Below, piece after piece: positions 1 through 33,147 of a stretch of DNA of 33,147 bases. The position numbers were made by a program, and so were the translations under genes. The stretch spans positions 1 to 33,147 of the forward strand of contig JAAYJV010000129.1 in the NCBI GenBank assembly GCA_012522755.1, read 5' to 3'. The notes beneath the pieces are model-generated. The model saw only the letters and a list, made by a program, of their open reading frames with translations. It ran no database searches and was not told the DNA's origin. Positions within the stretch are counted from its first letter, which is position 1, and every line of letters starts with the position of its first letter. The DNA comes from Candidatus Hydrogenedens sp. (GTDB lineage Bacteria; Hydrogenedentota; Hydrogenedentia; Hydrogenedentales; CAITNO01).

Positions 1-690
<690 letters not shown>

Positions 691-810
691 TCTCTTGCAC
701 TCATTTGATCACAGTAATGATCACCGCCCAATGAGCTCGTATGTTTTTCGTTGATTACCCTTGCATTCCTGTCTACAAAATTTATGACTCTTACACAGTC
801 AACAGATTTT

Positions 811-927
811 GCCGGCGGCTTTAGCGATAAGGTCACACCCGTTCCCATCCCGAACACGGTAGTTAAGGTTGTCAGCGCCCATGGTACTGCGGGGGCGACC
901 CCGTGGGAGAGTAGGTCGTCGCCGGCG
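811..927 (+). rRNA. rrf: 5S ribosomal RNA
   Basis: The 5S rRNA follows the 23S gene after a spacer of about 120 bp that contains no tRNA. The universal core GTTCCCATCCCGAACACGG is at 841-859, and the GGGAGAGTAGGTCG segment is near the 3' end. Helix I closes between GCCGGCGGC at 811 and GTCGCCGGC ending near 927, which sets the limits of about 117 nt. The ends may be off by one to three bases. Confidence 0.95.
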
Positions 928-934
928 CAAGTTT

Positions 935-968
935 ACCGGTCATCTCATCTCGAGATGACCGGTTTTTT
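935..968 (+). terminator. Rho-independent terminator of the rRNA operon
   Basis: A perfect 12-bp stem (ACCGGTCATCTC at 935-946 with GAGATGACCGGT at 952-963) has a 5-nt loop and runs straight into a T tract. It lies just after 5S rRNA, so it is the expected end of the rRNA transcript. Confidence 0.93.
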
Positions 969-1537
969 GTGCCTGAATCTTTAACTACACCTCGTTTCTT
1001 ATTTGTATTTAAGTACTTGCATCAAAGAGCTTTACAACGAGACTTGTACTCATCGCCCGAGGACAGGGGCCAAGTTTGTTTTGTCCACTCTGTCCACTAT
1101 TCGTGCTTGTGCATCTTGCTTTAACCTCTGCCCCTCGCAGATCCGTCCGATCCGACTGATCAGACCAATCCGACCGACTCCCCAGACACTATTAATCCCT
1201 TCAATTCTCTTATATCTTCTGACCCCAACCCCTGCTTCTGTCATACCGTTTTTTTTGCGACTCGGTATCCGCTTCTAAGCATTACCTTAAACATTGAAAA
1301 TAAGAGTGTTTCACTGATTACGACACATACTTTTTCGAAACAGTAATGGAAGTATACGAATAGTAGTATGAATTGATATATCCCCCCGCGATATTTCTAT
1401 TGAATCGTCATGTTGCAGCTTTAATGTTTTTGATTTAAGGTGATGACCTTGTTAAACTGGGTCAGGTAACAATGTCAAATCACTTTGTCAATATCAGATG
1501 AGATCATTTTCAAATTCTGGTGTAAAGGAGACCGTTA
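969..1537. other. Intergenic stretch with degenerate short tandem repeats
   Basis: No convincing gene is seen here; the small open frames look random and lack ribosome binding sites. The stretch holds two copies of TGTCCACT around 1083-1102 and four 9-bp units at 1141-1176. It also holds an inverted repeat TTGTTA/TAACAA at 1449-1472. The part after 1270 is AT-rich like the two genes that follow. I see no clear promoter for the gene at 1538/1667. Confidence 0.6.
1141..1176. repeat. Degenerate 9-bp tandem repeat, four units
   Basis: The units ATCCGTCCG, ATCCGACTG, ATCAGACCA and ATCCGACCG lie head to tail, each differing from a consensus ATCCGACCG by one to three bases. They lie in non-coding DNA between the rRNA terminator and the next gene. 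No function can be read from them. Confidence 0.7.
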
Positions 1538-1666
1538 ATGGAAGATCGCCAGGCATAGATTCAAGAAGCTAAACGACTGGAAAGTGCATATTCATCAGCT
1601 TCTACCAAGGAGGAGCAAGAACAACTCAAAATACGTTATAACGAAATTTGTCAAAGGCTGCAGTCT
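1538..1666 (+). pseudogene. Upstream in-frame coding segment cut by an amber codon
   Basis: A good Shine-Dalgarno sequence (AAAGGAG, 1524-1530) sits 7 nt before the ATG at 1538. The frame reads MEDRQA and then hits TAG at 1556-1558. After it the same frame continues without a stop through a hydrophilic, helix-like stretch (IQEAKRLESAYSS, then KEEQEQLKIRYNEICQRLQ) into the ATG at 1667. The natural product therefore looks like a protein of about 160 residues whose first third is now separated by a nonsense codon. Only ATG, GTG and TTG were considered as restart sites, and none lies between the TAG and 1667. Confidence 0.55.
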
Positions 1667-2020
1667 ATGGATGAATCGTCCAATAGGTCAGACAACGAGA
1701 GTGATATTCAGGATGCATCCGAAACAGAAGACATGGATGAAAAAAAGTCTTTTGGTTTTGGTCATATTGTTGTTGTCCTAATACGGACTGTATGGTCTTT
1801 AAGTATTGGTCTGGTTTTCTTTGTGATTGGTACTGTTTTATATGTTATGTTAGACATTCTGTATCCGAAAAAAGATTACGGTGCCAAGATGTTAACAAAG
1901 TTATATGAAATAGGCAGTCTTGCTTGGCTTGCTCGAATTAATTTTGGCATAAAAGTCAGCTTTGGTGTTGGAGGCAGTGATCTTGAAACTGTAGTTACTA
2001 AACGCAAGAAACAGAAGTAA
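1667..2020 (+). CDS. Small orphan membrane protein (117 aa; start possibly disrupted)
   Basis: I do not recognise the family. The product has an acidic, Ser/Asp-rich N-terminus (residues 1-27), one long hydrophobic segment at about residues 30-58 that should cross the membrane once or twice, then an amphipathic part and a basic tail ending KKRKKQK. There is no ribosome binding site before this ATG. The good one is at 1524-1530, in frame but followed by a TAG (see 1538-1666). Either this ORF is expressed poorly or it is the tail of a broken gene. Base composition is visibly more AT-rich than most of the window. It lies 180 bp before another orphan membrane protein. Confidence 0.55.
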   Translation: MDESSNRSDNESDIQDASETEDMDEKKSFGFGHIVVVLIRTVWSLSIGLVFFVIGTVLYVMLDILYPKKDYGAKMLTKLYEIGSLAWLARINFGIKVSFGVGGSDLETVVTKRKKQK

Positions 2021-2200
2021 AAATCATGCACAAAGCTGTGACCAGGAAAACCACCCTGGTACGGCATTTGGTCTTATTTTAACAACGGGATAGATAATGG
2101 CGTGTTCAGCTACACGAGACCCTTGCCATGTCTTATATTCTTGATAGTCGGTCTTGTTGATTTACCGTTTTACCAGACGTAAAAAGCTTCTCTGACCGAC

Positions 2201-2980
2201 ATGTCGCTTTTTGAAAGAATCAACTTCAGGATTGCTTATGCCATGCGACAAACCAAACGATTAAGTATTATATCCAGAGGCTATTCACTAGATAAGTTGC
2301 ATAGAGGTCTGCTTATGAGCCTGCACCCAGGCATATCACTCCTGAATGGACTCATTGGCGTAATTCTGTACATTATATACAGCCTGAAAATCTCAATAAT
2401 TGAATCTTTGCAAAAGCTCGATCCTTCAATTCTCCAGGATATGGACGTTTCATTTATTATGAGATTTAACCTCATTGTTATCGCGGGATACAAGCCCATA
2501 TTTTCTGAGATGGTCGGACTCTTTTTAGGGTTTTGTTTATGTATACTGGAGATACAAGAACTGAGAACTATAGGCCGGACTGCAGGCTTGCGTTTGGGTT
2601 TTGTCGCAACTCTTTACAAAAAATGTGATGTCAGGGAAAACATAGAGCCATGTCGTAAATTCAGGACATTTCGTCGTGTGGAATTATTCAAAAGACTATG
2701 CTTGATAGTTCCAATTCTTGCTATTGGAGCAGTAACCGGCGCAGGGTTGTTAATTCCTGTTTCTCTTGCATTTCTACCGAGTGCTTTCGCCGCTATCTTT
2801 CGTAAAAAGTTGCTGGTCAGCATTACTGATGATATATCGGCATCGCAGGTCTGTTCTGTCAGCGCACTGCAAGACCAGTACCGAATACTTTCGCGCTTCA
2901 TAATTGTTGTCGCTGCAGGTCTTTTCGCAATTGGCTGCGGTGTATTATATTTATACACAGGAGTGTCTGGCGTGAGTTAG
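2201..2980 (+). CDS. Orphan multi-pass membrane protein (259 aa)
   Basis: I do not recognise the family. Hydrophobic segments likely to span the membrane lie at about residues 43-65, 88-118, 166-195 and 232-254. Between the second and third is a basic cytoplasm-like loop (residues 120-165, with KKCDVRENIEPCRKFRTF). The ATG at 2201 is the first after an in-frame stop at 2180-2182, but no strong Shine-Dalgarno precedes it. The gene ends with TAG. Like the preceding ORF it is AT-rich, which suggests a shared origin by transfer or little selection. No terminator is obvious after it. Confidence 0.65.
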   Translation: MSLFERINFRIAYAMRQTKRLSIISRGYSLDKLHRGLLMSLHPGISLLNGLIGVILYIIYSLKISIIESLQKLDPSILQDMDVSFIMRFNLIVIAGYKPIFSEMVGLFLGFCLCILEIQELRTIGRTAGLRLGFVATLYKKCDVRENIEPCRKFRTFRRVELFKRLCLIVPILAIGAVTGAGLLIPVSLAFLPSAFAAIFRKKLLVSITDDISASQVCSVSALQDQYRILSRFIIVVAAGLFAIGCGVLYLYTGVSGVS

Positions 2981-3048
2981 GGTGGTATGCCCCCTCTAAA
3001 ACCGTCCACTTCTCAAGAGAAATATGTGGATAGCCGCCGTTGTATTTT

Positions 3049-3091
3049 AAAAAGAATCCCGGCCTGGAATGTTTCACATTTGCAAGCCGGG
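3049..3091 (-). terminator. Terminator of the 3114-5279 gene
   Basis: Read on the minus strand, a 9-bp stem with one G-U pair (CCCGGCTTG against CAGGCCGGG) has its arms at about 3083-3091 and 3058-3066. It is followed by ATTCTTTTT. It begins 23 bp after the stop codon of the minus-strand gene. Confidence 0.7.
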
Positions 3092-3113
3092 AGAAAACAT
3101 GTCAGTTTGTTGT

Positions 3114-5279
3114 TTAAAAATGCAGTTCGAAAGAATTCCCTGATGCATCAATGGGCAGCTGCAGCCAGTTTCCATTGGCCTGTGCACGCACTGATTTACC
3201 GCCCACACTCACAGAACGGGGCTGCATACCTGTGGGGATATAAAAGACAGCCACGGCATCTTTCATAAAAGGACCTTCCAGATTACCGGAAAGAACTCTT
3301 TTATTTGGATCCCACTGGACTTTTTTCGCCTGATACAAGCCGAGCATGGGTTCCCCGGAAAGGCCGCAAAACATGGGTTCAGTTGACGCATTCAAGAGGC
3401 CGAGGGTTGTTGCATGAGGAGCCATGGGAAGAGTTCCCTCTGTCAAAGCGGCAATGGCCCCATTATTATCCTGCCAGATCAGGGGTTGAGTATCGGCTCT
3501 GTTGAAGCATTCCAGATCATTCACCTTCCAGGCGGAGGCACCGGAGAATTGCATGATCCCTTCACCCACATTTGGATTGATGTTGATTCCTGCACGGGTC
3601 AGCCAGATAAGGGGAGCCGTACGACAGGGATCCTGCGGCCGGGCACGGTAAGGGGGACGGGCCAGCAGTGCAGCAACAAAGCGTGCGGTCTGTCCTGTGG
3701 GCGCATCAACAAACTGGAGAGGCCCGGGCCACAATTGCAGGGCGACTCTGGTTTCAAAGTCGGGCATGCTGTCCTGGCCGACAAGAAGGCCTACCGGTGC
3801 AATACCGATATCTCCCTCACGGATACGGGCGACAGAAGAAGCGGCGGCCAGCCAGGCATCACGATTCACAGGCTGTGCACTTGCAGCTGCAGGGAGAACG
3901 GTGGCCTTTGTGTCTTGAACCGCTTCCGTAGCCGCAGAGAATGCAGCCCAATCGGCTTCTTCGCGACTGATCCCGAAAGCAAGCAGTACTTCATCAGGGA
4001 TGGTTGACTCTTCAAGAATAAAAAATCCAAATCCTTTTGAGTAGAGGGTGCGTATTCTATCTCGAACAGCGGCTCTTCCTTCAGGTACACAGGGATTATT
4101 CCACAGCTGCCCGTCAGCACTCTTAGCTGTATGGTTGCCACCGCCTTTGGCCAGAAGAGCGTCAAGCGTAATGCCCGGGATTGTTCCAGCGGCTTGAAGT
4201 GCGGAAGCGGCTTCGCCCATATTTCTGGGATAGAGGGGGGAGCCGCCATCGCCGGAACCGGGTTTGCTTTCCCAGTTGTTGGGGATCAAGGCATGACTGA
4301 TACCCAGAGATGCAGCATTGGCGGCCTGGGCTTTGAGCCTGGTGAGTCCAGCCGTATCGGAAACGGTGACCCAGGCTCTGGGCTGGTCAATGCTGACGGC
4401 TTCTTTGCAGAAATGGTAGAGGAGATAAGAATATTGGGTATCCTGTTGTGCGGCACCTGCACCCATGCTCAACCACAGAGGATCAGCCTCCAGAGTCTCT
4501 CCCGGCGCAAGTGTTTTACCCGGTGAGAAATCGCTTTCAATGCGACCGTACCAGCTTCCGCTTTCGCGCCAGGAACTGATTCCCGATGCTGCTTTCCCGC
4601 GGGGGATGAGTGCCATATTGATGATAATGTCACGTCCCTGATCAAAAATGCGCAAGGAAGAGGCATTGCCTTCGGGTGAAAACACAGGACGACCCCCGCG
4701 GAATAAGGTGTTGCAGCTTCCTATTTCAGCCTGCTCACTCAAGCCCTGCAAACTTCCGGAAGGAATATCCACAATGGTGATTTTTTTGATGCCCACAGGG
4801 GCTTCACTGATGTTTTTCACTTTTACTGTCAGCAGCAGAAAGTTCCATTGTTTGACTGTTGTGATCGCATGTTCAACGGCCAATCCTTCCAGAGGCATGA
4901 ACTGAACAGCATAGTGTGTTCCCTCGCCGGCTGCTTCCCAGGAGGCCGGCCCCCGGTCCAAAATGGTTTCTCCCGCTGCGCCGAACATGTCATTGGTCAA
5001 TACGCGTCCATCGCTGAGCTCAATGGAAAAAGTGACTTCTTTTAAAATAAGATCAGGATTCAAGCGTGCCTGTTCACTGTCTTCCTGAAAGATCTTGATG
5101 CGCCACTCGCCATTGTCCTTGGCATAGTCCAGCCGTAGATCTCCTCCGCTGAAAGTATAATGTTCCCGCAGTGTCCAGGGAAGTTTTTCCTGAGGAGCAG
5201 CAAAAGCTCCCGGAAAAATCATCCCGATCACCAGGAGAAAGAGCAACGATGCACCAAAAGAATGTCTGACAGAAAGCAT
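3114..5279 (-). CDS. Secreted glycosidase-like protein (GH36/melibiase-like layout), specificity unknown
   Basis: The chosen start gives 721 residues with a clear signal peptide (MLSVRHSFGASLLFLLVIGM, cleavage near AFA-AP, residue 28). An AAGGA ribosome binding site lies 9 nt before it; the longer frame to 5327 lacks this. Residues 30-290 look like a large beta-sandwich of the kind that precedes clan-D glycoside hydrolase barrels. Residues 300-590 read like a (beta/alpha)8 barrel, and 610-721 like a C-terminal beta domain. At the strand where GH36-type enzymes carry the nucleophile Asp, the sequence reads GFGFFILEES, so the usual K-x-D is absent. The fold assignment is inference from layout; substrate and activity cannot be stated. 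It appears to be transcribed alone, with a terminator after it. Confidence 0.75.
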   Translation of the reverse strand: MLSVRHSFGASLLFLLVIGMIFPGAFAAPQEKLPWTLREHYTFSGGDLRLDYAKDNGEWRIKIFQEDSEQARLNPDLILKEVTFSIELSDGRVLTNDMFGAAGETILDRGPASWEAAGEGTHYAVQFMPLEGLAVEHAITTVKQWNFLLLTVKVKNISEAPVGIKKITIVDIPSGSLQGLSEQAEIGSCNTLFRGGRPVFSPEGNASSLRIFDQGRDIIINMALIPRGKAASGISSWRESGSWYGRIESDFSPGKTLAPGETLEADPLWLSMGAGAAQQDTQYSYLLYHFCKEAVSIDQPRAWVTVSDTAGLTRLKAQAANAASLGISHALIPNNWESKPGSGDGGSPLYPRNMGEAASALQAAGTIPGITLDALLAKGGGNHTAKSADGQLWNNPCVPEGRAAVRDRIRTLYSKGFGFFILEESTIPDEVLLAFGISREEADWAAFSAATEAVQDTKATVLPAAASAQPVNRDAWLAAASSVARIREGDIGIAPVGLLVGQDSMPDFETRVALQLWPGPLQFVDAPTGQTARFVAALLARPPYRARPQDPCRTAPLIWLTRAGININPNVGEGIMQFSGASAWKVNDLECFNRADTQPLIWQDNNGAIAALTEGTLPMAPHATTLGLLNASTEPMFCGLSGEPMLGLYQAKKVQWDPNKRVLSGNLEGPFMKDAVAVFYIPTGMQPRSVSVGGKSVRAQANGNWLQLPIDASGNSFELHF

Positions 5280-5748
5280 GGAAAATTCCTTATACCTGAG
5301 GAGTAAGGGTTCATGGGAATGCCACAACAGTCAAGGATCACAAAGATCAGTTTGCAGGCGTGATTAGTATACTGAAATAGGGGCTTATGGGCAACTCCAA
5401 GCCTTTTCTTTCGTTTTTCAAGCTTGCGCCCACGGTACTGAAGACGGATAAATCAAAGCCGGGCCAATACGGATTTCCAACAATAGAGTACATCCTTCCC
5501 ATGTTGAACAATTCAAGAGTGCAAAGTCTTCCTTTTTGTTGCAGTTGCCTGGCCGTGTCAGATGAGTCTGAATGGAAGCGGGGGTTATCAGCAAGGCACT
5601 GATGCCAGAGAGGGGAATGAAGGAGCAGGCTGATCAGGCTGAAAAGAGCTGCTGTCTTTTGTGTTTCCGGCCTGGTATCTCTGTGCAGGCCCATCACTCC
5701 CGCCTCCAGCAGAAAGGCTCATCCGGTAAATTTTACTGAGACCTTTCT
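5280..5748. other. Intergenic stretch between divergent genes; no confident gene
   Basis: This holds the 5' region of the minus-strand secreted protein and the upstream region of the plus-strand yceD operon. A minus-strand frame of 116 codons (5347-5697) is open but has no ribosome binding site, no recognisable motif and a composition unlike the neighbours, so it is not called a gene. Its part around 5400-5560 reads smoothly on both strands and may be a dispersed genomic repeat. No second copy occurs in this window. Confidence 0.5.
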
Positions 5749-5778
5749 TTGAAATATTCGGCCGCAATTTGATACAAT
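5749..5778 (+). promoter_or_regulatory. Sigma70-type promoter for yceD-rpmF-plsX-fabG
   Basis: TTGAAA (5749-5754), an 18-bp spacer and TACAAT (5773-5778) match the -35/-10 consensus well. Transcription would begin near 5785, leaving about 29 nt of leader before the ATG at 5814. The upstream TTG at 5787 would fall at the transcript's very end and is unlikely as a start. Confidence 0.7.
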
Positions 5779-5813
5779 AGACTATATTGCGCCACTGGAA
5801 AGAATGCCTTTGT

Positions 5814-6413
5814 ATGAACATCCTGACAATTCCAATTTCCAGCATCAGTGTCGACGGCTATGAGTATGAGGAATGCACCCCTGTAGAATCCATTCAACCG
5901 CCTGATACCCAGGCTGTAGCTGTGGATACAGTGAGTGTTTCCGGCAGATTTACAAAATTTCGTGACACTTACACCTTTCGCGGCATAGTGAATGGCACTT
6001 ATCACGGAACATGCTGCCAGTGCCTGGCTTCAGCCGCCGTCCCTTTTTCTGTTCAAGTCCGTTGGATCTTTGAAGAGACCTCCGGAAGTGTGCTCAGAGA
6101 AATCAGCCGCACAGAAGAAGAGTCGGAGTATCTTTCTCCGGAACAAGTTGAAGAGTATTTTTCAAAGTCAGCTCAGGAACGTGTCATCAATCTGGCTCCC
6201 TATGTGTGGGAGGAGGTTGTATTTGCCGAACCATACACCTTTGTATGCAGTGAAGAATGCAAAGGTATTTGCGGCCATTGCGGCGCCAATTTGAATAAGC
6301 ATCAATGCGGCTGTGAAGAGAAAAAAGCATCGCAGCAAAGAATAGATAACCCGGGACTCGCAGCGCTGGCAAAATTTTACCCGCAGCTGGCTCCCGACAA
6401 GGATAAGGAGTAG
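5814..6413 (+). CDS. yceD: YceD/DUF177 family protein
   Basis: This 199-residue protein belongs to the YceD/DUF177 family, which is typically encoded just before rpmF; a role linked to large-subunit rRNA or ribosome biogenesis has been proposed. The C-terminal cysteine cluster (VCSEECKGICGHCGANLN, followed by CGC) is the family's hallmark and looks like a metal-binding knuckle. The ATG at 5814 is chosen because GGAAAG lies upstream at a usable distance and the more upstream TTG sits at the predicted transcription start. It ends with TAG, 6 bp before the rpmF ATG, so the two are translated from one message. Confidence 0.9.
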   Translation: MNILTIPISSISVDGYEYEECTPVESIQPPDTQAVAVDTVSVSGRFTKFRDTYTFRGIVNGTYHGTCCQCLASAAVPFSVQVRWIFEETSGSVLREISRTEEESEYLSPEQVEEYFSKSAQERVINLAPYVWEEVVFAEPYTFVCSEECKGICGHCGANLNKHQCGCEEKKASQQRIDNPGLAALAKFYPQLAPDKDKE

Positions 6414-6419
6414 TTAATC

Positions 6420-6602
6420 ATGGCAGTACCCAAGAGACGTACCGGCAAGGCCAAAAAAGGGATGCGTCGTTCCCATCATGCCCTTACCCCCCCGAATGTA
6501 ATCGAATGTCCTGATTCCGGCGAAGCCAGACTGCCGCATCGCGTTTGTCTGAAAACGGGCTTTTACAAAGGTCGTGTTGTCGTCAAACCTCAAAACGACT
6601 GA
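6420..6602 (+). CDS. rpmF: 50S ribosomal protein L32
   Basis: The 60-residue product begins [20 protein letters not shown], the conserved L32 N-terminus. In zinc-binding L32 proteins two CxxC pairs form a ribbon. Here each pair has kept only its first cysteine (C30-P-D-S and C43-L-K-T), so the zinc site is probably lost while the fold remains. This is an intermediate between the Cys-rich and Cys-free forms. It lies 6 bp after yceD and before plsX, the usual bacterial order. Confidence 0.97.
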
Positions 6603-6681
6603 GTAATCCGCTCCCGGGGATATCCAGCCTGCGCTTCGGATATCTCTCTATGAGCGCTGATAGTTGATAAAGGATATCTCT

Positions 6682-7821
6682 GTGCGAATTGCATTGGATG
6701 CCATGGGAACAGATAGACCGCCTGGACCTGAGGTGGAAGGTGCTGTCTTGGCAAGCCTGAATACGGACGCAGAGATTATTCTGGTGGGAGATGAAAATCT
6801 TCTCAGCGAAAAGCTGGATGCCTTCCCCAAAAGGGGCAAAATAACCATCCGTCATGCTCCAGAGGCCATCACGCCTTTGGAGCCGCCTGTCGTTGCCGTA
6901 CGAAAGAAAAAAAATTCATCCATGCACGTGGCCATGCGTCTGGTGAAAGATGGCGAGGCGGAGGCTTTCATCAGTGCAGGGAATACAGGGGCCATCATGG
7001 TTGCCGCCCGGGTTATTCTGGGATCTCTCCCCGGTGTTGCCCGGCCTGCATTGAGCCAGACTTTCCCCACTCTCGAAGGGCGGACTGTTGTACTGGATCT
7101 GGGTGCCAATGTGGATTGCACAGCCCGTCACTTGTGCCAGTTTGCAGAGATGGGCGTTGCCTATTCCAAGCATGCTCTGGGCGTGGATAATCCCCGCATT
7201 GCGCTTCTGAATATTGGCGAGGAAAACGTGAAGGGCGGCGTCACGGCCAGGGAAGCATACAGTACCCTTTCCAAAGCCAAGCACCTCAACTTTATCGGCA
7301 ATATTGAACCCCGTCCTCTCTGTGAAGGCAAAGCGGATGTTGTTGTCTGCGATGGTTTTATCGGCAATCTCTTTTTGAAGACCAGTGAAGCCGTCGCCTT
7401 TTTCATGGGCAAGATGGTGCGTGAGCATTTCGAAAGTTCCAACATGAGCAAAATCGGAGCGGTCCTCGCCCGCAAAGCGCTCAAGCAGATCAAGCACAGA
7501 ATGGATCCCAACGAATATTCCGGTGCTCCTTTGCTCGGTGTCAATGGAACCGTCATTGTTCTCCATGGCGCCAGTACCGTTCGCGGTATTGAAAACGCCA
7601 TTTATGGCACCTGTCATGCCTTGGAAAATCATCTGCTCGAACATATACGGCAGAATATTCTGGCATTGAAACAATCTGAAAGCAGCGCAGTCTCCTCATC
7701 TCAGAACCTTTCTTCCACAGAGACCAGTGTTGCGACTGAGTCCAGTGAAAAAGAAGAGACATCAGAAAAGGTGGAGGCCACAGCCGGCGCCTCTCTTTCC
7801 GGCGGTGATCCGGAGGTCTGA
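6682..7821 (+). CDS. plsX: Phosphate acyltransferase PlsX
   Basis: PlsX converts acyl-ACP and phosphate to acyl-phosphate, the acyl donor for the first step of phospholipid synthesis; it is a peripheral membrane enzyme. The GTG at 6682 is chosen because it has AAAGGA about 7 nt upstream and yields the family start VRIALDAMG. The TTG at 6664 would overlap the binding site. Conserved segments include SAGNTGA, VLDLGAN, NIGEE and GFIGN. The usual MGGDH near the N-terminus reads MGTDR here. The last 45 or so residues form a Ser/Thr/Glu-rich tail beyond the normal end (379 residues against about 330-350 in many homologues). It is cotranscribed with rpmF. Confidence 0.95.
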   Translation: MRIALDAMGTDRPPGPEVEGAVLASLNTDAEIILVGDENLLSEKLDAFPKRGKITIRHAPEAITPLEPPVVAVRKKKNSSMHVAMRLVKDGEAEAFISAGNTGAIMVAARVILGSLPGVARPALSQTFPTLEGRTVVLDLGANVDCTARHLCQFAEMGVAYSKHALGVDNPRIALLNIGEENVKGGVTAREAYSTLSKAKHLNFIGNIEPRPLCEGKADVVVCDGFIGNLFLKTSEAVAFFMGKMVREHFESSNMSKIGAVLARKALKQIKHRMDPNEYSGAPLLGVNGTVIVLHGASTVRGIENAIYGTCHALENHLLEHIRQNILALKQSESSAVSSSQNLSSTETSVATESSEKEETSEKVEATAGASLSGGDPEV

Positions 7822-7976
7822 GTTTCCTTTTATATTTTTCCTTTTCCTGCAAAGTGTTCTTTGATAAAACAAGATACAAGATCCCATACAGGAATGCTTT
7901 CGAAATACTATTTTCCCTGAAGTATGCTTGGAGCAGAGGATCTTTTTTTCGTCTGCTTCTGTCAAAGGAAAAGACC

Positions 7977-8711
7977 ATGAAACCACTGGAAGGAAAAGTT
8001 GCTCTCGTAACAGGCGGAACCCGCGGCATAGGCAATGCCATTGTCCGCCTCTTTGTGCAGCAAGGAGCACAGGTTGCTTTTTGCGGTAGATCGGAAGAAG
8101 AGGCGAAGAAAGTGGCCCGCTCCCTTGGCGGAGAATCCTTAGGTCTGGGCTGTGATGTGTCTCGCCATGAGGAAGTGCAGGCTCTGGTTGCCCGGGTTCA
8201 GGAACGGTGGGGCACCATCCATATACTGGTCAATAATGCCGGCATTGTTTTGGATGGCCTTCTCATGCGCATGAAGGAAGAACGCTGGGATCAGGTCATT
8301 CAAAGCAACCTCAACAGTGTATTTCATTGCTGCAAAGCCACAGCACCCTTGATGGTTAAACAACGCTATGGCCGTATCATCACCATCGGATCTGTTGCGG
8401 CCTTGCGCGGTAATGCGGGACAATGCGCATACACCGCTTCCAAAGCGGCGCTGGTCGGCTTTACCAAATCCTATGCCCGCGAAATGGCCTCGCGAAACAT
8501 AACTGTCAATCTGCTGGCTCCCGGACTGATTGAAACAGATATGACCGCCTCTTTGCCGACCGGACTGCAGGAAGCCCTGATCTCGCAAATCCCTCTGAAA
8601 AGAGCCGGAACAGTGGAGGAGGTGGCGTCTGCTGTGGCTTTTCTCGCCTCTGACGAAGCCGCTTATATTACCGGCACTGTCCTGCGGGTGGATGGCGGTC
8701 TCGGAAGCTGA
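7977..8711 (+). CDS. fabG: 3-oxoacyl-[ACP] reductase FabG
   Basis: This short-chain dehydrogenase of 244 residues reduces 3-oxoacyl-ACP with NADPH in fatty-acid elongation. The cofactor motif is GGTRGIG (residues 13-19), followed by NNAG (86-89) and the catalytic Asn111, Ser139, Tyr152 and Lys156. The ATG at 7977 has AAAGGA upstream, and the extra upstream codons do not resemble the family. It follows plsX after 155 bp. That gap usually holds fabH and fabD or is absent, and neither gene is here, nor is acpP downstream. Other SDR activities are possible, but position and sequence favour FabG. Confidence 0.9.
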   Translation: MKPLEGKVALVTGGTRGIGNAIVRLFVQQGAQVAFCGRSEEEAKKVARSLGGESLGLGCDVSRHEEVQALVARVQERWGTIHILVNNAGIVLDGLLMRMKEERWDQVIQSNLNSVFHCCKATAPLMVKQRYGRIITIGSVAALRGNAGQCAYTASKAALVGFTKSYAREMASRNITVNLLAPGLIETDMTASLPTGLQEALISQIPLKRAGTVEEVASAVAFLASDEAAYITGTVLRVDGGLGS

Positions 8712-8735
8712 GCACCTGTGTGCGCATTCCTGTTT

Positions 8736-9848
8736 TTAACTCAGAGAAGCACAATGGTCGCTTAAGGCTTCTATAACCCTGTCCTGCTGTGCTGTGGTGA
8801 GTTCCGGATAGATGGGCAGGGCCAATACCTCTTTGCTCGCTGCTTCCGCCTGCGGGCATGTGTGTCCCGTCTGAATATATTCTTTAAAGCAGGGCTGTTG
8901 ATGGAGGGGGAGAGGATAGAAGATCCCGCTACCGATACCCCGTTCCTGAAGCAAGGCTTTTGCCTGGTCCCGCTCAGGAAGTCGGATCACATATTGGTGA
9001 TAGACGTGATAAGCTTCCGGTGCTTCGGAAGGACAGGTAATACCGGAAATCTGTTGAAGTGCCGCCGTGTAATAGCGGGCCCTTTCCCGACGCTGTTCGT
9101 TCCATTCGCTGAGACAGGAGAGTTTCACCTGAAGCACAGCCGCCTGAATGGTATGCAAATGGCTGTTTGTCCCCACGATCCCATGCTGATAGAGTGCACT
9201 GGCACCGTGACAGCGGAGAAGGCGCAGCTTTGCAGCCAGTGCGTCATCATTGGTTAAAATAGCTCCTCCTTCTCCCGCTGCTCCCAGATTTTTGGTGGGA
9301 TAAAAACTAAGAGCTGTCGCCATACCCCAGGCTCCTGCGGCCTTATCGCCTTTCCGTGCGCCCAGTGCCTGTGCGGCATCTTCAATGATCGGAAGATTGT
9401 TTTCAGCAGCAATTTCAGCCAGAATTTCCATCTCCGCACATTGCCCATAAAGATGGACAGGAAGAATACAACGTGTTCTGGAGCTGAGTTTTCTTTTCAC
9501 ATCTTCGGGATCCAGAGTAAAGCGATCCGGCAGAATATCGGCGAAAACAGGAATACCCCCTGCATTGACAATGGCGCCCCCTGTAGCAAAAAAGGTGAAA
9601 GGGGTCGTGATTACTTCATCGCCCGCTTGCAGGTCCAGTGCTTTCAAGGGAAGAAAGAGCGCATCCGTACCTGAACTGACGCCCAGTGCATGACGCACGC
9701 CCGCATAAGCGGCCAGAGCTTCTTCAAAGGCCTCCACCTCGGCACCGCCACGGAATTGCTGGCGCTCCAAAACGGCCAGAACCGCCGCTTCTATTTCCGG
9801 ACGAAGAGTCGCATATTGTGCCCGTAAATCAACCATTGGAATGGTCAT
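8736..9848 (-). CDS. DegT/DnrJ/EryC1/StrS family aminotransferase
   Basis: This is a PLP-dependent aminotransferase of the family that converts keto-sugars to amino-sugars. The 370-residue product starts at MTIPMVDLRAQY, with AGGAG 11 nt upstream. PLP-binding residues are visible: GTDAL (60-64), D157 in EDAAQ, and the Schiff-base lysine K186 in SFYPTKNLGA. The C-terminal half has the family's PLPLHQQPCF segment. It has its own promoter just behind queA, so it need not be co-regulated with it. No nucleotide-sugar genes adjoin it, so the sugar cannot be named. It ends tail to tail with fabG, 24 bp apart. Confidence 0.9.
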   Translation of the reverse strand: MTIPMVDLRAQYATLRPEIEAAVLAVLERQQFRGGAEVEAFEEALAAYAGVRHALGVSSGTDALFLPLKALDLQAGDEVITTPFTFFATGGAIVNAGGIPVFADILPDRFTLDPEDVKRKLSSRTRCILPVHLYGQCAEMEILAEIAAENNLPIIEDAAQALGARKGDKAAGAWGMATALSFYPTKNLGAAGEGGAILTNDDALAAKLRLLRCHGASALYQHGIVGTNSHLHTIQAAVLQVKLSCLSEWNEQRRERARYYTAALQQISGITCPSEAPEAYHVYHQYVIRLPERDQAKALLQERGIGSGIFYPLPLHQQPCFKEYIQTGHTCPQAEAASKEVLALPIYPELTTAQQDRVIEALSDHCASLS

Positions 9849-9931
9849 TGAATCTGATACTCCTATCATGAAGGGAGAAAAAACAACAGAAAAGAGGAGA
9901 GTATCCGCCCCTTTGCAGCCTGACAACCCTA

Positions 9932-9961
9932 AGTATAGAGCACTTTTTAAAGAGATATCAA
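9932..9961 (-). promoter_or_regulatory. Promoter for the DegT-type aminotransferase
   Basis: On the minus strand TTGATA, an 18-bp spacer and TATACT lie in the gap after queA. Transcription would begin near 9925, giving a leader of about 77 nt before the ATG at 9848. Confidence 0.65.
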
Positions 9962-9975
9962 AAGCAAGGACTTTA

Positions 9976-10998
9976 TCAAAGGATCAACATGACATCTCCG
10001 TAAGAATAGAAACGGAATTTTTCCTGTACAGCCCGGCGATAAGCCTCCATAACAAAGTCTTTTCCGGCAAAAGCACATACGAGCGCCAGCAGACTGGAGC
10101 GGGGGAGATGGAAATTTGTTTGCAGTATATCCACAGCGGAAAATTGATAGGGTGGATAGATATAAAGATCGGTGCAGCCCCGGGCGGAGCGATACATGCC
10201 TTCTGAATAGCAGGATTCAAGGACACGGGTGCAAGTGGTTCCTACGGCCACTACCCGCCCTCCATTTTTCCGGGTATTGTTGAGAAGTTGTGCGGATTCA
10301 TCGGGAAAAACATATTCCTCATCATCCATACGATGTTCGCTGAGCAACTCTGTCTGAATGGGTTTGAAGGTGCCATAGCCGACATGGAGGGTGAGAAATG
10401 CTTTTTCAATCCCTTCTCTGGCGAGGGTGTTAAAAACAGCGTCCGTAAAATGGAGTCCCGCCGTGGGAGCCGCCACTGCGCCGGGAGTGTCCGCATAAAC
10501 AGTCTGATACCTGCTCGCATCATTATCGTCGGGGCGATCGCGATGGATATAGGGAGGCAGAGGAATTTCCCCCGCCTCTTCCAGACGGCTGATGACGTCT
10601 CCCGTGTTGAAATATACACGCCGTTTCCCTCCCGGCAGTCTTTCGTCCACCCTCGCTGCCAGATCCGTCGGTAAGATGACAGTATTTCCTGGTTTCAACC
10701 TTGCTGAAGGTCTTACCAAAGCAGCCCAGCTCCCGTCTCCCAGTTCCTGAAGCAGAAAAATCTCCACAGCCCCGCCCGTAGTTTTATGGCCATGGAGCCG
10801 TGCCCTGATGACGCGCGTGTCATTGAGAGCCAGACAATCTCCGCGCTTCAGATAGTGTGCCAGATTCTCAAAGAGATCAAGCTGAATATTCCCCTTCTTT
10901 CGATCAAGAACCATCAATCTGGAAGCATCCCTCTTCTGAGCGGGATATTGCGCAATGAGGGATTCAGGGAGATCATAATCCAGTGCGGTGCTTTTCAT
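9976..10998 (-). CDS. queA: S-adenosylmethionine:tRNA ribosyltransferase-isomerase QueA
   Basis: QueA transfers and rearranges the ribosyl part of SAM onto preQ1-modified tRNA, giving epoxyqueuosine. The 340-residue length is normal. Family segments are plain: YDLPESLIAQYPA at the N-terminus, AAPTAGLHFT, LHVGYGTFKP, SEHRM, TNFHLP and the C-terminal FYSYGDVMLI. The ATG at 10998 has AAAGAG upstream. It begins 33 bp after the stop of the DUF6807 gene and is probably on the same transcript, although the functions look unrelated. No other queuosine gene (tgt, queC-F) is in the window. Confidence 0.96.
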   Translation of the reverse strand: MKSTALDYDLPESLIAQYPAQKRDASRLMVLDRKKGNIQLDLFENLAHYLKRGDCLALNDTRVIRARLHGHKTTGGAVEIFLLQELGDGSWAALVRPSARLKPGNTVILPTDLAARVDERLPGGKRRVYFNTGDVISRLEEAGEIPLPPYIHRDRPDDNDASRYQTVYADTPGAVAAPTAGLHFTDAVFNTLAREGIEKAFLTLHVGYGTFKPIQTELLSEHRMDDEEYVFPDESAQLLNNTRKNGGRVVAVGTTCTRVLESCYSEGMYRSARGCTDLYIYPPYQFSAVDILQTNFHLPRSSLLALVCAFAGKDFVMEAYRRAVQEKFRFYSYGDVMLIL

Positions 10999-11031
10999 GG
11001 GTGATTCTCTTTGTTCTGCAAGTGTTTGCCT

Positions 11032-11970
11032 TTACTCGGATTGTTGCGCCGTCATATAGGCCTGGAAAAGGGAGGGTACGTCTGCTTCTTCGCAACTTCC
11101 TCTGTGAAGAACAACCCGATATTTCAAGGTGAAAGAGTCTCCCGGATTCATGAGATGGTCTTGCGTATGGGGCCAGGATTGCCCGAGAAAACCATAATGA
11201 CGTAGAATCCATCCTGCATGGGGAAAGCCCGGAAGATCCGGATGCTGAAAAACAGCCAGCCCGGACAGAGCTGTCTCACCTTTGACAACAGGAAAAGAAA
11301 TATCCACCCAGGGCGACTCCAATGCCAGCGCATCCTCTTCGATCCGGCCCGTTGCCGCAGTGAAGATAAAGTTTTTCCGCAAGGCATCGGGCCTGAAACA
11401 AAATCCGCCATAGCCCTTGTTGTCTGTTCCGCTGCCCCGAAGGGTGATGGTTCCGTCACTCACATTGGTGAAGGTCAGTGTGAAATCCATGGCTCTGTGA
11501 CTGTCTTCGGCCGGATATACGATCACTTCCACCTCTTCTTTCATGATCCCCTGATCCGGATTTTCATCAAAGGCCCAATGATTGACCAGACTGAGAACAG
11601 CCCTTTCCGCATCATCCTCTTTCTCCACACGGGAAAGGTTGCGTTGTCGGGCATTTTTCAAAATCCAGACATCAATTTTCTTCTCACCGGCCAGACTGTC
11701 CGGCCAGGCCCAGAACAGGCCCCGATGATGAAAATGATCGATGGGAAAATCCTGGGTCATGATTTCACCATCCAGACCATAGAGGGGATGAAAATAACAT
11801 GCCCTCTCATAGTGTGCCGGCACAGGAAAGGGAGGCTGTACCAGCGCATAGTGAAACTCCCAGACCGCTTTGTCATTTTCCCGCAAGATGAGTGAAGAAC
11901 CATCATCTTCGAAAGAAAAAACGCCTTGAAAGGCAAGGACTGAGCTTGCCAGCAGCAGAGCCATATTCAT
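11032..11970 (-). CDS. DUF6807 (PmoA-like) family protein, probably exported
   Basis: This 312-residue protein resembles the DUF6807 family, often labelled PmoA but not shown to be a methane-oxidation enzyme. The His-rich motif DHFHHRGLFWAW (residues 78-89) and YGGFCFRP are typical. The N-terminus MNMALLLASSVLAF is a short, hydrophobic signal-like segment. The ATG at 11970 has AGAGG upstream, whereas the longer frame begins inside the preceding gene. Family members occur in gene sets for sugar catabolism in environmental bacteria, so a role on carbohydrate derivatives is possible but unproven. It lies 61 bp after the HAD gene and 33 bp before queA. Confidence 0.8.
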   Translation of the reverse strand: MNMALLLASSVLAFQGVFSFEDDGSSLILRENDKAVWEFHYALVQPPFPVPAHYERACYFHPLYGLDGEIMTQDFPIDHFHHRGLFWAWPDSLAGEKKIDVWILKNARQRNLSRVEKEDDAERAVLSLVNHWAFDENPDQGIMKEEVEVIVYPAEDSHRAMDFTLTFTNVSDGTITLRGSGTDNKGYGGFCFRPDALRKNFIFTAATGRIEEDALALESPWVDISFPVVKGETALSGLAVFQHPDLPGFPHAGWILRHYGFLGQSWPHTQDHLMNPGDSFTLKYRVVLHRGSCEEADVPSLFQAYMTAQQSE

Positions 11971-12031
11971 TTGAATTCCTCTTTCTTCTCTTGTGTTTGT
12001 ACTGAGCCGAAGCCTGTTTCTCATCCCTGTC

Positions 12032-12976
12032 TCAGAGATGCTGCGGGCCTTTCGCAACGTTTCCGGAGGTCACATCCCGCCGTTCACGGACCATGCGGTC
12101 GGCTATGCCGGTGATATGTTTGCGCAGCCACATATCTGTCTGGCTGCCTTCGCTGTAATCAGCGGGACCGTAAGAATCCACCCGGTCAGCGCGCTGCAAT
12201 TCATCCACCTGATTAAAATGGGTGGGAGAATCCTTTTCATAAATGGCGAAGGCCTTGCCGCCATGCTTGCGTATGACAGAAAAGCTGGGTACATCACTGG
12301 GGCCGTCGGCAATATAAATCATATTCTGGATGGGTACGCGCCGTTCTATCTCGGGAAGGGTATCATTGACAGAGATGCTGGCATCTTTATTGACCCCTTT
12401 GTTGATCTCAAAAATAGCTCTGGTTTTTGTCGTGTTATCCAGACATCCGGCCAGCTGGGTGATTTCGCCCCGGTCTGGTTTTCCCGCTGGATCGAAGCCC
12501 GGTTCAGCCGGTGTTTCGATGAATTCACTTGCCCAGATTCCGCTAAGATAATCGGATATGATCGAGCCCCGGATCATTTCAGCCAGTCCTGTGCTGACCA
12601 CATAATGTTCCAGCCGCAGATCAAACTCCTGGTATTTTGACGCTTCAAGAATCTTTTTCAACCGGTCAAAGACATCTGGGATGCCATCATAAAACGTGAT
12701 GTCCGCACCCAGTTCACGAAGCTTCGCATTGGACAGCCCTTTCATGATTCCCGAACGGACATAGGTCAGCAGGTGCCCGAGATAGCAGGTATCCTGATGA
12801 ACAGTAATACCTTCCTTTTTATAAAAGGCCGGAAGAGCGTTTACTTCCTTCCAGAACTGCTGCTCATTCACTTCATAATATTCAAACAGGGGTGTTTGCA
12901 TGTAATGGGGTGAAAGTGTTTTGTCAAAGTCCCAGATGACAGCAATGATATTCTGTAAAAATAAACCTTTGCTCAT
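12032..12976 (-). CDS. HAD-superfamily phosphatase-like hydrolase
   Basis: The N-terminal motif IAVIWDFDKTL gives the nucleophile D16 and acid D18 of the haloacid-dehalogenase superfamily. A later YIADGPSD supplies the metal-binding acids of motif IV. Between them (about residues 25-150) is a helical cap. The 314-residue product has no signal peptide and should act in the cytoplasm on a small phosphorylated substrate that cannot be named from sequence. The ATG at 12976 has AGGA upstream. It lies between a secreted phosphoesterase (58 bp before) and the DUF6807 gene, with no terminator in between, so co-transcription is likely. Confidence 0.85.
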   Translation of the reverse strand: MSKGLFLQNIIAVIWDFDKTLSPHYMQTPLFEYYEVNEQQFWKEVNALPAFYKKEGITVHQDTCYLGHLLTYVRSGIMKGLSNAKLRELGADITFYDGIPDVFDRLKKILEASKYQEFDLRLEHYVVSTGLAEMIRGSIISDYLSGIWASEFIETPAEPGFDPAGKPDRGEITQLAGCLDNTTKTRAIFEINKGVNKDASISVNDTLPEIERRVPIQNMIYIADGPSDVPSFSVIRKHGGKAFAIYEKDSPTHFNQVDELQRADRVDSYGPADYSEGSQTDMWLRKHITGIADRMVRERRDVTSGNVAKGPQHL

Positions 12977-13033
12977 GAAGAGAATCCTGTTGGCGATGCC
13001 CGGTTAAATGTATTTTTAATAACTGCACAGGCG

Positions 13034-14854
13034 CTATTTTTCGATAATGACTTCATCCACCATATTGCCATCCACGTCATAAGCGCGGTAGACGAGCCGG
13101 GGCGTATTCAATTGCAGATCAATGACCTGGTAGGTGGACAGCTGTTCATAACCGACTTCCGTATAAGGCTTGAAGGCCAGTTTATACAACTTTGTCCCCG
13201 ATACGGACAGCACGTAGATGGTACCTTCAGCCGGACTTTCCACTTTCTCATCGTTGTACATGGGAGCTGTGCGCAAATAGGTGTGATCATGTCCCTGCAA
13301 GACCATATCAACATGATGCCGGTCAAAAACAGGAAGCAACACATCACGGAGCCATTTGTTGTCACGCCACTGACCGGAACTGTACAGAGGATGGTGCATC
13401 ATCACAAATTTCCAGACCGCATTGCTTTCAGCCAGGGTCTTGTCCAGCCAGGAGACATACTCTTCGGGCATCAGATTGGTGTCCAGCACAACAAAGAGAG
13501 CATTGCTGTATTCAAAGGAATAACAGTGCTCTTTGACCGCATCTTCAGGCCCGTTTTCCGGGAGAATGAAAAAGTCACGGTACAATTGTGGGTCTCCGCC
13601 GATGTATTCATGATTGCCCAATGCGGGAATAACAACACGGTGGTCGAAGACGTCCCGGCTGTGCTTAAAGAAGGAATCCCACTCATTGCGGTCAACACCC
13701 CGGTTCACATTGTCACCTGCGAGCATGTAGAATTGTGCGTGGGGCTGGTCACGCCAGGCTTTTTCAAGAAGACTGCGCCAGCGGGGATAACCAACCTGAA
13801 CATCGCCCATGTAAATGAAGGAAAAAGCCGATTCTTCCTCAGGCGCTGTCTTGAATTCAGCCAGATCAGACCAACCGTCTTCAGAGCCATCTCCCACGGC
13901 ATAAACATAAGTCGTGTCCGCTTCCAGATTCCTAAGAGTGAGGGAATGGGTAAAAATAACGGGCTGGTTCAATACTTTTTTGGATTCATGACGGGAAGAT
14001 ACAGCTTTTTCGATCTGTGGGCTTCCCGGCGAAAAGTGTACATGATCCCGTTTTTTCATATAGGCCACAGCTCCGGTCTGAGTCTCTTCACTGGTGCGCC
14101 ATTGAATGCTTTGCGTATAACGGGGGTCTTCGCTCCAGGTGAGAATGATATTGTCCGGCTCCGCTGTGGCTGGATATTCCGTTTCAACAAAATAGTTGAG
14201 AAGCATACTGGACCGACGCCAGCGTGCATCCACACGCAACAATGTGGCTCCTTGCAATTCGTCCGGGAATTCTTCCAGAGGATCCCATTCAGGGTGCGTA
14301 TAAGGCAGGACTCCCAATTCAAAGGCATCCACGGTGAGCTCTTCAGGATAGCCGTCAGAGATTAGCACTTCATCTTTTGCATTTAGAGGCTGAATGGCAA
14401 CAAAATATTGCAGAAAATTTCCGGAAAAAGAATTGATGCCCAGAGCTACAGGCCCCGCTTCAAAATTGCGGGCATAACCGATAAAAAGATCTCCATCACT
14501 GTCAACAACCACATCGGTGCGTTCGAAGGAACGCTCTTTCAACCAGAAAGCTTCAAAAGGGCCACGATCCTCAAAGAGTTTGTCATAGAGCACATAAACA
14601 CGTACGGGACAACTGACTGTGAAACGGATATGTTCTGTGGAAAAAGTATCCCGCTCTTCCGGCGTGAGCTCAGCCAGAACTTCGTCAAAGGTTAAGGCAC
14701 TCAATTGTGACAGGTTATATTTTTTCGCGAGACGTTCTCTGGAAGCGGACAGGGCTTCCTCCATGGAAAGAGCACTGGCAGCCAGGGGAAAAAGGAAGAG
14801 AAGGAAGGTGAGAACGAAAAGATGTCGTTTGTAAACTTTAGAGAAAAAAAACAT
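13034..14854 (-). CDS. Secreted purple-acid-phosphatase-like metallophosphoesterase
   Basis: The 606-residue product has a signal peptide (basic start, hydrophobic LFVLTFLLFLFPLAASA). A unique N-terminal region (30-225) and an Fn3-like purple-acid-phosphatase domain (about 230-335, ILTW...QWRT, then YVYAVGDG) come next. The two-metal phosphoesterase domain carries D351 (GDVQ), D381-N (AGDN), N414-H415-E (GNHEY), H487-H488 (HHPLY) and GHDH at 521-524, so the metal ligands are complete. The ATG at 14854 has AAGGAG at 5 nt; the slightly longer frame does not. It probably releases phosphate from monoesters outside the cytoplasm. No Pho-box could be identified. Confidence 0.88.
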   Translation of the reverse strand: MFFFSKVYKRHLFVLTFLLFLFPLAASALSMEEALSASRERLAKKYNLSQLSALTFDEVLAELTPEERDTFSTEHIRFTVSCPVRVYVLYDKLFEDRGPFEAFWLKERSFERTDVVVDSDGDLFIGYARNFEAGPVALGINSFSGNFLQYFVAIQPLNAKDEVLISDGYPEELTVDAFELGVLPYTHPEWDPLEEFPDELQGATLLRVDARWRRSSMLLNYFVETEYPATAEPDNIILTWSEDPRYTQSIQWRTSEETQTGAVAYMKKRDHVHFSPGSPQIEKAVSSRHESKKVLNQPVIFTHSLTLRNLEADTTYVYAVGDGSEDGWSDLAEFKTAPEEESAFSFIYMGDVQVGYPRWRSLLEKAWRDQPHAQFYMLAGDNVNRGVDRNEWDSFFKHSRDVFDHRVVIPALGNHEYIGGDPQLYRDFFILPENGPEDAVKEHCYSFEYSNALFVVLDTNLMPEEYVSWLDKTLAESNAVWKFVMMHHPLYSSGQWRDNKWLRDVLLPVFDRHHVDMVLQGHDHTYLRTAPMYNDEKVESPAEGTIYVLSVSGTKLYKLAFKPYTEVGYEQLSTYQVIDLQLNTPRLVYRAYDVDGNMVDEVIIEK

Positions 14855-14889
14855 GGGTACTCCTTGAAAATTCACGGCAAAACAAAAAA

Positions 14890-14935
14890 CATTGTAATTA
14901 CATTATTTACAAAACAGTGCTTTTGATACAAGCCA
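14890..14935 (-). promoter_or_regulatory. Possible AT-rich promoter with a 10-bp palindrome
   Basis: Upstream of the phosphoesterase an AT-rich stretch holds the perfect palindrome TGTAATTACA (14893-14902) and a TACAAT that could serve as -10. No good -35 is placed 16-18 bp before it. It is given as a candidate operator or promoter only. Confidence 0.3.
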
Positions 14936-15057
14936 TCAGGGGAAAAAGATCCGGACAAGACAGTAAAGAACGTTTTTCCGAAAGAGGGCTCCGATCCCAT
15001 CAGCTGGAATCACGTAGCATGGGGGATACAAAAAAGAGATTTGAAGTTGAGAAAAAC

Positions 15058-16293
15058 TCAGGACTTGTCTCGGAGATCGTAGGCCATGATCGCATCTCCA
15101 TGGCGGATATAAAGTATGCCATCTACAATGGCCGGATGTGCCCAGTGCCGGCCGTTACCCTCTGTAATCCTGAAGGAGCCGCGATGTTGAAATGCTTCCG
15201 GATCGGCTTTCACCAGATGGACGATACCCCGGGTCGGGCCTTCATAAATATAAAGCATGCCATCAGCATAGACAATGGTTCCCTGTTTGACTTCCTTGGT
15301 TTTCCACATCAGATCACCACTCTGCATGTTGATGCACATGAGATGGTTTCCCCGGCGGTGATTGCTCCCATAGAGGTGCCCTTCATGAAGAATGACACCA
15401 TGATGCTGGCAGTCCATCTCATTGTCCTGCCATACTTTTTCGTAGGAGGAACCGTCTTCCGAAAGGCGCAGAGCACCGCTTTCTGATTCATAGCCGCTGG
15501 TGTAATATAACAGGCCGTCCATATATAAAGGTGCTACAGCGTGGATCCCATCAAGAACAGGATGTTCCATTTTCCACAAGAAAGTGCCGTCTTCCGCATC
15601 CAGGCAGACAAAAAAATTGGCTGTAGCGGTAAAGAGGAGGCGTCGGCCGTTGTGCGTGTAAATTACAGGGGCGCAATAGGAGGCCTCATCCGTGAAGCCT
15701 TTGGAGGTCCACAGGGTCTCGCCCGTATTTTTGTCCAGCGCAGCCACACCGGCATCAGGTCCGCCCGGCGTGCAGATGACACGGTCGCCATCCACAAGAA
15801 GGGATTCGGCCAGGGTATACATGATATTAGGACCGGAAAAGCGTTCCAGAATATTCACGGACCAGAGTTTTTCACCCGTAGGGATATGGAGTCGGAAAAG
15901 ATCGCCCAGCCCCGAAAGCATATACAAGTGATCCCCTTCAATGGTCGGTGTGGACCGGGGGCCGGGTGCCTGGGTATCTTCCGTCTCGATTCCCACGGGA
16001 ATGCTTCTTTCAATCTCTCCATCCAGATTGAGGACAAAGATTGCGGCTGTTTTCTCATCGGTCATTCCGGGAACATAGATCTTTCCACCGGCAATGGAAG
16101 GAGAAGAATAGCCCTTGCCGAGCCCGTGGGTAACCCACAGACATGGGGGGCCCTCTTCAGGCCAGGATGTGAGAAGATTGCTTTCCTCAAAGCGGCCATC
16201 CCGGGTGGGACCGCGAAACTGAGGCGATTCGCCTGCAACAGCGAGACAGGTCAAAGACAGAAGAAGTGCGGAAAGAAGAACAGTTCTCTTCAC
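15058..16293 (-). CDS. Exported PQQ-like beta-propeller protein
   Basis: The 411-residue product starts at a GTG with a weak AGGG upstream and has a signal peptide ending near AVAGES (residue 20). It continues with FRGPTRDGRF, the common opening of outer-surface PQQ-like propellers of PVC-type bacteria. At least six repeats of the form G...YV..........LD..TGE..W are visible, for example LHIPTGEKLWSV, LDKNTGETLWTS, LDAEDGTFLWKM and INMQSGDLMWKT. These form the blades; there are no dehydrogenase active-site features, so a binding or scaffolding role is as likely as an enzymatic one. It has its own promoter at 16351-16379. Confidence 0.85.
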   Translation of the reverse strand: MKRTVLLSALLLSLTCLAVAGESPQFRGPTRDGRFEESNLLTSWPEEGPPCLWVTHGLGKGYSSPSIAGGKIYVPGMTDEKTAAIFVLNLDGEIERSIPVGIETEDTQAPGPRSTPTIEGDHLYMLSGLGDLFRLHIPTGEKLWSVNILERFSGPNIMYTLAESLLVDGDRVICTPGGPDAGVAALDKNTGETLWTSKGFTDEASYCAPVIYTHNGRRLLFTATANFFVCLDAEDGTFLWKMEHPVLDGIHAVAPLYMDGLLYYTSGYESESGALRLSEDGSSYEKVWQDNEMDCQHHGVILHEGHLYGSNHRRGNHLMCINMQSGDLMWKTKEVKQGTIVYADGMLYIYEGPTRGIVHLVKADPEAFQHRGSFRITEGNGRHWAHPAIVDGILYIRHGDAIMAYDLRDKS

Positions 16294-16350
16294 CTGAGAA
16301 ACCCTTTTCTATGTAAAAAGTGTTGATCATTCACTATGCGTGAAAGGCAT

Positions 16351-16379
16351 ACAATACACGAAGCGACCGTTACAGTCAA
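16351..16379 (-). promoter_or_regulatory. Sigma70-type promoter for the PQQ-like protein gene
   Basis: On the minus strand TTGACT, a 17-bp spacer and TATTGT fit the consensus closely. The predicted start near 16345 leaves about 51 nt before the GTG at 16293. Confidence 0.7.
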
Positions 16380-16402
16380 AGGCTGAGCGTGTGCTCTCAC
16401 GG

Positions 16403-16446
16403 GAAAAAAGAAGCCCGTAAAGCCTGCTGCAGCAGGGGAAAGGGGC
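16403..16446 (-). terminator. Possible terminator of the carbamoyltransferase gene
   Basis: On the minus strand a perfect palindrome CCTGCTGCAGCAGG (16423-16436) lies between short GCCC and GGGC arms and is followed by TTCTTTTTT. It begins about 10 bp after the stop codon. The structure is irregular, so confidence is moderate. Confidence 0.45.
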
Positions 16447-16453
16447 CCGGATT

Positions 16454-18199
16454 TCAGGACAATCCTTCCTGCAGGGGAAGCCCTTCCATGAGAAAAGGCC
16501 CTATGGCAAGATAGTCAAGCCGTCCTCGTTTAAAAGCGGACACGGCTTCTTCAGGCGTACGGACAATGGGCTCTTCGTGGACATTAAAACTCGTATTCAG
16601 GAGAACGCCACTTCCTGTGATATTTTTGAAGGCTTGGAGAACTTTATGAAAAGAGGGGTTGTTCTCCGCTCGGACAGCCTGTGCCCTGGCCGTACCATCC
16701 ACATGAACGATGGCCGGATTTTCATCTTTCATTTTGTCCGTGCAGTCAAAGCACACGGTCATGAATTCCGCTGCATGACGGCCCGATTGTGTTTGAAGAC
16801 AATACAAATCCAGATCTTCAGCCAGAACAGCAGGCGCAAAAGGCATGAAATCACTTCGCTGCAGAAGCGTGTTCAGGCGTTGTACGACCTGGCTGTCTGT
16901 GGTCTGTGCCAGGATGGAGCGATTGCCCAGAGCACGGGGTCCCCATTCCATCCGCCCCGTAAAACGTGCAACCAGATAACTCTTTGCCAGAAGAGCAGCC
17001 ATTTCCTCCTCAATGGAATCAACGCGCTTGTAAGGCAGTTCCGCTTTCTTCAAGACAGCTTCTATCTCGTCATCTGTGAAGGACTCACCCCAAAACACAT
17101 CTGTGGCCCGTCTCAGGCTGACATCATCCTGAGCACAAATGGCACCCAGTCCCAATCCGCCGTCGCCCATGTTCGGAAGCACAAAAAGCTCTTCCACTTC
17201 ATCAATGGCGTGAAGACGCTGGTTCAGTTTCACATTGGCCGCCACACCGCCCGTTATGGCCAGTTTTGTTAATCCTGTTTCTTTCAGAAAGCGTCTGGCA
17301 ATCTGGACAACATATTTTTCGAGATTATCCTGAGCCCAGGCGGCCAGATCTTCTTTGGCATAACGTTCGCCCAAGTGCTTTTTCGCCCAGTCAATGCCAC
17401 GTTTTCCGAAACCGAATTTGCCCGTGAAACGGAGTTCTTCGTTCACATATTCAAAGGGGAAGGGGAAATCCACATTGTCGGCTGAGCCACCTGCAGCAAG
17501 TCCGGTGATTTTACCTTCGTCGCGACAGGAGACAAAACCGAAGACCTCGGTCAGCACCTGAAAGAAGAGACCGAGGCTGTCTCTGGAGGATACTTCCCAG
17601 AGACGTTCAAGAGGACGCCCCGGTGAAGAACGCATGACAAGAAGAGACAGACCGTCGCCCATGCCGTCCACAGAGAGGATAAGGGCGTCATCAAAGCCGG
17701 ACAGTTTCCATGCGGCGGCTGCATGGCCCAGATGGTGTTCCACATAACAGATCGGCTTCTTTTTCAGAGCCTTGGGCAGGACACGCCGGGTAAGCATGGG
17801 AAGGAAAGGCTGTGACCATTTCCGCATCAATGAGGTGTCCGAGGTATGTGAAACAGGAAGATAAAAAGTGACATCGTCCAGTATTTTCCGCAAGAAAGAT
17901 TCTTCCTTTTCCCGTCGGGCATTATAGAGCCACTGATGAGAGAAGGGAAGGAGTCGCACAGGCGGGGGAGGAGTCATGAGGCCGGACATGCAGATATAGT
18001 CAATATCCTGAGGGGCGATACCCGTATATTTGAACAGAGATTCCAGAGCCAGATGAGGGAATCCCCCTTCATTTTTTCGCCGGGAATAGCGCTCCTCATT
18101 GGAAGCGAAGAGTACGGATTCCCCATCACTGAGTGCTACACCGGAATCAAAAAGATCTTCATTTATACCAAGCCAGAGAGGCATAGGGTTTCCATTCAT
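16454..18199 (-). CDS. Carbamoyltransferase, NodU/CmcH family
   Basis: Enzymes of this family activate carbamoyl-phosphate with ATP and place the carbamoyl group on a sugar, antibiotic or nodulation-factor hydroxyl. The 581-residue length is typical. The N-terminal actin/Kae1-like domain shows LWLGINEDLFDSG, SNEERYSRRKNEGGFP (33-48) and the metal-site histidines in EHHLGHAAAAW (H155, H156, H159). VDGMGDG and TGGVAANVKLN follow. The C-terminal domain has GRMEWGPRALGNRSILA and LNTSFNVHEEPIV, both family hallmarks. The ATG at 18199 is the first in frame; its ribosome binding site is weak, and an ATG at 18184 is an alternative. No partner biosynthetic genes adjoin it, so the acceptor is unknown. 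Confidence 0.93.
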   Translation of the reverse strand: MNGNPMPLWLGINEDLFDSGVALSDGESVLFASNEERYSRRKNEGGFPHLALESLFKYTGIAPQDIDYICMSGLMTPPPPVRLLPFSHQWLYNARREKEESFLRKILDDVTFYLPVSHTSDTSLMRKWSQPFLPMLTRRVLPKALKKKPICYVEHHLGHAAAAWKLSGFDDALILSVDGMGDGLSLLVMRSSPGRPLERLWEVSSRDSLGLFFQVLTEVFGFVSCRDEGKITGLAAGGSADNVDFPFPFEYVNEELRFTGKFGFGKRGIDWAKKHLGERYAKEDLAAWAQDNLEKYVVQIARRFLKETGLTKLAITGGVAANVKLNQRLHAIDEVEELFVLPNMGDGGLGLGAICAQDDVSLRRATDVFWGESFTDDEIEAVLKKAELPYKRVDSIEEEMAALLAKSYLVARFTGRMEWGPRALGNRSILAQTTDSQVVQRLNTLLQRSDFMPFAPAVLAEDLDLYCLQTQSGRHAAEFMTVCFDCTDKMKDENPAIVHVDGTARAQAVRAENNPSFHKVLQAFKNITGSGVLLNTSFNVHEEPIVRTPEEAVSAFKRGRLDYLAIGPFLMEGLPLQEGLS

Positions 18200-18484
18200 G
18201 ACAGGGACGACCTGGCCGGTCTGGTCCCCGGATAAAAACGTGAGTTTATCGGAATTGACAAATTTTCCGCATCTATTCTACAAACCCCACCTGAAGGGTG
18301 GAAATTTCCGTTGTCTGATCAAGTCTGTAGTGTAGAGCAAAAGGACAAGGGAATCAAATTAACGGAGAGCACGGGTTTCAATGAATAATAGAATCTGGTG
18401 GGGAGCAGATGCATCGGAAGGGCGGAGTGGACCAAGTGGACGTGTTGAGACTATAGATCTTTTATGCCCCCTGTATTGTTTCCG
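18200..18484. other. Non-coding leader and spacer upstream of the repeat element
   Basis: No gene is seen. The stretch holds the 5' region of the carbamoyltransferase, a small hairpin CCACC-TGAAG-GGTGG next to the palindrome GGAAATTTCC (about 18287-18308), and a pair of AGTGGAC words at about 18425-18441. The same word pairing, in reverse complement, occurs near 1083-1102. Confidence 0.5.
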
Positions 18485-18969
18485 TGTTACTATCCGTCAA
18501 CTTCCATTTTTTTTGAAGAAGTTCATATGGCTGACTCTGCAAGTCATATACTTTCAAGATGTTGTGGGGTTCTCGACTCGGCAAACTGTCTTCCGACAAT
18601 CACGAACAAATAATGACTTGGGAAACCCTGAAAGACGTTGAGAGTCACTCCTGGGAACGCCAATTTCCACATTGGCAGACAGCGTGTTATGACATTGACA
18701 TTTTGTAAACAGTGGTGCGGTAACAGGTCTTTTGCCAACCAAGAATAAAATAAAAGCCTTTGTAAACCCTGAGTCTTTGTTCTCCCGTCAAATGCATATA
18801 TAAGTCATGGTCTTTTCCCGGGTGTCCTGCCAATGTGGAAATTGGCGTTCCCAGACTGCGCGACCCAAGGTCTTTAATTTATCAGTGTTGGTCAGTGTTC
18901 ATCTGTGGTTCTAAGGAACGTCGTGTCAGTGTCATCTCTTCGGTTAAGACGTGTTTTTCCGTGTGTTCC
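18485..18969. repeat. Dispersed repeat element, full copy with 28-bp inverted arms
   Basis: The left module (18485-18678) matches 24076-24250 and, more loosely, 32828-33010. The right module (18841-18969) matches 24251-24383. Between them is a 148-bp core flanked by two perfect 28-bp inverted arms (18651-18678 and 18827-18854). Each arm contains its own hairpin GCCAAT-TTCCAC-ATTGGC. The right module holds three degenerate 10-bp units (ATCAGTGTTG, GTCAGTGTTC, ATCTGTGGTT). No convincing coding frame exists in it, so it would have to move or spread with functions supplied elsewhere. Confidence 0.8.
18651..18854. repeat. Perfect 28-bp inverted repeat around a 148-bp core
   Basis: The arm CTGGGAACGCCAATTTCCAC... 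at 18651-18678 is the exact reverse complement of 18827-18854. Each arm folds alone, and the pair can also fold together into a long stem. The core (18679-18826) shows no ORF and no similarity to anything else in the window. Confidence 0.85.
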
Positions 18970-19023
18970 ATGATTTACCTGGTGAAAAAAAGAAATGATA
19001 CTTTACTTATAGCTTTTCGGCCC

Positions 19024-21282
19024 TTATGGTTCCTCATCAGTCTTCAAAAATTCATAAGGCCCCAGTGCCATATCTCTGGGACCTCTGTTTTCCGGCCAGT
19101 TCTCCGGATCACCTTTGCCGAAGACTTCCCGTATCGCTTCATACATGTCAAAGCCGAATTCCAGACAGGGCTCTATATAACTGCCTTCGCCCCACTCGTT
19201 CAAAGGCCCCAGAATGATGCTGTCCTGATCATGGCGGTCACAGTAGTCCCGGGCCGCTTCCAAAAGCTGTCGAAAACCATCCACAGTACGGCCATGAAAG
19301 ACATTGGCACGGTCGCCATGCCAGGGTCGGGAATCCCAACCTGTTTCCACCAGCGGATAATAGCTGATTTTATCAGACAGGGCACGTCGTTTCTCCCAGG
19401 CCGGAGGACCCACAGCCACCAGATCGGAGAAACGACTCAAAGCCGGCGCGGGAGCCAGTTCCAGAGCATTGCCCCATTCATGGTAACTCGTATGACCTTC
19501 GTATCCCTCTGATATCAGCGAATTGACCTCGTGCAGAACAACGGAATGTTGTACCGACACGAAAGAAATGCCTTCGAAGCCAGCTTCCCGCGCCATTTTC
19601 TGGGATTCAGCCAGAGCGGCGGCTGCTTCTTCACTCCCGCCCAGATCACGGCGTACGGCCTGGGCATCCCAGATGTACACGGCGGGTTTACCATTGATGC
19701 GATAATAACTTTTCAGCGGGAAATAATGGTCGATCCATTCTTGAGTGACGGCTCTCCAGTCTTCGCGACTGTGTGTATCGGGCGGATTGTGATTCGCCCA
19801 CATGATGGCAACTTCCAATTGGTCGCGGTATCTCGCTTCCTTATAAGCCTCAAACCAGTGTCTGAGCTGTTGCCGTCCTTCGCACCAATACCAGTCCACG
19901 AGAAAAGTGGAGATGCCGTTTTCCACGGCCCATTTGATTTGCCAGTCCACGCATTCCACCTTCGACTCGTCGTAATAGCCCAGAAGTGGTTTTCGTATGG
20001 GCGTTGTTTTTCTGACACAATCCCATTTGGCATCCGTATTCCAACCGGGGAAATAATAAGCGAGAACCTTCCGGGTGGTTTCCACAGGCTGCGGCGGGAG
20101 CACATAATCGGCCGGCGTATCCACTGGCTCGGCAAAAAATAGAAAGGTTGTGGCTGAATCGCTGTTGTTCCAGGTCAGAGTGAGGCTTTTCTCACCGGCT
20201 TCCCGGGCTATGACAGTTCCATGAACCTCACAGGATTCGCCATGACGCAGGGAAAGAGAACCGCAAGTGCTCGCAGGTCCCCGCATCCGCAGACCTTCTG
20301 AACTGTCAAAGTGAACCGTTTCCACCACGGCCTCGCCACCGCCCACATTGGTGAATTGCGCCAGAATGTTTTCAGGACGTTCTGCACGGCTGAGGGCATT
20401 TTCAAAGCCGAAATAGCTGAGCGCCAGTTCAGGCGGACCTTCCGCATCTGAGGCGAGAGCGACAGATTTCAGGAGAATATCCTCTTCCGGAGGGACGAGG
20501 AAGTGCATGCCGGCGACTTTACCGCGCCAAAGGGTATTTTCCCCCAGATGAAGATAGTAACGTCGGAATTCATCATCACTTTTCTGAAGATAAAGCGTTT
20601 CTTTCTGCAAGCCCGATCCGTGGGTAGCCCAGAAGAGATCCAGAGCACTGTCCTGACCGGCGGATACTTCCAGAATCATCCAGCCGGATTTTTCCGCATC
20701 AAGATCCAGAGGAGGGCTGACCAGAAGAGAGCCCTGGTTCACGTTCATCCAACCGGGCGCTTCCTGACTGGTATTGAATTCCCAGGCTGCATCATCGGAA
20801 CTCTCCAGAGTCCCCGGACGATCCATGACAGCGATCTCTGCGATGCTGAACTGGAGGGCGTCATAAAGATCCAGACGCAGTTGCCGGATGACCCCTTCCC
20901 TGTGCCAGAATGGAAAGATGTATATATCCTGCAGCTCTTTTGTAGCCGGCACTTGAAAGTGTGTGGATTTACTTTCTTCAAAGCCCCCGTATTTTCCTTC
21001 CAGTGTATTCGCCCAGAAAAGCTGGCCACGACCGGGACTGTCCGCCTGGATGCGCAGTCGTACATATTGGCCTGGGTTGGCGGGGATATTCAGATCCGTA
21101 CAGCGGAAAAAAGGATCCCAATTGATGGTCCGGCCCTGCAATGTGCCTCCCTCACAGTGCAGATCCGTGATATGGGTATTGGCCAGCCAGGCGGCACAGG
21201 CGTCTGAGTTCTGAAAATTCCACTGCTGAACGGTCATCAGACTGGAGAGCGTCAGAAAAGGAAGTAAAAGACTCATCAACAT
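19024..21282 (-). CDS. Secreted WbsX/GH99-like protein with duplicated N-terminal jelly rolls
   Basis: The start at 21282 gives 752 residues. It has AAGGAG 10 nt upstream and a signal peptide (MLMSLLLPFLTLSSLM), while the longer frame to 21402 crosses the predicted promoter. Residues 17-153 and 167-278 look like two copies of a carbohydrate-binding jelly roll (both with WxF starts and LFWA-T segments). A CARDB/NEW3-like domain (283-385) follows. From about 405 (KVLAYYFPGWN) to the end is a WbsX-type, GH99-like barrel with FLVDWYW, KPAVYIWD and GPLNEWGEGSYIEP. Such domains act on mannose-type glycans in characterised GH99 members; the substrate here is unknown. It is divergent from the GH9-like gene. 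Confidence 0.85.
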   Translation of the reverse strand: MLMSLLLPFLTLSSLMTVQQWNFQNSDACAAWLANTHITDLHCEGGTLQGRTINWDPFFRCTDLNIPANPGQYVRLRIQADSPGRGQLFWANTLEGKYGGFEESKSTHFQVPATKELQDIYIFPFWHREGVIRQLRLDLYDALQFSIAEIAVMDRPGTLESSDDAAWEFNTSQEAPGWMNVNQGSLLVSPPLDLDAEKSGWMILEVSAGQDSALDLFWATHGSGLQKETLYLQKSDDEFRRYYLHLGENTLWRGKVAGMHFLVPPEEDILLKSVALASDAEGPPELALSYFGFENALSRAERPENILAQFTNVGGGEAVVETVHFDSSEGLRMRGPASTCGSLSLRHGESCEVHGTVIAREAGEKSLTLTWNNSDSATTFLFFAEPVDTPADYVLPPQPVETTRKVLAYYFPGWNTDAKWDCVRKTTPIRKPLLGYYDESKVECVDWQIKWAVENGISTFLVDWYWCEGRQQLRHWFEAYKEARYRDQLEVAIMWANHNPPDTHSREDWRAVTQEWIDHYFPLKSYYRINGKPAVYIWDAQAVRRDLGGSEEAAAALAESQKMAREAGFEGISFVSVQHSVVLHEVNSLISEGYEGHTSYHEWGNALELAPAPALSRFSDLVAVGPPAWEKRRALSDKISYYPLVETGWDSRPWHGDRANVFHGRTVDGFRQLLEAARDYCDRHDQDSIILGPLNEWGEGSYIEPCLEFGFDMYEAIREVFGKGDPENWPENRGPRDMALGPYEFLKTDEEP

Positions 21283-21360
21283 AAGCGGGGTTCTCCTTTT
21301 GCCTGCCGGATCCTTTAAACAGACAGGTCTGTTGCTTTGGAGTCCGGCTTCTATCATGCT

Positions 21361-21389
21361 ATTATCCACAAGAAGCGCCGGTCGTACAA
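21361..21389 (-). promoter_or_regulatory. Promoter for the WbsX-like gene
   Basis: On the minus strand TTGTAC, a 17-bp spacer and GATAAT lie upstream of the start at 21282, leaving a leader of about 72 nt. No comparably good promoter was found for the divergent plus-strand gene. Confidence 0.5.
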
Positions 21390-21477
21390 AAAGCGACGTC
21401 ATGTTTTCTGAAAACTTGTGCGCAAAGAGTGTAAAATCCCAGGTTCGATCCTGAATTCTACCGTGGAGTTACAGCAG

Positions 21478-23439
21478 ATGAAGTCTGAAAGATATTTCCT
21501 CTATATGATAGCCTTTTTCATCTTTTCCCTTCTTTTCTTTGCCCCTGCTTCTGTTCAGGCTTATGAGGAGGATGAGGAAGATATTCTTGAAAATAACATT
21601 ATCCTGCTGGATTTAAGCTGTCCCGCTTCCGCCGGAGAAGGGGAAATACTCAAAGGCTGGCAAAGCGTTTCCGTCGACCTGGAGGAAGAAGAAAACTGGT
21701 TGCAAAAGCCCCGCCCGCTGAAACTGAAGGAAGAGCAGACTGTCGACGGTTGTGCCCTGATTATGGCGGCTCGAAATGTCTGGCTGTCGGAAGCTCTGGC
21801 TGTTGATGAGAATACCCTCTTTCTTTCCGGAGCCGTCATGGCCAGTGGATCGGAAAATATGTCTGTTGCTCTCATCTGGAGCGGGGAAGGGGAGATGGTG
21901 GCGAAAGAAGACTTTCGAAAGATCAGCGTGCAGGGCGGAGAGCGTTTTCGCTTCAACCTTGCCGATGCATCCAGACCGGAAGAAGCCGATGCAGTCAGAA
22001 TCGCCTTGTGCAATGAAGACCCGGAAAAAGATGCTCTGTGGCATTCCATCCTTCTGAGCACTGTCGTGTCATACCGTCCGGAAATCATGGTGACAGCAAG
22101 CCGCATCGGTTATGAGCCCGAATGGCCCAAGACCTTTGCAGTACACGGCAATTTCCGCGCAAGCCGTGCTGTCTTTGTCCTGAAAGATGATACGAATAAA
22201 GAGTGCTTTCGTGGGATGCTGAGCCCTGCGGAAAATATTCAAGGCTTTGGGGACAGTGTCTGGCCGGGGTATTACTACCGGGGCGACTTTTCAGATTTTC
22301 AGGAAGAAGGCGTTTTCACCATTGATGTGGAACTGGACGACCAGCCTGTGATCTCACGGGAGATCTTCATTCAATATCAGCTTCTCTGGAATCGTGCTTT
22401 TGCACCCCCTCTGGAAGCTTTCAAGGCCTCGCGAAGCCGGGAAAATCAGCAGGAGGGGCGTCTCTCGCTGTGGGATGAGGGAGGGATCAATCCAGCCTCT
22501 CAAGCGGAACTGCTGTGGAAACTTGTCCGTTCCTGGAGTCTGGTGCGCATGCGTTTCGCCGGACACCCTGTCCTGGTGGCACTGGAAGAGGAAGTCCGGT
22601 ACGGTGCTGAAAAAGCCGCGGCTTCTTTTCTGGCGCAAGCCGCGGGAGAACTGGAAGATCCGGACGAGGCCAACTGGTATCTCAATGCACTCACCTGTAT
22701 TGTCCGCACAGGTACGGCTTCAGACGCGGTAACAGAAGCAGCCACTCTGCTTTGGAAGCAGATGCTGGAGAATGGTGTGGAAGGCCCCTGGATGTTTTAT
22801 GCGGCTCTGGATTTGTATGCGGCCAGTGGAGAGGAAGACTATTTCCATTATGCAGCCTCAACGATTCCTGAGATCACAGTGGATCGGGTTGAATCGCTGC
22901 TGGATTATGAAAGCCTTTCGGATTTTCAGGTTTCCGGTCACCTGCGGGAGATCTTCAGTGAAAAAGGGAAGGCCCTCTTTCGCAGCGCTGAAAATGCCTA
23001 CGGTCTGCCTCAGGGGGTGACGACTGAAGAAAAGGGCTTCTTCCTCGAAAATACTGAAGGCGACGAACTGCATCCCAGGGGCAATACGCTGCGTGTTCTC
23101 GCTGCAGCGGAAGTGGCCGCTCAGACCTATCGCTATACAGCCGACAAAAACTTTCTCCGCTTTGTATGCGATCAGTTCAGCTGGATCTGGGGCAACAATC
23201 CTTTTGATGTGCAGCTCGTGGCGGATCAACGGTATCTGCTTGAAAATCCTGATCTGAAGCCCGGAGCCGTGCTGCACGGTATCGGTCCTGTGAACGCTCA
23301 AAGAGATGTACCCGCCTTCCCGGAAAAAGGCGAGGAGGGATGGGAGTACTACCGTGGCTTTTCGCTGAAGAACAATGCGGCGTATATCAGTGCTTTATCA
23401 CATCTTACAAGAATTCCCACCGCACCGCCCAGACGATAA
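21478..23439 (+). CDS. Secreted GH9-like protein, probably lacking catalytic acids
   Basis: The ATG at 21478 has GTGGAG 9 nt upstream and opens a signal peptide (residues 1-28, ending SVQA). The 653-residue product has an acidic linker, a carbohydrate-binding-like beta domain (38-200) and an Ig-like domain (202-300, SRIGYEPEWPKTFAV) as found before GH9 catalytic domains. An alpha-helical part (300-653) ends in WIWGNNPFDVQ and NNAAYISALSHL, matching the GH9 C-terminus. Where GH9 enzymes have the D-A-G-D motif this protein has WDEGGINPAS (332-341), and the C-terminal catalytic Glu before NA is replaced in FSLKNNAAY. It may bind rather than cut polysaccharide. The family call rests on layout and short motifs. 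Confidence 0.72.
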   Translation: MKSERYFLYMIAFFIFSLLFFAPASVQAYEEDEEDILENNIILLDLSCPASAGEGEILKGWQSVSVDLEEEENWLQKPRPLKLKEEQTVDGCALIMAARNVWLSEALAVDENTLFLSGAVMASGSENMSVALIWSGEGEMVAKEDFRKISVQGGERFRFNLADASRPEEADAVRIALCNEDPEKDALWHSILLSTVVSYRPEIMVTASRIGYEPEWPKTFAVHGNFRASRAVFVLKDDTNKECFRGMLSPAENIQGFGDSVWPGYYYRGDFSDFQEEGVFTIDVELDDQPVISREIFIQYQLLWNRAFAPPLEAFKASRSRENQQEGRLSLWDEGGINPASQAELLWKLVRSWSLVRMRFAGHPVLVALEEEVRYGAEKAAASFLAQAAGELEDPDEANWYLNALTCIVRTGTASDAVTEAATLLWKQMLENGVEGPWMFYAALDLYAASGEEDYFHYAASTIPEITVDRVESLLDYESLSDFQVSGHLREIFSEKGKALFRSAENAYGLPQGVTTEEKGFFLENTEGDELHPRGNTLRVLAAAEVAAQTYRYTADKNFLRFVCDQFSWIWGNNPFDVQLVADQRYLLENPDLKPGAVLHGIGPVNAQRDVPAFPEKGEEGWEYYRGFSLKNNAAYISALSHLTRIPTAPPRR

Positions 23440-23475
23440 GCTTTTCAGAGGGCATTTGTTATCGTTTCAGGATCG

Positions 23476-24051
23476 TCAGGAGTTGAGTTTTTCAGCGAGC
23501 CAGACCAGATTCTCAGCGAAATGGCGTACTGTGTCCAGTCCTTCCGTGTCTTCCTGCACTTCTCCGGGGCCGCGACCGAAACCCATATTCCAATAGGAAC
23601 TGCCCGGAACAATCATATCCATGATCATAAACCAGAAGAGCAGTTGTGCCAGTGTGAAATTCTGACCAGCCCGGCGGGCCACAACAACAGGTCCGCCCAC
23701 TTTACGGGCAAAGACACTGCCATTGGCACGACCCACATAACCGGCTCTGTCGAGAAGAGCCATCAGATTGGGCGTAGCCGATCCGAAATAGACGGGTGAG
23801 CCCACAATAATAATGTCCGCCTCCCGCATTTTATCGTAGATCATGTGGAAAGCATCATCTTTCTGGATACAGGTATTGTCTTTTGTCTTGTAGCAGGAGC
23901 CACAGGCTGTGCAAGGATGAACAGAATTTTTTGACAGCCGGATAAGCTCGGTTTCCATGCCTGCATTCTCAAAGACCTCAATACAGGTATTCAACATGTG
24001 TTCCGTATTGCCCCGGGTCCGGGCGCTGCCGCTGATGGCAAGTGCTTTCAT
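23476..24051 (-). CDS. NADPH-dependent FMN reductase / iron-sulfur flavoprotein family
   Basis: The 191-residue product opens with the flavodoxin-like phosphate loop ISGSARTRGNT (residues 6-16). It carries a compact cysteine motif, C47-x2-C50-x2-C53-x7-C61, typical of Isf-type flavoproteins that hold a 4Fe-4S cluster beside FMN. GSPVYFGSATPNL near 84-96 is the second flavin-binding segment. It probably passes electrons or reduces small compounds in the cytoplasm; the partner is unknown. The ATG at 24051 has AAAGGAG upstream. It converges with the GH9-like gene (36 bp), and its start lies 24 bp from the edge of a repeat element whose outward strand carries a TTGACG word. Confidence 0.9.
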   Translation of the reverse strand: MKALAISGSARTRGNTEHMLNTCIEVFENAGMETELIRLSKNSVHPCTACGSCYKTKDNTCIQKDDAFHMIYDKMREADIIIVGSPVYFGSATPNLMALLDRAGYVGRANGSVFARKVGGPVVVARRAGQNFTLAQLLFWFMIMDMIVPGSSYWNMGFGRGPGEVQEDTEGLDTVRHFAENLVWLAEKLNS

Positions 24052-24075
24052 GTCGTCATCTCCTTTAAGACTCCA

Positions 24076-24383
24076 TGTTACTATCCGTCAACTTCTATTG
24101 TTTCTTCGAAGAAGTTCATATTGCTGACTCTGCAAGTCATATACTTTCAAGATATTGTGAGATTCTCGATTCGGCAAACTGTCTTCCGACAATTACAAAC
24201 AAATAATGCCTTGGGAAACCTTGAAAGCCGTTGAGATTCTCTCCTGGGAAATTGGCGTTCCCAGGCTGCGCGACCCAAGGTCTTTAATTTATCAGTGTTT
24301 ATCAGTGTGCATCTGTGGTTCCAAGGGGCGTTGTGTCAGTGTCATTTCTTCGGTTGAAGAAGTATTTCTTCGTGCTTCTGTCC
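24076..24383. repeat. Dispersed repeat element, internally deleted copy
   Basis: This copy has both the left module (TGTTACTATCCGTCAACTTC onward, as at 18485) and the right module. It lacks the 28-bp arm pair and core, which are reduced to CTGGGAA-ATTGGCG-TTCCCAG at 24244-24264. That sequence is what a deletion between GGAA words in the two arms would leave. Three degenerate 10-bp units follow (24291-24320). A GAAGAA-ATAC-TTCTTC type hairpin lies near its right edge, 8 bp from the metH stop codon. Confidence 0.8.
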
Positions 24384-24390
24384 GATCAGA

Positions 24391-27300
24391 CTAAATATAG
24401 CGTGCTTCCGGATGGAAGGAGATGGCGGCTCCTGTTGTGCCTGTGGGCAGGAATTCACCTGACTCCGCCACCTGAACACCCAGAAGCTTCTCACCATCCA
24501 CAAGTTCATGGATGACACCGTTCAACAGAATATCTTTCAGACCTGGATAGCCCGGAGACCAGCGTTGCCCGCATTTTTCAGGCACACCAACCAGTTCACG
24601 GGCAATGGCATGGAGATAATCAGCCATATCCTCGGCAATACGGTTGGAGAGTCCCTGAAGAAAAAGAGCGGACTCATAGTCATCCTTGTTCTTGAAATCT
24701 TCAATCACCGCTTCCACCTGGGGGCCGGCCGTGGTGAGTTGAATTCCAATGACATCAGGGTGACCGTCTGACTTTTCCGAAAAATACTGAGCACCGGAGA
24801 CCAGATCTTCATTACCCCCGCCGATAACGACGGTAAAGGGCATGCGTGCCAGCTCCTTTTTCATATTTTCAGGATCGAGAATAACAACGCTGTCTTCTTC
24901 ACGATAACAGGGGAAAAGTCCCAGAGCCCCTTGAGGAAGGAGCCATCCTTTTTCCGTGGCCTCGTCCACCCAGCGACTCAACAGGGCTTCCAGTTCGTCC
25001 TCACTCTGACCGAAACGGCTCCAGCCCGAGGGGCCGCCAAAACGCCAGTTCAGGGAAAAGAGCGTCTGTCGATCCAGATGGGGCGCAAATTCCGTCAGAG
25101 GATACTGGTATACCCGATGTCTGAAAAGAGTTATGGAGTCATCACGCTGAATGGGGTTGATGACCCGGCGCGGGAGCGTGGCGAATAATCCCGCTTCCAA
25201 TTCCTGACGCTTCTGAGCCTGCTTGAATTTACGGATCAGATTCTGGCGGTTGCTTTCATAATAGGCATGACCGGTGTTCTCGTCCACAATTTTATTCATC
25301 ACATTGACGCCGTCCATGGCCGTTCGACAATAGAAGACGGAACCGGTCATCTCTTCAGGATCATCCTGACCGGCAAGAGAAACATAGGCCGCATGGCGAT
25401 CACTTACAGGGGCACCACCCACAAGAATAGGCAAAGAGACTCCCTGTTCTTTCATCATTTTGGAAACAGTGATCATGTGATTGGAGGTCTGGACGAGAAG
25501 GGCGGACATGCCGATGGCATCGGCCTTGTGTTCCAGTGCCGTGTCAATATATTGCTGCAAAGGTGTCATGACGCCCAGATCAATGACCTTGTATCCGTAG
25601 TTTTCCAGAAGTGTCCGGGCCAGGTCTTTTCCAATGGAGTGAACATCCTGATAGACCGTACCCAGCACGACGACCCCTTTGTGGCGTTTTTCGCTCGCCT
25701 GTTCCTGCTTCTGATGATTCTGCAGGTAGGCTTCAATAAAGCCCATGACCTGACGCATCACATCGGCCGAGCGCAGCAGATGGGGGAGAGAGACTTCGCC
25801 ACGGGCAAAACCGTCGCCCAGTTCTTTCATGGCCGCCATGAGCCGCTGGTTCACAAAGTCCAGCGGTTCCCAGCGTTGCAGAATATCCTGCATCTGCAAG
25901 ACGATTCTGTCTTCATAACGGTACTGATGTCCCTGGAATTCAAAGCTTCCGGGGATGCGTTCCTTGAATCCGTCTTTGATCTTTTCCGTGATGGAACTTT
26001 CATTATCCAGGCTGTCATAGTTGACGACCTCTTTTTTGGGGCCGCCCTTTTTGCTTTCCGCAATACCTTCCAGAGTATCGAAAGCTTCCATGTCATGATC
26101 CAGAATGATGCGTTTCGCCAATGCGTAATCGTCCGGATCCAGATCAGAGACAAAGAGATAATGGTTGGGGTTGATGATGGCGGCATCCAGGCCTTTTTTC
26201 CTGGCCTCATCAAGAAAGACGGAAGTAAGAACCAGGCGCATATAGGGTTTCGCCGCCAGTCCGTTGGTCAGATTGCCCACACCCAGAATGGTCTGCACAT
26301 GCGGATAATCTTCCTTGACCAGGCGTATTCCTTCCAGAGTTTCCAGAGCAAAGTTCTGGCCCGCTTCACTTTCCGCGCCAATGGGAAAGACATTGACATC
26401 AACAAAGATCCGGTCTTCGGTAATGCCGTATTTTTCTCTGGCCCGTTCAATGATCTTTGAGGCCAGTTCCCGTTTTTCTTCCGCTGTGGCTCCCGGTCCT
26501 TTGGGTCCAGTGCACAATGCCACGAACACGGGGTCATGGCCCAGGGTCGCTTCTATGACCTCATCCATCTTGAGCAGCCCCGGGGCACTTTCTTCGAAGG
26601 AAATGGAGTTCAGAATGGGACGGCCTGGATAGCATTTTACCGCTGCCGCCAAAGCATCGGGCTGAAAGGAGTCGAGACACATGGCCGCCTGGAAATCCAC
26701 GGTCTGCTGATGGGCCACTTCACTGAGCACATCCACTGTATTGACCTGATTCGAATCCATGCACACATCAATGACGGGGCATCCCAGTTCCAGAACCTGC
26801 TCACGGACCACCTCTTCCAGGATCTCGTGGCGGATACCCTCATCATTCTCCACAGCATCACGCACTTTTTTGGAGCCCCGGATATTGAGTCTTTCACCGA
26901 AACGGATGAGATTGTCGCCGCCGTCCAGAAGGATGGCTTTTTGAGGCCCCGAAACATAAAGACCCGGTGCCGGGCTGCGTGGGGTGAGGGGCGTGTTGCG
27001 CAGCAATTCCGTTGTGAGGGCGATGTGTTCCGGTGTTGTCCCGCAGCAGCCGCCCACAACAGTCACGCCATATTCACGGATGAAGCGCTCCATACAGGCG
27101 GCGAAGTCTTCCGGTGAAAAGCGGAATACGGTCTTCCCGTTTTCGCTCACAGGCAGGCCCGCATTGGGGATGACGGAAATGGGCAGGGGCGAAAACTGGG
27201 AGAGCTTTTCCACAGTCTTTTCCATGAGATCGGGACCGATGGAACAGTTGATGCCGAAAACATCAATGCCCGTGCCCTGCATGGTGACCAGGGCGGCATG

Positions 27301-28014
27301 AATGTCGGTGTTGAAAATCTGCATGCGACTGAAAGCGTCAACAGTCACCTGCGCCATGATGGGCAGTTCAACAGAACGTTCCTTCATGGCACTTTTCACA
27401 CCGAAGACACCGGCCTTCAGCTCAAGAATATCCTGCTGGGTCTCAAAAAGGAATACATCAATTCCGCCATCAATCAGCCCCAGAGCCTGGGCGTGAAAGT
27501 TTGCCGAGATCTCATCAAATGTGGCCCGCCGCAGGTTCGCCGTCGTTGCTGAGACCACATGATTGGAAGGACCCATGGAGCCGATGATGAAGAGGGGACG
27601 TCCCGCTTTGTCTGAAGTGCTGTTGTACAGGTCCCGGGCTTCGCAGGCTGTTTCCGCGGCGCGCTTGCTCAGATGATACGCCATCTCCTCTATGGTCAGA
27701 TCCTGGAGGCGGATCCCGTCGGGGATGGCCGTGAAAGCGCTGGTTTCAAGTTTGGAGAAATCATATTCTGCCAGTCGCAAAGGAGAAGCGCCGAAGGAGT
27801 TGGTTTCCGCCGCATCAGCACCGGCTTCAAAAAAAGCCAGATGAATATCGCGCACCGCTTCGGGCTGTGAAAAGCAGAGCAGATCAACGAGCATTTTGAA
27901 ATCGGAGCCGCCAAAGGCACTTTCATCCAGATCCAGACCTTGTATCATGGTACCCATGGCGCCATCCAGACAAAAAGGACGCTCGTTGATTCGTTTGAGA
28001 AAAGCCTTTTTCAT
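24391..28014 (-). CDS. metH: Cobalamin-dependent methionine synthase MetH
   Basis: MetH moves a methyl group from 5-methyltetrahydrofolate to homocysteine through cob(I)alamin. All modules are present in 1207 residues. These are the homocysteine domain with zinc ligands C257 (GINCS) and C323-C324 (GGCCGTTP), the pterin domain from about 366 (RFGERLNIRGSKK), and the B12 cap and B12 domains with D790-x-H792-x2-G795 (DVHSIG). The C-terminal SAM-dependent reactivation domain has RWSPGYPGL. Length is near that of E. coli MetH. The ATG at 28014 has TAGGGA about 8 nt upstream. The gene ends in TAG. A hairpin separates it from the upstream cystathionine gene. No SAM or cobalamin riboswitch is recognisable in the short leader. 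Confidence 0.97.
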   Translation of the reverse strand: MKKAFLKRINERPFCLDGAMGTMIQGLDLDESAFGGSDFKMLVDLLCFSQPEAVRDIHLAFFEAGADAAETNSFGASPLRLAEYDFSKLETSAFTAIPDGIRLQDLTIEEMAYHLSKRAAETACEARDLYNSTSDKAGRPLFIIGSMGPSNHVVSATTANLRRATFDEISANFHAQALGLIDGGIDVFLFETQQDILELKAGVFGVKSAMKERSVELPIMAQVTVDAFSRMQIFNTDIHAALVTMQGTGIDVFGINCSIGPDLMEKTVEKLSQFSPLPISVIPNAGLPVSENGKTVFRFSPEDFAACMERFIREYGVTVVGGCCGTTPEHIALTTELLRNTPLTPRSPAPGLYVSGPQKAILLDGGDNLIRFGERLNIRGSKKVRDAVENDEGIRHEILEEVVREQVLELGCPVIDVCMDSNQVNTVDVLSEVAHQQTVDFQAAMCLDSFQPDALAAAVKCYPGRPILNSISFEESAPGLLKMDEVIEATLGHDPVFVALCTGPKGPGATAEEKRELASKIIERAREKYGITEDRIFVDVNVFPIGAESEAGQNFALETLEGIRLVKEDYPHVQTILGVGNLTNGLAAKPYMRLVLTSVFLDEARKKGLDAAIINPNHYLFVSDLDPDDYALAKRIILDHDMEAFDTLEGIAESKKGGPKKEVVNYDSLDNESSITEKIKDGFKERIPGSFEFQGHQYRYEDRIVLQMQDILQRWEPLDFVNQRLMAAMKELGDGFARGEVSLPHLLRSADVMRQVMGFIEAYLQNHQKQEQASEKRHKGVVVLGTVYQDVHSIGKDLARTLLENYGYKVIDLGVMTPLQQYIDTALEHKADAIGMSALLVQTSNHMITVSKMMKEQGVSLPILVGGAPVSDRHAAYVSLAGQDDPEEMTGSVFYCRTAMDGVNVMNKIVDENTGHAYYESNRQNLIRKFKQAQKRQELEAGLFATLPRRVINPIQRDDSITLFRHRVYQYPLTEFAPHLDRQTLFSLNWRFGGPSGWSRFGQSEDELEALLSRWVDEATEKGWLLPQGALGLFPCYREEDSVVILDPENMKKELARMPFTVVIGGGNEDLVSGAQYFSEKSDGHPDVIGIQLTTAGPQVEAVIEDFKNKDDYESALFLQGLSNRIAEDMADYLHAIARELVGVPEKCGQRWSPGYPGLKDILLNGVIHELVDGEKLLGVQVAESGEFLPTGTTGAAISFHPEARYI

Positions 28015-28036
28015 GAAAGATCCCTATCGTGAAGGC

Positions 28037-28076
28037 AAAAAGAAAATATCCGCTTATATGAAGGCAAAACGGATAT
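28037..28076 (-). terminator. Hairpin with T-rich tail between the cystathionine gene and metH
   Basis: On the minus strand ATATCCG (28070-28076) pairs with CGGATAT (28046-28052) around a 17-nt loop, and TTTCTTTTT follows. It could end most transcripts after the cystathionine gene, or act as a partial terminator before metH. Arms are short, and no promoter is evident between it and metH. Confidence 0.45.
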
Positions 28077-28140
28077 CTCCCGAGACGGTTTTTAAAAGAC
28101 CAACAACTTGTTGCGTGTATTGTTAAAGAGAAAAAGAGTA

Positions 28141-29349
28141 TTATTGAAGTGCCTGGTCCAGATCGCTGATGATGTCACAGGCATTTTCTACTCCTACAGC
28201 CAACCGGAGAAGAGAATCCGTTATTCCCAGTGCATAGCGCTCCTCGCGGGTAATGGTGTAATAGCTGACCAGGGCCGGATGGGTGATGAGTGTTTCCACA
28301 CCACCGAGACTCGGAGCGATGTAACATAATTTCAGTTTGTCCAGGAAGACTTTTGCATCGTCCAGATCGCCATCAATATCAAAGGAGACAACACTGCCGA
28401 AGCCGGTCATCTGCGCTTTGGCTATTTCGTGCTGGGGATGGCTTTCCAGGCCGGGATAGTAGACACGTTTGATACGGGGGTGATTTTCCAGAAAGCGGGC
28501 CACTTCCAGACCGCTCCGGTTCTGCTGTTCCATGCGCAGGGCGAAGGTTTTAAGGCCGCGCAGCAGAAGATAGGAACAGTGAGGATCAATGACGCCGCCA
28601 ATGGCTTTGTGCAGTGCCCTGATTTCTTCTATAAGTTCCTTTTTGCCCAGAACCGCCCCGGCGAGAATATCATTATGGCCCGCCAGATATTTTGTGGCAC
28701 TGTGCAGTACGATGTCCACACCAAAATCAAAGGGGCACTGATTGAATGGGGTACTGAAGGTTGAATCGATGAGCGTAAGCAGGTTGTAACGCTTCGCCAG
28801 ATCACGGAGCCGTTCCAGATCAAAAATATTCAGATAGGGATTGGTCGGTGATTCACTGAAAATGAAGCGTGTTTCAGGGCGGATCGCTTTTTCAAGAGCC
28901 TCATAATCACCAAAGGGCACAATGGTGCAATCCACGCCGAAACGTTGCAGATAGGCGCTGCAGAATTCCAGGGTCTTCTTATAGGCATCATCGGTGATGA
29001 CAATATGATCCTTGCTTTTCACCAGAGCGAGGATGGTCGTGGTGATGGCGCTCATACCCGATCCGAAGACAACGCAATCTTCGGCGCCGCAAATGGCCGA
29101 GAGGCGGTCCTGAGCGACTTTTTCCGTGGGATTGCCATAGCGCCCGTATTCAAAGTGCGCTTCTCCACGACGGGTGTAGGCATCAATATGCTCCGTGTTT
29201 TTGAAGGCATAGGTGGATGTCTGGACAATGGGCGTGGTTATTGAATCAGCGTATCGGAAACGCTCTTCCCCGGCATGGACCGACAGGGTGGAGATACCTT
29301 TTCCCGGCATCTTGTGATTTTCATCATCTGTTGAATATGTGTCTTTCAT
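28141..29349 (-). CDS. Cystathionine gamma-synthase-type PLP enzyme
   Basis: This is a 402-residue member of the Cys/Met-metabolism PLP family. The PLP lysine is K220 in HSATKYLAGHND. SVHAGEE, YGRYGNPT and SGMSA (98-102) are also typical, and the C-terminal SLGGVETLITHPA contacts substrate. The segment around FEYGRYGNP and SESPTNPYLNIFD resembles gamma-synthases of the plant type, but family members acting as cystathionine beta-lyase or methionine gamma-lyase cannot be excluded. The ATG at 29349 has AGAGG upstream, and a promoter at 29455-29484 rules out the longer frame. Its place before metH supports a role in making homocysteine for methionine. Confidence 0.88.
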   Translation of the reverse strand: MKDTYSTDDENHKMPGKGISTLSVHAGEERFRYADSITTPIVQTSTYAFKNTEHIDAYTRRGEAHFEYGRYGNPTEKVAQDRLSAICGAEDCVVFGSGMSAITTTILALVKSKDHIVITDDAYKKTLEFCSAYLQRFGVDCTIVPFGDYEALEKAIRPETRFIFSESPTNPYLNIFDLERLRDLAKRYNLLTLIDSTFSTPFNQCPFDFGVDIVLHSATKYLAGHNDILAGAVLGKKELIEEIRALHKAIGGVIDPHCSYLLLRGLKTFALRMEQQNRSGLEVARFLENHPRIKRVYYPGLESHPQHEIAKAQMTGFGSVVSFDIDGDLDDAKVFLDKLKLCYIAPSLGGVETLITHPALVSYYTITREERYALGITDSLLRLAVGVENACDIISDLDQALQ

Positions 29350-29454
29350 GAAAGCCTCTACACTGTTTCTACGACCCGGAAAAAGATCTCCGGCCTGGCT
29401 GCAGACCTGAGAGAACAGGCCCGGGCGACTCATTCCATCGCCACTTTGGCTATC

Positions 29455-29484
29455 AGTATACAATCTGCAGTGCATCGGTGCCAA
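29455..29484 (-). promoter_or_regulatory. Promoter for the cystathionine-enzyme gene, with a structured leader
   Basis: On the minus strand TTGGCA, an 18-bp spacer and TATACT give a start near 29448 and a leader of about 99 nt. The leader contains GGCCTG...CAGGCC and overlapping CCCGG/CCGGG pairings that could compete. Confidence 0.6.
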
Positions 29485-29531
29485 ACGCAAGAGGATTCCA
29501 CTCCGGCGGGTCGGAAAGAATTGCAAGAATA

Positions 29532-29540
29532 TGCTATGAT
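29532..29540 (+). promoter_or_regulatory. Extended -10 element for the protease gene
   Basis: TGCTATGAT matches the extended -10 form TGnTATAAT. No clear -35 is present at the right distance. Transcription would start near 29547, about 63 nt before the ATG at 29610. Confidence 0.4.
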
Positions 29541-29609
29541 GAGTCCGCATCTTAACCGCTATCAGGGATCAGGCTGCGCTGACTGCAAACAGGGAGTCAA
29601 TGACTGAAA

Positions 29610-31040
29610 ATGATAAGACCTCAAAGAAAAGCTTCGGTATATGCCGGGCTGATCTGTCTTCCCTGTTGTCTGATCTTTCTTGTCGGCTCCATTGCAGAAG
29701 CGACCTTCGATCAGAATGGAATGCAATCGAGTGGAAACAAGGTCATTTATGGAGCCGATGACCGCATTGATGTCTATGAGGAGACAGATGCCGACCGTCG
29801 TGCCTGGGCTGATTCCGTCTGCGCTCTGGTCAGGATTGAAGATCTTCATGATAATGATGACGGCACCTGGTCACTGCATACAAAAGCCTATACAGTGGCC
29901 GGGAAACCGCCCTGTCCGGGCGAAGCCTTCAGCACACAGCCGACAGCCTCTTTCTGCTCCGGTTTTATGGCGGCTGCCGACATCATCGTTACAGCCGGGC
30001 ATTGTCTCACCAAAGATACACTTGATTCTCTGGCCTTTGTTTTCGGCTTTGAAATGCTGGATGCTGATCAGCCCCGACTCGTCTTTGATCATACCCGGAT
30101 CTATTACGGTGTGGACATCATCGCTATTCGTCATGCGCCGACTCTGGATTTTGCTGTTGTACAGGTGGATAGAGATATTACAGCCCCCGGCGCACAGCCC
30201 CTGGCAATGCGTCAGGGAGGGGAGATCACTGTAGGCACACCGGTGGGAATTATCGGTCATCCTTACGGACTGCCCAAAAAACTGGCCTTCGGGCTGAATA
30301 CCTCCGTGCGCAATACAGATGAGCCTTTTTTCTTTTATGCCAATGTTGATGCTTTCAGTGGAAACTCCGGATCACCGGTCTTCGATGCTGAAACGGGTAT
30401 TGTGGAAGGAATTCTGGTACGGGGCAACAACGATTATAAGGTGGGATCATACTGTTTTCAGTCACACCGGATGGATGATGATACTGCAACTCCCGAAGCG
30501 ATCAACCGGAGCATCACTTTTGTTTCTTTTGTCAATGACTATCATCTGCCGCCCGTCAATGATCATTGCGAAGAAGCCATTGTGATACATGCTGAAGAAT
30601 ATTATCTGGGCAGCACGCGATCCGGCTCAACGACACTTATGTCCTCTTGTGGTCAGGATGATTTTATCGATGTCTGGTTTCTTTTTATTCCGGATCAGAA
30701 AGATGATTATCTGATCAGCCTTTGTGAAAGTGATTTTGATGCGATACTCGCCTTATATACCGGAACTTGTGAGTCTCTGGAAGAAATTGCCTGCAGTGAC
30801 AGCGGCTGCGATGACGGAGCAAGCCTGTGCATCTCTCTTGATGCCCGGGTGCCCATTTTTATTCGTGTTGCCGGAAACCACGGGACCAGGGGCAGTTATC
30901 TTCTTCAGATCAGTTCTGATGTAGCGTGCAGCTCGCCCTCCTGTGGAATGCAGGAAGGCTTCAATATGGCGGGGATACTGCTCATGAGTATGATGATCAT
31001 GATACTCTTTGCTTTTTCTGCGATAAAATCGGTGATATAA
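29610..31040 (+). CDS. Membrane-anchored trypsin-like serine protease
   Basis: The 476-residue product has a signal peptide (hydrophobic segment 10-29). Its chymotrypsin-fold domain has a complete triad, H131 (TAGHC), D180 (TLDFAVVQ) and S255 (GNSGSP). Residues 319-437 form a separate Cys-rich beta domain (DHCEEAI, then DVWFLF, FDAILALYTGTC and IFIRVAGNHG) of a kind seen in secreted proteins of environmental bacteria. A single C-terminal hydrophobic segment at about 448-470 should anchor it with a short tail. The ribosome binding site is poorly spaced. The stop codon overlaps the Shine-Dalgarno of the next gene, so the two are coupled. Its substrates are not evident. Confidence 0.88.
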   Translation: MIRPQRKASVYAGLICLPCCLIFLVGSIAEATFDQNGMQSSGNKVIYGADDRIDVYEETDADRRAWADSVCALVRIEDLHDNDDGTWSLHTKAYTVAGKPPCPGEAFSTQPTASFCSGFMAAADIIVTAGHCLTKDTLDSLAFVFGFEMLDADQPRLVFDHTRIYYGVDIIAIRHAPTLDFAVVQVDRDITAPGAQPLAMRQGGEITVGTPVGIIGHPYGLPKKLAFGLNTSVRNTDEPFFFYANVDAFSGNSGSPVFDAETGIVEGILVRGNNDYKVGSYCFQSHRMDDDTATPEAINRSITFVSFVNDYHLPPVNDHCEEAIVIHAEEYYLGSTRSGSTTLMSSCGQDDFIDVWFLFIPDQKDDYLISLCESDFDAILALYTGTCESLEEIACSDSGCDDGASLCISLDARVPIFIRVAGNHGTRGSYLLQISSDVACSSPSCGMQEGFNMAGILLMSMMIMILFAFSAIKSVI

Positions 31041-31054
31041 AAGGAGTGATTTCG

Positions 31055-32494
31055 GTGAAAAATCTGTTGCTCTTTATGGTGCTTCTGATGTCTGGATGCG
31101 TCTCAACCTCAAGGATCGAAATTATGTCAACCCGGGATTTACAGGACACACAAATTACTTTCGGGCTTCAGTCCCATTCTCTGGATAATAACGACAACTT
31201 TTCTGCTGATGGCCGTTATCTCTGCTATGACACCCGCGAGAGTGTGGGGCCGGGCATTGAGCATGGCTACTCCATTGAAGTGGTGGATCTGACTGACAAC
31301 CGTCCCATCATTGTGTATGCCCCCGATGCGATCATGACAGGAGAGACGCCCGCTCCCGGTATCGGCGCCGTATCCTTTTCGCAGGCTGTGCCGGAAGTAT
31401 CCTTCATCCATGGCCCGCCCGTATCAGAAACAGAGGCCAGAGGCTTTTACGGCAAACCCAACAGAAACGGTGCCTGTGTACGGCTTTCCGGTGAAGTCGT
31501 GGAACGAGACGGCACTTTTCATATGGTCAAAGACGGGCACTATGCCTTTTCCTGGCTCGACAAACGAGATGTAAGCACTGACCGTGATACGGAAGCGGGA
31601 GCGCACCGGGGCGGAACCCATCGCCATGAATATTGCGCCCGGGGCGACAGAATCGGTTTTACCTATGATGACTTCCTCTTGCCCCAATATGACCGTACCA
31701 TCGGCTATATGGAGCCTCACGAAAACGCTCCCGCCCCGGCAAGCCACTTCTTTGCCCTTCTCGTGGCTGTAGCCCCCATGGGCCAGGCCGGGCCGGGTGA
31801 ATTGGAAAAAGCCTATGGCGACGCCTGGGTGGATCCCGACGGGACCATGCGCGCTTTTATCGGGAAAATCCGTTGCGAGAACGGTGTGGACTACGAGGAA
31901 TCGCTGTTTGTGGCGGATATTCCGCGGAGTGTGGATATCACCACAGCCGATGCAGGAAGCGCCTCCCGCTATCCTCAGCCACCTCTGGGGATCACCCTGC
32001 GCCGCCTCACCTCCACCTTTGCAACGGGCATTGTCCGGGGAGCGCCCGATGGGAAACGGATCGCCTATTATGCAAAAGATGCCAGGGGTGTGAGCCAGGT
32101 CTTTATCATTGACGCACTGGGAAGCGATAAGGCCGAGGACCCTGCTCTGCGGCCCATACAGGTTACTTCACTGCCCAAAGGCACGAAGGACGGGATTCGC
32201 TGGACACCGGACGGCAAGGCCATTCTCTGCATTTCTGATGACGGGCTGGTCTTGACTTCCATTGTTGAAGGAGATGGATTCGGGAAATCAGTTTTTCTCA
32301 CGCCCCATGGTGATGGCATAAACCGCCATGCTCCCGCCTTCTCTCCCGATGGAAAACGCCTCGCCTACAACCGTCCTGTTCCCACTGGAGACGACACAGG
32401 CCAGGTGAAGAAGGCCTATGACGGAAGTGATTTCGTCCAGATCTTTATTCTGGAAAAAAACGACCAAAAAGAACTGTCCAGCATTTTTGACTGA
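31055..32494 (+). CDS. Lipoprotein with DUF3748 (YidR-like) beta-propeller
   Basis: The GTG at 31055 is chosen because AAAGGAG lies 8 nt upstream and it yields a lipoprotein signal ending LLMSGC (C15 lipidated). The 479-residue product has TolB-like propeller repeats (SADGRYLCYDT, APDGKRIAYYAKD, WTPDGKAILCIS, FSPDGKRLAYNRP). A central segment GAHRGGTHRHEYCARGDRIG then FTYDD, with ELEKAYGDAWVD and AFIGKI later, matches E. coli YidR (DUF3748) as I know it. YidR itself has no settled function and is not a lipoprotein. The gene starts 15 bp after the protease, suggesting a shared envelope role. Confidence 0.82.
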   Translation: MKNLLLFMVLLMSGCVSTSRIEIMSTRDLQDTQITFGLQSHSLDNNDNFSADGRYLCYDTRESVGPGIEHGYSIEVVDLTDNRPIIVYAPDAIMTGETPAPGIGAVSFSQAVPEVSFIHGPPVSETEARGFYGKPNRNGACVRLSGEVVERDGTFHMVKDGHYAFSWLDKRDVSTDRDTEAGAHRGGTHRHEYCARGDRIGFTYDDFLLPQYDRTIGYMEPHENAPAPASHFFALLVAVAPMGQAGPGELEKAYGDAWVDPDGTMRAFIGKIRCENGVDYEESLFVADIPRSVDITTADAGSASRYPQPPLGITLRRLTSTFATGIVRGAPDGKRIAYYAKDARGVSQVFIIDALGSDKAEDPALRPIQVTSLPKGTKDGIRWTPDGKAILCISDDGLVLTSIVEGDGFGKSVFLTPHGDGINRHAPAFSPDGKRLAYNRPVPTGDDTGQVKKAYDGSDFVQIFILEKNDQKELSSIFD

Positions 32495-32524
32495 CTGGAA
32501 ATAAACTGATCATGAAAGGAATTT

Positions 32525-32782
32525 ATGATGGCAATCATTGTGATTGATGGCGAAGAAATGGAAGTGGCTGACGGATCTCCCATTGCCGATGCCTGTGAAG
32601 ATGCGGGAGTGCCTCTGGGATGTCGTGCCGGTCTTTGCGGAAGCTGTGTCATCACCATTGAAGAAGGCATGGAAAACCTCGAAGACCTCACTTCTGAAGA
32701 AGAAGATATGGGACTCGGTGAAAGTCAGCGTCTTGCCTGCCAGGCTGTGATCCGTTCCGGGAAAGTAATCGCCAGTTATTGA
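32525..32782 (+). CDS. [2Fe-2S] ferredoxin
   Basis: The 85-residue protein has the plant-type cluster motif C33-x4-C38-x2-C41 and C72 (RLACQA). The sequence between them is acidic (EEGMENLEDLTSEEEDMGLG), as usual for this fold. It would carry single electrons in the cytoplasm. AAAGGA lies just before the ATG at 32525; the second ATG at 32528 is better spaced and may be the real start. It follows the lipoprotein gene by 30 bp without a terminator, but a link in function is not obvious. Confidence 0.93.
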   Translation: MMAIIVIDGEEMEVADGSPIADACEDAGVPLGCRAGLCGSCVITIEEGMENLEDLTSEEEDMGLGESQRLACQAVIRSGKVIASY

Positions 32783-32790
32783 GGGTTGTC

Positions 32791-32819
32791 TGATACGGGG
32801 GCTTGACCGCTCTGTATCA
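32791..32819 (+). terminator. Possible hairpin terminator after the ferredoxin gene
   Basis: TGATACGGGG pairs with TCTGTATCA through about 10 bp, including two G-U pairs, around a 9-nt loop, beginning 8 bp after the ferredoxin stop. There is no T tract, so it may instead protect the transcript end. Confidence 0.3.
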
Positions 32820-32827
32820 CTACCCCT

Positions 32828-33020
32828 CCACTCCCATCACTTTTTCGAAGAAGTTCGTGCTGATATGGATCCAGGTTGTTTAGCTTCAACATATCATGAG
32901 ATCCCCGATTCGGGAAAGTATTTTCTGATAATCACGAACAAATAACGCCTGGGGAAACCCTGAAAGATCTTGAGAGTCACTCCTGGGAACGCCAATTTCC
33001 ACATTGGCAGACAGCGTATG
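32828..33020. repeat. Dispersed repeat element, left module with one arm
   Basis: The module is diverged at its left end but nearly identical to 18598-18688 over its last 90 bp (CACGAACAAATAA, GGGAAACCCTGAAAGA, then the 28-bp arm at 32983-33010 with its GCCAAT/ATTGGC hairpin). After the arm, similarity goes on only to AGACAGCGTATGACA, and no right module follows before the window ends. Confidence 0.75.
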
Positions 33021-33077
33021 ACAGGGCAATCGCATCTAAATTGCGCTCCGACCGCGTTTTGAGTTTATCGAGTGTGA

Positions 33078-33147
33078 TTACTTTAGCCTTTTAGGGGACG
33101 CAAAGCGCTTTTTGTGACGGCGACGAGTTTTTTCAATCACCAAGTCC
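33078..33147 (-). CDS. Possible C-terminus of a gene leaving the window
   Basis: On the minus strand one frame is open from the window edge and reads DLVIEKTRRRHKKRFASP, then KRLK and a TAA stop at 33078-33080. The basic tail is protein-like, and the other two frames close within a few codons. Only 22 residues are visible, so no family can be named. If real, it converges with the ferredoxin gene across the repeat element. Confidence 0.4.
   Translation of the reverse strand, partial: DLVIEKTRRRHKKRFASPKRLK

Follow-up and report, generated by a model that had tools for sequence, protein, structure and literature searches.

A probable nonsense mutation at codon 7 of an accessory small membrane protein gene in Candidatus Hydrogenedens sp.

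The window analysed here, a stretch of 33,147 nucleotides that constitutes one contig of a Candidatus Hydrogenedens sp. assembly (4.0 Mb, 199 contigs, 95% complete), carries a gene of 160 codons plus stop, the seventh codon of which is TAG. Judging from sequence comparisons, this TAG is probably a nonsense mutation in an accessory, lineage-restricted gene for a small membrane protein. We infer each of the three parts of this account: the organism itself has this base, the substitution is of recent date and the gene is no longer expressed. An ordinary mutation is the simplest reading, in preference to a novel use of the genetic code, and nothing sets this case apart. On its own, one premature stop in an accessory gene of restricted distribution matters little. 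The case does provide a negative result on amber recoding for this genome; beyond that, it only adds one example among many to the question of whether early in-frame stops are tolerated in bacteria.

The interrupted frame and its homologues

In agreement with the preliminary description of this DNA, a strong Shine-Dalgarno sequence and an ATG open a frame that meets TAG at 1556-1558 (the window reads ATG-GAA-GAT-CGC-CAG-GCA-TAG-ATT from the start). The features of the frame are the following.

1524..1530, + strand: Shine-Dalgarno-like AAAGGAG, 7 nt 5' of ATG 1538, read in the sequence
1538..1555, + strand: ATG and codons 2-6 (MEDRQA), coding ahead of the stop; relatives have MEDRKS in the same place
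1556..1558, + strand: in-frame TAG, codon 7, read in the sequence; Leu in relatives
1559..2020, + strand: remainder of the frame, 153 sense codons and TAA (2018-2020); 53% identity to the G013/G016 protein, dN/dS about 0.23
1559..2020, predicted layout: helical hairpin at the N-terminus, acidic linker, membrane (hydrophobic) helices and basic tail
1653..1657, + strand: AAAGG, weak ribosome-site-like sequence, putative restart site 9 nt 5' of ATG 1667
1667..1669, + strand: ATG, Met44, the first in-frame ATG/GTG/TTG past the TAG; product of 117 aa

The membrane helices are predicted from the sequence of the encoded protein. Apart from the TAG at 1556-1558, the interior of the frame has no stop; of the 154 further open codons reported earlier, 153 are sense codons and the last is the TAA itself. 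At the local base composition, the chance of a 153-codon open run is about 6e-6 per place. When the family profile was compared with this genome, the whole match was interrupted by one stop, the TAG. Codon usage was scored against a reference of 237 gene calls (mean 0.199 bits per codon, 5% point about 0). Codons 44-160 scored 0.124 and codons 8-43 scored 0.016 bits per codon, values under the mean and inside the range of the gene calls.

The downstream protein was searched against 60 related genomes and matched in three, its own included. The other two, G013 and G016 (Candidatus Hydrogenedentota), encode a protein 53% identical over residues 2-152, and the alignment to G013 has a single gap, one codon long. 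Since G013 and G016 encode the same protein with almost the same DNA sequence, they count as one independent full-length homologue. A profile search of the phylum gave matches in 4 of 68 genomes, again including its own; the fourth, in G003, is confined to the first 64 positions, corresponding to the N-terminal module. The G003 protein has 231 aa, with this module in common and a different C-terminal part. The module, a predicted helical hairpin of about 45 aa (E-A-K ... R-Y-x-E-I), is found at 1559-1672 of the window and within the 231-aa protein of G003 (L055:1501-2196), which directly precedes a DUF1232 protein.

G013 and G016 both read ATG-ATG-ATG-GAA-GAC-CGG-AAG-TCA-TTG-ATG, with AAAGGA at the same ribosome-site position as in the window. 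The Asp and Arg codons of MEDR differ between the window and these relatives only by silent third-base changes (ATG GAA GAY CGN). Because the relatives have the same ATG and ribosome site and differ by silent changes, the frame upstream of the TAG is truly coding. Codon 7, at which the preliminary description had proposed to compare homologues, encodes Leu in the relatives: TTG in G013 and G016, numbered from the third ATG of their run, and CTT in G003, numbered from its own ATG. One base separates TAG from the TTG of the nearest relatives, and TAG occupies this position in one of the four homologues, that of the window. Another view raised in the preliminary description, a non-coding upstream frame with the gene starting at 1667, is ruled out by homologues that start at the equivalent of 1538. 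They have Phe at the position of Met44, and none among the relatives found starts at 1667.

TAG decoding in this genome

By each test made, TAG is an ordinary stop in this genome. It ends 4 of the 20 genes of the window; three of these, metH (24391-28014), a yceD-like gene (5787-6413) and the gene at 2201-2980, end as previously described. In a 373-kb sample composed of the window and 17 sampled stretches, TAG ends 24 of 237 gene calls. Release factor 1 (RF1) is present (509 bits, cut-off 423). None of the 45 tRNAs of the assembly, all read by ARAGORN, has the anticodon CTA (CUA), and the search for a suppressor or pyrrolysine tRNA suggested earlier thus came back negative for this set; the set is incomplete, with tRNA-Phe, tRNA-Ile(GAT) and tRNA-Ala(TGC) also not found in an assembly that is about 95% complete, so that the absence of CUA is not absolute. 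The pyrrolysyl-tRNA synthetase (PylS) family had a sole match, scoring 23.9 bits where the cut-off is 178.15. The matching 516-aa frame, located near a release-factor-like gene on the same contig, is likely a lysyl-tRNA synthetase. Among stops lying between long same-frame open runs, TAG accounted for 11 of 142, compared with 2740 of 22662 stops overall, and hence is not enriched; this count is score-free and, because it pools shadow frames with real genes, serves only to compare stop types.

Genome-wide reassignment of TAG was rejected based on these gene ends and the retention of RF1. Pyrrolysine or other amber recoding was likewise rejected, considering the tRNA and PylS results and the Leu in relatives, and the earlier judgement that wholesale recoding is unlikely is borne out by the same data. 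The only likeness to pyrrolysine (PylT/PylS) systems is the in-frame TAG itself; here, by contrast, there is no PylS over the cut-off and no CUA tRNA, the gene lies outside the families searched and the relatives have Leu.

Selection on the frame and age of the stop

Compared with G013, the whole frame has dN of 0.31 and dS of 1.36, a ratio of about 0.23; by part, dN/dS is about 0.18 over codons 8-43 and about 0.25 from codon 44 onward, all of these values being rough with dS near saturation. Pairwise dN/dS reflects the long common history of the two sequences rather than the time since the stop arose, and cannot date the TAG. Since the downstream frame looks conserved, the stop is probably young relative to the divergence from G013, or else the base is wrong.

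We propose that a nonsense substitution turned codon 7, Leu in the relatives and TTG in the nearest ones, into TAG. The strong ribosome site would recruit ribosomes that terminate at the TAG by means of RF1, yielding a six-residue peptide. The full protein would then not be made, or only at trace level, and at most a 117-residue form devoid of the N-terminal helical hairpin might be produced via weak restart at 1667. The case resembles bacterial pseudogenes formed by a single nonsense substitution, which likewise have one premature stop, a conserved frame, a sense codon in relatives and an accessory gene. No difference from such pseudogenes was detected, provided that the TAG is a real mutation and not an assembly error.

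Alternative explanations

The preliminary description had offered a nonsense mutation, readthrough and a sequence error as explanations. The nonsense mutation is the best supported of these, even though there is only one independent full-length homologue and continued use through restart or readthrough would likewise leave the frame intact past the stop. A consensus error or a collapsed strain variant, in which case a sense codon and an intact gene would be present in the organism or in most of the population, is possible though unlikely. The assembly is fragmented (199 contigs), the gene is close (1.5 kb) to a contig end that falls within a 23S rRNA gene, a repeat-prone place, and a single base separates TAG from the codon of the nearest relatives in an otherwise clean frame. 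On the other hand, an unsystematic reading of the window showed no second broken gene, and a consensus built from short reads rarely contains isolated base errors. Nonsense substitutions in bacterial genes are described as relatively common in PMC7918605. An error is less likely than an ordinary recent mutation.

It is also rather improbable that the gene persists as a 117-aa protein starting at Met44 and keeping the hydrophobic helices and the basic tail. Such a protein would be consistent with ATG 1667 and the AAAGG 9 nt upstream of it, with the coding-like usage of codons 44-160 and with the low dN/dS from codon 44 on. However, Met44 is not an ancestral start, because the relatives have Phe at this position, and dN/dS is low over codons 8-43 as well. 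Moreover, the product would lose residues 1-43, which comprise the best-predicted segment of the structural model and the module in common with the G003 protein. The AlphaFold2 model of the relative (whole-model pLDDT of 62) is confident only for approximately residues 1-48, where it has two helices, 2-20 and 24-49; pLDDT is 85-93 in blocks over residues 1-40 and 92-93 in those over residues 11-40.

Programmed or tolerated readthrough, or a restart at AUU after the TAG, would provide some near-full-length protein while keeping expression low. This is very unlikely. Conservation of the frame past the stop would fit readthrough, and Belinky et al. 2021 (PMC7918605) report in-frame stops with dN/dS under 1 as widespread in bacterial genes. 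Yet the assembly has no CUA tRNA and does have RF1, TAG is absent from every other relative found, and the RNA near the stop has no unusual structure, its folding around the TAG being no stronger than that of shuffled sequences (z of +1.4 and +0.6). As for restart, AUU is a rare and weak start codon. An efficient stop-start junction is not formed, because the TAG is followed by ATT where G013 and G016, the nearest relatives, have ATG; with the ribosome site 28 nt away, an AUU start right after the TAG was retained as a weak option only. There is equally little reason to expect that the early TAG serves as a tolerated expression damper, whereby most ribosomes would stop after six codons, readthrough or restart would supply little membrane protein and purifying selection would continue. 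Like the in-frame stops of Belinky et al. 2021 (PMC7918605), this TAG lies inside a frame of low dN/dS; those stops, according to that article, can be common to several species, whereas the present one occurs in one genome only.

Distribution and genomic neighbourhood

Within the family, the gene is present in 4 of 17 genomes, its own included, one of the four having the N-terminal module only. It was not found in G001 (96% complete), the only same-genus genome compared. The gene is, by its distribution, dispensable and accessory, because it occurs in 4 of 68 genomes of the phylum and was not found in this same-genus genome. The gene at 3114-5327 of the window, a neighbour of the broken gene, is matched at 78% identity in G001, and the 1.5 kb between that match and the contig end contain neither the broken gene nor the 2201-2980 gene. 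With both genes missing beside the neighbour in G001, the slot looks variable. For the rRNA side, G001 gave no 5S rRNA match to compare. In G013 and G016, the gene is flanked on one side by a gene that we take, from its sequence, to be aldolase-like and on the other by one whose VWA-type match stays under the Pfam cut-off; in view of these flanks, the gene has no fixed neighbourhood.

Neither the broken-gene protein nor its full-length relative matched any Pfam or NCBIfam family over the cut-off, and a PDB sequence search gave no match for the protein. A mobile-element origin was considered and rejected: the protein has no match in plasmids, phages or viral contigs, and a 25-base exact pattern found nothing in viral contigs.

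The 2201-2980 gene encodes a 259-aa hydrophobic protein without a Pfam or NCBIfam family over the cut-off. It is matched in 3 of 17 family genomes, including its own, and is also accessory. An imperfect 9-bp tandem repeat, GATCCGACC, is present in 4.2 copies at 1140-1177 of the window, in the interval that separates the rRNA genes from the broken gene. Past the 5S rRNA gene, at 935-963, a 12-pair hairpin is followed by a run of T (0.9 such sites are expected by chance); from its sequence and position, it is likely the terminator of the rRNA operon.

Follow-up and report, generated by a model that had tools for sequence, protein, structure and literature searches.

A large REP-type repeat population with unequal doublet halves and exchangeable flanks in a Candidatus Hydrogenedentota genome, probably copied by a RAYT in trans

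Results

Architecture of the repeat at 18485-18969

The window is a stretch of 33,147 nucleotides that makes up the entire contig C99 of a Candidatus Hydrogenedentota MAG (4.0 Mb in 199 contigs). The protein encoded at 28141-29550 has its closest named relatives in Candidatus Hydrogenedentota genomes. We refer to the window's genome as G000, to a sister species in its genus as G001, and to genomes of three related genera as G002, G006 and G007. The stretch under study, 18485-18969, lies between two genes and has the module order U0-arm-D0b-D1'-arm'-U1'. A second copy and a half element are found further along the window:

16454-18199, minus strand: carbamoyltransferase-type gene, neighbour on one side of 18485-18969
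18485-18650, plus strand: left outer module of the U0 family, with good conservation over the 30 nt beside the arm and, in other copies, a variable or truncated distal part
18651-18678, plus strand: left arm, a REP with the tag CTGGGAA(CG) and the 6-bp hairpin GCCAAT/ATTGGC
18679-18752, plus strand: inner module D0b, boundary to D1 approximate
18753-18826, minus strand: inner module D1, inverted, boundary approximate
18827-18854, minus strand: right arm, a REP and an inverted copy of the left arm
18855-18969, minus strand: right outer module, family U1, far end ragged among copies
19024-21402, minus strand: WbsX-type gene, neighbour on the other side
24072-24363, plus strand: second copy with a collapsed core, U0 + CTGGGAAATTGGCGTTCCCAG + U1', both arms mostly deleted and the spacer gone
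32811-33024, plus strand: half element made up of a diverged U0, a single exact arm at 32983-33010 and ~14 nt from the start of the inner module

The left and right modules, the perfect 28-bp inverted arms and their 6-bp hairpins, all proposed in a first-pass annotation, are present at the places given there. The two 28-nt arms are 100% complementary and are separated by a spacer of 148 nt, within which the module boundaries are approximate. Each arm alone folds into a 6-bp hairpin. The window contains the exact arm three times, versus none expected in shuffles. The left module (18485-18650) recurs at ~24072-24250 (91%) and 32811-32989 (~70-74%), and the right module (18855-18969) recurs at 24247-24355 (92%). 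At the junction of the 24-kb copy, CTGGGAA is joined to ATTGGCGTTCCCAG, and the loss of its core is consistent with a deletion at the GGAA microhomology. A relative's contig (L032) has just ~60 bp in the gap that corresponds by orthology to the 24-kb copy, so this copy was either gained in the G000 lineage or lost in the other. The distal right module (18881-18969, ATCAGTGTTAATCAGTGTTCATCTGTGGTT..., period of ~10 nt) is also present without an arm, including at L120, L125, L115 and L127. CTCTGTGGTAAAAAAGATCATTTGGTTGCGGCTGTGCTGCG often follows the distal right module, and in other copies it precedes the left end.

The first-pass reading of the element as non-coding stands: Pfam returned no match in the two overlapping ORFs tested, and an origin from decayed genes was rejected on this result. 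The predicted fold of the 485-nt strand is more stable than those of its shuffles (z -4.2). This strong predicted fold and the intergenic placement would suit a family of RNA elements, either structured non-coding or regulatory, but the 485-nt element has no Rfam match at E values up to 1 and its flanks are exchangeable between copies. Beyond the arms, there is almost no covariation in the aligned cores (two-sided change in 1 of 54 predicted pairs, term -0.06), and on that term a conserved RNA structure of the spacer was rejected. We consider an RNA family highly improbable.

The arms as REPs

Statistics are based on 0.53 Mb of stretches picked around arms, mostly on contigs C1-C92, which contain a detailed set of 188 distinct arms, and on genome-wide pattern counts. 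The conserved unit is GGGA(A/G)CG followed by GCCAAT-loop-ATTGGC, and 152 of the 188 sampled arms share a 24-nt identity. Fourteen arm types were aligned from the window's genome, the sister species and the related genera. Their stem is 100% paired in all of them, with compensatory changes in four of the six stem pairs. The stem covariation score of 0.568 (0.191 when shuffled) is far above both the shuffled and the slid controls, although relatedness among copies is not corrected for in this or the other shuffle tests. Every arm type examined carries CTGGGA or GTGGGA, a degenerate GTRG-type tag that qualifies as a REP tag. The U2 arm, GTGGGAGCG...GTCCCC, has a tag identical to the Pseudomonas putida tag TGTGGGAGCG. 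The loop is genome-specific, with TTTCCAC in G000 and CTCCGC/GTA in the sister species.

The arms are extragenic: only 20 of the 188 lie within gene proxies (long ORFs, not curated genes), though these proxies cover 79% of the sampled DNA. By their tag, structure-conserved palindrome, copy number above 100 and extragenic location, the arms are REPs. Doublets in which a U2-type arm faces a main-type arm exist as well (L142 and L130). Such mixed doublets show that the single hairpin is preserved rather than full arm-to-arm complementarity, and conserved two-armed base pairing was therefore rejected as a constraint.

Copies, doublets and mosaic flanks

A genome-wide search for further copies, as suggested by the first-pass annotation, found the arm motif 270 times in one form (146 on the plus and 124 on the minus strand) and, with a looser pattern, 335 times, while the reversed control pattern was found 0 times. 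BLAST with the 485-bp sequence gave at least 133 matches, with 40 of 260 candidate regions scored. Among neighbouring arms less than 700 nt apart in the 0.53 Mb, 56 of 57 inverted pairs have their tags outward (binomial p about 1e-15). The gap between the 24-nt motifs of a doublet is 134-175 nt with a mode of 152 nt, apart from one gap of 517 nt. The likeness to paired REP/BIME units that had been noted from the window is thus borne out by the tag and covarying hairpin, by hundreds of copies and by the tags-outward doublets. Direct arm pairs at 112-114 or 125 nt represent tandem arrangements, many of them with a U2 arm. At one locus (L133, contig C30 of G000), three arms in direct orientation repeat every 138 bp and so make up a row of half elements in tandem.

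The modules around the arms form a mosaic. Inner modules, located 3' of the tag, fall into classes D0-D3 and minor classes, and whenever both inner halves of a doublet were classified, they belong to different classes, mostly D0b and D1. Outer modules, located 5' of the tag, belong to at least five families (U0-U4) that are interchanged between copies; 26 of the D0b/D1 doublets are flanked by U0 and U1. Mean pairwise identity peaks at the arms (0.955-0.983) and falls outward, with 0.90 for the inner modules, 0.83-0.86 for the proximal and 0.63-0.65 for the distal outer modules. The arms are near-identical in differing contexts, and those in doublets are only marginally better preserved than single arms (p 0.056). 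Among the copies found, the closest cores reach 97.5% identity, and whole copies reach 93% at best. In the sampled loci, whose choice for carrying arms biases the frequency of modules without one, the proximal modules U1 (56 cases) and U3 (11 cases) were never seen apart from an arm. For this reason, insertion of REP doublets into pre-existing repeat families is disfavoured within these loci.

The first-pass annotation had offered a miniature mobile element, with a left and a right module, as one reading, and had proposed aligning all copies to define the ends. A single miniature element with two defined end modules is not supported. Aligned copies are cut off at several different points on the left and are ragged on the right, the outer modules are swapped, and conservation declines outward. 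The swapped outer modules and ragged far ends indicate that the 485 bp are a REP doublet with patchwork flanks, not an element with fixed ends. These observations also bear on a classical miniature inverted-repeat transposon of ~485 bp, ending at the outer modules and moved by a DDE transposase. A left end at ~18480-18490 is shared by many copies, and whole copies up to 93% alike would be in line with such an element. However, its inverted repeats are internal and not terminal, its outer modules are exchanged and its ends vary as described. In addition, neither a target-site duplication nor an empty site with exact borders was recognised at the one relative site compared (L032), which is too diverged for exact borders. 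We regard this transposon as very unlikely.

A hairpin core with swapped flanks is also what integron-type attC sites would look like, and the genome contains generic tyrosine recombinases. But the sites are dispersed, in both orientations and mostly as inverted doublets, and no integron integrase above the curated TIGR02249 cut-off was found in the genome. The chance that these are attC sites seems negligible.

RAYT genes beside the repeats in relatives

A Y1_Tnp search was run in 40 genomes and a profile of the family's RAYTs in chosen genomes, with the NCBIfam RAYT model NF047646 (cut-off 80) as the threshold. RAYTs above the cut-off were found in G002, G006 and G007, with scores of 84.6, 93.0 and 91.2. 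These intact genes (L207, L214 and L218, respectively) lie beside REPs of the same design or among them. Of the 52 motif copies in the G002 genome, 14 cluster within 4.1 kb at the RAYT gene (L207:1479-2528), and some of these fall within its reading frame. Its own-type REPs are found at both ends and inside the frame, which runs through them and gives peptides such as GNANLPIG and ANREIGVPR. The first-pass view that an element without an ORF would need an enzyme supplied in trans is well supported by these RAYT genes amid the same REP type.

In contrast, the profile search found no RAYT of the REP-linked clade in G000 or G001. Many contigs of the MAG terminate inside these repeats, a pattern that the repeat population accounts for, so a missing RAYT in such assemblies needs to be read with caution. 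G000 contains two RAYT-like genes, C8:69085 and C167:9142. The C167 gene, which keeps HYH and Tyr and is the only one with intact catalytic motifs, scores 73.9 bits, under the cut-off of 80. Directly upstream of it is a diverged U2-arm-D0 half element (alignment score 51 versus a shuffled maximum of 19). Downstream, two copies of another REP type, GGAGTGCG, form a pair, and the main family is thus seen on one side only, in a MAG that breaks at repeats. The search for a RAYT gene with such arms on its flanks, suggested in the first-pass annotation, succeeded in G002, G006 and G007 with REPs of the same design, and in G000 gave this diverged upstream half element beside a different REP type downstream.

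In the C8 protein (L031:1426-2136) and its G001 ortholog (L202:2561-3277), substitutions have removed the first HUH His as well as the Tyr, and for this the C8 protein was rejected as the active enzyme. Both genes lie beside the same oxidoreductase-like gene and encode a basic KRGRK tail at the end. This type of RAYT-like gene is possibly domesticated.

The second REP type forms a small population, GGAGTGCGNAAGCCATGCTTNCGC, of 15 copies in G000, also as inverted pairs, on contigs C14, C62, C63, C118, C121, C150, C167 and C179 (L254 and L255). Its motif also occurs nine times in G003, which belongs to another genus. At L255:4503-4726 on C14, a GGAGTGCG pair adjoins a partial main-family arm, AAATTGGCGTTCTCAG, perhaps representing one REP type inserted into another.

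The sister species G001 has 37 motif copies, about ninefold fewer than the 335 in G000, and this difference within one genus fits a lineage-specific expansion. Its arms have CTCCGC or CTCCGT ahead of ATTGGC, and it has its own outer modules. Its tags-outward doublets have gaps of 94-96 nt, and there are two inward pairs at 163 nt. In other genera, arm pairs are found at about 12-48 nt.

Discussion

A member of a RAYT-dependent REP population

We believe that 18485-18969 is probably a member of a large REP-type population whose doublets are copied by a RAYT in trans. The recognised unit would be the single REP with its outward tag and hairpin, usually in a tags-outward inverted doublet of near-fixed spacing. 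This gives a REPIN/BIME-like core of 204 bp with ~30 well-conserved nt on each side, in which the spacer consists of two unequal inner modules. The enzyme, its single-strand mechanism and the copying of the repeat are inferred from known RAYT biology. A RAYT, as an HUH single-strand transposase, would recognise tag and hairpin on single-stranded DNA, excise and copy the doublet in trans, and re-insert it between genes. Outer modules may travel with the doublet, or the near-identical arms may let them be exchanged through recombination or template switching, which would give the mosaic flanks.

Three groups of observations count against copying by a RAYT. One is the situation in the genus itself, with the REP-linked RAYT clade not found in G000 or G001, and with the C167 gene below the cut-off and flanked by the main family on one side. 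Another is the doublet, with unequal, non-covarying spacer halves, unlike described REPINs, and arms barely better preserved than single ones. The third is that no transposition, target duplication or empty site with exact borders was seen. The lack of a REP-clade RAYT in G000 and G001 could point to orphan REPs, spread by a RAYT since lost from the genus and now persisting and rearranging passively via recombination, slippage and gene conversion. The lack of any visible very recent burst among the best copies (97.5% for cores, 93% for whole copies) and the slippage-like deletion in the 24-kb copy are in agreement with this. On the other side are the ~9-fold excess of arms over the sister species (335 versus 37) and the near-identity of arms across contexts. 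Besides, very recent identical copies would break the assembly. Since many contigs do stop within arms, the bin may lack a short contig that carries a REP-flanked RAYT. Orphan REPs are a possible explanation, which we find somewhat doubtful.

The unequal halves may alternatively suggest an obligately asymmetric REP element. Here, a non-autonomous single-strand transposon would have the D0-class and D1-class halves as its left and right ends, distinct from each other and each with an exchangeable outer module. With no RAYT of the REP clade, its population would have reached about nine times that of the sister species, and either a divergent RAYT or some other enzyme would move it. We think this unlikely, and favour copying by a RAYT in trans.

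Comparison with known systems

Pseudomonas REPs with the tag GTGGGAGCG and REPINs have been described by Nunvar 2010 (PMC2817692) and Bertels and Rainey 2011 (PMC3116915). These studies state that two inverted REPs always flank a RAYT gene, and propose that REP doublets are non-autonomous elements. The Hydrogenedentota element follows the same tag logic (TGTGGGAGCGGGC... in Pseudomonas putida, CGTGGGAGCGCC or CCTGGGAACGCC here) and has the same hairpin, inverted doublets of preferred spacing, extragenic location, hundreds of copies and link to RAYT. It differs in its spacer of 152 nt, compared with about 71-110 nt in Pseudomonas REPINs, in its unequal halves and in the shared outer modules beyond its REPs. 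Measured against a REPIN, the inverted doublet of preferred spacing is present, whereas spacer complementarity with compensatory changes is not.

In the GTAG superfamily (Di Nocera 2013, PMC3733652), the tag degenerates to GTGG in some families, tags-outside dimers are privileged in most, and stems have alternative complementary residues; GTAG-1 has an unpaired dinucleotide between tag and stem. The Hydrogenedentota element shares the degenerate tag, the unpaired dinucleotide of GTAG-1, the tags-outside dimers and the complementary stem variants, but the CTGG form of the tag dominates. In E. coli BIMEs, REPs alternate in orientation and the segments between them recur (PMC2817692). Both of these features are found here. 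Unlike in BIMEs, modules of about 60-170 nt are found both inside and outside the REP pair, with strict outward orientation and a rule that pairs D0 with D1.

In the literature library searched, no paper combines Hydrogenedentes with the REP term. With RAYT genes sitting among REPs of their own type in three genera, the RAYT-REP partnership extends to Candidatus Hydrogenedentota, and the population described here provides a REP doublet with reliably different halves and exchangeable flanks. The arm-pair gaps of related species, about 12-15, 48, 94 and 152 nt, form a natural series for studying the substrate requirements of a RAYT. In its workings the element resembles a REPIN or BIME, and it departs from the REPIN description in its unequal halves and non-covarying spacer.
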